A DNA stretch of 50,336 nt from Hellea sp. Its GTDB lineage: Bacteria; Pseudomonadota; Alphaproteobacteria; Caulobacterales; Maricaulaceae. How positions within the stretch are numbered: position 1 is the stretch's first letter; the number at the start of each line of letters is the position of its first letter. The stretch spans positions 1-50,336 of the forward strand of contig JAHDHS010000014.1 of the NCBI GenBank assembly GCA_020631215.1. Reading direction: 5' to 3'. The notes beneath the pieces are model-generated. The model was not told the origin of the DNA, searched no databases, and saw only the letters and a program-made list of their open reading frames with translations. Both the position numbers and the translations under genes were made by a program. Positions 1 through 50,336 of this stretch are shown piece by piece.

Positions 1-154
1 TTCCGTAAAACACATTAGATAATTTGGTATCCATCGGGATACCGATCCCGCAGGCCGTTCCGCTCGAACGACGCGCCGAAGGCGTTAGTGAGAGTGTAGG
101 TAAGACAATCGGACTAGACCAGACGCTAGTCAGCGACCCCGCATGGGAGAAATT

Positions 155-322
155 ATGACGCAACTATCCAAATCCGAAGCACCGCATACATTTCGCCCTT
201 TGATCAAACAGGCCTTATCTGGCGCTATTAACGAACAGGTTAAAGGCGTATTGAAATCGCCTCTAGTAAGAGACTCAATAATTTCCGCTTTAGGTTTTTT
301 CTTACTCTTCCAGCCATTTTAG
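155..322 (+). CDS. Possible small protein, 55 aa, unknown function
   Basis: An ATG at 155 is preceded by GGGAGA with 4 nt spacing, a convincing ribosome binding site, and the frame runs to a TAG at 320-322. A second in-frame ATG lies at 143. The product is basic in the middle and ends in a hydrophobic stretch (residues about 43-55). I do not recognise a family. It runs tail-to-tail into the Lrp gene and overlaps its last 21 bases, which makes it less certain. It could be a real small protein or the remnant of a longer gene. Bases 1-154 show no credible gene, only two overlapping short inverted repeats (26-43 and 35-50). Confidence 0.25.
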   Translation: MTQLSKSEAPHTFRPLIKQALSGAINEQVKGVLKSPLVRDSIISALGFFLLFQPF

Positions 323-808
323 TTTGGAAAGTGGATAGCCCAAATACCATTTCGACCTCTCTAGGATGATTCTGGTATTTATTGATTTAATACCGCTGCG
401 CTCATTGCCAGATATCTCATCGATGAGTGCGTTGAGTGCCTGTGTGTTGGCACAGCATGTAAAAGCAATATAGTCCGTATCCCCGGTAACCCTGAGACAA
501 TCCATGAATTCAGGATATTTATTGATCTCAGTTTCAAATCGTTTTCTGGCCCCCAATGTATTATTTTCAAGCGTGAACTCAACATATGCCAAAACATGTT
601 CGACCAAGCGATCCAGATCAAGATCAGTGTGAAAACTCAAAAAATATCCCGCATCTTTCAGGGCTTTTACCCGCTGAAAGCAGGCGCTAGGTGATAGTCC
701 AACTCGATCCGCCAAGTCCAGATTTGAAATGTCTGATTGAAGATGCGTGATCGACAATATGTTCCTGTTAATGGCGTCCAGTTTTATATTTTTGTTTTTA
801 CCTGTCAT
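302..808 (-). CDS. Lrp/AsnC family transcriptional regulator
   Basis: This is a feast/famine-type DNA-binding regulator that usually responds to an amino acid or related metabolite. The N-terminal winged helix-turn-helix is clear (LDAINRNIL followed by LADRVGLSPSACFQRVKAL), and the second half fits the alpha/beta ligand-binding domain (RAM), with the VTGDTDYIAF stretch typical of the family. The frame extends upstream to an ATG at 832 and a GTG at 838. I prefer the ATG at 808 because the family normally starts only a few residues before the LDxIDRxIL motif, but no start has a strong ribosome site. It is divergent from the NCS1 permease operon, with a palindromic candidate operator between them, so local control of that operon is the simplest inference. 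Confidence 0.88.
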   Translation of the reverse strand: MTGKNKNIKLDAINRNILSITHLQSDISNLDLADRVGLSPSACFQRVKALKDAGYFLSFHTDLDLDRLVEHVLAYVEFTLENNTLGARKRFETEINKYPEFMDCLRVTGDTDYIAFTCCANTQALNALIDEISGNERSGIKSINTRIILERSKWYLGYPLSKLKWLEE

Positions 809-854
809 GGATTGAATAAATCTTCTTTTCATTGTCACCGCAAGAACGAAATTC

Positions 855-882
855 TACCGTGCAATGACGTGCATATTCGGTA
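855..882. promoter_or_regulatory. Candidate Lrp-type operator between divergent genes
   Basis: The spacer between the Lrp gene and the permease holds nested inverted repeats: TACCG (855-859) pairs with CGGTA (878-882), and two TGCA blocks (860-863 and 870-873) lie symmetrically inside. Lrp-family proteins commonly autoregulate and control the divergent neighbour from such a site. The assignment is by position and symmetry only. Confidence 0.3.
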
Positions 883-928
883 GTTAATTTCCCAAAATAT
901 GTTTTAGAACCACATGGAGAGAGGCACT

Positions 929-2263
929 ATGGAAGACGGCAGCGAATTTTCGGCAGTTCCGATAAAGGAGCAGCAGCTCGTGGCTTGGCCGCGCGTGGCA
1001 GCGGTATCTGCCATGGTCGGGTTTTCATTGCCAACATTTCTGACGGGCATAGAAATTTTCAGCGGACTGTCCTCGGCGAATGCCATGTTGGCGCTTTTGA
1101 TTGGGTCTCTAATCGTCGTGATTATTGGTTCTATTATGGGCTATATCGGCGCGGCTGACCGGATGAGTTCTTACCTACTGGTTCGCGTGGCTTTTGGTGA
1201 CAAAGGCGCGGCTTGGGTTAATATCGCCTTCGCAATATCCTTGATGGGATGGTTTGGTGTGAACATTAATCTGTTCATGGATACAGTTGGCCGTTTGGCA
1301 CAAGATCTGTGGGGGCTGAACATCCCGCGTCTGATACTGGCGATCTTGGCCAGCACATGCATGACCTTGACGACACTCATCGGGTTTCGAGCCATTAATG
1401 TCCTGTCAGTTCTGCTCGTGCCCGTCTTGGCTATTGTAACAATTCTCTTTGCCATGTCCGCATTTTCAGACCACAGCTGGGCGGAGTTCATGGCGATGAA
1501 CACGCCTGCTAGGGCGGTGGGTAATAATGCCATGCAGCTAGGGGATGGAATTTCGTGGCTGGTGGGCGCCGTGATCATCGGGGCGATCATATTGCCGGAT
1601 ATTACGCGCTTTATTCGACAGCCTAGAGGCGGCGTTTACACGTCAATCGTTACCTATTTGATCGTAGGGATCTTGGTTACGGCGGCCGCTGGATTGGCGG
1701 GGGCCGGAGCGGGCGTTTTTGACACTTACTTTGATAGAGAAGGCGTCAGCCGAACGGATGTCATCCTGAACCTTATGCAGGACGTCAATCTGGGATTAGG
1801 GGCATTCATCATCGTTATTGCGGGCAGTTGGGCGTTGAACTCCCTTAATCTCTACAGCACGGTTCTGAGCACAAAAGCCACATTTCCCAAGCTAAACACT
1901 AAGGTGTTGACCATAGGCCTCGGGATTGTCGGCGTGTTTGCAGCGCTGATGAATATTCTTGGGCAATTCGAGATCTTCCTTTGGTATTTGTCGATTATTT
2001 TTATTCCAGTGGCCGGCGTCGTGATAATTGACCGGCTCTTGCTTCGACCAGACATATATAACCTTCAGACATTGGAAAATAATCACAGCCTCAATCTGAC
2101 GGCCATTTCGGCTTGGGGCATCGGGGCTGTGTTTGCAATACTAGCAGATCGCGGGATCGTCCCGACACTGACTAAAATTGGCGCAATGGATGCCCTGGTG
2201 CTGAGCGCAGCGCTGTATTATATTCTGTCTAAATTCCGTCAGAAAAGGCGGGTAGCTGAATGA
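929..2263 (+). CDS. NCS1-family permease (cytosine/purine/hydantoin type)
   Basis: A polytopic inner-membrane transporter of the nucleobase:cation symporter-1 family (CodB-like). It shows about 12 hydrophobic segments and the family-typical N-terminal region (VGFSLPTFLTGIEIFSGLS) and middle (GWFGVNINLFMDTVG; DITRFIRQPRGG). The frame begins at an ATG at 914, but GGAGAGAGG at 915-923 is spaced 5 nt from an ATG at 929, so 929 is the better start. The stop overlaps the next gene by 4 bases (ATGA), showing translational coupling with the hydantoinase-type enzyme. With that partner and DUF917 it probably imports a cyclic amide or nucleobase-like compound for ring opening. The exact substrate cannot be read from the sequence. 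Confidence 0.88.
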   Translation: MEDGSEFSAVPIKEQQLVAWPRVAAVSAMVGFSLPTFLTGIEIFSGLSSANAMLALLIGSLIVVIIGSIMGYIGAADRMSSYLLVRVAFGDKGAAWVNIAFAISLMGWFGVNINLFMDTVGRLAQDLWGLNIPRLILAILASTCMTLTTLIGFRAINVLSVLLVPVLAIVTILFAMSAFSDHSWAEFMAMNTPARAVGNNAMQLGDGISWLVGAVIIGAIILPDITRFIRQPRGGVYTSIVTYLIVGILVTAAAGLAGAGAGVFDTYFDREGVSRTDVILNLMQDVNLGLGAFIIVIAGSWALNSLNLYSTVLSTKATFPKLNTKVLTIGLGIVGVFAALMNILGQFEIFLWYLSIIFIPVAGVVIIDRLLLRPDIYNLQTLENNHSLNLTAISAWGIGAVFAILADRGIVPTLTKIGAMDALVLSAALYYILSKFRQKRRVAE

Positions 2264-3798
2264 GAATCGGAATTGACGTTGGCGGTACTCATACAGATGC
2301 CGTTATTCTGGATGGTGACAAGATCCTGTCCGCGACCAAGGCGTTGACCAGCGCAGATGTGGTGGGCGGCATCAAGCATGCGCTGGATACGCTTTTACTG
2401 GATGCCAGTATAAAGCCAGAGCGTATTCAAACCGTTATGATCGGAACAACCCAATTTACCAATGCTATCGTTCAGCGCAGAGAGCTATCCCGGACCGGCG
2501 TTATACGCATTGCATTGCCGTCCGGGAAGGGTATGCCGCCAATGATCGATTGGCCGGACGATATGCGAGAGACTATTGACGCCGATATTCATATGATACG
2601 TGGCGGTTATCTTTATGACGGGCACCCCCTCGCGGAACTTTGCGATGATGAAATCGATGCAGCCATTGCCAGTTTCAAAGCCAAGAAAATCGCAAATATT
2701 GCCATTGCTTCGGCCTTTTCACCGATGAATGACGCCCCGGAGCGACATGTTGAAGACAGACTGCGCCAAGCCATGCCGGAGGCCCGCATAACGCGATCCG
2801 CACAATTTGGACGTCTGGGCCTGATGGAGCGGGAAAATGCCGTCATCATGAACGCGACCCTGCTGCCCTTTGCGGATAAGGTCGTCAGTGCGTTTTTGGG
2901 GGCTTTGAAAAATCGGGGCCTGACATGTCCGGCCTATATAAGCCAAAATGATGGGACGCTGATGAGTTCTGATTTCGTCCGGCACTTTCCAGCCCTAACC
3001 TTTTCGTCTGGGCCAACAAATTCATTGCGTGGGGCTTATAAACTGACAGGTCTTGAAAACGCTATTGTTGTCGATATTGGCGGCACGACATCCGATATAG
3101 GCGTTCTACAAGACGGCTTTCCGCGCGAGTCAAATGTCGTGGTCGATATTGGGGGCGTTCGGACGAATTTTCGTATGCCGGATATATTGGCACTGGGTCT
3201 GGGCGGCGGCAGCTTAGTATCGGATAGTGGCAAAAGCGTTGGCCCGCAATCGGTAGGACATAAGTTGGTCACTGACGGCCTTGTTTTTGGCGGAGATCAA
3301 TTGACGACCACAGATATTATAGTTGCTGCAGGCCAGGCAGATATTGGCGACAAGAACCGGGTTTCTCATCTATCAGAGGTTGTGATCCAGACGGCCAAAC
3401 AAACAATGCGAGATATGCTGGACAGGTCCATTGAAATGATGAAGCCGGGCGGGAAAGATATGCCAGTCATCCTCGTGGGCGGTGGGTCCTTACTTGTCAC
3501 AGAGGGATTGGCAGCAGCGTCCAAGCTTTACAGGCCGGAGAATGCCGGGGTGGCCAACGCCATTGGGGCGGCTGTCGCGCAAGTCGGAGGCGAAGCCGAA
3601 AAAATGGTCAATTACCGAATAACACCTCGGGAGGAGTCAGTTGCAGAAATTACCCAAATCGCAGCCAAACGGGCTGTTGCAGCTGGCGCTGAGCCCACCT
3701 CTATTCGAACAGTTGATATCGAGGAGACGGCCATTCCCTATATGGATGAAGGAGCCACACGGGTGCGGATCAAAGTCATCGGGGAATTGGCGGGATGA
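2260..3798 (+). CDS. Hydantoinase/oxoprolinase family protein
   Basis: An ATP-dependent cyclic-amide hydrolase of the HyuA/oxoprolinase A family, a branch of the actin-like ATPase fold. The N-terminal phosphate-binding motif is GIDVGGTHTDAV (residues 3-14), a second nucleotide-binding motif VVDIGGTTSDIGVL lies near residue 270, and a glycine-rich VILVGGGSLL lies near residue 405. At 512 residues it is the short form, lacking the long C-terminal domain of the full N-methylhydantoinase A. Start and stop both overlap the neighbours by 4 bp. This permease, HyuA-like and DUF917 trio recurs in bacteria. The substrate (hydantoin-like, oxoproline-like or another lactam) is inferred and remains open. 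Confidence 0.88.
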   Translation: MRIGIDVGGTHTDAVILDGDKILSATKALTSADVVGGIKHALDTLLLDASIKPERIQTVMIGTTQFTNAIVQRRELSRTGVIRIALPSGKGMPPMIDWPDDMRETIDADIHMIRGGYLYDGHPLAELCDDEIDAAIASFKAKKIANIAIASAFSPMNDAPERHVEDRLRQAMPEARITRSAQFGRLGLMERENAVIMNATLLPFADKVVSAFLGALKNRGLTCPAYISQNDGTLMSSDFVRHFPALTFSSGPTNSLRGAYKLTGLENAIVVDIGGTTSDIGVLQDGFPRESNVVVDIGGVRTNFRMPDILALGLGGGSLVSDSGKSVGPQSVGHKLVTDGLVFGGDQLTTTDIIVAAGQADIGDKNRVSHLSEVVIQTAKQTMRDMLDRSIEMMKPGGKDMPVILVGGGSLLVTEGLAAASKLYRPENAGVANAIGAAVAQVGGEAEKMVNYRITPREESVAEITQIAAKRAVAAGAEPTSIRTVDIEETAIPYMDEGATRVRIKVIGELAG

Positions 3799-4901
3799 GC
3801 GAGAGTCTAAGTCATATTGACGCCCAGCATTTGGACGATTTGGCCCTTGGCTCCGTCTTTCTGGCGACAGGCGGCGGCGGCGATCCCTATGTTCCAAAAT
3901 TGATCACAGCAGAGGCCCTAAAAACCTTTGGCCCGGTCAAACTTTTAAATCCGGTAGATGTTGCGGATGACGCTTTTATTGTACCGGTCGGCAGCGTCGG
4001 CGCACCGACGGTCAGTCTGGAATTGTTACCGTCTGTCGAAGATGCCGCCCGCACGCTGGATGCCTTTGAAAAATATATCGGCCGACCGATAGATGCTGTG
4101 GCCTCTTTCGAAATTGGCGGCGGCAATTCCGTTATTCCGATCTGCGCCGCGGCGGCGAAGGGCCTGCCGGTGATTGATGGTGATGGTATGGGCCGGGCTC
4201 TACCCGAAGCGCAAATGATGTCATATCCAATAGGCGGCGTGAAACCTACACCGGCGCTCGCCTATGATTATGCTGGCAATCAGGCGACATTTGAGACGGA
4301 TAACACTGAGACTTATGAACGTCATATCCGTGCTTTCTCTATGGCTGCGGGCGGTATGATCACAGCGGCTGAGCACGCCATGACAGGTCGGCAGCTTAAG
4401 GATACTGTAATTCCCGGAACGGTGAGTTTTTCAGTCGCGCTCGGCAGGCTGCTTCGCGAAAAAAGAGGGCAGGCGGACACACTGTTAAAGCCACTTCAAG
4501 AGCTTTTCAAAACATCGATATATGGGGAATGTCGGCTGCTTTACTCGGGAAAAGTCACGGATAAAACGACGCGAATTATTGGGGGGTATGATATTGGTGA
4601 AGCCACAATTGAGGGCTTTAATGGGTGCAATGACCCCTTAATGATTAATATCAAGAATGAGTATCTGCTGGCTCGACAAGCCGATAAGGTTCGGGCCAGC
4701 GTGCCAGACCTGATCACAATTGTGGATTATGAAACGGGCACGCCGATAAATGCTGAAAGGCTTCGTTTTGGACAGCGCGTGGCGGTTTTTGCCACAGGAT
4801 GCCCGGAGTTTTACAGGAGTGAGCGTGCGTTGAAAGTCGTCGCTCCGCGTTGTTTCGGGTTTGATATTGATTACATTCCGCTGGAAGAATTACTTAGCTA
4901 A
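3795..4901 (+). CDS. DUF917 family protein
   Basis: A 368-residue protein of the DUF917/COG3535 family, which nearly always sits beside HyuA-type hydantoinase genes. Visible features are a glycine-rich N-terminus (FLATGGGGDPYVPK), EIGGGNSVIPICAAA near residue 104, and IDGDGMGRALPEAQM near residue 125, with the conserved acidic residues typical of the family. No signal peptide is seen, so it is probably cytoplasmic. It overlaps the HyuA-like gene by 4 bp and should act with it on the same substrate. Its 3' end overlaps the convergent sulfotransferase gene by 12 bp. The biochemical function of the family is poorly defined. Confidence 0.85.
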   Translation: MSESLSHIDAQHLDDLALGSVFLATGGGGDPYVPKLITAEALKTFGPVKLLNPVDVADDAFIVPVGSVGAPTVSLELLPSVEDAARTLDAFEKYIGRPIDAVASFEIGGGNSVIPICAAAAKGLPVIDGDGMGRALPEAQMMSYPIGGVKPTPALAYDYAGNQATFETDNTETYERHIRAFSMAAGGMITAAEHAMTGRQLKDTVIPGTVSFSVALGRLLREKRGQADTLLKPLQELFKTSIYGECRLLYSGKVTDKTTRIIGGYDIGEATIEGFNGCNDPLMINIKNEYLLARQADKVRASVPDLITIVDYETGTPINAERLRFGQRVAVFATGCPEFYRSERALKVVAPRCFGFDIDYIPLEELLS

Positions 4902-6443
4902 ATTACCTAGGGAGGCTATCAATGGATTAAGCTTCTCACCATATTTTTTCCACCGTCCGATAGATCCCGAATAAAGTGGTTGCCTGACTTGGACGGAGCT
5001 TGCCGTAGACACAGGCGCCGTGTTTTCATGAAACCGCATACATGCCTCCTCGAATTCCAATCCACAAAAATCCAGTAGGCGACGTGTCTGGTTTTCTTGA
5101 TCAAAGACAATATCTTCATAGCGGACTTCCATGAGTTGCTCTGGCGGCAAATGCGCTCGCCAATGCGCGATTAGGGCATCAAATTTTCGGTAGAAAAATG
5201 CGGTGTCTTCTAGGTCAAACGTATAATTATAAAATGATTCCTGAACGGATAGGAGCTGGCGATAATTCGATAGGCAACTATCCATCGCGCCGCGCCGCAA
5301 AACAATAATATGAGCGTTCGGCAAGGCCTTATGGATGAGGCCAGCGTAGAAAAAGTTGAGCGGCATCTTATCGACAAAGCGGTTATCAGTTTTCAAACGC
5401 GCTCGAGCTTCTTTCAAATAGGCTTGGCCGATGGCTTTCAGATCAATTGAAAGGGCTGCTTTGAAGGTGTCTTCATCAAGGACGTGTTTGGATGTTGTAC
5501 CTGTCGCAGATTTTACGAGTTCAGAAAATATGTTCAGCTCTCCCGCTGACTCAATGCAAGAGTGAGACGACAGGATACGATCCACCAAAGTTGTTCCGGT
5601 GCGCGGCAAGCCCGTGATAAAAATGGGTGCATCGGGGGTGCTGCTCGAAGCTGTTGCAGCAATTGTTTTAGCCGCGGCAGCAAAGATCCTCTCCCCCGCG
5701 ATGCGGTCATAGCGCAACCTTTCGCGCTTGGCTATTTTCGCTTTCACCAACCAATCGAAGCTATTTTTATATTCCCCCAAATCTTCGAGTGTTTTAGCAA
5801 TCGCATGGCCAATTTGATGCGCAGCATCTTCATTATCGGCTTTCAATTCGAAAAGCTTTTCAAGTTGTGATAAATGATTATGCACCGTCGTTTGTTTTTT
5901 CAAGGAAACTTTGGAAGCCCACGCCCGGTAATGATGCGGATCACGGGTAATGGCGTTATCATAGGCTTGCTCTGCTTTTTGAAAGTCTCCGATGAATTGG
6001 GCTGATGCTCCCAAATTGTAATGATAATTTGCGGGCGCGGGATTGAGCGCCACAGCTTTTTCAAACAGAGGAATAGCCTGCGCGTGCACCCCGGCACGGC
6101 TATAAATAACGCCGATCACGTCAGCCAAATAACCTTCTGAAATCTCACATTTCAAAGCTCTTTCCGCAGCCAATTTGGCCGCCGATGATTGGCGCATTTG
6201 CGAATATACTTGCCCTAAAAACGCCGGATAGTGGGCATTGTGAGGGTCCAAAGCTTCCGCCTTGCAGAAGAGCTCTATAGCTTTTTCAAAATTACCGTGA
6301 TCAAATGCAATAACAGCCAACAGAAAATAAGGAACTGGATTGTCCATATCTTTCTTCAGGGCGGCGATACATTTCGCGTGAACGACCTTGTAATCTTTGT
6401 TTTGCAAAGACTTCAGCCCGGCCTTTAGAGTGAGAAATGCCAT
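4890..6443 (-). CDS. TPR-repeat sulfotransferase
   Basis: A two-part cytoplasmic protein of 517 residues. Residues about 1-240 form tetratricopeptide repeats (for example NPVPYFLLAVIAFDHGNFEK and its following copies). Residues about 265-500 form a sulfotransferase domain, with the 5'-phosphosulfate loop GLPRTGTTL near residue 277 and the 3'-phosphate-binding element VLRRGAMDSCLSNYRQ. Such enzymes move a sulfuryl group from PAPS onto carbohydrate, lipid or protein acceptors, and the TPR part likely presents the acceptor. Homologues are common in marine alphaproteobacteria. No partner genes for sulfation lie nearby, so the acceptor is unknown. The gene converges on DUF917 with a 12 bp overlap. 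Confidence 0.87.
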   Translation of the reverse strand: MAFLTLKAGLKSLQNKDYKVVHAKCIAALKKDMDNPVPYFLLAVIAFDHGNFEKAIELFCKAEALDPHNAHYPAFLGQVYSQMRQSSAAKLAAERALKCEISEGYLADVIGVIYSRAGVHAQAIPLFEKAVALNPAPANYHYNLGASAQFIGDFQKAEQAYDNAITRDPHHYRAWASKVSLKKQTTVHNHLSQLEKLFELKADNEDAAHQIGHAIAKTLEDLGEYKNSFDWLVKAKIAKRERLRYDRIAGERIFAAAAKTIAATASSSTPDAPIFITGLPRTGTTLVDRILSSHSCIESAGELNIFSELVKSATGTTSKHVLDEDTFKAALSIDLKAIGQAYLKEARARLKTDNRFVDKMPLNFFYAGLIHKALPNAHIIVLRRGAMDSCLSNYRQLLSVQESFYNYTFDLEDTAFFYRKFDALIAHWRAHLPPEQLMEVRYEDIVFDQENQTRRLLDFCGLEFEEACMRFHENTAPVSTASSVQVRQPLYSGSIGRWKKYGEKLNPLIASLGNLAK

Positions 6444-6654
6444 AAAGCTTTAATAAGACAACTCTTCAAAAAACACCATTCAGAAACTTAGTCGGCGTCT
6501 TCAAAAGGTGAAATCGAAAGCGAATTTCATCTATGATTGCACTATTTCAGGCATATTTGGGTGAATGGCGAGAATACAAAATTTGATTTTGTTGTTGATG
6601 GATTAAAAATGTGACAGAAGAATATCGATTCAGATTGTTACCGAGGGGTATGAC

Positions 6655-9180
6655 ATGAACACTACAAACACACTGAAGAGCCGGTTGAAGCTGACGGTCA
6701 GTTTATTGGCACTACCGCTGGGATCTGTCGGTTACAGCACGGCTGCACAAGCGCAAATTGATGATGAAATTATCGTCACAGCCACGCGCCGAGCCGAGTC
6801 GGTTCAGGATATACCGATTAATATTTCCGCGGTCGGCGGCGAACAGATTGAACAGCAGGGCTTTGGCGACTTGTCTGAACTGGCAGCCTTTGTGCCCGGT
6901 CTTAATATTGCCGACCAAGGCGGACGCGATGGCAACCGTATTGTCGTTCGGGGATTGAACGTTGAAGACATCCAAAACAGTTTCGGCCAGGAAAATGGCG
7001 GAGGTACTGTCGCAACCTATGTCGGTGAGATCCCATTATTTGTTGATCTTCGCTTAAACGACCTACAGCGCGTCGAGGTTTTGTTAGGGCCACAAGGCAC
7101 GCTTTACGGTGCCGGGACAATGGGCGGAGCCATCCGCTATATCCCCAACAAGCCTGAATTCAACGAAGAACTTTTTGAAGTCAGAGCCGGAGTATACACT
7201 TATAAAGGAGGCAGCGGTATCAGCTCGGATACAGGGTTTACGTTTAACGCGCCGGTGTCTGACAATTTCGCTCTACGTGGTTCTTTGGACTTTCAAAACG
7301 ATAAGGGCTTTATTGACTATCCCTTTGTCGTGCGTCAGCCGGGAACTTCAGAACCGGATGCATTCGCTGATGCCAGCAATTTCAGACCTGTTAAAGACGC
7401 CAACACTGAGGAGATATTCTCTGGCCGTATTGCTGCGCGCTGGCAGCCCACTGACAGTTTTGATGCGACTTTGACATATTACTTCCAAGAAGGTGAATAT
7501 GGCGGGCGCAATACGTCCTCTTTCCGCACGACATCTATTCCGGCGACTTTCGGTGACCAGCTAACGCTTGAATCGGGCAAATATGAATTTGCCGGCCGCG
7601 TTGAAGAGCCCAATGAGCGCGATAGTGATTTATTGGCATTGGAAGTCGTAGCTGATCTTGGTTTTGCAGAACTAACATCAGCAACCGGATATGCTACGGT
7701 TGATGAAAATGGGCAGCGCGACCAGACTGATCTTTTGATTTCTCTGGACTATTACTACGAGACCTTCCCGACTTTCACAGGCTTTACTTTCGAGGATGAA
7801 GAAACAGAGATTTTCAATCAGGAAGTTCGCCTCGTTTCAACAGCCGAATCTCGCTTTAACTGGATTATTGGGGCATTCTACAACGAAAATAAATATAACG
7901 CTTTGTCGTCTGAGTTTACGCCGGGAATCGGCGCTTTCAACGCTGATTTTGGGTTCCGTCAGGACTTAAATGACCTAGAGTATTTTGAAGCCGATCGTCG
8001 AAAGCTCGAAGAGAAATCTGTCTTTGGCGAAATTGGATTTGATATTACGGACGCTTGGGATATCACTTTTGGTGCGCGTTACTATGATTATGACTTGCAA
8101 ACAGCTGGTGATACGCAGTTCCCGTATTTTACGACTGCGGCCGATTTCAACCCCTACCCACTGTCCGAAATCGAAAACCAACTGGCCCTAGCTCCAAATC
8201 AATCCGAGGATGGAACTTTGTTCAAGGTTAATACGTCTTATGAATTTGGTGGTGGTAACACTGTTTATGCGACTTTTAGTCAAGGATATCGCGTCGGGAT
8301 CAACAATGGCGGCGAAGTTTGTATGGGTGACTACCTAAACGACCCCAATCAAGGCCTATGTTTGCACACACCGGGACAAGAGTTGCGTGACGGCGGTACA
8401 GCCATATTGGATGAGCGCGGTGCAACAGCAGATACAGTGGATAATTACGAACTTGGCGCTAAAACAACCTGGCTTGATGGAGCGCTTAGATTAAATGGCG
8501 CAATCTTCTTTATGAAGTGGGATAACCCTCAGGTTAATACGACCTCAGTTAATGCAGGAACCAGCATCACCGTGAACGCCGAATCTGCCGAAACCAAAGG
8601 CGTGGAACTAGACGCCGCCTGGCGGGTCACAGATCAGTTCAATCTGCGGGGCAATTTCAGTTACACCGATGCTAATCTAACAGCTGATGTGCCAGGCCTA
8701 GTGCGAGTGATAAATGGCCAAGGCACATTCGCAGGGGATTTCGGCTATGGATTTGGTACAGATGCTGTCGGTGCTCAGGATGGAGACCGTTTGCCAGGCT
8801 CCCCGAAAACCCAATTTTCAATCTTCGGCGACTACGCCCATCCACTATCCAATGGCAATAATATCGTCATCAATGCGGGATATGCATGGCAAAGCGATGT
8901 CTTGACCATAGTCGGTGGGCGCGGCGGAAGTTATACGCTTCCAAGCTATGGCCGTGCCAATGTGGCTTTGGGATATGAAGCAGATAATTGGTCTCTGACC
9001 GGTTATGTTGACAACCTCTTCAATGATTTTTCAGAGTCAAGCGCAGCGAATACGCCGCTGAATAATCAGTTGGCCCCAGCTTTTGACGGAGACCCTTTCC
9101 CTGCAAATGTGCGGCGCTTCAGAACCAACGTCCTGCCGCCGCGTTCCATAGGGGCGAGATTTAGATATCGTTTCCAATAG
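6655..9180 (+). CDS. TonB-dependent outer-membrane receptor
   Basis: An 841-residue outer-membrane active transporter. It has a signal peptide (residues 1-34, ending STAAQAQ), a TonB-box region (DDEIIVTATRRAESVQDIP), a plug domain (RVEVLLGPQGTLYGAGTMGG near residue 140) and a beta-barrel ending in an aromatic residue pattern (RFRYRFQ). GAGGGG lies just upstream of the ATG. The plug motif and barrel resemble the large Sphingomonas/Caulobacter receptor group for carbohydrates or small organics rather than a recognisable siderophore receptor. It is transcribed alone and ends at a strong terminator. A link to the permease/hydantoinase operon upstream is possible because of proximity, but the sulfotransferase gene separates them. 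Confidence 0.92.
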   Translation: MNTTNTLKSRLKLTVSLLALPLGSVGYSTAAQAQIDDEIIVTATRRAESVQDIPINISAVGGEQIEQQGFGDLSELAAFVPGLNIADQGGRDGNRIVVRGLNVEDIQNSFGQENGGGTVATYVGEIPLFVDLRLNDLQRVEVLLGPQGTLYGAGTMGGAIRYIPNKPEFNEELFEVRAGVYTYKGGSGISSDTGFTFNAPVSDNFALRGSLDFQNDKGFIDYPFVVRQPGTSEPDAFADASNFRPVKDANTEEIFSGRIAARWQPTDSFDATLTYYFQEGEYGGRNTSSFRTTSIPATFGDQLTLESGKYEFAGRVEEPNERDSDLLALEVVADLGFAELTSATGYATVDENGQRDQTDLLISLDYYYETFPTFTGFTFEDEETEIFNQEVRLVSTAESRFNWIIGAFYNENKYNALSSEFTPGIGAFNADFGFRQDLNDLEYFEADRRKLEEKSVFGEIGFDITDAWDITFGARYYDYDLQTAGDTQFPYFTTAADFNPYPLSEIENQLALAPNQSEDGTLFKVNTSYEFGGGNTVYATFSQGYRVGINNGGEVCMGDYLNDPNQGLCLHTPGQELRDGGTAILDERGATADTVDNYELGAKTTWLDGALRLNGAIFFMKWDNPQVNTTSVNAGTSITVNAESAETKGVELDAAWRVTDQFNLRGNFSYTDANLTADVPGLVRVINGQGTFAGDFGYGFGTDAVGAQDGDRLPGSPKTQFSIFGDYAHPLSNGNNIVINAGYAWQSDVLTIVGGRGGSYTLPSYGRANVALGYEADNWSLTGYVDNLFNDFSESSAANTPLNNQLAPAFDGDPFPANVRRFRTNVLPPRSIGARFRYRFQ

Positions 9181-9207
9181 AGCGGTCTGGTTATTGACGT
9201 AAAGACA

Positions 9208-9230
9208 ATGGGGCCATCGGCCCCATTTTT
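9208..9230 (+). terminator. Rho-independent terminator after the TonB receptor
   Basis: ATGGGGCC (9208-9215) pairs perfectly with GGCCCCAT (9219-9226) around a 3 nt loop and is followed by a T run (9226-9230). It lies 28 bp after the receptor stop codon. Confidence 0.88.
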
Positions 9231-9532
9231 ATTTATACGTCGGTCATTCGCTCAAAATTCCCATAGTTTTCCGATTTAAGGAGGGCTTGATGCAAAATGA
9301 ATGTAGAGAAAAAGAACTATCTTTTTAGAACTTTAAGGCACTAATAATCGCGAAATGAGTGATACGCTTAATCAAGCGAAAGTCTAGTTTTCCTTAATAT
9401 GTTTTCTCGAGAAAACAAATTATGCCTCGCACTTTTCGTGTGCAATGTTTTCGTGATTTCAGGTAAGCTCTAGTAAGGGCAAGTAATCAGCGGTAACATC
9501 AATTTTTGAATAGATTAAGATGATTAAGCAAT
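9231..9532. other. Non-coding stretch upstream of the dusA remnant
   Basis: I see no gene here. The last 100 bases resemble the region upstream of the intact dusA: GTGTGCA begins 95 bases before the remnant ATG (9438) and AGCGGTAA begins 44 bases before it (9489). The intact gene has the same words at 97 and 45 bases (20313 and 20365). This supports reading 9533 as a former dusA start with its own leader. Confidence 0.45.
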
Positions 9533-9613
9533 ATGCAGAATAATAATTCATTCACAGTCTCCGTTGCGCCTATGATGGATTGGAGCAACTATTCAATAAA
9601 AACAAAGAGTTAG
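9533..9613 (+). pseudogene. dusA: Truncated dusA 5' end (displaced by integration)
   Basis: A 26-codon frame starts at the ATG at 9533 and reads MQNNNSFTVSVAPMMDWS before diverging and stopping at a TAG. The intact DusA at 20410 begins MQQSQEFRVNVAPMMDWT, so the first 17 or so residues are plainly homologous and the rest is lost. DNA identity is strongest at 9566-9584 versus 20443-20461. Elements that integrate in dusA are known to target this 5' segment and to supply a replacement 5' end. This fragment fits the displaced end of the gene. Confidence 0.8.
9566..9584 (+). repeat. Left att-like core (dusA 5' segment)
   Basis: GCGCCTATGATGGATTGGA matches 20443-20461 at 18 of 19 positions, in direct orientation. 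The last 13 nt (ATGATGGATTGGA) are identical. Similarity stops immediately after this core, as expected at a site-specific recombination junction. Confidence 0.7.
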
Positions 9614-9633
9614 CCTTTCGCGTGTGCAAAATA

Positions 9634-9650
9634 TGTGCAGTACCAGAGAG
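9634..9650 (+). repeat. 17 nt repeat near the left island end
   Basis: TGTGCAGTACCAGAGAG matches TGTGCAGTGCCAGCGAG at 20314-20330 at 15 of 17 positions, same orientation. It lies 50 bp inside the left core, and its partner lies 113 bp outside the right core on the island side. It may be an integrase arm-type site or part of a conserved element end. Confidence 0.45.
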
Positions 9651-9862
9651 TTTATTTCAGGGTAAATCAGGCAAATTCGCCACATTTACAGGTATTTCCA
9701 GGTAGATTGACTCAGTGATTTTATAGAGTGATTTGATCCGCTCTGGGGACATAACGGACACCCGCGTACAGATCTTCCATTACAGTAATTTTCGACTGCA
9801 CGTGAACTAGCTGCGCTACTATTAATTTGACTGCAAGTTTATTTTTAAAGCATAGCTGCATA

Positions 9863-10780
9863 ATGAGATTGCGCCATATAGAAGTTTTTCATGCTGTTTA
9901 CATGACGGGGTCTGTGAGTGGGGGCGCTAGGGCGTTGAATGTTTCGCAGCCTACGGTCAGTAAGGTTCTAAAACATGCCGAAGATCAGCTTGGGTTCAAA
10001 TTATTTGATCGCGAGGGCGGACGGCTGAGTCCGACGGATCGGGGCGTTAAGCTGTTTGAGAAAATTGAACCGCTATTTGAACGGCTGAATGATTTAGACC
10101 GTTTCACGCGTCGCTTGGCGGATGAACGAACCGGCCATCTTCGGTTCGCCATGACTCCTGCATTTGGGCTTGAGGTTGCACCATCGGCGATTGCCGCATT
10201 CTCAAGAGATAATCCTGATGTCACGATTGAGACAGAAACGTTGCATGCTGCGCAGCTGATTAAAGCGATACTAGGTAATGAAATCGATATGGGTTTGGTA
10301 TTTGATGCGCCCAATTCCCCCGGCCTTCAAATTCGAACAATCGGCCAAACGCATTTTGTTTGCATCGCGCCCAAAAAATTTAAAGGCTTGCCAAAACAAG
10401 AACTAAAATTGCAGGATTTGAAAAATCTTCCTTTAATCACTTTAAACCCGAAAAGCGTCCTTGGGCATGTACTAAACAGAAAAATCACTGACGCAGTAAA
10501 ACGTCCGCTAACGCAGCATATCACTGTGGAGACCTATCATTTGGCGAAACGTTTGGTGAAACAAGAGGCCGGGGTTGCAATTATTGATGCCGTGACGGCC
10601 TATTCCGGTGACACATCAAATCTGAGATTTCTCACTGTAGGTGGGATGGAAAATATCAATGTCGATATTGTCACTCGTTTAAATGAGCCAATTGCGAAAA
10701 TCGGCTCTGACTTTGAAAAGAGACTTAAAAAATCCCTTGCTGATTGCAATTCCAAGGCCATACGAAGCGCGTCTAAGTAA
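9863..10780 (+). CDS. LysR-family transcriptional regulator
   Basis: The N-terminal winged helix-turn-helix is typical (LRHIEVFHAVYMTGSVSGGA, then LNVSQPTVSKVLKHAEDQLG, residues 2-46 from this start), followed by a periplasmic-binding-protein-like effector domain. The frame extends upstream to 9827, but family members start with M(R/K)LRHIEVF, so the ATG at 9863 is preferred. It precedes the TonB receptor and the D-amino-acid operon on the same strand, and a LysR-box-like palindrome lies in the 118 bp between this gene and the receptor. Control of the island's catabolic genes by an amino-acid-like effector is the likely role. Confidence 0.9.
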   Translation: MRLRHIEVFHAVYMTGSVSGGARALNVSQPTVSKVLKHAEDQLGFKLFDREGGRLSPTDRGVKLFEKIEPLFERLNDLDRFTRRLADERTGHLRFAMTPAFGLEVAPSAIAAFSRDNPDVTIETETLHAAQLIKAILGNEIDMGLVFDAPNSPGLQIRTIGQTHFVCIAPKKFKGLPKQELKLQDLKNLPLITLNPKSVLGHVLNRKITDAVKRPLTQHITVETYHLAKRLVKQEAGVAIIDAVTAYSGDTSNLRFLTVGGMENINVDIVTRLNEPIAKIGSDFEKRLKKSLADCNSKAIRSASK

Positions 10781-10799
10781 TTTTACAATATGTGCTCGT

Positions 10800-10818
10800 G
10801 TATAGATGCGGGCTATAC
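10800..10818. promoter_or_regulatory. LysR-box-like operator upstream of the TonB receptor
   Basis: GTATAG (10800-10805) and CTATAC (10813-10818) form a perfect 6 bp inverted repeat with a 7 bp spacer. The inner part is ATAG-N7-CTAT, which fits the T-N11-A LysR recognition consensus. It sits 20 bp after the LysR stop and 81 bp before the receptor start. Confidence 0.6.
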
Positions 10819-10898
10819 CTCGACAAGCTATTAGAAATTGCCATATCCGTGCAACCTAGTTTAGCAAGTCAAGATAAACATCATCAAAGGGGATTCTG

Positions 10899-13841
10899 AT
10901 GAGCCACAGGCACATTTCGACAAAATTGTTACTTTCAACCGCTATCATGATCATAAGCGCCAACGCGGCCGCGCAAACGGCCCAAGAGCCGACCGAGGAT
11001 GAGATAATCGTAGTCGGTACGCAAATCAAAGGCGCGGATATTGCGGGCATACTCCCCGTTACGTCATTGGGCGAAGCCGACATTGAAGTCACCGGAGCGG
11101 TTAGCGGGGATGAACTCTTAGAGTCTGTTCCCCAGCTCGGGGATGTTTCATTTCGGGAGGGCCGTTTTTCAGGTGTGAATGGAGCGCGCGGTGATGTAGG
11201 CTCTATCAACCTCCGTTCAATTGGGACGGGAAATACGCTGGTTTTGCTCAATGGTCGTCGCCTCGTATTACACCCCGGTACTCAAGCCGAGGATTTGGTT
11301 CCCGTTGTTTCCGTAAACTCAAACTCTTTGCCGGTCACAGGTATTAAAAGATTAGAAGTGCTTCGCGATGGTGCGGCGGCGATTTATGGTACTGATGCCG
11401 TCGCAGGCGTCATCAACACGATTTTGGATGATGATTATGACGGGGCTCAGGTCAGCCTACAATACGGGTTCTCAGAGGGCACAAGCCTGAACGAGACGAC
11501 CGGCACATTTAAGTGGGGTAAGGACTTCAATGACGGCAGAACCAATTTTTCTGTATTCGGTAATTTCCTAACCCGAAACGGGATGCCAGCAACAGACCTT
11601 AGAAACTCCGCATCCGAAGATCTAAGACCTTTCTTTGAAGGAACCGACCAAGACATAGACGGTGTCATCAATACGAGACTTCGGAACCTATCTGGCCAAA
11701 CGCAATTTGGTGAGTTTCGTGCACCGTCCGGAACCATTCCTGGAGTAGGGGACAATGATTTCCACATTCAACCTGATAGTATTGGTGGGTGTGCCATTGA
11801 GCTTCCGGGTGCTGTATGTCTGGATAATGGGGCAACGATTGATACAGCTTTGCGTTTGGATCGTGCGCGCTATCGCGATATTGTTGGCGATACAGACCGC
11901 TACAACATTTTTGGTTTTCTCAATCATGAGATGAATAATGGCATGGAGTTTTTTGGAGAGGCCTCATACTACCATTCAGACTACACTCGCAGCCGTGAAA
12001 GCGCGGCTATTCTTTCAAGTAACAGATTCCATGTTTCAGAAGATTCTTTCTACAATCCAGTCGGCCTGGATTTGCAAATTCGGGATTATCGGCCCCTTGA
12101 TACAGGGCGGCGCAATGTGAATGTAAAAGGTGACAGTTTCCGCGTGCTTGGCGGACTACGTGGTGATTGGGGGAATTGGGACTGGGAAGCGGCGGCGTTG
12201 TTCTCGCAGGCAAAAACAAAAGACCGTACAAATCGCATTAGTAATACTTTGTTCCAGCAGGCTATTAACCGCACGGATGCTTCCGCCTACAATATTTTTG
12301 GCGGTGGGAATCCTATCGATACAAACGCAACTAATTTTTCTAATCCGCAATCGACCATTGATACGTTTATGGTCGATGTAAAACGTGATGGTACGACAGA
12401 ATTAGGACTGGCTGACTTTAAGATTTCAACGCCAACGCTTTTCTCGATGTCTGGCGGAGATGTAGGTGCGGCGATGGGTATCGAGTGGCGTCATCAATCC
12501 TTTAAGGATGACAGAGATGATCGTCTGGACGGGACAATAACTTTCACAGATAGTGTGACAGGCGGTACAAATCTAAGTGATGTTTTAGGATCGAGCCCAT
12601 CTCCAGACACAAAAGGGTCAAGGGATGTTTTCTCAGCTTTCGTGGAGTTGGCCATACCATTGGTGAGTGAAGAGATGGAAGTGCCTTTGGTGCACTCTTT
12701 TGATGTCCAATTGGCAGCCCGTGCGGAGAGTTACTCTGATGTGGGTGATGTTCTTAAGCCCAAGGTCGCAGCGTCTTGGCATCTTATTCCAGAGTTCTCA
12801 ATTCGCGGGGCTTATTCGGAAGGCTTCAGGGCGCCGAACCTAGAGCAAATCAACGCCGAGGGAATTCGCCGAGTCAATGGTGGCCGGGAAGATTGGATAG
12901 TATGTGAAGCCATAGCTCGGGCCAATAGTACAGCGTTTGATACCGGGGATTGCGATGGCAATTCAGTTGAAAGCGTGAGAAGCGGCGGTCCGGAACTTAA
13001 ACCTGAGACCAACACTAACTTTTCTCTGGGAGCCGTTGTAGAACCTTTCGAGGGCCTGACTCTAACGGCAGACTATTGGCATATTAAACAGAAAAATATT
13101 GTTGGTATTTTTGGTGATCAAAATCAGTTGTCACTGGATTATCTCCTCCGTTTGCAAGGCAGCTCAAACCCAAATGTGATTCGGGAAGATCCTGACCAGG
13201 ATACTATTGATACTTTCGACGCGGCTAATTTGACGCCTGCTGGCGATATTTTGGAAGTGCGCGATCCATATTCCAACCTTTTCCCGCGTGATATTAAAGG
13301 GATGGATTTTGGCGCTTACTACGATTTTGAAATCGACAATATTGGTGAATTTAATCTGAAAGTGAATGCCGCCAGATTGAAGAAATTCTTCCAAACTCCA
13401 GACCCAATATCGCAGTCTATCATTGATGCAGTGGACGCCGGCACTCTGAACTCAGCGGTTGAGGTCGCAAGTTCGGAAAGCCTAATCCGTCAAAATCGCC
13501 GCCCAAAATGGCGCTGGACGGCTTCCGCGCGTTGGGAGAATAACGGATGGGGCGCCGGGGCGTTTTACCGTTATGTTGGAGATGTCGTCGACACGAGTAC
13601 AGAGTTTAGGGATTATCCTGTCTTGGAAGTTCCATCTTTCAAGACACTTAGCTTATATGGTGAATATACATTCGAAGAGGAAGAACACGGAATTTTCGAA
13701 GACGTCAGGTTGCGCTTCGGTGTTCGGAATGTGGGCGATAAAAAACCCCCGGTCGCGGATGAATTTGCTCGAGGCTATTTTGTTGGCCTTCATTCAAATC
13801 GTGGGCGCTACTGGTATGGCAGCGTTAGGAAAACTTTTTAG
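10899..13841 (+). CDS. TonB-dependent outer-membrane receptor (large)
   Basis: A 980-residue receptor. It has a signal peptide (residues 1-26, ending ANAAAQ), a TonB-box-like DEIIVVGTQI near residue 33, a plug domain with LRSIGTGNTLVLLNGRRLVL near residue 107 and VLRDGAAAIYGTDAVAGVIN near residue 155, and a long barrel ending in a terminal aromatic (SVRKTF). The ATG has AAAGGGG 7 nt upstream. The plug motifs match the large proteobacterial receptor group that often serves peptides or oligosaccharides. Position between the LysR gene and the D-amino-acid operon suggests it brings the operon's peptide or N-acyl amino-acid substrate across the outer membrane. A strong hairpin separates it from the operon, so the two may be transcribed unequally. 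Confidence 0.92.
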   Translation: MSHRHISTKLLLSTAIMIISANAAAQTAQEPTEDEIIVVGTQIKGADIAGILPVTSLGEADIEVTGAVSGDELLESVPQLGDVSFREGRFSGVNGARGDVGSINLRSIGTGNTLVLLNGRRLVLHPGTQAEDLVPVVSVNSNSLPVTGIKRLEVLRDGAAAIYGTDAVAGVINTILDDDYDGAQVSLQYGFSEGTSLNETTGTFKWGKDFNDGRTNFSVFGNFLTRNGMPATDLRNSASEDLRPFFEGTDQDIDGVINTRLRNLSGQTQFGEFRAPSGTIPGVGDNDFHIQPDSIGGCAIELPGAVCLDNGATIDTALRLDRARYRDIVGDTDRYNIFGFLNHEMNNGMEFFGEASYYHSDYTRSRESAAILSSNRFHVSEDSFYNPVGLDLQIRDYRPLDTGRRNVNVKGDSFRVLGGLRGDWGNWDWEAAALFSQAKTKDRTNRISNTLFQQAINRTDASAYNIFGGGNPIDTNATNFSNPQSTIDTFMVDVKRDGTTELGLADFKISTPTLFSMSGGDVGAAMGIEWRHQSFKDDRDDRLDGTITFTDSVTGGTNLSDVLGSSPSPDTKGSRDVFSAFVELAIPLVSEEMEVPLVHSFDVQLAARAESYSDVGDVLKPKVAASWHLIPEFSIRGAYSEGFRAPNLEQINAEGIRRVNGGREDWIVCEAIARANSTAFDTGDCDGNSVESVRSGGPELKPETNTNFSLGAVVEPFEGLTLTADYWHIKQKNIVGIFGDQNQLSLDYLLRLQGSSNPNVIREDPDQDTIDTFDAANLTPAGDILEVRDPYSNLFPRDIKGMDFGAYYDFEIDNIGEFNLKVNAARLKKFFQTPDPISQSIIDAVDAGTLNSAVEVASSESLIRQNRRPKWRWTASARWENNGWGAGAFYRYVGDVVDTSTEFRDYPVLEVPSFKTLSLYGEYTFEEEEHGIFEDVRLRFGVRNVGDKKPPVADEFARGYFVGLHSNRGRYWYGSVRKTF

Positions 13842-13853
13842 AACCTAGACTTG

Positions 13854-13879
13854 TTTGAGCGGACGTCTGTCCGCTCAAA
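13854..13879 (+). terminator. Strong hairpin after the receptor gene (possible attenuating terminator)
   Basis: TTTGAGCGGAC (13854-13864) pairs perfectly with GTCCGCTCAAA (13869-13879) around a 4 nt loop. There is no clear T tract, so it may be a weak terminator or an RNA-processing or stabilising stem between the receptor and the downstream operon. Confidence 0.5.
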
Positions 13880-13933
13880 AACTGCTCTCGAATTTCGGAG
13901 AGACGGATACTGGCTTGTCTAAAATCAGGATAA

Positions 13934-15157
13934 ATGATGAGAATATATGTTCTAGGGGCAGGTGTTGTGGGGGTTACGACCGCCTATACACTTGCTTGCT
14001 TAGGACATGACGTCAGCATAATTGACAAGGCAGAAGATGTTGCCATGGGTGCCAGCTGGGCCAATGGCGCGCAGCTGTCATTTAGCTATACGGATCCGCT
14101 TGCGAGCCCGGCCACGCTGAAGAAACTTCCGGCTTATCTGCTAGGATTAGACCCTGCGACACAGTTAAGGCTTTCCGCCAATCCGGAATATATTCGCTGG
14201 GGTCTATTATTTCTCCGTAACTGCCTGCCGGATCGGTTCAGAGTGAATAAATCGGAACGGTTAAAGCTGGCTGAATTGTCTGAGGTTGTTTTTAAAAACT
14301 TCAGAGATGAATTCCCCAAGGGGGCGTTAAAGCAGACCGGAAAAGGTAAGCTCGTGATCGCCCAAACGGACCAAGAGCTACAGGCGATGAAAACCAAGCC
14401 TCAATTCATTGATCGAGATGAATGCCTAGGGGCAGTCCCCAGCCTGCGCCATTGGACAGGTGATCTCAAAGGCGGTCTCTTTGCAGAGGAAGACCTAGCT
14501 CTTGACACACAGATTTATTGCCGGGCTTTCAAACAGATATTGATTCAAAAATGGGATACACAGTTTTACTTTGAAGAAACAGTCAAGATTGTGTCCCCGC
14601 AAAGTGATGGAACGCAGATTATCATTACGGACAAAACCGAACATCGATCTGATAGTGTGATTGTTTGCCTTGGAAATGATCCTAAACCACTCCTGCGTCC
14701 TTTGGGCTTACGCCTGCCGCTCTATCCTATTCAGGGTTACAGCCTGACCCTCCCAACAACACCAGACTCTCCGGTTATGAGTGTAACAGACCTAAAGTCC
14801 AAAATGGTTTATGCCAATTTAGGGGACAAAATGCGAATTGCAGGTTTTGTTGATGCCAATCAAAAAACGGACCGTATTGAAGACAGGCTTACACTCCTAA
14901 AAACCACCGCACAAAAAAACTGGCCGAATGTAGCCGATTTTGACGGACCAATCACTCAATGGACGAATGCTCGCCCAATGATGCCATCTGGTGTCCCTGT
15001 AATTAGACAGACAAAAACCAAAGGCATTTATTTGAATTTGGGTCATGGATCGCTTGGCTATACTTTTGCGGCTGGAAGTGCCAAGAAAATTGCAACAATG
15101 ATTGGTCATGCGCGAAAAAACACAGCGATAACTGGGGGGTCACACCATGCGGCATAA
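13934..15157 (+). CDS. DadA-like FAD-dependent D-amino-acid dehydrogenase
   Basis: A 407-residue flavoprotein of the DAO/DadA family, which oxidatively deaminates D-amino acids to 2-oxo acids at the membrane. The FAD-binding Rossmann motif GAGVVGVTTAYTLA is at residues 8-21, followed by the acidic residue D31. The family pattern GASWANGAQLSFSYTDPLASP (near residues 39-59) and the C-terminal HGSLGYTFAAGSAKKIA are also present. Two ATG codons (13934 and 13937) follow AGGA. It opens a four-gene operon and overlaps the carboxypeptidase gene by 11 bp. With the deacylase and symporter it would be the final step, oxidising the released D-amino acid. Proline or another secondary amine is an alternative substrate. 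Confidence 0.85.
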   Translation: MMRIYVLGAGVVGVTTAYTLACLGHDVSIIDKAEDVAMGASWANGAQLSFSYTDPLASPATLKKLPAYLLGLDPATQLRLSANPEYIRWGLLFLRNCLPDRFRVNKSERLKLAELSEVVFKNFRDEFPKGALKQTGKGKLVIAQTDQELQAMKTKPQFIDRDECLGAVPSLRHWTGDLKGGLFAEEDLALDTQIYCRAFKQILIQKWDTQFYFEETVKIVSPQSDGTQIIITDKTEHRSDSVIVCLGNDPKPLLRPLGLRLPLYPIQGYSLTLPTTPDSPVMSVTDLKSKMVYANLGDKMRIAGFVDANQKTDRIEDRLTLLKTTAQKNWPNVADFDGPITQWTNARPMMPSGVPVIRQTKTKGIYLNLGHGSLGYTFAAGSAKKIATMIGHARKNTAITGGSHHAA

Positions 15158-16397
15158 ACACAAGATTTTTAGACTTGGAATAGGTTTGTGCGCCGGTTTG
15201 GTCTTTGCGTCATGCCAAACAGTTCCGAGCAGTTCTGTGGCCAAATCCGAATTGCCACCTAAAACATCTGCGCCCTTTTGTGAAAATGATATGGCCATCA
15301 TTCGTGCCGACTATAAGACGGCCCGGCTCAATGGCTGTGATGTAAAGTCAGACAGCCATTTTGCTTTTACAATCCGTCCAGAAAAGAAAACGGATCCGCA
15401 AGGCCAGCCGATCAATGACAGCCCTTGGTATGGTTTTAGGGTTGATCCGAAACAGGCCGGAACGATGCGTGTCTCTCTAAATTACGAAAATGGACGGCAT
15501 CGCTACCAGCCAAAGATTAGCTATGACGGTATTAACTGGACTCTTTTGTCGGGTTCTGAAAAACCCAAAAAACGCACTCCCAGAGAAGAGCTGCGCATAA
15601 AGTTGGACGGTAGACCGTTTTTAATCTCTGCACAGGAAGCGTTCACATCGGCCGCTCATGACGCATGGACAGAAGAAATTGCCAATCGGGAACATGTCAC
15701 CCAATCCACAATCGGACAGTCCAAAGATGGGTATCCTATAAAAATGCTCGAGGTCAAAACTGACGCCAGTAAAAATAAGCCCTATGTCGTTTGGATCGGC
15801 CGGCAGCATCCGCCCGAAGTAACGGGCGCATTGGCTTTGATTCCTTTTACGGAAAAAGTCTTGGATGGCAGTGAGTTGTCTGAAAAGTTTCTTGATTACT
15901 TCAATATTCTGATTGTTCCGATGGTCAATCCTGATGGCGTGAAGGATGGGCATTGGAGATTTAATAAGGGCGGTATCGATTTAAACAGGGATTGGGGGCC
16001 ATTTTCTCAACCCGAAACCCAGGCTGTTAAATCCGCTTTTCATCGGTTTGAGACGGGCCAAGACAGAATTGTCTTCTTTCTAGATTTTCATTCTACATGG
16101 CGCAATTTGCTTTACACGCAGGCCGATGATGAGCCAACTACACCGCCCATGTTTGCGCGCGACTGGCTAAAGGCAGTTGATGACCGTCTGGATGATGATG
16201 TCTACGTCTTTACGCGCGAAGCCCGCCATAATTCCGGTAAACCAATTTCAAAGAATTACATGTATGACACCTATGGGATATCAGCAATCACCTATGAAGT
16301 CGGCGACCACACACCCCGCAGCGCCATCAAAATGTCTGCCGAAGTTTTCGCGGAGGAAATGATGAGGTTGCTGCTTGAGTATGAGGCAGGCCAGTGA
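15147..16397 (+). CDS. M14-family zinc carboxypeptidase, predicted lipoprotein
   Basis: Residues 1-22 form a signal peptide ending before C23 (VFASC), giving a likely lipoprotein in the periplasm or outer membrane. Residues about 45-145 resemble the beta-sandwich domain that precedes the catalytic domain in cytosolic-carboxypeptidase-like M14 proteins (SPWYGFRV; RYQPKISYDGINW). The zinc ligands H221 and E224 lie in QHPPE, the third ligand is H315 in DFHSTW, and the catalytic glutamate is E384 in TYEVGD. It should remove C-terminal residues from imported peptides, possibly gamma-linked glutamates as in other members of this branch. It overlaps the genes on both sides (11 bp and 4 bp). Confidence 0.87.
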   Translation: MRHKHKIFRLGIGLCAGLVFASCQTVPSSSVAKSELPPKTSAPFCENDMAIIRADYKTARLNGCDVKSDSHFAFTIRPEKKTDPQGQPINDSPWYGFRVDPKQAGTMRVSLNYENGRHRYQPKISYDGINWTLLSGSEKPKKRTPREELRIKLDGRPFLISAQEAFTSAAHDAWTEEIANREHVTQSTIGQSKDGYPIKMLEVKTDASKNKPYVVWIGRQHPPEVTGALALIPFTEKVLDGSELSEKFLDYFNILIVPMVNPDGVKDGHWRFNKGGIDLNRDWGPFSQPETQAVKSAFHRFETGQDRIVFFLDFHSTWRNLLYTQADDEPTTPPMFARDWLKAVDDRLDDDVYVFTREARHNSGKPISKNYMYDTYGISAITYEVGDHTPRSAIKMSAEVFAEEMMRLLLEYEAGQ

Positions 16398-17944
16398 AGC
16401 AGCTAGCCTCGTTTTTTATGCTTGGCTTGGTGGCCTGCGCGCCAGCCTTAGAGGCAGACTACCACATCCAAAATGGACAAGTTTTTTTTGGCGATAATAC
16501 ACGTTCTAAGGCTTATGATATTGCAATTAAAAATGATGAGATAATTTATGTTGGGAAGCCAAGAAAAATTAAGGCGGTACAATCACTCGACGCCGCTGGA
16601 TTTTATATTGTACCTGGCTTCATTGATCCTCACACTCATAGCTTGTCAGAACTTACATCAAATAGCGCTGACATACGCTCCAATGCCAATTATCTATTTC
16701 AAGGTGTAACGACTGTTTTCAATGGAAATGATGGGTTTGGCGACCCCGATATCTTAGATCAAATTCAGCGGTTAGAAGAGGGGGGTATTGGAACGAATAC
16801 GGCTCTATTTATCGGACATGGCGCTTTGCGTAAGTCCGTAATGGGGGGTGAGAAACGTCCGCCCAGAAATGATGAAATGGATGCGATGAAAAAGGCCGTT
16901 TCTGATGGCATGAGGGCCGGGGCACTCGGTCTCTCAACAGGGCTTTTTTATGCACCTGGTAGCTTTTCTGAAACGGATGAGGTTACTGAACTTGCAAAAG
17001 TTGTTTCGGAATATGGGGGCATATATGACAGCCATGTACGCGATGAAGCGACTTATAATATTGGTCTCGAAGCGGCTGTCGGCGAGGTTATTCAGATCGC
17101 GCGAGATGCTAATATTCCAGCTAATATCGCTCACATCAAAGCCTTGGGTGTGGATGTCTGGGGCAAAAGTGACGCCATAATTGCAAAGGTTGAAACGGCC
17201 CGGTCCTCGGGTCTTGAAATAACTGCAGATCAATATCCATGGCAAGCATCAGGCACACGTATTTCAAATGCCTTACTGCCGAGGTGGGTGAAAGCGGGCT
17301 CACGAGACGATTATATGCGGAGATTGAATGACCCGGCTCTTCGCGAGAAGATACAGCTAGAGACAGCAGAAAATCTTCGCAAGCGGGGCGGCTCCGAGGC
17401 AGTCTTGATCACACAAAATAATCCAGAATGGCAAGGCCTCACATTAGAGGAAGTTGCCAAGAAAAATGGCCGAACCGCTGTGGATATGGCGATTGATATT
17501 GCACGGCAAGATGATGCGCGCATTGCATCCTTCAATATGGATATGGATGACATTGAAAATTTCATGGTTCAGGATTGGGTGATGACCAGCTCTGATGGCA
17601 GTACGGGCCACCCGCGCAAATATGCCAGCTATCCGAAAAAATATCGTGATTATATAATTAAAAGAAAGCTGATGTCAGTAGAGACATTTATCTACCGCAG
17701 CAGCGGACTTGTCGCAGATACGTTTAACCTGTGCGGACGTGGATATCTTCGGGAAGGTTATAAAGCTGATATTGCCATCATAGACCCAGAGAGCTTTGCG
17801 CCGGGTGCAGATTTTCAAAACCCGGCTGTGCTTGCGCATGGGGTTGAGTATGTTTTCGTCAATGGGCAGGTCGTCATTTCTAATGGGCAATTAAAACCTG
17901 CGTTGCCGGGCAAAGTACTTAAGCGGTGTGAGCGGAATGAGTGA
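16394..17944 (+). CDS. N-acyl-D-amino-acid deacylase (D-aminoacylase), predicted lipoprotein
   Basis: An amidohydrolase-superfamily enzyme of 516 residues that cleaves the acyl group from N-acyl-D-amino acids. A short signal peptide ends at a good lipobox (LVAC, C15). The metal-binding DPHTHS motif is at residues 78-83, DSHVRDE and NIAHIKALG follow, and TSSDGSTGHPR carries the late catalytic aspartate. The C-terminus holds the usual GYLREGYKADIAIIDP element. The start is GTG, overlapping the previous stop by 4 bp (GTGA). Most D-aminoacylases are cytoplasmic, so the lipobox is notable and would place deacylation outside the inner membrane, matching the lipoprotein carboxypeptidase beside it. 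Confidence 0.88.
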   Translation: MKQLASFFMLGLVACAPALEADYHIQNGQVFFGDNTRSKAYDIAIKNDEIIYVGKPRKIKAVQSLDAAGFYIVPGFIDPHTHSLSELTSNSADIRSNANYLFQGVTTVFNGNDGFGDPDILDQIQRLEEGGIGTNTALFIGHGALRKSVMGGEKRPPRNDEMDAMKKAVSDGMRAGALGLSTGLFYAPGSFSETDEVTELAKVVSEYGGIYDSHVRDEATYNIGLEAAVGEVIQIARDANIPANIAHIKALGVDVWGKSDAIIAKVETARSSGLEITADQYPWQASGTRISNALLPRWVKAGSRDDYMRRLNDPALREKIQLETAENLRKRGGSEAVLITQNNPEWQGLTLEEVAKKNGRTAVDMAIDIARQDDARIASFNMDMDDIENFMVQDWVMTSSDGSTGHPRKYASYPKKYRDYIIKRKLMSVETFIYRSSGLVADTFNLCGRGYLREGYKADIAIIDPESFAPGADFQNPAVLAHGVEYVFVNGQVVISNGQLKPALPGKVLKRCERNE

Positions 17945-17954
17945 GAGGTATTAG

Positions 17955-19157
17955 ATGCTAAATAAACTAATTACAGCGGGATTGTTATTCGGCCTCTTAG
18001 TTGGACTTGGCGCGGCCATGACTGGAAACCCTGTTTTACAAACCATTGCCAGAGAGTCTGCGCCATTGGGCAGGCTTTTCATCAATGCCATTAAAATGGT
18101 CGTCATTCCTTTAGTCGTCGCTGTCATTTTTACGAGCATCGCCCGGCTCGGTGATCCACGAAAATTAGGGAAGATCGGTGGGATGACGCTGGCTTTTTAC
18201 TGGGTTACGCTTATTCCGGCGATTATCATTGGTATGACAGTTATGACAATTGGTTTGCGGTTTGCTCCAAAGGTAGACATGCCGGCCATTGAGGCAGCGC
18301 CGATCCCAAAGCTGCAAAGCATCACAGATTTTATAGTCTCGCTCATTCCGCCAAACCCCTTTGCCGCAGCTGCAGAGGGGGCTCTGTTGCCGCTGATCAT
18401 CTTTACCGCTTTATTCGCGGCAGCAGCCGGCACCTTGGCGGTAGAGCGTAGGGAGCGCATGATACAGGCGGCGGAGGACATCAGCGACACGCTTATAAAA
18501 CTTGTTTGGTGGATCCTCTGGATGGCCCCAATTGGTATTTTCGGTTTGATTGCTCCTGCGACAGCTAAGTTAGGTTGGGGGCTGATACAAAGTCTTGGGA
18601 TTTTCATCGTCTGCGTTTTTGTTGGTCTGATAATATTGCTGGCCGTGATATATTTGCCGCTTTTACTTTTCATACGAAAAACCGGCCCCGTGAAGTTTTT
18701 CAAAAGCACATTGGGCGCGGCAACGGTTGCGTTTTCAACGACAAGTACTGCGGCGGCAATTCCGGTGTCGCTAGAGGAAACCACGAAGAATTTGGGTGTG
18801 TCTGATACCATCGCTGATCTGCTCATACCGCTTGGTGCGTCCATGTACCGCCCGGGCAGCGCACTTTTTCAAGGGGCGGCTATCGTGTTTCTAGCCTATA
18901 TTTATGGCGTGCCGCTCTCTTTCGGCGCAGCAGGCGCTATCATTTTTGCGACTTTCCTTGTCTCGCTGACTGTTGCGCCCGTGCCATCTTCGAGCGTTGT
19001 AACAATGGCTCCGGCGCTTGAAACAATTGGCGTGCCGGTCGCTGGCTTGGCTCTTATTTTGGGAATAGACCGCATTCCAGACATGATGCGCAGTGCAGCA
19101 AATGTTTTTGGACAGATAAGCACAGCCGTACTTATTGACAAACCGGCATCAAGTTAA
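17955..19157 (+). CDS. Dicarboxylate/amino-acid:cation symporter (DAACS family)
   Basis: A 400-residue inner-membrane carrier of the GltP/DctA family with about eight membrane segments and two re-entrant hairpins. The serine-rich hairpin STTSTAAAIPVSLE near residue 258 replaces the usual SSS(A/S)TLP pattern. The region that normally reads NMDGT, which helps bind sodium, is YRPGS here (residues 298-302). AGAGG precedes the ATG, and the gene follows the deacylase by 10 bp. It probably imports the acidic or neutral amino acid released by the periplasmic enzymes for oxidation by the DadA-like protein. The altered motif suggests a different coupling ion or substrate. Confidence 0.87.
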   Translation: MLNKLITAGLLFGLLVGLGAAMTGNPVLQTIARESAPLGRLFINAIKMVVIPLVVAVIFTSIARLGDPRKLGKIGGMTLAFYWVTLIPAIIIGMTVMTIGLRFAPKVDMPAIEAAPIPKLQSITDFIVSLIPPNPFAAAAEGALLPLIIFTALFAAAAGTLAVERRERMIQAAEDISDTLIKLVWWILWMAPIGIFGLIAPATAKLGWGLIQSLGIFIVCVFVGLIILLAVIYLPLLLFIRKTGPVKFFKSTLGAATVAFSTTSTAAAIPVSLEETTKNLGVSDTIADLLIPLGASMYRPGSALFQGAAIVFLAYIYGVPLSFGAAGAIIFATFLVSLTVAPVPSSSVVTMAPALETIGVPVAGLALILGIDRIPDMMRSAANVFGQISTAVLIDKPASS

Positions 19158-19248
19158 TCCTTAATAAATTCAGGTTTTCTAATGCCGCTTTGGGGATTAT
19201 CGTGACTTATACCTAGCGTACCCAATCGGGCAGTCATGCCCAATTCGA

Positions 19249-19452
19249 TTAATCCAGTAGAGATCCCATCGTCACGCCTAATGCTTTCGCGATTCTCTCA
19301 ACAACCTCAATTGAAGGATTGCGTCGAGCTCGTTCAACGTCACTAATATAGGTCCGGTTGGAATCCGCCTCGTGCGCTAATTCTTCTTGGCTTAGATCTT
19401 GATCCAATCTTGCCTTTCGAACTCTATTTCCGAATTTGGTACGGATATCCAT
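19249..19452 (-). CDS. Small XRE-family DNA-binding regulator
   Basis: A 67-residue single-domain helix-turn-helix protein (FGNRVRKARLDQDLSQEELA, then ADSNRTYISDVERARRNPSI). The frame continues upstream to 19590, but the extra residues are unlike the family, and the ATG at 19452 gives the usual start just before FGxRVRxxR. It is divergent from the DUF4177 gene with only 54 bp between starts and converges on the symporter. Small XRE proteins of this form occur often on mobile elements, but its target here is unknown. Confidence 0.8.
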   Translation of the reverse strand: MDIRTKFGNRVRKARLDQDLSQEELAHEADSNRTYISDVERARRNPSIEVVERIAKALGVTMGSLLD

Positions 19453-19506
19453 ACGGAACAGAGTCTTTATCTTGTCGGTAATCGTTCTACATGCTATGAG
19501 TGTAAC

Positions 19507-19701
19507 ATGCCGAGCAAATATGAATATAAAGTCGTTAAACCAGCCGCCATGAACCGAAACATGGGCTGGGGGTTCATTGAAAAGCTGCAAGATCAGATTA
19601 ATCAGGAAGCGGAAAACGGTTGGGATTTTTATAGAGACTTGGACAGTCCCGCCTTGGTTTTTCGTCGTTTACGGCAAGGCGCTCCTAGAGACGTTGATTG
19701 A
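19507..19701 (+). CDS. DUF4177-like small protein
   Basis: A 64-residue protein starting YEYKVVKPA and ending in an AENGWDFYRDL...ALVFRRL pattern, the short two-strand and helix arrangement of DUF4177 proteins, whose function is unknown. The frame is open further upstream to 19399, but that part lies antisense to the XRE gene, and the ATG at 19507 begins just before the conserved domain. A weak promoter-like pair, TTGTCG and TATGAG spaced 17 bp, lies upstream in the 54 bp divergent spacer. It may be co-regulated with the XRE regulator. Confidence 0.6.
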   Translation: MPSKYEYKVVKPAAMNRNMGWGFIEKLQDQINQEAENGWDFYRDLDSPALVFRRLRQGAPRDVD

Positions 19702-20409
19702 TTTGGAGAGCGTGCAGGGAAGTGACCAACGAAACAAGACAATGTATCGGTACACGGCTGGACTTTTCAAATTTTAAAGAGCTGGTTTCACTTCAAGCGC
19801 CTGTTTCTTGCTATTCAATTGCGATCCAAAGATATTGGAATCAAATTGATCGGCTAAGTAGTCGTGCGATCACCCAGGTGGATGCATATGGGCTCCTTCA
19901 TTTTTTCAAGTTCGGGCACTGTGATTTTGATACCGCTGACTGGTTGTTGGCCAAAGGGTTGCTTGAGCGCGTTCTCTACCAAAGTCTATAATCAGCTGGC
20001 GGTTGAGTTGAGATATCTTAAAGCTACCCAGATGTTTCTTAAGCGTACGTAGAGCGAAATCTTTGGACCGACCTAGGGTTTGCCAACTTCCAGCATATCG
20101 ACTATATGAAGATCAATCAGCTGCCCGAACGTATTGAAGCCAGTAATGATCGGGGCTTCGATCACAAAGCCTTGATCTGTTTGCCGTTCAGCTTGAATCG
20201 CCTAGGCCTGCGCATCGGGCTTTCGAAGAAAGGTTTTAGACGCATATTGTCCTTTACGTCTGACCTGAACCCTATAATTTCCAGACTTGAGTTTTACGAT
20301 TGTTGCCATAATGTGTGCAGTGCCAGCGAGAATGTGCGATAATTCCGGTGAAACTGCGGTAAATAGCGGTAATTTGATCCTTTCTTAAGTCACTGAAATA
20401 TAACAAAAA
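19702..20409. other. Poorly coding right flank of the island
   Basis: No convincing gene is present in these 708 bases. Two open frames on the plus strand, 19698-19991 (TTG start, 97 aa) and 20106-20342 (78 aa), have no family I recognise and no good ribosome site. They could be relics of a mobility gene. The right end carries the 17 nt repeat (20314-20330) and the dusA leader words GTGTGCA (20313) and AGCGGTAA (20365). Confidence 0.4.
20314..20330 (+). repeat. 17 nt repeat near the right island end
   Basis: TGTGCAGTGCCAGCGAG is the partner of 9634-9650 (15 of 17 identical). It lies 80 bp before the dusA start codon. Confidence 0.45.
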
Positions 20410-21405
20410 ATGCAGCAAAGTCAAGAATTTAGAGTAAACGTGGCGCCCATGATGGATTGGACGGATCGGCATTGTCGGTGGTTTCACCGGCAACTTAGCC
20501 GTCATGTTTTGCTCTATACTGAGATGGTCGTGGCCGATGCGATTATTCACGGCCCGCAGGAGCGGCTGTTGGGGTTCAATAAATGTGAGCACCCGGTGGC
20601 TTTGCAAATTGGCGGGAGTGACCCGAGGAAATTGGCACAGGCATCAAAGATCGGGGAGGGATATGGGTATGATGAAATTAATATCAATATTGGCTGCCCG
20701 TCCGACCGCGTGCAATCGGGGCGTTTCGGGGCCTGCCTCATGGCTGAGCCGGAATTGGTGGCGGAGTGTTATGCTGCGATGGCAGAGGCTGTGGACATTC
20801 CTGTTACGGTAAAATGCCGTTTGGGGATTGATGATCAGGATTTAAGCCACACGCTCCCGGATTTTATAGAAAAGGTGTCTGCGGCCGGTTGCACGCATTT
20901 TATTATTCATGCGCGCAAGGCCTGGCTTAAGGGTTTGTCGCCCAAAGAAAACCGCAGCGTTCCGCCCATAGATTATGATTTGGTCAACAGGATGAAGGCC
21001 CGCTTTCCGTCTCTGGAGATCCTGGTAAACGGACAGATTGATACGATCGAAATGGGCGCGGCGCTCTGTCAAGAGGGGCAGTTGGACGGATTTATGTTGG
21101 GCCGCGCGGCTTATAACAATCCATGGATTTTGACCGACATAGATCAGCACATTTACGGCGATGTGAAATCAGACCTTATACGCGAGGAGATCGTCGAGCG
21201 GCTTATGGAATATTGCCGGAAGACCGAAGACCAAGACCGCACGACCAAAGCCATGATACGTCATATTATGGGCTTATTTGCCGGACAGGGCGGCGCCAGA
21301 CTTTGGCGGCGAACTTTATCCGAAGGTTTGGCGCGGAAGGAAAAGCCCTCTGAAATTATTCATCGCGCTTTGAGTGCGATGCGGGCCGCGCGGCAGGCAG
21401 CTTAA
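20410..21405 (+). CDS. dusA: tRNA-dihydrouridine synthase A
   Basis: An FMN-dependent enzyme that reduces uridine to dihydrouridine in the tRNA D-loop. The N-terminal FMN-binding APMMDWTDRH, the catalytic cysteine C96 in NIGCPSDRVQSG, and the substrate-binding HARKAWLKGLSPKENR stretch are all characteristic of DusA rather than DusB or DusC. The length (331 aa) is normal. The first 17 codons lie on the island side of the att-like core, so this 5' end and its promoter may have come with the island, while the native 5' end is the remnant at 9533. The stop shares one base with the start of the TauE/SafE gene. Confidence 0.96.
   Translation: MQQSQEFRVNVAPMMDWTDRHCRWFHRQLSRHVLLYTEMVVADAIIHGPQERLLGFNKCEHPVALQIGGSDPRKLAQASKIGEGYGYDEININIGCPSDRVQSGRFGACLMAEPELVAECYAAMAEAVDIPVTVKCRLGIDDQDLSHTLPDFIEKVSAAGCTHFIIHARKAWLKGLSPKENRSVPPIDYDLVNRMKARFPSLEILVNGQIDTIEMGAALCQEGQLDGFMLGRAAYNNPWILTDIDQHIYGDVKSDLIREEIVERLMEYCRKTEDQDRTTKAMIRHIMGLFAGQGGARLWRRTLSEGLARKEKPSEIIHRALSAMRAARQAA
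20443..20461 (+). repeat. Right att-like core inside dusA
   Basis: GCGCCCATGATGGATTGGA, the partner of 9566-9584, encodes the APMMDW segment of DusA. Downstream of it the dusA reading frame continues intact. Confidence 0.7.
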
Positions 21406-22247
21406 TGGCGGAGTTTTTCTCTTATTGGCCCTTGATGTTGACCTTGATCGCGGTCGGAGCCGCGGCTGGCGTCTCCGCTGGATTGTTTGGCATTGGCGGC
21501 GGGTCTGTGATGGTGCCTGTGCTGTTCTATGCTTTTATGTCACTCGGCGTGCCGGAAAATGTCGTGATGCATTGCGCGGTTGCAACATCTTCTGCTGTCA
21601 TTATTCCCAATGCGATCCGCTCCGTCCGAAGCCATAATAAACACGGTGCGGTTGACTGGGGCCTTCTCTGGCCGAAAAATCCACTGTTTTCCTATGCCCT
21701 ATGGATTGGCATGGGGGCACTTTTCGCGGCGCTTTGGCTGGCGCCGCTTATGTCCGGACAGGCCCTGACTTTGCTCTTTGCGGTGATTGCCAGTTTGGTG
21801 GCGATGAGATTCATTTTTGGTAATCCGAATTGGCAGATCAGAGAGAGCGTGCCTGGCGGCATGGCAAGGCCAATTGTCGGCGGTAGTGTCGGCGCGATAT
21901 CTTCCCTGATGGGTATAGGCGGCGGGTCTTTGACCGTTCCCTTGATGTCCATATGCGGCGTGCCAATCCATCGGGCGGTTGGTACGGCATCCGGTTTTGG
22001 CTTGGCCATCGCACTACCGGCAACAATTGGGTTTGTTGTGTCGGGATGGGGCGCGGCGGGGCGGCCCGCATTTTCGTTTGGATATGTGAATATTTTGGGC
22101 TTGGTTTTAATCGCGGCGACGGCGTTTTTGACGATACCCTTGGGCGCTAAATTAGCCCATGGCATGAGTCAGTCACGGCTGAAAATGATATTCGGAATTT
22201 GTTTGTTATTGGTTGCGGCCAATATGGCGCGTGAAGTGTTGACCTAG
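21405..22247 (+). CDS. TauE/SafE family membrane permease
   Basis: A 280-residue inner-membrane protein with about eight hydrophobic segments and the two family repeats, each with a glycine-rich turn (AGVSAGLFGIGGGSVMVPVL near residue 22 and GAISSLMGIGGGSLTVP near residue 166). Such proteins export sulfite, sulfoacetate or other small organic anions. The start codon shares a base with the dusA stop (TAATG), so the two are translationally coupled, although a functional link is not obvious. It converges with the protease gene, overlapping by 4 bp. The substrate is unknown. Confidence 0.88.
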   Translation: MAEFFSYWPLMLTLIAVGAAAGVSAGLFGIGGGSVMVPVLFYAFMSLGVPENVVMHCAVATSSAVIIPNAIRSVRSHNKHGAVDWGLLWPKNPLFSYALWIGMGALFAALWLAPLMSGQALTLLFAVIASLVAMRFIFGNPNWQIRESVPGGMARPIVGGSVGAISSLMGIGGGSLTVPLMSICGVPIHRAVGTASGFGLAIALPATIGFVVSGWGAAGRPAFSFGYVNILGLVLIAATAFLTIPLGAKLAHGMSQSRLKMIFGICLLLVAANMAREVLT

Positions 22248-22774
22248 AGACGTAAAAGGAGCGCATTGGGCGTGGCTTCGACTTTTTGCAATTGCCCCAG
22301 ATAAGTCATGCCCAAAAGAGAGACATGCAGACCATCTTTAACGACCATGGCGTCAACGTCTCTGATCGTGATCGCGCCCAATGTGACATGATCAAGCCTG
22401 ACATAGGCGGCGTAGTTTCGCCCGCCCGCCGTGTTGATCGGAACATTGTAATTCAAGTCCCGCACTTTGATTCCGGCTTTCTGGGCGTCCATATAAGTCA
22501 GCGCCACAGAAGACGCGCCTGTATCGACCAGAAAACGCACATGCCCCGAATTCACACGGCCATCTGCCCAAAACTGTCCATCACGTGGATTTTTGGGGAT
22601 CGACAGGACCGATCCCGATTTTTTTGGTTTGACCTCGGCTTGCTCTGTCTGCGCGGGCGGTGCTTCACGTGTTTCTGGTTCGACGGCAGACGTCGTTTTA
22701 TATTGCAGGTAGCCAAAAGCCCCCAGTGCAACAGCTCCAATAAGGACAACATCACGGATCAAATTACTCGACAT
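22244..22774 (-). CDS. Retropepsin-like clan AA aspartic protease, membrane-anchored
   Basis: A 176-residue protein with one N-terminal membrane segment (residues about 8-24), a proline- and charge-rich linker (residues 30-58), and a retropepsin-like domain carrying the active-site D84-TGAS motif in FLVDTGASSV. This matches the TIGR02281-type protease family common in alphaproteobacteria, with the protease domain in the periplasm. The frame extends 10 codons upstream, but the ATG at 22774 places the membrane segment normally. It is divergent from cobT. Confidence 0.85.
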   Translation of the reverse strand: MSSNLIRDVVLIGAVALGAFGYLQYKTTSAVEPETREAPPAQTEQAEVKPKKSGSVLSIPKNPRDGQFWADGRVNSGHVRFLVDTGASSVALTYMDAQKAGIKVRDLNYNVPINTAGGRNYAAYVRLDHVTLGAITIRDVDAMVVKDGLHVSLLGMTYLGQLQKVEATPNALLLRL

Positions 22775-22880
22775 AGGATGCGTGTAGCAGATGAAAGTTT
22801 GCAAGGTTTTAAATCTTGGAATTTTCTTTTGTCAGCCTTAACAAATCGTGCCATTGCGGCGCGCCACATAGGAGATGATT

Positions 22881-23864
22881 TTGGCTGAGCCTCGCCCATT
22901 TGATGACATCCGTGATCTGACGCGCAACATGCCGACTGCAGATATGGACATTTATGAAACTGTCCTGAATTCGGCTCGTGCTTTGGGGTCGGGCCTGTCT
23001 CCGCTTGGAAAATTGGATCAATCTCTGGCTTGGCTTGCCAGTTGGCAGGGGCAAGATGCGCCAACTGTCTTGCGCCCGCTAATAGCCGTGTTTGCCGGCA
23101 CGCATGGTGTGGCCGCGCAGGTTTATGAAGGTGATATCATAGATGCCGCTACAAAGCGCGTACAAAGCCTGACCGAAGGGCAGTCTGCCGTGCGCGGTAT
23201 CGCAGCCAATAGCGGCGCGGCCTTTAAGGTCTATGAGTTTGGGTTGGAACATCCATCTGCTGATTTCACGAAAAGCGCCTCTCTGTCCGAACGTGAATGT
23301 GCCGCGGCTATCGCCTTTGGGATGGAAGTTGTGGCCGAGGGTGCGGATGTCATTGTGCTTGGAAGTGCAGGGCTTGGCGCGGCCACAGCCGCCGCCGCTA
23401 TTGCGCGAGGGCTGTATGGCGGAGCCGCGGAATATTGGGCAGGCGGAAGCGGCGAGAATGCTTCAAAACGCATCAAGGCCGTCGAAACCGGAGCGCAAAT
23501 GCATAAGGATCATTTGGATGACCCGCTTGAGGTGCTGCGAATTTTCGGCGGCCGGGATTTAGCCGGAATTGTCGGCGCAATTTTGGCGGCCAGACATCAG
23601 CGTATACCAGTTATTCTTGATGGATATGTTGTCTGTGCGGCCGCCGCCGTTCTGCATAAAGTAAATCCCGAGAGTATCTCGCATTGTCTCTCGGCCCATA
23701 TCAGCCGGGAGCCCGCTCACGGTGCGTTACTGGACCGGATGGGGGTGCAGCCCTTATTCGATCTGGATTTAAACATTGGCGACGGAACGGGGGGCGCTTT
23801 TGCGATGACGATGCTGAAAGCCGCCTCTGCGGGTCTAATGACGTTGCAAGACGGCGTTATTTGA
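22881..23864 (+). CDS. cobT: Nicotinate-nucleotide-dimethylbenzimidazole phosphoribosyltransferase
   Basis: CobT makes alpha-ribazole phosphate, activating the lower ligand of cobalamin. Family features include AVFAGTHGVAAQVY, ANSGAAFKVYEFGL, VLGSAGLGAATAAAAIARGL and the C-terminal LNIGDGTGGAFAM. An ATG at 22875 directly abuts AGGAG, whereas a TTG two codons later (22881) sits 6 nt from it, so TTG is the more likely start. In the Salmonella enzyme the C-terminal motif is GEGTGA and its glutamate acts as general base. Here it reads GDGTGG, with Asp at about residue 301. Other cobalamin genes are not nearby. It precedes a dehydrogenase gene by 36 bp. Confidence 0.9.
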   Translation: MAEPRPFDDIRDLTRNMPTADMDIYETVLNSARALGSGLSPLGKLDQSLAWLASWQGQDAPTVLRPLIAVFAGTHGVAAQVYEGDIIDAATKRVQSLTEGQSAVRGIAANSGAAFKVYEFGLEHPSADFTKSASLSERECAAAIAFGMEVVAEGADVIVLGSAGLGAATAAAAIARGLYGGAAEYWAGGSGENASKRIKAVETGAQMHKDHLDDPLEVLRIFGGRDLAGIVGAILAARHQRIPVILDGYVVCAAAAVLHKVNPESISHCLSAHISREPAHGALLDRMGVQPLFDLDLNIGDGTGGAFAMTMLKAASAGLMTLQDGVI

Positions 23865-23900
23865 GAAAATATTGCTGCCCGTTTTCGGCATGAGTGTCTT

Positions 23901-24938
23901 ATGAGCTTTTTTTCACATCCTGATTTCGATGACCACGAGGGCGTTTATTTGTTCTCTGATCCTCAAACCCAAATGCGGTGTGTTATTGCCATACATAACA
24001 CGAAGCTTGGTCCAGGCGGCGGAGGAACTCGGTTCTGGTCCTATGAGACTGATGCAGATGCACTGACCGATGCGCTGAGGTTATCCCGGGCGATGAGTTA
24101 TAAAAACGCGATGGCAGGCTTGCAACTTGGTGGTGGCAAAGCTGTGTTACTGCGACCTGAGACGGATTTTGATCGCCGGGCCTTGTTTGAAAGCTATGGC
24201 CGCGCAGTCGAGAAGGTTGGCGGGCGTTATATCACAGCGGAAGACGTCGGTGTTTCTCCGGAAGACATGCAAGTGATCAAGTCACAGACAGATTATGTGG
24301 CGGGGCTGGAGGCTGGCAAGGATGCCTCGGGTGATCCGTCGCCGGTCACGGCCAGAGGTGTGTTCTATGGCATGCAGACAGCCATCAGTGAAAGGCTAAA
24401 TCAAAATGATTTCAAAGGCTTGACTGTTGCAGTACAGGGTTTGGGTCATGTTGGATATTCGCTCTGTCGGCACTTATATGAGGCAGGAGCGAAGCTAATC
24501 GTGGCTGATATCAACAGAGCTGTCTTGAAGCAGGCCGAAGATGAATTTAATGCAAAAATAGTTGCGCCGGACGCGATACATTCACAAGAGGCAGATATTT
24601 TTTCTCCTTGTGCTTTGGGGGGTGTTATCAGCGATCAGACAGTCGAAGGCATTAAGGCCGTTATCATTGCTGGAGCCGCCAATAATCAACTTGCCACGCC
24701 GGAAATGGGCGAAGTCTTGAGACTGCGTAATATTCTTTACTGTCCTGACTATGTGATTAATGCGGGCGGCATCATCAATGTCGCCGCAGAGGTTCGCGGA
24801 GATTATGATCCAAGCTGGGTTGAGAGTAAGGTGCTCGGAATTAAAGATACATTGAAGGAAATCTTTGCGCGTAGTGAGGCTGACGGCGGTAATATGGCTG
24901 AAATTGCAGACCGTATGGCGCGTGAGAGGCTTTCTTAA
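23901..24938 (+). CDS. Leu/Glu/Phe/Val-type amino-acid dehydrogenase
   Basis: A 345-residue NAD-dependent oxidative deaminase closest in pattern to leucine dehydrogenase. The N-terminal domain carries GPGGGGTRFW and the conserved lysines in MSYKNAMAGLQLGGGKAV. The Rossmann domain contains VAVQGLGHVGYSLCRHLYEAGA, and the PCALGGVISDQTV and AGAANNQL segments are typical. It would interconvert a branched-chain amino acid and its 2-oxo acid. It lies 36 bp after cobT on the same strand and may share its transcript. Confidence 0.9.
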   Translation: MSFFSHPDFDDHEGVYLFSDPQTQMRCVIAIHNTKLGPGGGGTRFWSYETDADALTDALRLSRAMSYKNAMAGLQLGGGKAVLLRPETDFDRRALFESYGRAVEKVGGRYITAEDVGVSPEDMQVIKSQTDYVAGLEAGKDASGDPSPVTARGVFYGMQTAISERLNQNDFKGLTVAVQGLGHVGYSLCRHLYEAGAKLIVADINRAVLKQAEDEFNAKIVAPDAIHSQEADIFSPCALGGVISDQTVEGIKAVIIAGAANNQLATPEMGEVLRLRNILYCPDYVINAGGIINVAAEVRGDYDPSWVESKVLGIKDTLKEIFARSEADGGNMAEIADRMARERLS

Positions 24939-25146
24939 AGTCCAAGTTATAAATTCTTAGCGATAATGCTTTTAAGTTACGCTCAAAACGGGGTTTTTCA
25001 CCCGCCCGAGGATTGTTACAAACTGTTTCAGAGCGTGAAATTCAAAGGGTTTTTCTTGTGTTAGGCTATTCTTTACTTATTGACAGCAATGCTTAATAAG
25101 ACATTTTTTTGACAGAGCGCCCCCGCTCGACCACGCGAGATTGATA

Positions 25147-26898
25147 ATGACCGAGCCAACGCCAACAGCTCGTGGACAAAAGATTCGCCATGGCGATTTT
25201 TCCACCCTTTGTGAAGCCCTCGATTATGCAGCAACCTGCAATACAGGGTTCAACTATTTTGATGGTCGTGCGAAGCTGAAATCCACCCTCAGCTATGCAG
25301 ATATGCGTGAGCGGGCAATAGAGCTTGCCAAACGCTTGGTGCCATTTGCCGAGAAGGATTCGCGCATCGGTATTGCAGCGGTGTCTACGCCGGAGTTCGC
25401 GGTACTGTTTTTTGCCTGTCAATATGCGGGTCTGGTGCCAGCACCTCTGCCTCTGCCTGTGACACTTGGTGGCCGCGGCTCTTATGAACGGCAATTACAA
25501 CGTATGGCGGATACGGGTGATTTCCATGCGCTATTCTGCCCGGGGTCAATGGAACCAATCATGAGTTCTGCTCTGAACGATCAAGCGATCCCGGTCATGA
25601 CGTTCGAGCAGCTTAATGAGCTACCCAAGGGTGAAATCCTAAGACCCTTCATGCCAGATGATCTTTGCTATATCCAATATTCGTCCGGTTCTTCCAGTTC
25701 TCCTAAGGGAATTATCGGTACTCAGAAGTCGGTTTCGGCCAATTGCCTTGGTATCACGAAACACGGCATGGATATGACGGATGATGACAGGGCGACAAGC
25801 TGGTTACCGCTCTATCACGATATGGGCCTGATCGGTTTTATGATCGCGCCGATGATGAGCCAATTGACGGTAGATTATCTCGACCCGCAAGACTTCACAC
25901 GCCGCCCAATCTCATGGCTCCAATTGATTTCCGACCACAAAGGTACATTATCCTACAGCCCGACTTTCGGTTATGAGCTTTGTGTACGCCGCTGGCGCGA
26001 TGATCGGACGCTTGACCTGTCAAGCTGGCGGGCGGCTGGCATTGGTGGCGACATGGTACGTCCTGAGCCATTGACAGAGTTTCAAGAACTATTTGGCCCG
26101 ATGGGATTCTCTGAAGGCGCCTTTAAGCCGAGCTATGGCTTGGCGGAGACTACATTAGCAGGAACCTTTGCGCCGACAGGGCAGGGGCTCTTGAGGCATA
26201 CAATCGATATGGAACGGTATGAGCGGACTTCGGAGGCGGTTGAAGCGACAGACCTCACACCGCCAGGGCAACGCCGGACATTCGTAGCCTGCGGCCATGT
26301 GCTGCCAAATCACGAAATCGAAATTCGTGATTTTGATGATAAAGTTTTAAGTGAGAAACAGGTCGGCCGGATTTGCCTGAAAGGGCCGAGTGTTTCGCCG
26401 GGCTATTTCCGTAATCGTCAAGCCACCGAAGCGGCATTTGGATCGGATGGTTGGCTTGATACAGGCGACCTTGGTTATTGGCTGGGAGATCAATTGGTTG
26501 TCACAGGCCGTTTCAAAGATTTGATATTATGGCATGGCCGAAATATCTGGCCGCAGGATATAGAATGGGCTGCTCAGGCGGCAGCGCCTCACCGTTGCGG
26601 CAGAGCCTGTGCCTTTGCCATTGGCGGAGCCGGGGATGAGAAAGAAGTCATGTTATTGCTCGAGTGCCGCACGCGTGACCCGCAATTGCTGGATGAAATT
26701 TACAAAGCCGTTATGGGTGCTATCCGGCTTGAAGTCGGCGTGCCTGTTAAACTGCAATTAGTACCGCGCGGGACGATGATTATCACATCATCCGGAAAGC
26801 TGTCCCGTGCGCGGGTTAAGGCGAAATTTATCAAAGGTGAGATCATCGACTTGCAAGATGAAACGCCTTTGCGTGTTGTTTCGTCAGAGGCGGGCTAA
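25147..26898 (+). CDS. aasR: Fatty acyl-AMP ligase / acyl-ACP synthetase of the sphingolipid cluster
   Basis: An adenylate-forming enzyme that activates a fatty acid as acyl-AMP and would load it on the neighbouring acyl carrier protein. The nucleotide-binding motif YIQYSSGSSSSPKGI is near residues 176-190, PSYGLAETTLAGTF follows, and the late GWLDTGDLGYW and GRFKDLILWHGRNIWPQDIE motifs match fatty acyl-AMP ligases. The ATG at 25147 is preferred over a TTG at 25141. In Caulobacter-type sphingolipid clusters an acyl-ACP synthetase (AasR) sits beside acpR and spt, and gene order here agrees. The symbol is by context and motif only. It starts a four-gene operon (gaps of 9, 3 and an overlap of 4 bp). 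Confidence 0.85.
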   Translation: MTEPTPTARGQKIRHGDFSTLCEALDYAATCNTGFNYFDGRAKLKSTLSYADMRERAIELAKRLVPFAEKDSRIGIAAVSTPEFAVLFFACQYAGLVPAPLPLPVTLGGRGSYERQLQRMADTGDFHALFCPGSMEPIMSSALNDQAIPVMTFEQLNELPKGEILRPFMPDDLCYIQYSSGSSSSPKGIIGTQKSVSANCLGITKHGMDMTDDDRATSWLPLYHDMGLIGFMIAPMMSQLTVDYLDPQDFTRRPISWLQLISDHKGTLSYSPTFGYELCVRRWRDDRTLDLSSWRAAGIGGDMVRPEPLTEFQELFGPMGFSEGAFKPSYGLAETTLAGTFAPTGQGLLRHTIDMERYERTSEAVEATDLTPPGQRRTFVACGHVLPNHEIEIRDFDDKVLSEKQVGRICLKGPSVSPGYFRNRQATEAAFGSDGWLDTGDLGYWLGDQLVVTGRFKDLILWHGRNIWPQDIEWAAQAAAPHRCGRACAFAIGGAGDEKEVMLLLECRTRDPQLLDEIYKAVMGAIRLEVGVPVKLQLVPRGTMIITSSGKLSRARVKAKFIKGEIIDLQDETPLRVVSSEAG

Positions 26899-26907
26899 CA
26901 GCACACC

Positions 26908-27816
26908 ATGCCCAGCCAAAAGGTGATAGCTGTCACCGGAGCGACGGGTTTTGTTGGACAGCACTTGATACCGACACTTTTAGAAGGTGGTTATGATGTG
27001 CGGGCACTTGTGCGCACGCCGTCAAAATTACCCGCTCAGTGGCAACATCATCCCAGGTTCGAAATCGTTCAGGGTGATTTATCGTCTGATTTAACCACTT
27101 TAGTTCAGGGCGCAAATACAGTGATTCACATGGCCGGGTTGATTAAGGCCCGGACGCGGCACGATTTCTTCGCTGCAAATGAAGGCGGCACATTAAATAT
27201 CGCTAAGGCGGCTAAAGCGGCCTCAGTCAAGAAATTCATCTTATTGTCATCTATGGCCGCGCGGAAACCGCAGCTTAGCCATTACGCCGCGTCCAAACAT
27301 GCGGGAGAGGACGCTGCCGTCAAATATTTTGGCGATGATACGACCATTATTCGAGCGCCCGCAGTTTTTGGTCCGGGCGATGAGGCCACAAAACCGATCT
27401 TTGATATGATCGCGAAGGGCAGGCTTCCTGTTGCAGGAGGCAATTGGAAAAATATAAATTTATCAATGGTATATGTGACTGATTTAGTGAATTTTATACG
27501 AGATCAAATCACCGCAACATCTTCGCAGCGCCCCGTCGAGCCAGCTACAATCGGCAAAATGAGTTGGCAGGAATTTGCGAAGCTATGCAGCGATTCCCTT
27601 CAGCGACCTGTGAAAATCATGGCAATACCCTCATTCATCTTGTGGCCCGTCGCAGCTTTGACCTCTGCTACGTCACGCCTGTTTGGTGTGGGGCATTTGA
27701 CGCTGGCCAAATTACGGGAGTTCCAACATGTTGACTGGACGAGCGAGGATATAGTTGATAACCCCACGCCGATGATTATTGCGTTACGGGAGACCGCAAA
27801 CGCTTACAGGAATTAG
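26908..27816 (+). CDS. cerR: NAD-dependent epimerase/dehydratase, CerR-like ketosphinganine reductase
   Basis: An extended short-chain dehydrogenase of 302 residues. The nucleotide-binding GATGFVGQHLIPTL is near residue 10, HMAGLIKARTRHDFF lies mid-fold, and the catalytic Y-x3-K is in HYAASKHAGEDA. In Caulobacter relatives an epimerase-type protein in this position (CerR) reduces the 3-oxo group formed by serine palmitoyltransferase. The position between the ligase and the acyl carrier protein supports the same role here. Another NAD(P)-dependent step on the lipid cannot be excluded. Confidence 0.82.
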   Translation: MPSQKVIAVTGATGFVGQHLIPTLLEGGYDVRALVRTPSKLPAQWQHHPRFEIVQGDLSSDLTTLVQGANTVIHMAGLIKARTRHDFFAANEGGTLNIAKAAKAASVKKFILLSSMAARKPQLSHYAASKHAGEDAAVKYFGDDTTIIRAPAVFGPGDEATKPIFDMIAKGRLPVAGGNWKNINLSMVYVTDLVNFIRDQITATSSQRPVEPATIGKMSWQEFAKLCSDSLQRPVKIMAIPSFILWPVAALTSATSRLFGVGHLTLAKLREFQHVDWTSEDIVDNPTPMIIALRETANAYRN

Positions 27817-27819
27817 GGC

Positions 27820-28071
27820 ATGTCAGAACCAAGTCGTGATGAAATCTATGAAAAGATTTGTGAGCTATTAAAGCCTTACAACCCGCAAAACCGTCCAATC
27901 AAAATGAGCAGTGGCATCATGTCTGATCTTGAAGTCGACTCAACGGCTGTGTTTGATATTATTATGGGACTAGAGGACCATTATGACATTTCCATACCTA
28001 TGGAGATGGTCTCTGACATCAAAACCGTTGGGGAACTCACGACTGCGATTATGGGACTCACGGCATCATGA
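27820..28071 (+). CDS. acpR: Acyl carrier protein dedicated to sphingolipid synthesis
   Basis: An 83-residue carrier protein. The phosphopantetheine attachment serine is S41 in LEVDSTAVFDI (the usual motif is DSL; here the residue after serine is threonine), followed by the acidic helix II and a typical third helix. It overlaps spt by 4 bp (ATGA) and follows the reductase by 3 bp. Specialised carriers in front of spt are known to supply acyl chains to the alphaproteobacterial serine palmitoyltransferase, and this one fits that class rather than the general AcpP. Confidence 0.9.
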   Translation: MSEPSRDEIYEKICELLKPYNPQNRPIKMSSGIMSDLEVDSTAVFDIIMGLEDHYDISIPMEMVSDIKTVGELTTAIMGLTAS

Positions 28072-29297
28072 GTTTATTTGAAAAATATGCGCCGCTGCAA
28101 GCCCGGCTGGATGTCGTCAAAAAAGTTGGTACGGATCCGTTTGGCGTTAAATTTGACGATATTCTAAGTCCAACACGCGGACGGATAGGTAATCGGGAAA
28201 TCGTGCTGGCGGGCACTAACAACTATCTTGGCCTTACCTTTGATGAAGACTGCATGGCGGCCGCTAAAAAAGCGATTGATGACCATGGGACGGGAACGAC
28301 CGGTTCCCGGATTGCCAATGGGACTTACGAAGAACATACGGATTTGGAAAAAGCAATTGCTGATCATATGGGCATGCCCAGCTGTATCGTATTTTCGACG
28401 GGTTATCAGACGAATTTGGCAGCAATTTCAGGCTTGGCTGGAGATAAGGATGTAATCTTTATGGATGCGGATGCTCATGCCTGTATCATTGACGGGACAA
28501 GGCTAACCGGCGCGTCGACCATCCGCTTTCGCCACAATAACCCTGAAGACCTTGATAAGCGATTAAGGCGACAAGGCGAGATCGAAGGCGGGCACGCACT
28601 AGTGGTCATTGAGGGTATGTATTCCATGTTCGGCGACATCGCCCCGATTGATGAGTTTCTTGACGTTACCCATAAACATGGGGGCTATCTATTTATTGAC
28701 GAGGCGCATAGTTATGGAGTCTTCGGCCCTACAGGCTGTGGTATCGCCGAAGAACAGGGGGTTTTGGATAAGGTCGATTTTATCTCCAGTACTTTCAGTA
28801 AATCTCTGGCTTCGATTGGCGGTTTTTGTGCGTCTATTCATCCGGAATTTGAAATCACGCGTAAAGTCATGCGGCCTTATATGTTCACGGCGTCGCCAAC
28901 GCCCTCCAATGTCTCTGCCGCGCGCGCGGCCGTGGATAAAATCAAGAGCGGAGGCCATTTGCGCGCCAATCTAAAAACCCGTGCCTTTCAACTTCATAAA
29001 GGCCTGTCCGAGCTTGGCTATGATCTTTGTGCAGACCCAAGCCCGGTCATAGCGGCACGCCGCCCCAATGAAGCCATTGCGGCTATGGAATGGAATTGGC
29101 TCCTGCAAAACGGCGTCTATGTAAATTTGGCCGTTCCGCCGGGTACGCCGCAAAGCTCATCTCTTTTGCGTATCAGTCTGTCTGCCGCGCATAGTGAAGA
29201 TGACGTCAATCAGATCATAACAAAATTCAAAGACCTCAAAGAGGTGAGCCCTAATCTTATGGCCGAAATGATGAAGTCTATGCAGGCCGCAGAATAA
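28068..29297 (+). CDS. spt: Serine palmitoyltransferase
   Basis: A pyridoxal-phosphate enzyme of the alpha-oxoamine synthase family (409 residues) that condenses serine with an acyl thioester to give a 3-oxo-sphinganine. Visible motifs are the cofactor-stacking GTNNYLGLTFD, GTGTTGSRIANGTYEEH, the cofactor-binding IDEAHSYGVFG, and the Schiff-base lysine K245 in STFSKSLASIGGF. KBL and BioF enzymes share the fold, but the acyl carrier gene immediately upstream and the ceramide genes around it point to sphingolipid synthesis. It converges with the Tam41-like gene with a 14 bp gap. Confidence 0.9.
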   Translation: MSLFEKYAPLQARLDVVKKVGTDPFGVKFDDILSPTRGRIGNREIVLAGTNNYLGLTFDEDCMAAAKKAIDDHGTGTTGSRIANGTYEEHTDLEKAIADHMGMPSCIVFSTGYQTNLAAISGLAGDKDVIFMDADAHACIIDGTRLTGASTIRFRHNNPEDLDKRLRRQGEIEGGHALVVIEGMYSMFGDIAPIDEFLDVTHKHGGYLFIDEAHSYGVFGPTGCGIAEEQGVLDKVDFISSTFSKSLASIGGFCASIHPEFEITRKVMRPYMFTASPTPSNVSAARAAVDKIKSGGHLRANLKTRAFQLHKGLSELGYDLCADPSPVIAARRPNEAIAAMEWNWLLQNGVYVNLAVPPGTPQSSSLLRISLSAAHSEDDVNQIITKFKDLKEVSPNLMAEMMKSMQAAE

Positions 29298-29311
29298 GAC
29301 TATGGGATATC

Positions 29312-30223
29312 TTATTTGAACGCGCCTTTACGCCAAAGTTTCCATCCTAAAACAGGTGAGGATATGACTGGGTGTTTGCGCTGAAAGACTGTTGGCTGAA
29401 TGGTGACCCCGGAATGATTGTGCAGTTTGCGAAGCACATATTCCAAACCGCCATCGAAAGTTGCTGCAGAGTTGATAACTCTGATGGCCGTCATGGGTTT
29501 GCCGATCAAGCGTCGCAGGAACCATCGGAATTTTGCTCCCTTACGGCGCGTCTTTGGTAGGTGAATCACGCCATTCTCCATCTGATAAAGAACAGCAGAC
29601 AGTTTCTGATAGCGCGTTAAATATCGTTCCACGATTTCGGCAGACCGTCCTACAGAGCTCTCCGGACGAAGTTCGGTGCGGTAGCTTTCGTGAAATCCGC
29701 GAGCCCAAAAATCTGTCGGCGTCACGGTTTGCTCAAAGAGTGGTTCAGTTTCTAAGGCTATGTGTCTAATGGCTTCTTCGCGGGCCGCCATTATGCGGTT
29801 CGTGACTGTTTCGGACTTCGGTCTCAGTAATGCGCAGGGCTGAGAAAATCGGCCCCATGTCTGGGACAGTAATGCTTTGGACGAACAGCGCCGCTCAAAG
29901 GCAGGCAGTGACATGATGGAGTATTTACAGGTGCTCATAACACCTTTCTGGTCAACATGTTCCAGATAGTAGACCGTTGGTGGGATAATGGCATTTAGCA
30001 CGGCCCGTATCGGATTTTTGTGTGTTTTTCGGTAACTGTCTACGATCACATAAAAGTCCAGCATCTTTTCAGGATTGTCGAGCTCTCTAAGGCTGGAGCC
30101 ATAATATATAAATGCCTGAACGCGGCCCGGATGTTTGGCTTCAATGATATCGCAAACTTCCGCAACGCGCGGAGGCAGGTCGAGCATTTCCTCGCCTAGG
30201 ATATCGCGAATTGTGGATTTCAT
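29312..30223 (-). CDS. Tam41-like phosphatidate (lipid-phosphate) cytidylyltransferase
   Basis: A 303-residue protein with the layout of the Tam41/Mmp37 CDP-diacylglycerol synthases: a nucleotidyltransferase-type FIYYGSSL near residue 40, MLDFYVIVDSY near residue 53, and a KYSIMSLPAFERR segment near residue 120 that corresponds to the KYGVIS region of Tam41. Tam41 uses CTP and a lipid phosphate. Its start overlaps the lipid kinase stop by 4 bp (ATGA), so the two are coupled, and a natural substrate is the kinase product. That would give a CDP-activated sphingolipid or CDP-diacylglycerol. The family call is by eye and the reaction is inferred. Confidence 0.72.
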   Translation of the reverse strand: MKSTIRDILGEEMLDLPPRVAEVCDIIEAKHPGRVQAFIYYGSSLRELDNPEKMLDFYVIVDSYRKTHKNPIRAVLNAIIPPTVYYLEHVDQKGVMSTCKYSIMSLPAFERRCSSKALLSQTWGRFSQPCALLRPKSETVTNRIMAAREEAIRHIALETEPLFEQTVTPTDFWARGFHESYRTELRPESSVGRSAEIVERYLTRYQKLSAVLYQMENGVIHLPKTRRKGAKFRWFLRRLIGKPMTAIRVINSAATFDGGLEYVLRKLHNHSGVTIQPTVFQRKHPVISSPVLGWKLWRKGAFK

Positions 30224-31131
30224 CGGGCAAATTTCAGGGGCTTTGTCGCCCGAATGTTAAAGCGCTTCGATAGGTCCAAAACCTCTCCGTCCAAAACACA
30301 AGGGCCTTGATACCTGATTTTTATCCGGTCCGCTGTCCAGCTATATAGGCCATCATCACTTCGGTCTTTGCCTTTATTGCCTATCCAAAGGCTGGCAACA
30401 TTGCGCAGGAGTTTGCGGTGAGAACCGTCTACATAAGTAACCCGAAGAGGCCGTTTACCTCCGCCCCAAAAGGGATCCAGTTTCAAAATCAGACCGGGTA
30501 GGGTTGTGATAATCGTGCCCAGATGAGGCCCGCGTAATTTCACTTTATGATCAGTATATAGATTCAAATCGATATTGGTCGGCTTTGTTAAGGCGTTGTC
30601 TCCAGACACGCCTTTCAGGATGCCACCAATGACGGCGAGTGAGCCGCCAATGCCGCGATCATGAAGTTGTTCCTTGGTGTAGTCTGTCACTTGTGGCAGC
30701 GCCCCGGTTGAGAAGAGAAACCCGTAATGTTTTCCGCCGCTTTTATCCTTAACTCGAATAAGCGGCGCATGTGTGATGTCAGCGTCTTTCGAAAGTGCTT
30801 TAGCGAGCGCGCTCTGCGTAGCCGATGACAATCCGATATTGCGGGAAACTTGGTTCGTGTTTCCGCCGGGCACAAGTGTAAAACGCGGCAGGTTGCGTGC
30901 CTTTTCATAGCGCAAAAATGCTGTCAACACGCCATGGACCGTTCCGTCCCCGCCTTCAATCACGATATGATTGGCTTTGGCGGCGAGGGCGTCTTGCGCC
31001 AATTGCTCTACGGCAGAGAAATCAGTTACATCACGCAGCACTGCGCCGTGGATATCTGCCAGTTTCGGTAGGATTGCACCTTTTTTGGCGACTTTCGCAC
31101 TGGCTGAGTTGACCACGAACCAAAGTGACAT
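30220..31131 (-). CDS. cpgB: Lipid kinase, CpgB-like ceramide kinase
   Basis: A 303-residue protein of the diacylglycerol-kinase catalytic fold (DagK/YegS type). The nucleotide-binding GGDGT motif is at residues 60-64 (IVIEGGDGTVHGVL), PGGNTNQVSRNIG follows, and the C-terminal domain is the usual beta-sandwich. A protein of this family is the ceramide kinase CpgB in Caulobacter, and the surrounding cluster makes the same role likely here. Diacylglycerol or the free sphingoid base are alternative acceptors. It lies 5 bp after the LptG-like gene in the operon, coupling phosphorylation with transport. Confidence 0.82.
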   Translation of the reverse strand: MSLWFVVNSASAKVAKKGAILPKLADIHGAVLRDVTDFSAVEQLAQDALAAKANHIVIEGGDGTVHGVLTAFLRYEKARNLPRFTLVPGGNTNQVSRNIGLSSATQSALAKALSKDADITHAPLIRVKDKSGGKHYGFLFSTGALPQVTDYTKEQLHDRGIGGSLAVIGGILKGVSGDNALTKPTNIDLNLYTDHKVKLRGPHLGTIITTLPGLILKLDPFWGGGKRPLRVTYVDGSHRKLLRNVASLWIGNKGKDRSDDGLYSWTADRIKIRYQGPCVLDGEVLDLSKRFNIRATKPLKFAR

Positions 31132-31136
31132 GGAAC

Positions 31137-32219
31137 TTATCCTAGGCTTTCCGTGCGCAAAACCATGAATGCCCCCAATACGCCGAAAAAGAGCAATGGA
31201 AGGGTTATGGCTGGCAGCACCGCAAGACCACCAGAGGCAGCAAATGTTGCCATAGCGCCATCAATGATCAGGAATATAAAGCCCATTGTAATCCCTAAAA
31301 TAAGCGTCTTATCCCCTGTATCTTCCCGGCCTGTTCGTTGCATCAAGGCGGCGCAACATACCAATAATATTAGGGCGGCGATTGGACGTGTCAGACGGTG
31401 TGCATGCCAAAAAGAATAAGCAAATCTGGGTTTGGAACCGGAATTGCCCCGTTTACGGAAACGACGCATTTCGGACAAAGACAGGTCTCGCGGTTCAGCG
31501 GCCAGACGGGCGATTGAGGTCGGGTTTTGGCGAGTTTCCCATATATGTGTGCTGGCATCCTTCATGGCTATGCGTGGTTCACCATCTGCGCCCTCCACAG
31601 CCAGTGTGCGTACGCCGTTAAGCTGCCAATTGGGATTTTTATAGGTTGCGGTCTGCGCCCAGAGGATACCCTCAACATCGCCAACATCATTGCGGGAGAA
31701 GATCGTGATGCCGCCAAGCATATCATAACGTAAACGCTCAGTTGCCCGAACGATGCGGCCATTGTCTTCCAGCCATAAGGGATTGTCTTCTGTGATGTTT
31801 TTTACCTTATATTCCCCAATTCCCCAAGCCTGTAGCGACTTCACCGCCGGCGCCATGGTGTAGTCAATAACGGTAATAGACAGGAGCGCGGCGCCTAAAA
31901 CGGCGGGGGCTAACAGCATAATTTGTTTTGGGGCTGATATCCCGAAGCCAAGTAACGCCACAAGCTCATGCTGCCGGATGAGTTTAACGAAGGTCAGCAG
32001 GATTGCAACGACAAGCGTAAAAATGAATATGCGATCAAAGATAACGGGGGCCCGAAGTGCCATATATTTAAAAGTGTCTTTGAAACCACCATCACCACTT
32101 AAGATATCTGCGCCATTAGCCAGACTGTCGAGCAAGCCAATCAGAGTTAAAAAGCCAAAGACAACTGTCAGCCAAAGTAGAAAAAAACTTTTGGATAAAT
32201 ATGCCGCGAATTTAAGCAT
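31137..32219 (-). CDS. LptG-like permease (YjgP/YjgQ family)
   Basis: A 360-residue inner-membrane protein with three hydrophobic segments at each end and a central periplasmic beta-jellyroll domain (residues about 125-260), the architecture of LptG in the lipopolysaccharide export machine. Family patterns include FIFTLVVAILLTFVKLIRQHEL near the second and third segments. It overlaps the LptF-like gene by 8 bp. Because it is operonic with a lipid kinase and a cytidylyltransferase in a sphingolipid locus, it may extract a phospho-sphingolipid rather than LPS. It could instead be the organism's only LptG. Confidence 0.85.
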   Translation of the reverse strand: MLKFAAYLSKSFFLLWLTVVFGFLTLIGLLDSLANGADILSGDGGFKDTFKYMALRAPVIFDRIFIFTLVVAILLTFVKLIRQHELVALLGFGISAPKQIMLLAPAVLGAALLSITVIDYTMAPAVKSLQAWGIGEYKVKNITEDNPLWLEDNGRIVRATERLRYDMLGGITIFSRNDVGDVEGILWAQTATYKNPNWQLNGVRTLAVEGADGEPRIAMKDASTHIWETRQNPTSIARLAAEPRDLSLSEMRRFRKRGNSGSKPRFAYSFWHAHRLTRPIAALILLVCCAALMQRTGREDTGDKTLILGITMGFIFLIIDGAMATFAASGGLAVLPAITLPLLFFGVLGAFMVLRTESLG

Positions 32220-33423
32220 TCTCTACCCCGGCAATACGCTGTCTTATTCTGGCGACGCGCGCTCTGAAAGTGTCCTGCATATTAGATATCCACTGCGCAA
32301 AGGAGGATAGAGGTGGCTGGCCCATTTTATATGCGCTTTTCCTGAAGAGAATAAAGGCAAAGGCTGCCAACACTGCCATGATACCCCATATGCCCAGCCA
32401 TGGCGGGATTTTACCTGCGGCCCCAAGCGATTGCCCAAACTCTAGCATTTTTTGTAAGGATACTAGGAAGACAACCCCTACGAATATTCCGGCAGAAGAC
32501 GGGTTTCGGCCGTAATTTAGTCCAAAGGGCACGGCGATGAATGGCAAAAGCAAGAGCAGTGCCGCCTTTGCCAAGCGCAAATGCAGAGTGGCATTATTCG
32601 TGTTTTGATCGACCCGGGGAAAGAACATACCAGTGCGGTTCTTGAACAATTCAAGCGAGGTCATCTCTCGCTCGTCATCTCCGCGTATTCTAAATTCCGT
32701 AATGCTGGCGGCTCCGGCAATGGCAGAACTGTCAAAACTAAGTTCTCCTCCCAATTGCTGATTGTCCTGAACTTGAAAACCCCGGCCATTGGCAAGTTGC
32801 AGGACGGGGCTGCCGTCTTCTTCGCGGATGATCAATTTACCTTGACTGGCCGTTGTAATTCGAAAACCCGTCTCCTTGCCATTCATAATAGTCTTTTCAT
32901 GAATGAAGATTGGACCGATCGCTGAACCGGGCAAATCTGTTCCCGCAAAAAATGTACGTAGGCCGACCGGCGTAAAAGTCCCTTCGCGCAGAGCAGCGGT
33001 AAAGGATTGCTGTTTTACGCGGTTGACGACATTACGATATTCATACCGTCCAACCGGTTGCATGTAGCCTTCGATAAAGATGGTAATGATGGCAAGAAAG
33101 GCCGCTATCCAGAGGAATGGCTTGGTCATATGGAACAGAGATACCCCAGCGCCGAGGGCCGCCGTTAATTCACTGGAGCGGGAGAGGCGGTCGACCGTGA
33201 TAATTGTCCCCAGCAATAATGCCATGGGGACCGCCATGCCCAGATAATATGGCAAGAGGTTGATGATCATGGTGCTGGCATCTGTTGCGGGGCTGGCGGA
33301 ATTTGAGACAATTTCGAAAATTCGTAGCAAACGTTCCATGAGCAGAACACAGCATGCAAAGATCACCAAGCCGCCAATGCTAATGGCCGCGCGTTTGAGG
33401 ATATATCGGTTCAAACCACCCAT
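32212..33423 (-). CDS. LptF-like permease (YjgP/YjgQ family)
   Basis: A 403-residue partner of the LptG-like protein: N-terminal segments (ISIGGLVIFACCVLLMERLL; PYYLGMAVPMALLLGTI), a periplasmic domain of about 170 residues, and a C-terminal set of three segments (LLLLLPFIAVPFGLNYGR). It is the first gene of the minus-strand operon. It would need an LptB-type ATPase encoded elsewhere. Its start faces a DUF2141 gene across 114 bp, which must hold divergent promoters for the two halves of the locus. Confidence 0.86.
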   Translation of the reverse strand: MGGLNRYILKRAAISIGGLVIFACCVLLMERLLRIFEIVSNSASPATDASTMIINLLPYYLGMAVPMALLLGTIITVDRLSRSSELTAALGAGVSLFHMTKPFLWIAAFLAIITIFIEGYMQPVGRYEYRNVVNRVKQQSFTAALREGTFTPVGLRTFFAGTDLPGSAIGPIFIHEKTIMNGKETGFRITTASQGKLIIREEDGSPVLQLANGRGFQVQDNQQLGGELSFDSSAIAGAASITEFRIRGDDEREMTSLELFKNRTGMFFPRVDQNTNNATLHLRLAKAALLLLLPFIAVPFGLNYGRNPSSAGIFVGVVFLVSLQKMLEFGQSLGAAGKIPPWLGIWGIMAVLAAFAFILFRKSAYKMGQPPLSSFAQWISNMQDTFRARVARIRQRIAGVENA

Positions 33424-33537
33424 GATTTAAGTAACTGTATTCACGCTGTATTTATGTCTTTACTCTTAGATTATCACTACCCATATGAACCTGTGAAGGC
33501 GCGTGCGTTATGGCACATCGCATAAAGAGGACAAGCT

Positions 33538-34107
33538 GTGAAATCAAACTCCATTCACATAAAAAACCGTCATCTTTCTAGAGTGGCTTTAATCGCTGCT
33601 GCTATGCTGACTGTCTCCGGATCAGCGTTTGCTGATGAAGAGGTAGAAAAAGAACCTTTATCACAGATTGGCATTGAAACAGGTCTGGAACTCTATGATC
33701 GCGACAAAGCCGATACTTGTGTCCCCGGCGCTCTGCAAATCCGGGTGAATGTCCATAATGTGACGCCAGTCGGTATCTTGAAACTCGAGCTTTTTGGCGA
33801 AGAGAATTTCATGAAGAAGAAGGGCAAGTTACGCCGTATTCGTGTCCCGGCAGCCGAAAGCCCTCAAAAAGTATGCATAAATCTGCCTTATCCCGGGTCT
33901 TATGCCGTTGTCAGCTATCACGATAAAGATGGTGATCGCCGGCTGGATAAAAAGTGGAATTTCAAGCCAAAAGAGCCCTACGGATTGTCGAATAATCCTG
34001 AAATAAAATCACTTCGTCTGCCAAAATACTCCGAAACGGGCTTTGATGTGCCTATGGAAGGTGTCGATATTGACATCAATCTGGTTGACCTGAGGAAAGA
34101 TGATTAG
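33538..34107 (+). CDS. DUF2141 domain protein, predicted exported
   Basis: A 189-residue protein with a signal peptide (residues 1-32, ending SGSAFA) followed by a beta-rich DUF2141 domain. The recognisable core is PGSYAVVSYHDKDGDRRLDK with EPYGLSNNP after it. It starts with GTG, preceded by a weak AGGA-containing leader. The function of the family is unknown. Here it lies divergent from the export genes and 41 bp before the ceramide-synthase-like gene, so a role in lipid trafficking in the periplasm is a reasonable guess. Confidence 0.82.
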   Translation: MKSNSIHIKNRHLSRVALIAAAMLTVSGSAFADEEVEKEPLSQIGIETGLELYDRDKADTCVPGALQIRVNVHNVTPVGILKLELFGEENFMKKKGKLRRIRVPAAESPQKVCINLPYPGSYAVVSYHDKDGDRRLDKKWNFKPKEPYGLSNNPEIKSLRLPKYSETGFDVPMEGVDIDINLVDLRKDD

Positions 34108-34148
34108 CATTACCGCTCCAGCCATTTGGTTTGGCTGGAGACTCGGAA

Positions 34149-35303
34149 TTGAATTCACAAATTGTCTTAGAAACGGTTCAGACACCTGAACAGCTAAAGC
34201 TGTTTTTGGGGTTGCCTTATGAACTCTATCGCGGTGATCCGGCGTGGAGACCGCCTTTGCGAATTGAGCGCAAGGAACAACTGGATCCTGCCAAAAACCC
34301 TGCTGCTGCTAATTTAGACAGATCGTTATTCCTTGCGAAACAAGGCGGATCAGTCGTTGGACGAATTGCAGCCTTTATCAATCCGGCTCATGACTCACTT
34401 CACAAGGACAATTCTGCTTTCTTCGGATATTTAGACGCGATCCAGGATGAAACTGTCATTTTTGCATTATTGGAAGCCGCTGAAAACTGGGCCACGGCCA
34501 AAGGCCGAAGCCGATTGGTTGGTCCTGCCCAATGGGGCGTCAATGAAGAGGTTGGCCTGCTGATTGATGGATTTGAGCATCCCAATGTCGTTTTAATGCC
34601 CTACGGCAAGGCCTATTATCAATCAGCCGTAGAAGGCTTCGGGTTTGAAAAAGCAGTCGATCTATACGCCTTCCAAGCCGACATCCATGCAGGATATCCC
34701 CGCCCTAAGATGACGCAAATGATGGTCAATTATGCCACGAAGTCAGAGTCCGTTGTGTGGCGTAAGCTTGATCCGAAAAATTTTACTCGTGACATCGAGT
34801 CTGCCATGGAAGTCTTCAATGATGCCTGGGGTAATAATTGGGGTTTCCTGCCATTTCCCGATGATGCCATTCAGCACCTGGCAAAGGAAATGAAACCGCT
34901 TATCAGTCCCAATCGATTTTACCTTGGTTATATCGAAGGAAAATTGGCGGCGTTTATTTGCTTGATTCCTGACCTGAATGAACTGGCCAGAGGGTTTGAT
35001 GGCAAATTGCTGCCATTTAACTGGGCTAAACTCATCTGGCGGCTGAAATTTGGTAAGATTAAGCAATCCCGTGTGCCGCTCATGGGGCTGAAAACAGAAT
35101 TTCATAACACTCGAAAAGGTCTTGGTCTTGTCGCCGCGTTATGTGAAGAAGTTTTCGCGGCGGCCCGGGATGAAGGTTATACGCATTCAGAACTTGGCTG
35201 GATTTTAGAAGATAATGAGAGCATGATCGCCATATGCAAACAGGCAAGCGCTGTGCCCTATAAAACCTACCGAATGTATGAAAAGCAAATTGGGAATGGC
35301 TAG
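34149..35303 (+). CDS. bcerS: Ceramide-synthase-like N-acyltransferase (GNAT fold)
   Basis: A protein of about 384 residues with a C-terminal GNAT-like region (NRFYLGYIEGKLAAFICLIP; MGLKTEFHNTRKGLGLVAAL). Its length and pattern (PEQLKLFLGLPYELYRGDPA; LVGPAQWGVNEEVGLLIDGF) match the Caulobacter bacterial ceramide synthase, which acylates the amino group of the sphingoid base. The frame is open from a TTG at 34131. A TTG at 34149 has GGAGA spaced 7 nt upstream and is preferred. It overlaps the next gene by 8 or 26 bp depending on that gene's start. The identification rests on sequence pattern and cluster context. Confidence 0.82.
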   Translation: MNSQIVLETVQTPEQLKLFLGLPYELYRGDPAWRPPLRIERKEQLDPAKNPAAANLDRSLFLAKQGGSVVGRIAAFINPAHDSLHKDNSAFFGYLDAIQDETVIFALLEAAENWATAKGRSRLVGPAQWGVNEEVGLLIDGFEHPNVVLMPYGKAYYQSAVEGFGFEKAVDLYAFQADIHAGYPRPKMTQMMVNYATKSESVVWRKLDPKNFTRDIESAMEVFNDAWGNNWGFLPFPDDAIQHLAKEMKPLISPNRFYLGYIEGKLAAFICLIPDLNELARGFDGKLLPFNWAKLIWRLKFGKIKQSRVPLMGLKTEFHNTRKGLGLVAALCEEVFAAARDEGYTHSELGWILEDNESMIAICKQASAVPYKTYRMYEKQIGNG

Positions 35304-36048
35304 ATCATCCGTCTTGATATTAGCTGGCCAACGTCCCGGTGTCGATCCGTTGTGTCAGGCGGCGGGAGTTAAGCGCAAAGCCGATGTGCCTATCGCGGGT
35401 AAGGCCATGCTGGATTATGTTTTGGAAACTGTGATCGGGGCCGGTCTTACGGACGTAAACATCAGTGGTTATGATGGAGATTTGCGGGGTCATAAATTGT
35501 CGCCAAGTGGGCTGGGTCCTGCTGATAGCACCTATAAAGCCCTATCGGCCGGTATAGATTATCCCTGCCTGATTACGACCTGCGATCATGTCCTGTTGTC
35601 AAAGGACATGATTGATGCCTTCACAAAAAAGGCAGTTGCAACCGGGGCTGATTTTTGTGTGGGGCTTGCTACAAAAAATGTCATTGAGGCGAAATATCCT
35701 GAGACCAAGCGAACTTATTTAAAGTTCTCAGATGTATCTGTATCCGGGTGTAATCTTTTTTACATCGCTAACGCCAGAGGCCGGGCCGCCATAGAATTTT
35801 GGAAAGAAGCCCAACATTTGCGCAAACAACCCTTCAAGCTTGCGAGAAAAATAGGGCTAGGCGTCGGGTTGAAATACGCAATGGGAAGACTTTCATTAAA
35901 AGGTGCCTTTGAATATGCGGGGAGCAGGATTGGTATTTCTGCCAGCCCTGTCCTTATCCCCTTTGCGGAGGCGGCTATCGATGTTGATAAGCCAGCCGAT
36001 AAAGAACTGGTCGAGTCTATATTGTTAAGGCGGGGTTATGACGCCTGA
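35296..36048 (+). CDS. MobA-like nucleotidyltransferase, possible head-group cytidylyltransferase
   Basis: A 250-residue protein with the GT-A nucleotidyltransferase N-terminus (VLILAGQRPGVDPLCQAAGV then a lysine, KADVPIAGKAMLDYVLETV) and a conserved acidic motif in LITTCDHVLL. It would use CTP or GTP to activate a small phosphorylated compound. A cytidylyltransferase for 3-phosphoglycerate (CpgD) has been described in Caulobacter ceramide-phosphoglycerate synthesis, and this gene is a candidate for such a role. An upstream ATG at 35278 is also possible. The ATG at 35296 gives the usual family start and an 8 bp overlap with the previous gene. It overlaps the fusion gene by 11 bp. Confidence 0.75.
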   Translation: MARSSVLILAGQRPGVDPLCQAAGVKRKADVPIAGKAMLDYVLETVIGAGLTDVNISGYDGDLRGHKLSPSGLGPADSTYKALSAGIDYPCLITTCDHVLLSKDMIDAFTKKAVATGADFCVGLATKNVIEAKYPETKRTYLKFSDVSVSGCNLFYIANARGRAAIEFWKEAQHLRKQPFKLARKIGLGVGLKYAMGRLSLKGAFEYAGSRIGISASPVLIPFAEAAIDVDKPADKELVESILLRRGYDA

Positions 36049-38521
36049 TCTCAGCATTGCCTCTAAACAGACTGTTGGAAAACGCATTGCGGCGAATACC
36101 GGGCTCATGCTCGGGTCCAAGCTACTATCCGTTATTCTAGGTTTGGGAAGCATCATTCTGGCAACCAAATTTTTGGATGTGGCATCGCTCGGCATCATTC
36201 TTTTTTTACACGCCTATATGTTGTTCTTTTCCGAGGTGGCGACGTTTAAATCTTGGCAATCCATTATTCGATTTGGAACGGATCATTTGAAATCTAAAAA
36301 CGTTTCTGATCTGTCCAAACTGCTAAAATTTTCCATCAAATTGGACGCTATAGGGGCCATATTCGGTTTTGTAGCTGCCATTGGCACTTTCAGCTTTGTG
36401 ATGTGGCTAACCCAGCAATTGCCAGATTTTTTTGAACGTCCAGAGGTCATGCCACAGTCAGAGCTGCGTAATTACGTCTTTGGTTATTGCGTTCTAATTT
36501 TGCTCCGGATGCGCGGTGCACCGATAGGCATTTTACGGTTGTTTGATAAGTTCAGCATCCTGGCAGTGCAGGGAGTTGTCATGCCAGCCATACGTTTTGC
36601 CGGTGTGGTGATCGCTGCCGTGACAGGTGCGGGTTTTGAAGGTTTCCTGCTCGCATGGTTCATGGGCTCCTTTGCCGCATATATTTTCTTCCCGATTGTG
36701 GGTCTGCTGGAATTGGGTCGGCGTCATTTAATAGGGCCTGTTTTCAGCACGAAGGCGGCTTTTAATGATATGCCAAAAGGCGTTTGGCCTTTTGTGATCA
36801 AGTCAAACATAGACTCTACGCTGGATGCCGCCACTATGCATTTACCGGCCTTGATGGTTATGGGCGTGTTCGGTTCCGCTTGGGTGTCGATTTTCAGGAT
36901 TGCGGAAGAACTCGCCAAGCTTCTGTCCGAAGGATTTAAGCTGTTGGATCAAGTTATTTATCCTGAACTCGCCAAGATGATTACGATGGGTGAGGAGTCC
37001 CAAATTTGGCGTCTTGTGACCCGCACAGCCCTCATACTCCTAGCCTTTGGTACGGGCGTTTCACTCATCCTGATTATATTTGGGCCGACGGTTGTGTCCC
37101 GGATTTTGTCAGAAGATTACATTCATGCCGCGCCGTTAACGTCACTGCTGGTCCCTGCGGCAGTTTTATTGGGGATAGCAGCGCCGCTCTATCCAGTGCT
37201 CTATGCGGCCGATAAGCCAGAGCGGGCAATTTTTGCCAGAGGGGCGGGTGTTATTATTTATATCATCGCGTTTTTTGGGTTTAGCTTCACGATTGGAAAA
37301 ATGGCGCCGGGATGGGCGGCAATATTAGGGAATGCAGCGTCTGTCGCCTTTCTCGTTTATCTCGCCAAACGTACGCTGGATAGCCGGGCCAAGGCGGTTG
37401 ATACAATTGCAGAAAATGGCGGATTGGCTCCTTCATTAATTTTGGCGGGGAATAGTGACAAGACTTTGTGGGGCATGCCGGTTGAAAAGTGGCAGAAGAG
37501 AGCCTTCAAGAAAGCTGGCGTCTCGGAGGCACCCTCATCCACAACGATTACTATGGGCGTTGAGTGGATATTATCCTCAGCCTTGGCCGCAGCTTTTGTG
37601 AAAAGTGAAAAAACGGCGCTCATTACCAATGATGTCATCATCGGTGTCAACGCCGATGAGTCGCCTAAATATAAAGGTCTAATTGGGAAGCCTGCGGCTT
37701 ACGCCGAGAAAGCTGGTCTGATACTAAGACGGCCTGATGATCTTGACAGCGGGTATAATAAAGCACTTCGAAAAACAGAGCCGCCTTATGCGCTTGACAT
37801 AAATAAAAACCCGACGCCTCTGATTATGCAGAGACAGTTTGATGCTTCTTATAAAGGCATAACTGATTTTGTGACGAAATGGTTCTGGCCAAAGCCAGCC
37901 TATCACGTCACCCGGCTTTTCGCCTCACTTGGCCTGACCCCGAATATGGTCACAACAATAGGTTTAATCCTGATGTTTGCGGCCATGTATTACTTTTGGC
38001 AGGGGCAGTGGTTCATGGGCTTTTTGACAGGCTGGTTGATGACCTTTTTGGATACAGTAGATGGCAAGTTAGCTCGTACGACTATGACTTACTCGGCTTG
38101 GGGAAATGTCTATGATCACGGGATAGATCTGATCCACCCTCCGTTTTGGTATTTAGCGTGGTTTATTGGTTTGGGATGCCAGTTTGAATTAGGGTCCTGG
38201 CCGACTCTAGCCTTATTGGCGATATTCGCTGGCTATGTACTTGATAGAATTATTGAAGGCATTTTTATCGCACTGCACGGGTTTCATATCCATGTCTGGC
38301 GCCCCGTCAATTCGGCTATGCGCTTTGTAACGGCCCGTAGAAATCCAAATATGTTTATCTTTATGCTTGGGATTGTCGCCAGCCTGATTTGGACACAGGC
38401 TGGTTTATATGGATTTTATTTGGTTGCAATTTGGATTTGGCTTTGTATCTTTTTCAACATCGGCGTCTTATGCGTTTCGGTTTTAATGCCCAAGCCTCTG
38501 AAATCCTGGATGAATGTGTAG
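36038..38521 (+). CDS. Fusion: MOP-family flippase + NTase-like linker + CDP-alcohol phosphotransferase
   Basis: An 827-residue membrane protein with three parts. Residues about 10-450 resemble a polysaccharide or lipid flippase of the MOP (Wzx-like) superfamily with about 12 membrane segments. Residues about 460-600 look like a degenerate nucleotidyltransferase-type domain (SLILAGNSDKTLWGMPVEKW), as found before the transferase in some archaeal and bacterial inositol-phosphate enzymes. Residues about 610-827 form a CDP-alcohol phosphotransferase, with every key residue in place: D672, D675-G676, A679-R680, G689, D693 and D697. Fusion of transfer and flipping would let the enzyme build a head group and move the lipid in one protein. 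I checked that the single frame is continuous. Confidence 0.82.
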   Translation: MTPDLSIASKQTVGKRIAANTGLMLGSKLLSVILGLGSIILATKFLDVASLGIILFLHAYMLFFSEVATFKSWQSIIRFGTDHLKSKNVSDLSKLLKFSIKLDAIGAIFGFVAAIGTFSFVMWLTQQLPDFFERPEVMPQSELRNYVFGYCVLILLRMRGAPIGILRLFDKFSILAVQGVVMPAIRFAGVVIAAVTGAGFEGFLLAWFMGSFAAYIFFPIVGLLELGRRHLIGPVFSTKAAFNDMPKGVWPFVIKSNIDSTLDAATMHLPALMVMGVFGSAWVSIFRIAEELAKLLSEGFKLLDQVIYPELAKMITMGEESQIWRLVTRTALILLAFGTGVSLILIIFGPTVVSRILSEDYIHAAPLTSLLVPAAVLLGIAAPLYPVLYAADKPERAIFARGAGVIIYIIAFFGFSFTIGKMAPGWAAILGNAASVAFLVYLAKRTLDSRAKAVDTIAENGGLAPSLILAGNSDKTLWGMPVEKWQKRAFKKAGVSEAPSSTTITMGVEWILSSALAAAFVKSEKTALITNDVIIGVNADESPKYKGLIGKPAAYAEKAGLILRRPDDLDSGYNKALRKTEPPYALDINKNPTPLIMQRQFDASYKGITDFVTKWFWPKPAYHVTRLFASLGLTPNMVTTIGLILMFAAMYYFWQGQWFMGFLTGWLMTFLDTVDGKLARTTMTYSAWGNVYDHGIDLIHPPFWYLAWFIGLGCQFELGSWPTLALLAIFAGYVLDRIIEGIFIALHGFHIHVWRPVNSAMRFVTARRNPNMFIFMLGIVASLIWTQAGLYGFYLVAIWIWLCIFFNIGVLCVSVLMPKPLKSWMNV

Positions 38522-38524
38522 GCG

Positions 38525-39196
38525 ATGCCAAATATTGCGATTTTTGACTTGGACTATACGCTGACCAAACGTGGGACGTGGGGAAGGTTTGTAGTGAAGG
38601 CCGTAAAATTTCGGCCTTGGCTATGGCTGCCATTATTGGTGTCGGCAGGTTGGACGCAGTGGCGTTACAAGCGTGGCCACTTGCCACGTATCCGCGTCAA
38701 ACAGGCCATGATGCGCTGGTCGCTAGTCGGTATGCCGCGTCGGGACGTTATGGTGATGGCGGATGTCTTTGCAGAGCGAGAGGTTCAAAAGGGACTGCGC
38801 CCGGGGGCTTTGACGGCGATTAAACGCCATAAGGATGCAGGCGATGTTTTGATCATCGTAAGCGCCGCCGTTGATGTCATTGTGGAGCCAATCGCAGACA
38901 GACTGGAATTTGATCATTGGCTCGCCACAGACATGAAGTGGGATAACAACCGCCTATCAGGTGATTTTGCGTCCAAAAATTGCTATGGCCCGGAGAAAGT
39001 GACGCGGCTGAATCGGCTTTTTGATGATCACCCCGAATTGAAACATTCTGACACAATTATCACGTTTTATTCAGATAGTTACTCTGATATTGAATTGCTA
39101 ACCTATTCGGACTTAGGTGTAGCGGTAAACCCTGACCGAAAGCTGAAGGCAATTGCGGTTGAAAGAGGCTGGGACATACAAGACTGGGGAAAATAG
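38525..39196 (+). CDS. HAD-superfamily phosphatase (subfamily IB)
   Basis: A 223-residue phosphatase with the catalytic D8-x-D10-x-T motif (FDLDYTLTKRGTWGRF), a helical cap (residues about 20-100), motif II in LIIVSAAVDVIV and the late acidic motif in FYSDSYSDIELL. This resembles the PSPase-like CicA group. It begins 3 bp after the fusion gene, so it probably removes a phosphate from the product or substrate of the phosphotransferase, as PGP phosphatase does after PgsA. The substrate is inferred only from context. Confidence 0.85.
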   Translation: MPNIAIFDLDYTLTKRGTWGRFVVKAVKFRPWLWLPLLVSAGWTQWRYKRGHLPRIRVKQAMMRWSLVGMPRRDVMVMADVFAEREVQKGLRPGALTAIKRHKDAGDVLIIVSAAVDVIVEPIADRLEFDHWLATDMKWDNNRLSGDFASKNCYGPEKVTRLNRLFDDHPELKHSDTIITFYSDSYSDIELLTYSDLGVAVNPDRKLKAIAVERGWDIQDWGK

Positions 39197-39209
39197 AAGG
39201 GGGCTGCAT

Positions 39210-39965
39210 ATGCATGCCATTATCTTAGCGGCAGGCCGTGGTTCACGCCTTCTGCCTTTGACGACAGATTTGCCAAAATGTCTCTTGCCAATCGGGCTGA
39301 CCACGGTTTTGGGGTTTCAGCTGGATACGCTGTTCCGGCATGGCATTGAATCGGCAACAGTGGTCACTGGGTTTAATGCGCACATGGTCAAAGCCGAGAT
39401 CAATGCCCGCCAAACCGGCCCCAAAGTCAAACGCCTTTACAATCCCTTTTATCAGGTTGCCGATAATCTGGCGTCATGCTGGATGGCGCGAAAGTCAATG
39501 AGGCAGGATTTCCTGCTGATCAATGGCGATACCTTATTCAGCCCGCCTTTGCTGGAAAAAGTTCTTAGCGCCCCTGCAACAGATATCGCTGTAACGATTG
39601 ACCAGAAAGATCATTATGATGGCGATGACATGAAGGTTACGCTTGATGGGGCAGAACTGACTGCGATTGGGAAAACATTGCTGCCGCAACAAACCAATGG
39701 CGAGTCGATCGGCATGCTGCGTTTCATGAATGACGGGCCTGAAATATTCCGCGTAGAATTAAAGCGTCTGATGAAATTGGAAGACGGCACCAAAAGTTGG
39801 TTTTTATCCGCAATCGACGGCTTGGCAAAGTCCGGACAAAGAATTGATACCATCAATATAAAAGGTTCAACCTGGTCAGAGCTTGATACGCCTGAAGACT
39901 ATGAAATCTGCCGGAACTTGTTTGGTGACAGCGAAATGGCTAGAAAGCGGTTCGTGGCGCTATAA
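39210..39965 (+). CDS. Sugar/alcohol-phosphate nucleotidyltransferase (choline- or inositol-P cytidylyltransferase type)
   Basis: A 251-residue GT-A nucleotidyltransferase with the full N-terminal signature LAAGRGSRLLPLTTDLPKCL, NPFYQVADNLASCWMAR (the family contact region), and LINGDTLFSPP carrying the metal-binding aspartate. This form is typical of LicC-like choline-phosphate, aminoethylphosphonate and inositol-phosphate cytidylyltransferases. The frame is open upstream to 39153, but AAGGGGG precedes the ATG at 39210. It probably makes a CDP-alcohol for the phosphotransferase two genes upstream. Confidence 0.85.
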   Translation: MHAIILAAGRGSRLLPLTTDLPKCLLPIGLTTVLGFQLDTLFRHGIESATVVTGFNAHMVKAEINARQTGPKVKRLYNPFYQVADNLASCWMARKSMRQDFLLINGDTLFSPPLLEKVLSAPATDIAVTIDQKDHYDGDDMKVTLDGAELTAIGKTLLPQQTNGESIGMLRFMNDGPEIFRVELKRLMKLEDGTKSWFLSAIDGLAKSGQRIDTINIKGSTWSELDTPEDYEICRNLFGDSEMARKRFVAL

Positions 39966-39984
39966 CCTCTCAAAGAGTCAGAGA

Positions 39985-41193
39985 ATGAAATTATTAAACA
40001 AGATGCTTTCCCGCTTTGTGAAAGTGGGCCAATTGACTGTGATAGATGCGGATGGAAACCCGCATATCCATGGGCCGGGCGGGGAGCCTAAATCAACTGT
40101 ACGCCTGATGGATAAGAAACTTTATCGGGACTTGTTTTTCAATCCGGAGTTAAAAGCAGGCGAGGCCTATATGGATGGCCGTTTGGTCTGCGAAGAGGGC
40201 GGTATACGTGAGTTCCTAAAGCTCTTTTCCATGAATGCTTCAAACCTTCGCGGGCAAGGACATCAAAAGCGGCTTCGGCAATTCTACAAAAAAGTGAAAC
40301 GGTTTCATCAAAGTAACACGCTCATAACGGCCAAACAGAACGTCGCGCACCATTATGATATCTCGAATGATATGTATAAGCTCTTCCTGGACGAGGATAT
40401 GCAATATTCTTGTGGCTATTACGCCAATGTTGACGACTCGCTTGAGCAGGCGCAACTCGCGAAAAAGACTCATGTGGCGGCAAAGCTGAATATCAAACCG
40501 GGTAACACCGTTTTGGATATCGGCTGTGGTTGGGGCGGTCTCGCCATGTATATCGCTGAAAATTTCGATGTGCATGTGACAGGGGTGACTTTGTCAAAAG
40601 AACAATATGCCATGGCCTGTGAGAGAGCCAAAAAGCGGGGCCTGGAGGATAAAGTCGAGTTTATATTGAGCGACTATCGTGATTTGACGGGGCCTTATGA
40701 CCGTATCGTTTCATATGGTATGTTCGAGCAGGTGGGTGTGCCGCATTTTCTGGAATTTTTCACGAAAGTCTCCGATTTGATGGCCGATGATGGATGTATG
40801 TTATTGCATTCTATCGGACGCAAAGGCGGGCCGGGCTCTACGGCAAGGTGGATCCGTAAATATATATTCCCGGGCGGATACTCCCCGGCTTTGTCAGAAA
40901 CTTTGGCGGAAATAGAAAAATCCGGCCTCTGGGTGACGGATATCGAAATTTTGCGCTTGCACTATGCTGAAACGCTTTTGGCATGGGACAAGCGGTTCCA
41001 AAACAACCGGGATGAAGTTGCGGAGATGTTCGATGAACGATTCTGCCGTATGTGGGAATTTTACTTAATCGTCAGCGAATATTCCTTCCGCTACAGCAAA
41101 AATATGAATTTCCAAATTCAGCTGGCTAAAAATGTCAATGCGCTGCCGATAACGCGGGATTACATGGTGGACGTCGAGCGGAAACTTTCCTAA
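39985..41193 (+). CDS. Cyclopropane-fatty-acid-synthase-like methyltransferase
   Basis: A 402-residue protein with an N-terminal lipid-binding domain and a SAM-binding domain (VLDIGCGWGGLAMYIAEN near residue 175; HHYDISNDMYKLFLDEDMQY before it, the usual CFA pattern). It adds a methyl or methylene group to a double bond or carbon in an acyl chain. The frame is open from 39883, but the ATG at 39985 matches the family's usual start. It sits 19 bp after the cytidylyltransferase and 12 bp before the hydroxylase. Fungal sphingolipid C9-methyltransferases belong to this family, so modification of the sphingoid base is possible, with phospholipid cyclopropanation the alternative. Confidence 0.9.
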   Translation: MKLLNKMLSRFVKVGQLTVIDADGNPHIHGPGGEPKSTVRLMDKKLYRDLFFNPELKAGEAYMDGRLVCEEGGIREFLKLFSMNASNLRGQGHQKRLRQFYKKVKRFHQSNTLITAKQNVAHHYDISNDMYKLFLDEDMQYSCGYYANVDDSLEQAQLAKKTHVAAKLNIKPGNTVLDIGCGWGGLAMYIAENFDVHVTGVTLSKEQYAMACERAKKRGLEDKVEFILSDYRDLTGPYDRIVSYGMFEQVGVPHFLEFFTKVSDLMADDGCMLLHSIGRKGGPGSTARWIRKYIFPGGYSPALSETLAEIEKSGLWVTDIEILRLHYAETLLAWDKRFQNNRDEVAEMFDERFCRMWEFYLIVSEYSFRYSKNMNFQIQLAKNVNALPITRDYMVDVERKLS

Positions 41194-41205
41194 AGGGCCG
41201 ATATT

Positions 41206-42015
41206 ATGGCCAGCGAAGTCGAAAAACCTAAACACTTAAAGAACCCGCGCCGCGCCTTTGTCAAAAAGACGGGCAAGGCGCTTGTGCGAAAGATTGCCAG
41301 CTTTCAATCAGGGCAGTCAAAAGTGCCTGACACGCCCAAAATAGACAATTCCCATTTCCCATTCTTGCAGGAATTTGTTCAAAATTGGGAAATCATCCGC
41401 GATGAAGTCAAAGGTGTTTTGAAATTTAAAGAAGCCATTCCCGGCTTTCATGAGATTTCTCCGGATCAATATCGTTTGTCGACCGAGAATAATTGGAAAA
41501 CTTTTGTTTTATTCGGATTTGGTCAGCGCTTGGAAAAAAACGCGTCACTTGCCCCTAGAACGGCTGAAATTCTGGAAAAAGTGCCAAATTTGCAAACGGC
41601 AATGTTTTCTATATTGGCGCCTGGTTATCATATCCCGGCCCATAAAGGCGTGACCAAGGGCATCTTACGTTCTCACATAGGTTTGATCATCCCGAAGGAC
41701 CGGGAGAAATGCCGCATTCGGGTCGATGACACGATTACCGCCTGGAAAGAAGGTGAAATCTTTGTCTTTGATGATACCTATGAGCATGAAGTCTGGAATG
41801 ATACGGATGAGGAACGGGTCATTCTGCTGTTTGATTTTGATCGCCCGATGAAGTTTTGGGGCCGGTTTTTAAATGCCACCTTCTTACAGGTCATGAAGCT
41901 GACAGCATTTTATCAAGACCCCAAGAAAAACCTGCAAACAGCTGAAGAACGGCTTGAGGCCGCAATCCGGCAGGCTGATGCCAATATGGAAGCGATGTCA
42001 GACCCGGCAGGGTAG
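41206..42015 (+). CDS. LpxO-like aspartyl/asparaginyl beta-hydroxylase
   Basis: A 269-residue Fe(II)/2-oxoglutarate dioxygenase of the AspH/LpxO family. The iron-binding residues are recognisable around HIPAHKGVTKGILRSHIGLI and in FDDTYEHEVWND, with the arginine for 2-oxoglutarate in RSHIG. LpxO relatives hydroxylate acyl chains of lipid A or ornithine lipids at the 2-position. In this cluster, a 2-hydroxy-acyl ceramide is a likely product. It is the last gene of the operon and converges with the XRE gene with a 4 bp gap. Confidence 0.87.
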   Translation: MASEVEKPKHLKNPRRAFVKKTGKALVRKIASFQSGQSKVPDTPKIDNSHFPFLQEFVQNWEIIRDEVKGVLKFKEAIPGFHEISPDQYRLSTENNWKTFVLFGFGQRLEKNASLAPRTAEILEKVPNLQTAMFSILAPGYHIPAHKGVTKGILRSHIGLIIPKDREKCRIRVDDTITAWKEGEIFVFDDTYEHEVWNDTDEERVILLFDFDRPMKFWGRFLNATFLQVMKLTAFYQDPKKNLQTAEERLEAAIRQADANMEAMSDPAG

Positions 42016-42019
42016 GATG

Positions 42020-42550
42020 TCAGTGAGGCTGCATAGAATAGACAAGCCTGCCTAGGGTCTTGTCGGTCTGATCAGGTGCGGCCTGTTCTAAACTAATCTG
42101 TCCATCGCATTCAGTCAGGACCGGGCCGCTGGTGTTTGCATGCCGGTCGAATATGAGAACCGTTCCAGTTTGAAAATCCGTGCCATTCGGAGCGCTCATT
42201 GCGAACAGGCTGTCGCCCTCAACGCTCATGGTTATGTAACCTGATGGCCGGGCCGCCGAGAATTCCTCATGCGTGTCAACCCAATCATAAATCGGAATAT
42301 TGCGTATTGGCTTGGAAAGATGTTGATGGGCAGGATTGCTGGCAGCCGGATTTTCTCCGCTGAGCAGCCAGCTTGACTCAACGCTGAGGCTGTCCGCAAG
42401 ACGCTGTAAGGCCTGCTGTCTTGGGATATTGTCGCCGCGCTCCCAATTGGCGATGGTGGGTTGGGTGACCTGACACATTTCGGCGAGTTGATGTTGAGAA
42501 AGTCCGTGCTTTTTGCGTAATTGCTTTAGGCGTGAATGCAAATTTGCCAC
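42020..42550 (-). CDS. XRE-family regulator with S24/LexA-like C-terminal domain
   Basis: A 176-residue repressor-like protein with an N-terminal helix-turn-helix (LKQLRKKHGLSQHQLAEMCQ, then QPTIANWERGDN) and a C-terminal domain with the S24 pattern (SVEGDSLFAMS, near residue 110). The serine of GDSL is present but I see no lysine in the expected place, so self-cleavage is doubtful. It lies tail-to-tail with the last sphingolipid gene. Control of the cluster is possible but unproven. Confidence 0.82.
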   Translation of the reverse strand: MANLHSRLKQLRKKHGLSQHQLAEMCQVTQPTIANWERGDNIPRQQALQRLADSLSVESSWLLSGENPAASNPAHQHLSKPIRNIPIYDWVDTHEEFSAARPSGYITMSVEGDSLFAMSAPNGTDFQTGTVLIFDRHANTSGPVLTECDGQISLEQAAPDQTDKTLGRLVYSMQPH

Positions 42551-42877
42551 TGAGGGTTCCTTCTCAAAATATATCTTAAGAAGATGTAATAAATTTAATT
42601 TATAGTTTGTCGAGAGAAAAATACGTCAAAATCTGCAAGAAAGCGACAGTCTTTGTGACCGATTGTTAATAAATACCGCATTTATGCAAGCTGTATACAA
42701 TTACTACAATTAAAATGAACCTAAGCTGAAATATATAAGAAACCAGGAATGACAAAAAAGTTATAAATTATTTCTATAATTTTAATTGATTTCGACAGAT
42801 CTCCCCCTACATTTGAGACAGGGAACAACTGGTTTCGAGTCGTCCGGGACGATGGCTCACAACTATATGAGGTTATC
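42551..42877. other. AT-rich divergent intergenic region
   Basis: I see no gene in these 327 bases, which look clearly more AT-rich than their neighbours, especially 42570-42790. They must hold the promoters of the XRE gene and of the small protein at 42878. No convincing -35/-10 pair, hairpin or repeat could be assigned by eye. Confidence 0.4.
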
Positions 42878-43078
42878 ATGAAAGGTGATTATTGCACCCG
42901 TGAAGGCGCCGAGCGTCTAAAAGAGCAAATCGAAGCTTATTGGGCTGAGCGAGGCCACGACGTTCGCGTGAACTTAGTACAAGGCGGCTTCTTGGCATCC
43001 ATGCGATCTGCGCGAACAGATGTGCGCTCCAATTTGATCAACGGCGTTCCGGTCAAATCGACTGAAAACTTCGCTTAA
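42878..43078 (+). CDS. Conserved small alphaproteobacterial protein
   Basis: A 66-residue protein (MKGDYCTREGAERLKEQIEA, then AYWAERGHDVRVNL). I recognise this as a type of short hypothetical protein found across alphaproteobacteria, usually with an MRSARxDxRSNLxxGxP ending, and this one ends that way (MRSARTDVRSNLINGVP). An AGG is 7 nt upstream of the ATG. The function is unknown. It is flanked by the XRE gene and gph but shares no operon with either. Confidence 0.75.
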   Translation: MKGDYCTREGAERLKEQIEAYWAERGHDVRVNLVQGGFLASMRSARTDVRSNLINGVPVKSTENFA

Positions 43079-43093
43079 CCTAATGGCCGATTT

Positions 43094-43768
43094 TTAAAGT
43101 CGGCTCCAAACAATATCCAAGGCTGATGGCAGGTCACGAAAATTTCGTATCCTGACGTCAGCCTTAAGTTTGTGCGGTGATATCTGGGAATAGCCATAGG
43201 TCACTAATATAGACGCGACTTTGGCGTTGTGAGCCGCGCGCATATCAGGGTAGCTGTCTCCGATCATGGCGATGTCGAGGGCTTTGTTATGTCCGGCAGA
43301 GGCCCAAATATGTTCCGGTGAAGGTTTCTTATTCGTCTCATCCCCGCCCACGACCCTGTCAAAGAAATGCGTCATGCCTAATGCGTCCAGAAGAGGGCGG
43401 GCCAGATAGCCGGGTTTATTCGTGCAGACAGCCAGCGTCGCGCCCTGACGCTTCAAAAACTGCAAAGTTTCAATCACGCCCGGATATGGCTGGGAGAGAT
43501 CGGCAATCGATTCCGCATATTTAGCCAGAAACAGGTGCCACAATTCTGTCTTTCGCTCTTTGCTGGCTTGATGCCCCGCCCGCGCAAAGGCTTCCTCGAT
43601 CAGGCGCATGGCCCCGTATCCGACAGATTTAGCGGCGGATTTGTAATCCGTTTCGGTTAAGCCTTCCTCGGCAATGACCATATTTAAAACGCGAACCAAA
43701 TCCGGCGCCGTGTGGACGAGCGTACCATCCAGGTCAAAACAGATTGTTTTTTTGCGCAAATAAGTCAC
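43094..43768 (-). CDS. gph: Phosphoglycolate phosphatase, HAD family
   Basis: A 224-residue HAD hydrolase that dephosphorylates 2-phosphoglycolate. Motif I is CFDLDGTLVHTAPDLVRVLN, a helical cap follows, motif II is AVCTNKPGYLARPLL, the lysine lies in GGDETNKKPSPEHI, and motif IV is MIGDSYPDMRAAHNA. The TAPDL form is typical of Gph rather than other HAD enzymes. It is divergent from glmU (79 bp between starts). Confidence 0.88.
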   Translation of the reverse strand: MTYLRKKTICFDLDGTLVHTAPDLVRVLNMVIAEEGLTETDYKSAAKSVGYGAMRLIEEAFARAGHQASKERKTELWHLFLAKYAESIADLSQPYPGVIETLQFLKRQGATLAVCTNKPGYLARPLLDALGMTHFFDRVVGGDETNKKPSPEHIWASAGHNKALDIAMIGDSYPDMRAAHNAKVASILVTYGYSQISPHKLKADVRIRNFRDLPSALDIVWSRL

Positions 43769-43847
43769 ATCATGGCCAATCGAATCGTGCGTTTAGGCGC
43801 AACATCCGCTAGAAGCGGGCAAGATTCAAACAGGTTAAGGGAAAAAC

Positions 43848-45194
43848 GTGTCTAAAACACCTCGTGCAGCTATCATCCTCGCCGCAGGAAAAAGTACCCG
43901 AATGAAATCCAAAACGTCCAAGGTGCTTCATTCTGTCGGCGGGCGGCCTTTATTGGAATGGGTGGCAGACCTGGCCGCATCCGCAGGCGTTGAGCGCACC
44001 ATTTGCGTGGTCGGCGAGGCGAATATTGATGTGAACGCTAAAGCCCGGGAGCTTGGTCTGGACATAGCTGTGCAGGAACCCCAGCTGGGAACCGGTCATG
44101 CTGTGGATTGCGCTAAAGAGGCGTTGACAGGCTTTAATGGTCATGTCGCTGTGCTATATGCCGATACGCCGCTGATTGAACCGCAAACACTGGAGAAAGT
44201 TTTTGAGGCGCTGGAACGTCACGATGTGGCAGTTTTGGGATTCGAGCCTGAAGACCCCGGGGCCTATGGCCGCCTGATGACAGATGGCGATGAACTAACC
44301 GCGATTGTCGAAGCCAAGGAATGCACGCCCAAGCAGCTTGAAACGCGGCTATGTAACTCTGGCGTGATGGCCGCGCGCGCCAAGGATATGTTATCCGCCG
44401 TCGCTCGGGTGAGCAATGACAATGCCAAGGGGGAATATTACCTGACCGACATCGTTGAGATTCTGCGCGGTGACGGCAAGTCAGCGACCGTTGTCCATGC
44501 CAGCGAAACAGAAGTTATGGGCGTAAACTCCCGACCGGATTTGGCACTGGCAGAGAAAGCCTTCCAGGATCGAATGCGGTCGCGCATGATGCAGGCCGGT
44601 GTGACGTTACGCGATCCAGAGACAACTTATTTTTCCTGGGATACAGAGATTGCGGCCGACGCGGATATCGGCGCAAATACTGTCTTTGGCCCTGGCGTTA
44701 AAATTGGCGCGGATACGGTCATCCATCCATTTTGTCATCTGGAGGGGACATCAATCGGGGAGGGTGCAAATATCGGCCCCTTTGCGCGGCTTCGCCCCGG
44801 CACAGAACTTGCGGATGAGACCAAGGTCGGAAATTTTGTTGAAACCAAAAAGGCTAAGGTGAAAAAAGGCAGTAAGATCAATCATCTGTCCTATATTGGT
44901 GATGCAGAGCTTGGTGAAAAAGTCAATGTCGGGGCAGGGACAATCACCTGTAATTACGATGGCTATAACAAGCACCTGACAGAGATTGGTGACGGGGCAT
45001 TTATTGGTACCAACTCATCACTGGTCGCGCCCGTTAAGATCGGTAAGGGGGCCTATCTTGGGTCTGGCGGCGTCGTCACACAGGACGTACCGGATGATGC
45101 GCTGGCCGTCGCGCGGGCCAAGCAGGTGAATAAAGAAGGTTGGGCCGCCCGCTACCGCGCTGCGCAATCCAAACGCAAAGCCAAGAAGAAGTAA
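43848..45194 (+). CDS. glmU: Bifunctional N-acetylglucosamine-1-P uridyltransferase / glucosamine-1-P acetyltransferase
   Basis: GlmU makes UDP-GlcNAc for peptidoglycan and lipid A. The N-terminal pyrophosphorylase carries LAAGKSTRMKSKTSKVLH, and the C-terminal left-handed beta-helix shows hexapeptide repeats and the GAGTITCNYDGYNKH acetyl-CoA site region. The length (448 aa) is normal. It starts with GTG behind a GGGA-type ribosome site. rpiA follows by 4 bp. Confidence 0.97.
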   Translation: MSKTPRAAIILAAGKSTRMKSKTSKVLHSVGGRPLLEWVADLAASAGVERTICVVGEANIDVNAKARELGLDIAVQEPQLGTGHAVDCAKEALTGFNGHVAVLYADTPLIEPQTLEKVFEALERHDVAVLGFEPEDPGAYGRLMTDGDELTAIVEAKECTPKQLETRLCNSGVMAARAKDMLSAVARVSNDNAKGEYYLTDIVEILRGDGKSATVVHASETEVMGVNSRPDLALAEKAFQDRMRSRMMQAGVTLRDPETTYFSWDTEIAADADIGANTVFGPGVKIGADTVIHPFCHLEGTSIGEGANIGPFARLRPGTELADETKVGNFVETKKAKVKKGSKINHLSYIGDAELGEKVNVGAGTITCNYDGYNKHLTEIGDGAFIGTNSSLVAPVKIGKGAYLGSGGVVTQDVPDDALAVARAKQVNKEGWAARYRAAQSKRKAKKK

Positions 45195-45198
45195 GCCT

Positions 45199-45903
45199 AT
45201 GTCAATCGCCAAAGAAAACGCGGCTATGGCAGCCATGGAATTCATCGAGACGGGCATGACATTGGGTCTGGGTTCCGGCTCCACGGCGGAGATATTCATC
45301 GATATGTTGGGCGAGCGTGTCGCCGGCGGCATGAAGATACAGGGCGTTCCCACATCACAGCGCACAGCGGATTGCGCGGTGGAGGCGGGCGTGCCGTTGA
45401 TAGAGCCTGACAAGATCACCAAGATCGATGTGACAATTGACGGGGCGGATGAAGTCGATCCGCTATTTAACCTGATCAAGGGTGGCGGGGCCTGCCTGCT
45501 GCGCGAGAAGATCATCGCCCAAGCCTCCGACCGCATGGTGGTGATTGTTGATGACAGTAAGATGGTCGAAACTTTGGGGGCGTTTCCCCTGCCAATTGAA
45601 GTCGACCCTTTCGGCCTGTCTTTGACAGCAGATCAGATTTACGCTGCCTTAAAACAGACGGGCTGTGAGGAGGCTCAAACCGTGTTGCGGCAGGCCAAGG
45701 ACGGCTCCGGACCGCTGGTGACAGATGGCGGCAATTGGATTTTAGACAGCAAATGCAAGGTCATCCCTAATCCGGCGGATACCGCACTGGCGTTGTCACA
45801 AATTCCAGGCGTGATGGAACACGGCCTCTTTATCGATCTCGCAGATGTGATTGTCATTGGCGAAGCAGATCATGCGAAGGTCATGGAACTGTCCCGGGAA
45901 TAA
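45199..45903 (+). CDS. rpiA: Ribose-5-phosphate isomerase A
   Basis: RpiA interconverts ribose-5-phosphate and ribulose-5-phosphate in the pentose phosphate pathway. Motifs are LGLGSGSTAEIFI, PTSQRTADCAVEAGVPL, TIDGADEVDPLFNLIKGGGA and LREKIIAQAS, covering the phosphate site and catalytic residues of the RpiA family. The length (234 aa) is normal. It is 4 bp after glmU and 20 bp before gor, so the three are one likely transcript. Confidence 0.97.
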   Translation: MSIAKENAAMAAMEFIETGMTLGLGSGSTAEIFIDMLGERVAGGMKIQGVPTSQRTADCAVEAGVPLIEPDKITKIDVTIDGADEVDPLFNLIKGGGACLLREKIIAQASDRMVVIVDDSKMVETLGAFPLPIEVDPFGLSLTADQIYAALKQTGCEEAQTVLRQAKDGSGPLVTDGGNWILDSKCKVIPNPADTALALSQIPGVMEHGLFIDLADVIVIGEADHAKVMELSRE

Positions 45904-45923
45904 TCGAGCCATCAGGAATTGAT

Positions 45924-47306
45924 ATGTCCAAATATGATTACGACCTTTTTGTTATAGGTGCCGGATCCGGCGGGGTTCGGGCCGGGCGTTTGGCGGCGCA
46001 GCTGGGGCAAAGAGTGGCGGTCGCCGAGGAGAGCAAGCCGGGCGGCACCTGTGTTGTGCGCGGCTGCGTGCCCAAGAAATATCTCGTCTATGGTGCTGAA
46101 TATGGTGATGCCATTAAGAAAGCGCCCAGCTATGGCTGGGACGTCAAATCCGCTAAGTTTAACTGGCCTGTCCTGCGCGATGCTGTGCAGGCAGAGGTAA
46201 ACCGTCTGTCCGGTATTTATGCCGGTATCTTAGAGAAAAACGGCGCGACCCTCTATCGGGAGCGGGCCGAATTAGTCGATGCCCATACGATTCACCTGAC
46301 AGAGAGCGGTGTGGAGGTCACGGCCAAAACCATTCTGATCGCTGTGGGCGGGCGGCCATGGGCCCCGAATATCAAGGGAATAGAGCACGCGATCACATCG
46401 GACGAGGCTTTTACGCTCGACAAACTCCCGGAGCGGGCTTTGGTGATCGGCGGCGGCTATATCGCGAGCGAATTTGCCGGTATCTATGCAGGTATGGGCG
46501 TTAAGACCGTTCAGGCTTATCGGGGCGATGCGCTGCTCAACGGGTTTGATACGGATGTGCGCAAGGCGGTCGGTGAGGTTCAAATCCGCAATGGTATTGA
46601 TGTGAAATTCAACCTCTCCCCCAAAGAAATCAAGAAAGCCTCGGGCGGCTATATCGTGACTTTTGATGACGGCAGCAAGATCGGCACAGACCTAGTGTTC
46701 ATGGCGACGGGCCGCAAGCCCAATACGGACGGGCTGGGGCTGGAAAAGGCCGGGGTTGAAATGGATAAAAACGGCGCGGTAATTGTGGACGAATATTCGC
46801 AAAGCTCTGCCAAAAATATCTATGCCGTGGGCGATGTGACAAACCGCGTGAATCTGACACCGGTCGCGATCCGCGAAGGCATGGCGTTTATTGAAACGGT
46901 CTTTAAGGCAAATAAATCCGCCTATGATCACAGCAATATTGCCAGCGCCGTTTTCACGCGCCCGCCGGTTGGGACTGTGGGCCTGACCGAAGGGCAGGCG
47001 AGGCAGACATATGGCGATAAGGTCACCGTCTATTCCACCAGCTTTCGCCCTATGAAAAACATTCTGTCCGGAAGCGAGCAGCGCTGCATGATGAAGCTGA
47101 TCACTCAGGGCAAAAAAGAAATTGTGGTGGGCGTCCATATTGTCGGGGATGACAGTGCGGAAATTATTCAGGCGCTGGGAATTTGCGTCAAAGCGGGCCT
47201 GACCAAAGCTGATTTTGACGCGACCTGCGCCGTCCATCCGACGCTCGCTGAGGAAATCGTGACTCTGAAACCCAAAGAGCCCAATAAAGTCACCGCCGTA
47301 ACGTAA
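45924..47306 (+). CDS. gor: Glutathione-disulfide reductase
   Basis: A 460-residue FAD and NADPH-dependent disulfide reductase. The N-terminal FAD site is VIGAGSGGVRAGRLAAQLG, the redox-active cysteines are in GGTCVVRGCVPKK, the NADPH domain has VIGGGYIASEFAGIYAGMG, and the C-terminal catalytic histidine is in CAVHPTLAEEIVT. The C-V-V-R-G-C spacing and HPTLAEE ending fit glutathione reductase rather than lipoamide dehydrogenase or mercuric reductase. It ends before a bidirectional terminator. Confidence 0.94.
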   Translation: MSKYDYDLFVIGAGSGGVRAGRLAAQLGQRVAVAEESKPGGTCVVRGCVPKKYLVYGAEYGDAIKKAPSYGWDVKSAKFNWPVLRDAVQAEVNRLSGIYAGILEKNGATLYRERAELVDAHTIHLTESGVEVTAKTILIAVGGRPWAPNIKGIEHAITSDEAFTLDKLPERALVIGGGYIASEFAGIYAGMGVKTVQAYRGDALLNGFDTDVRKAVGEVQIRNGIDVKFNLSPKEIKKASGGYIVTFDDGSKIGTDLVFMATGRKPNTDGLGLEKAGVEMDKNGAVIVDEYSQSSAKNIYAVGDVTNRVNLTPVAIREGMAFIETVFKANKSAYDHSNIASAVFTRPPVGTVGLTEGQARQTYGDKVTVYSTSFRPMKNILSGSEQRCMMKLITQGKKEIVVGVHIVGDDSAEIIQALGICVKAGLTKADFDATCAVHPTLAEEIVTLKPKEPNKVTAVT

Positions 47307-47363
47307 TCAACATTGGCTCATCATCTGTTTGCCATTGGCATGATATGTGTCAGGCAAAAGAAA

Positions 47364-47383
47364 AGGCGGCCCGAAAGCCGCCT
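47364..47383. terminator. Bidirectional rho-independent terminator
   Basis: AGGCGGC (47364-47370) pairs with GCCGCCT (47377-47383) around a 6 nt loop. A T-rich run follows on the plus strand (47387-47392) and a T-rich run follows on the minus strand, so it can end both gor and the converging TonB receptor gene. Confidence 0.85.
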
Positions 47384-47408
47384 GAAATTTTTGAATTTAT
47401 AGATTGTC

Positions 47409-49976
47409 CTAGAAATTCTTACGCGCCGTCACGCCATACATGCGCGGCTCTTGCGGGAAGGCAGAACGGGATCCAGAGCGCAGAACCGTGTTAAAGGTTA
47501 CGCCGCGCGTTCTTTCATCCGTTAGGTTTGTCGCCCAAGCCTCGAGCGCCCAACCTTTATCTTCATCACTAATTCCGGCGCGCAGATTAATTTTGACAGT
47601 ACTTTCCTGCACGTCCAGAGGATTAAGCGGAGAAGCGTCAATGGCGGCTTCTACGCTACCGGCCGCCGTAATCGCCGCAGCATTCGGCACAAGGCGACCT
47701 TGTGTCGATGTTCTGCGGTCGCCTTCATAACGAACTTGGCCCGCCAGGAAGAAGCCCAGAGCCGAATTGATATCGCCTTCATATTTAGCGCCTAAAATGC
47801 CGACAGTCCTCGGTGCGTTGGTCAGATCAAAACCGCAAAGATTTTGAACGCGCACAGCATCATCAGCCGTGGCACAATCATCCGGATATTCCGCTTCTAG
47901 CAATGTCAGACCGCCATTGAAGCTTAGACTATCTGTCAGCTGTCCTTGCGCTTCAATCTCGATACCTTTGGACTCCGCTTTGGGGACGTTGAAGGTTTGG
48001 AACTGCGCGCCCGTGAATTCGAGCACCTGGAAGTCTTCAAACTCCTGCAAGAAGGCGGCCACATTCAATGTGACGCGGCCATCCATGAGACGGGTTTTCA
48101 AACCAATCTCGTAAGCATCAACCGTTTCAGAGGCAAAACGTGGATCAGCTCCGCCCGCTGCGGCGGTGGAATCAAGGTTAAATCCACCTGATTTATAGCC
48201 ATGAGTGAAACCGGCATAGGCCGTCATGTCAGGCGTGAATTCATAGGAAAGCTTACCTGTATAGATGAGCTCATCATCTTTGAATTTGCCGTCAAATGTC
48301 CGCGGAAGCGGGAAGAACACACCGTCAAGCGGGGCAGGGTAACTGCCCGGGAATGCCTGCGGCAGGTCTGCCGGCGCCGTAAAGGCGAAACAACCGGTCC
48401 CCAGAATACTCGGGAAAAACGCCGCTGGGGTCGCGCCGAAAGCCGGGCCACCCTGTGCAAAATTGACGGTTGATAACAGCGCCGTACAGACAGGATTGTT
48501 GTTACGCGGCTGCGTGAAGCTGCCATCCTTGCTTTCATCGGAGTAACGTAAACCAACGGTCAGGTCGAGCGCATCGGTGATGCTAAAGATGTTATGCGTG
48601 AACAGAGAGAAGCTCTTACTGTCCTGACGGTATTGGTTGGTTGTGGAAACTTGCGACGCATCTTGACCGCCGGTTAGCAAGGCCAAGGGGCGCGGGCCCA
48701 GTGCGTTGCCGAACGCACCACCAATATATTGATCGAAGTCAGCGCCCAGTTCAAAATTCGTGTTCTGGAAGATCTCTTCTTGAGAGTAATAACCGCCGAC
48801 CAGCCAGTCAAACCGGCCATCCATGGCCGTGCCTTGGAAGCGCAGTTCATGGGTCATGGTGTCAATTTCGAGGTCACTTCCGTCAACAACATTGAATATG
48901 TCCAGCCCTGAGAAAGCAGAATCATAGGCTTCACTAGCTTCATAGGCGCGGTATGAACCAATATAAACCGCATCAACATTGTCGCTGACTGGTATTTCAA
49001 CCTCAGCGGTGATGCCCCATTGATCATTTCGGTTTTCGGGCACTTGGTTGGACGTAGCGGTTAACTCGGCCACAGCATCCTCAGCGGTGGCATTGTCAGT
49101 CGGGTCTGTGGCGACAATGGGCCCCGCCATACCGCCCCTTGGACCAAGCCCAACGAGTGCATAAGTGCCACCCGTTTCCAAAGGAGATTGCAAAATTTCC
49201 ACTGCGCCGCAGCAGCTGGCTTTGCTTTCCGTGTAATCCGCAATCACGCGCCCATTAATGCCACTGTCTCCCTCAAAACCAATTTGTCCGCGTAGCATGA
49301 ACTGATCGAGGCTGTTGGTGTCACCTAGCCGGTTTCCGTCGCGGTCCACAACGTCAATATATCCGTCACGATCTCTGTAGGCACCGGTTATTCGAGCCGC
49401 CACTTTACCTTCGGCCAGCGGTATATTGACTGCGCCCTGAGTGCTAAAGTGACCATAATTGCCAAAGGTTGCATTAACGAAGCCACCGCTTTCATCCAGA
49501 TCAGGTCTGACATTTGTAATGTTCAAAGCACCAGCAGATGTGTTCCGGCCAAATAGCGTGCCTTGCGGCCCGCGCAGGACTTCGACGCGTTCCACATCGA
49601 CAAATTCTCCCAAGGCTACGCCGGGACGGGACTGATAGACCCCGTCAACGAAAACCCCGACAGCCGATTCAAAGCCGATATTGTTGGATGTTGTGCCAAC
49701 GCCGCGAATGCGAAGCACAACTGTACCGGAAGATGTTTGCGCATTCGACGTTGAGAAACTTGGCGCGACACTCGTCAGGTTTTGGATGTTAACGACACCC
49801 TGTTCCGCCAATTTGTCTGGAGAAATCGCTGTCACCGCGATTGGAATATCCTGAACGCTTTGCGCCCGTTTGGTGGCTGTCACAATAACTTCGTCATCGT
49901 AATCCTGAGCGAGGGCTGGCGTAGCAGCCGTAATCAGACCGAGCATACTGGCCGATAAAATAAGCGTTCTTTTCAT
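47409..49976 (-). CDS. TonB-dependent outer-membrane receptor
   Basis: An 855-residue receptor with a signal peptide (residues 1-23, ending TPALAQ), a TonB box region (DDEVIVTATKRAQSVQDIP), a plug domain (RVEVLRGPQGTLFGRNTSAG) and a barrel ending in VTARKNF. The plug motif and the DEVIVTATKRAQS start match the sphingomonad/hyphomonad receptor group that carries diverse organic substrates. It is unlike the other two receptors in the window beyond the shared fold. A small ORF and the tail of another gene lie upstream on the same strand. The substrate is unknown. Confidence 0.92.
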   Translation of the reverse strand: MKRTLILSASMLGLITAATPALAQDYDDEVIVTATKRAQSVQDIPIAVTAISPDKLAEQGVVNIQNLTSVAPSFSTSNAQTSSGTVVLRIRGVGTTSNNIGFESAVGVFVDGVYQSRPGVALGEFVDVERVEVLRGPQGTLFGRNTSAGALNITNVRPDLDESGGFVNATFGNYGHFSTQGAVNIPLAEGKVAARITGAYRDRDGYIDVVDRDGNRLGDTNSLDQFMLRGQIGFEGDSGINGRVIADYTESKASCCGAVEILQSPLETGGTYALVGLGPRGGMAGPIVATDPTDNATAEDAVAELTATSNQVPENRNDQWGITAEVEIPVSDNVDAVYIGSYRAYEASEAYDSAFSGLDIFNVVDGSDLEIDTMTHELRFQGTAMDGRFDWLVGGYYSQEEIFQNTNFELGADFDQYIGGAFGNALGPRPLALLTGGQDASQVSTTNQYRQDSKSFSLFTHNIFSITDALDLTVGLRYSDESKDGSFTQPRNNNPVCTALLSTVNFAQGGPAFGATPAAFFPSILGTGCFAFTAPADLPQAFPGSYPAPLDGVFFPLPRTFDGKFKDDELIYTGKLSYEFTPDMTAYAGFTHGYKSGGFNLDSTAAAGGADPRFASETVDAYEIGLKTRLMDGRVTLNVAAFLQEFEDFQVLEFTGAQFQTFNVPKAESKGIEIEAQGQLTDSLSFNGGLTLLEAEYPDDCATADDAVRVQNLCGFDLTNAPRTVGILGAKYEGDINSALGFFLAGQVRYEGDRRTSTQGRLVPNAAAITAAGSVEAAIDASPLNPLDVQESTVKINLRAGISDEDKGWALEAWATNLTDERTRGVTFNTVLRSGSRSAFPQEPRMYGVTARKNF

Positions 49977-50040
49977 AAGAATTCCCCTGTTTTGTGGTTT
50001 TTTATTGACTCCTCATACCAATCCCACAACTCGATGCAAA

Positions 50041-50196
50041 TCAAAAATTTTTGAGCTTAAAAGCATGCGCGACGCCAATAGTGCCAGCCGCTTGGAGAGG
50101 TATGAACGGGGTTTGGATGATATAATCCTCGGTTTTCCCAAATCCTGCTGCCTCTAAGCCCTTGGTTTCATTGCCAGACCCAAAATAATCACCCAT
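50041..50196 (-). CDS. Possible small protein, 51 aa, unknown function
   Basis: The ATG at 50196 is preceded by GGTGAGGATTTAA, giving GAGG about 6 nt away, a good ribosome site. The frame runs to TGA at 50041-50043. The product starts MGDYFGSGNETKGLEAAGFG. Its start overlaps the stop of the upstream gene by 8 bp, which suggests a coupled pair. I do not recognise the family. It ends 64 bp before the receptor start on the same strand. Confidence 0.45.
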   Translation of the reverse strand: MGDYFGSGNETKGLEAAGFGKTEDYIIQTPFIPLQAAGTIGVAHAFKLKNF

Positions 50197-50336
50197 TTAA
50201 ATCCTCACCTTTGAAATCTGCCATATATTCAAATCGTTCTTTTGGCCTTGGGACAAGTAACCGGTCAGTTGCCGGGTCAGAGGACGGTGCGGGTTGAGCG
50301 CCGGGTGGTGACACATTCGGTTGTGCCGGGCCTGCT
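50189..50336 (-). CDS. 3' end of an unknown gene, cut by the window edge
   Basis: A reading frame enters from the right edge and runs to a TGA at 50189-50191. The visible 48 residues are proline- and alanine-rich (AGPAQPNVSPPGAQPAPSSD) and end FEYMADFKGEDLNG. This composition looks like a coding linker and C-terminal tail. The small ORF overlapping its end is probably coupled to it. No family can be named from this fragment. Confidence 0.4.
   Translation of the reverse strand, partial: AGPAQPNVSPPGAQPAPSSDPATDRLLVPRPKERFEYMADFKGEDLNG

Follow-up and report, generated by a model that had tools for sequence, protein, structure and literature searches.

A MOP-type flippase fused to a CDP-alcohol phosphotransferase: a putative two-activity sphingolipid protein of marine bacteria

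In Caulobacter, CC_1159 (CpgA) is needed for CPG2 and not for CPG (PMC11324152). CpgA has been proposed to convert CPG into CPG2 using the CDP-glycerate that CpgD makes (PMC12275187). CC_1166, encoded in the same gene set, is called a “potential flippase” only (PMC11324152). In the literature searched we found neither an assay of CpgA or of a CC_1166-type flippase nor a description of an enzyme in which such a flippase and a CDP-alcohol phosphotransferase (CDP-AP) are fused.

Here, we propose that a single gene in a 50,336-nucleotide stretch of Hellea sp. DNA (the whole of which we call the window) encodes a two-activity sphingolipid enzyme, consisting of a CC_1166-type MOP flippase and a CpgA-type CDP-AP, that makes and then flips CPG2. 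We regard this reading as reasonably probable. Our results establish the domain architecture, its conservation, the gene context, and the inheritance of the protein together with CpgD, whereas its substrates, its flipping activity, and a direct hand-over from one half to the other are what we infer. Read from the start of the gene, a MOP-type flippase of 12 helices comes first, followed by a cytidylyltransferase-like domain that is degenerate, and then by a CDP-AP:

36038-38521, forward strand: fusion open reading frame, 827 codons, no internal stop
36038..37393, forward strand: flippase half, residues 1-452, MOP superfamily, 12 predicted membrane helices (homologue profiles, model, fold, loops)
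37433..37852, forward strand: cytosolic domain in the middle (about residues 466-605), whose cytidylyltransferase-like fold resembles that of AF2299 and is degenerate (model, fold)
37853..38518, forward strand: CDP-AP domain (about residues 606-827) with 6 helices predicted to lie in the membrane (PF01066, phmmer, fold)
38051..38128, forward strand: CDP-AP signature, D672..D675 G676..A679 R680..G689..D693..D697

An AlphaFold2 model of the whole protein (mean pLDDT 92.9, pTM 0.80) has structural matches to MurJ, WzxE, and MATE, and also to AF2299 and PIP synthases. A preliminary description of this DNA had named the three domains and the single 827-residue frame, though not the pathway (CPG/CPG2, CpgA, CpgD); domain search and structure prediction agree with all three domain calls, and the frame contains no stop and is kept in many genomes.

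Pfam finds nothing in the N-terminal half of the window's own fusion, a member that every Pfam flippase profile misses, whereas PF01943 matches 15 of 22 flippase homologues (best E 8.5e-16) and PF13440 matches 8 of the 22. The flippase half is thus a MOP flippase at the family level by profile, and its fold matches (MurJ, WzxE, MATE) have E values from 1e-7 to 1e-5, so that the earlier worry that the N-terminal part might not resemble MOP flippases is answered by family profile and fold alike. The underlying alignment of 22 rows was hand-picked, as was another set of 59 rows, and its profile gave nothing useful against PDB sequences. The model has 12 helices in this half and its loops obey the positive-inside pattern, which predicts that the junction and the middle domain lie on the cytoplasmic side. 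Basic residues within the helices are conserved, K28 (K or R) and R186 for instance in 22/22 rows, a conservation that would suit an anionic substrate.

Modelled alone, the middle domain has AF2299 as its top match, a weak one (E 5.8e-3, probability 1.00), followed by RmlA- and IPCT-type enzymes, with no fold match at E 1e-3 or better. Pfam gave no convincing match for this domain in 18 members, a profile comparison with the CpgD family was not significant (3.4% probability), and its alignment profile yielded nothing useful among PDB sequences. The GxGxR, K, and D catalytic residues of the IPCT/CpgD type are not conserved in the 18-row alignment, where the invariant columns (G, R, Y, L, R, K) fall at other places; a vestige such as GAGxxR is kept in some rows, and D or E is frequent where hhalign places the CpgD Asp. 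The CpgD family, by contrast, retains all of these residues (GxGxR, K, D). Calling the domain degenerate was therefore sound, and with these residues not conserved and its profile match not significant it is unlikely to be an active CpgD-like enzyme. It probably no longer synthesises a CDP-alcohol, and it may dock CpgD or determine how the two membrane domains are placed relative to each other.

The C-terminal part is matched by the Pfam profile CDP-OH_P_transf (PF01066; residues 634-795, E 1.3e-7, 32.5 bits against a cut-off of 22) and, using phmmer, by PIP synthase structures (E 8.9e-7), and its model has the six-helix fold with a juxtamembrane helix (AF2299 and PIP synthase matches). The D..DG..AR..G...D...D motif, which we take to be the CDP-AP signature, has all eight residues present as first numbered, and they are invariant in 18/18 aligned sequences and in 65/65 CDP-AP rows (both including the window).

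Judged from the sequences and order of its neighbours, the fusion gene sits in a ceramide-phosphoglycerate (CPG/CPG2) cluster, which shares the gene set of Caulobacter CC_1152-CC_1166, CpgD included (PMC11324152):

25141..26898, forward strand: putative acyl-ACP/AMP ligase, AasR position (open reading frame, gene order)
26908..27816, forward strand: putative CerR-type reductase, named by position (open reading frame, gene order)
28068..29297, forward strand: serine palmitoyltransferase (NF047599, 550 bits against a cut-off of 500)
29312..30223, reverse strand: 303-residue protein at the CpgC (CC_1161) position (gene order), with no match in Pfam or NCBIfam
30220..31131, reverse strand: ceramide kinase, CpgB position, DAGK_cat (PF00781, gene order)
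31137..32219, reverse strand: presumably an LptG2-type permease, a name given by position (open reading frame, gene order)
32212..33423, reverse strand: presumably an LptF2-type permease, likewise named by position (open reading frame, gene order)
33538..34107, forward strand: DUF2141 protein of the cluster (PF09912)
34131..35303, forward strand: GNAT-type ceramide synthase, bCerS position (PF00583, gene order)
35278..36048, forward strand: MobA/CofC-like nucleotidyltransferase, NTP_transf_3 (PF12804; CC_1153 counterpart by position), overlapping the fusion start by 11 bases
38525..39196, forward strand: HAD-IB phosphatase-like protein (PF12710, TIGR01490), beginning 3 bases past the fusion stop
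39210..39965, forward strand: CpgD-like nucleotidyltransferase, expected to make CDP-glycerate (PF00483, residues, order)
39940..41193, forward strand: cyclopropane fatty acid synthase-like protein, same gene run (PF02353; NF053839 just under its cut-off)
41206..42015, forward strand: OlsC/LpxO-like hydroxylase, same gene run (PF05118; NF052565 below its cut-off)

In Caulobacter and Phenylobacterium loci, the genes at the CpgD position match the window's CpgD-like protein at 45-47%, and R13, K23, and D107, equated by position with published active-site residues, are invariant in 13/13 members of the family. Loss of LPS in the organism is unsupported as an explanation of the cluster, LpxC being found in the genome.

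By homology and gene order, the halves of the fusion match two separate Caulobacter genes. Like the fusion, CpgA (CC_1159/CCNA_01217) has a CDP-AP preceded by a domain of this kind, in the same cluster and with CpgD in that cluster, but in Caulobacter loci it is a gene of its own with no flippase attached (about 38-40% identity over residues 440-826; the assignment of the CDP-AP half to CC_1159 comes from gene order). CC_1166 is likewise MOP-type and part of a sphingolipid cluster (about 27-30% identity to the flippase half in Caulobacter loci), but is a separate gene that adjoins the acyl ligase gene.

The fusion is present in 13 of the 60 genomes searched, its own included, among them those of the isolates Hellea balneolensis and Litorimonas cladophorae; one of the 12 others is inferred across a contig break. 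Of 385 genomes sampled across the class, 28 others had matches, and none of these revealed a fusion outside the order. A contig scan gave 534 confirmed relatives, and our named loci are the best 80 of these; they overlap with the 60 genomes (for example, L032 = G028 and L040 = G013), so the two sets of counts are not independent. The two genes are fused or neighbouring in 30 of the best 80 (19 are fused, 1 more is fused but truncated where its contig ends, and in 10 the genes are neighbours on one strand, -4 to 419 bases apart), a share biased upward because the 80 were those scoring best against the fusion, which also means that rarer independent fusions are possible. The flippase match lies apart from the CDP-AP gene in 18 of the 80 and none occurs within the stretch examined in 32, so fusion is not needed for function. 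The survey suggested in the preliminary description thus turned up both fused and split versions, many of them beside spt. Two split cases (G018 and G022) nest within the fused set in both of our trees, which are quick ones with long branches flagged, and the fusion may therefore have been undone or have arisen more than once. The CDP-AP tree leaves out L050; besides the window, its 65 rows comprise 19 fused, 12 neighbouring, and 18 separate cases, together with 15 of the 33 whose stretch has no flippase match. The flippase tree (62 rows) includes Roseovarius and L098 matches at 25-28%, which are possibly other MOP proteins. Long open-frame values had hinted at separate fusions in G082 and G369, but these were rejected as stops lie between the genes.

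How might such a protein work? We suggest that the CDP-AP active site lies at the cytoplasmic face, where it would take CDP-glycerate made by CpgD, encoded two genes downstream, and add a second phosphoglycerate to CPG, giving CPG2. The flippase half would then carry this anionic lipid, once complete, over to the leaflet on the periplasmic side, from which the LptF2/G2 system may take it towards the outer membrane. This simple order of cytoplasm, then flip, is complicated by CerR being periplasmic in Caulobacter (PMC11087976). A role of the flippase in the pathway fits its match in 26 of the 30 genomes, among the 60, that have serine palmitoyltransferase; the search found none in the other 4. 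That head-group attachment may be coupled to translocation, as first proposed, is the best-supported reading. Only tentatively do we go further, to a single-protein synthase-flippase, MprF-like and independently built, in which the CDP-AP would hand its charged product straight into the MOP cavity, with CC_1166 as the Caulobacter sphingolipid flippase, a constant partner while head-group enzymes swap.

It is possible, though rather unlikely, that the flippase half is a general flippase for all phosphoceramides of the pathway, its fusion to CpgA serving only to fix stoichiometry or co-expression while no product is handed over. In six genomes that we examined (G014, G017, G027, G003, G005, and G015) the flippase stands at the same gene position without this CDP-AP or CpgD; the flippase is therefore not restricted to CPG2, and these relatives weaken the case for strict coupling of enzyme and flippase. 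It also keeps its place in clusters with other slot enzymes, whether TagF-like (L123-L125) or an ATP-grasp with a second nucleotidyltransferase (L120-L121), as well as in L122, L126, and L128, which have no such slot gene, and the genes are so tightly packed that a fusion could arise easily. Against this, the flippase/CDP-AP/CpgD set also occurs off the main cluster, as L127 in G220, a genome with a further flippase in its main cluster (L126), suggesting a flippase matched to this head group, and the fusion occurs in three genus-level groups (g1, g12, and g19) among the matches listed, a list ranked from the best and truncated among the weak ones.

That the CDP-AP half uses another CDP-alcohol (such as CDP-glycerol) or another acceptor, making a relative of CPG2, seems to us improbable. 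The solved folds closest to the C-terminal part as a whole do include AF2299, which uses CDP-glycerol (PMC4634129). Slot genes also vary between close relatives, the HAD protein and the OlsC-like hydroxylase could change the lipid further, and in G018 the CDP-AP stands as a gene of its own, with no CpgD at E 1e-30. However, CpgD (E up to 1e-30) co-occurs in 17 of the 18 genomes with this CDP-AP and in 0/42 without it (Fisher p 5e-14, kinship ignored), and its active-site residues are in place by position. More doubtful again, to the point of being very hard to credit, is a flippase half that transports nothing and merely anchors CpgA: the window member's lack of a Pfam flippase match would fit this, but the flippase alignment has 8 invariant columns, which hold also in its 5 fused rows, the basic helix residues are conserved, and the CDP-AP, with six helices of its own in the model, needs no anchor. 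A sequencing or assembly artefact, the other worry voiced at the outset and one to which the adjacency of the two genes in relatives (in L115 a TAA is followed directly by an ATG) lends some colour, is ruled out by the conserved frame and by the recurrence of the fusion in 12 more of the 60 genomes, isolates included.

Thus, one group of marine bacteria has a probable sphingolipid head-completing enzyme and a probable inner-membrane lipid flippase in one protein. As gene fusion is strong circumstantial evidence for two proteins acting together, the proposed synthase and flippase would nominate CC_1166-type proteins as the bacterial sphingolipid flippase that the pathway has been missing and would place flipping after head-group assembly. 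With this candidate, the question of the bacterial sphingolipid flippase becomes directly testable, in Caulobacter.

Among more distant systems, AF2299 of Archaeoglobus resembles the C-terminal part of the fusion in having a cytidylyltransferase-like domain, a six-helix CDP-AP, and a CDP-alcohol donor, but has no flippase and reportedly does not process lipids (PMC4634129). The bifunctional IPCT-DIPPS enzyme (4MND) also has a cytidylyltransferase domain followed by a CDP-AP, whereas this domain looks degenerate in the fusion and CpgD is a separate protein. In IPCT-DIPPS the cytidylyltransferase domain is active. MurJ and WzxE share the MOP-superfamily lipid-carrier flippase fold with the flippase half, but lack a CDP-AP, and their substrates are polyprenyl-linked. 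MprF has another flippase fold and another synthase chemistry, and its flippase and aminoacyltransferase domains find no match with the fusion in Pfam or among the 50 fold matches listed of 322. As an aminoacyl-PG synthase/flippase, MprF combines in a single protein the modification of a lipid's head group with translocation of the resulting lipid (PMC8131360), acting on a glycerophospholipid and not a sphingolipid. The likeness of the fusion to MprF is thus one of analogy only: the two would be comparable in logic, and built from unrelated parts.

The head-group enzyme of the CPG2 (ceramide-phosphoglycerate) pathway and that pathway's probable flippase are now one protein. Two features of the window are referred to by position:

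36038 to 38521, plus strand: fusion gene of 827 residues (MOP-type flippase half, degenerate cytidylyltransferase-like middle domain, CDP-alcohol phosphotransferase or CDP-AP domain)
29312 to 30223: protein in the CpgC position, with no Pfam or NCBIfam match

Translation of the window gives a stop-free fusion frame whose third-position GC is even throughout (0.47 to 0.55); its start overlaps the preceding gene by 11 bases, and the following gene begins 3 bases past its stop. Start-like in-frame codons occur within residues 430-484 (CTG at 447; TTG at 463, 469 and 477; a single ATG at 480), and internal initiation is therefore possible there, though nothing supports it.

The sole Pfam match of the fusion protein is the CDP-AP domain (residues 634-795, E 1.3e-7), and NCBIfam families of the PIP synthase type match, yet under their cut-offs. 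No Pfam profile matches the flippase half of the window member; among 22 homologues of this half, 15 match PF01943 (best E 8.5e-16) and 8 match PF13440. The model of the whole fusion, built from 59 aligned sequences (mean pLDDT 92.9, pTM 0.80), retrieves MurJ (best E 1.2e-7), WzxE and MATE transporters in Foldseek and, separately, PIP synthases, AF2299 and IPCT-DIPPS. Certain of these PIP synthase entries are chimeras bearing the AF2299 domain, according to their chain names and to excerpts of PMC4634129. The succession of 12 helices, a cytosolic domain and 6 helices is consistent with the positive-inside rule. Modelled alone (pLDDT 91.3), the middle domain has weak fold matches throughout, with AF2299 and PIP synthase entries on top and RmlA/IPCT nucleotidyltransferases next; the best E is 5.8e-3, and no match reaches 0.001. 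The alignment of this domain shows no conservation of the GxGxR, K and D residues kept by the CpgD family; certain rows carry vestigial motifs such as GAGxxR.

By place, the window encodes an acyl ligase, a CerR-type reductase, serine palmitoyltransferase (SPT; NF047599 score above its cut-off), the CpgC-position protein, a DAGK-type ceramide kinase, two LptF/G-type permeases, a GNAT ceramide synthase (bCerS), a MobA-like nucleotidyltransferase, the fusion, a HAD-IB phosphatase-like (HAD) protein and CpgD. In Caulobacter-type loci (e.g. L093, L109) the order is CpgD, nucleotidyltransferase, bCerS, LptG2, LptF2, CDP-AP, ceramide kinase, CpgC position, SPT, CerR, ligase and flippase, with no match to the HAD gene in these two; it agrees with CC_1152 to CC_1166 as excerpted from PMC11324152. 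In the same excerpts, CC_1159 (CpgA) is required for CPG2 and dispensable for CPG, and CC_1166 is called a potential flippase, outside that paper's investigation. In the excerpted PMC12275187, CpgD is shown to produce CDP-glycerate and CpgA is proposed as its user, a proposal found again in a 2026 preprint (PMC13228409).

A CDP-AP of the fusion type is present in 18 of the 60 genomes searched (own included). It is fused in 13 (own, G028, G001, G009, G010, G013, G008, G016, G002, G007, G035, G004, G012), counting G004, whose start is lost at a contig end, and G012, which spans two contigs and whose CDP-AP piece opens with a flippase tail; it is split in 5 (G018, G022, G056, G053, G020). The window shares its genus code with G013, and NCBI assigns Hellea and Litorimonas to Robiginitomaculaceae. 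Among the best 80 of 534 relatives, 19 loci are fused, one more (L050, on the same contig as the G012 CDP-AP piece) is fused and interrupted by a contig end, 10 have neighbouring genes, 18 have the flippase apart and 32 lack one in the stretch examined. For the order (398 genomes sampled), the matches listed give 13 genomes, the own one included, in which a stop-free match spans both halves; in one of the 13 it begins at residue 150. In G018 and G132 such a match has one stop between the halves. Among 385 drawn from the class, the own genome alone has a stop-free match over both halves. At L115 10326-10350 (G018), a TAA followed immediately by an ATG in the same frame is all that separates flippase and CDP-AP.

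In quick trees, the 20 fused CDP-AP rows lie within one starred set together with two split rows, and the starred set that holds the fused flippase rows also takes in two split rows and a pair of rows whose genomes lack this CDP-AP. The simplest reading, of which quick trees are no proof, is a single fusion event followed by separations or losses.

CpgD (E up to 1e-30) accompanies the CDP-AP in 17 of its 18 genomes, the sole exception being G018, the L115 genome; the 42 genomes lacking this CDP-AP have no CpgD at that threshold. SPT (E up to 1e-100) occurs in 30 of the 60, including all 18. A flippase match accompanies 26 of the 30 SPT genomes and one of the 30 others (G039, weak).

Eight of the 60 genomes have SPT and flippase and no fusion-type CDP-AP. 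We viewed the surroundings in six (G014, G017, G027, G003, G005, G015; G006 and G011 were left out) and the main cluster in each of two genomes from the order-level sample, G220 and G333; for G333 the check for CpgD covered the stretch alone, and G220 has a further flippase/CDP-AP/CpgD set away from its main cluster (L127). The order bCerS, nucleotidyltransferase, flippase, HAD runs through all eight stretches. The genes past HAD differ: a TagF-like glycerophosphotransferase in three, an ATP-grasp protein alongside a further nucleotidyltransferase in two and none recognised in three. Thus, in these relatives the head-group slot changes and the flippase stays constant.

Further genes of these loci are as follows.

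L123 7566-8756, L124 11868-13097, L125 7087-8304: TagF-like CDP-glycerol glycerophosphotransferase in the head-group slot, in relatives without fusion-type CDP-AP and CpgD (PF04464 match tested in L124 and L125)
L120 11460-13345, L121 11651-13530: head-group slot filled by an ATP-grasp protein and another MobA-like nucleotidyltransferase
L079 5058-5630, L082 4880-5458, L089 4709-5350, opposite strand: diverged second CDP-AP paralogue (37-39%) in the sphingolipid cluster
L130 9382-11755, L131 7784-10207: second flippase copies of fusion-bearing genomes, adjoining another TagF-like gene

The ATP-grasp and MobA-like pair may make another ceramide head group. A TagF-like homologue also adjoins the flippase in three Caulobacter loci (L076, L093, L102); by position it would be CC_1167, dismissed in the literature as probably unrelated. 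More second CDP-AP copies were seen in the class-level sample (385 genomes).

Our chief uncertainty concerns the flippase half, which may serve CPG2 specifically or phosphoceramides in general. We found no description of a fusion of head-group enzyme and flippase in the literature listings searched, among them those on sphingolipids with Hellea and on CC_1166 or a ceramide flippase; because this was mostly without subscription papers, novelty is unproven. Neither fusion domain was linked to MprF by any search that we ran. As excerpted from PMC8131360, MprF is a precedent for the architecture, with a synthase joined to a flippase.
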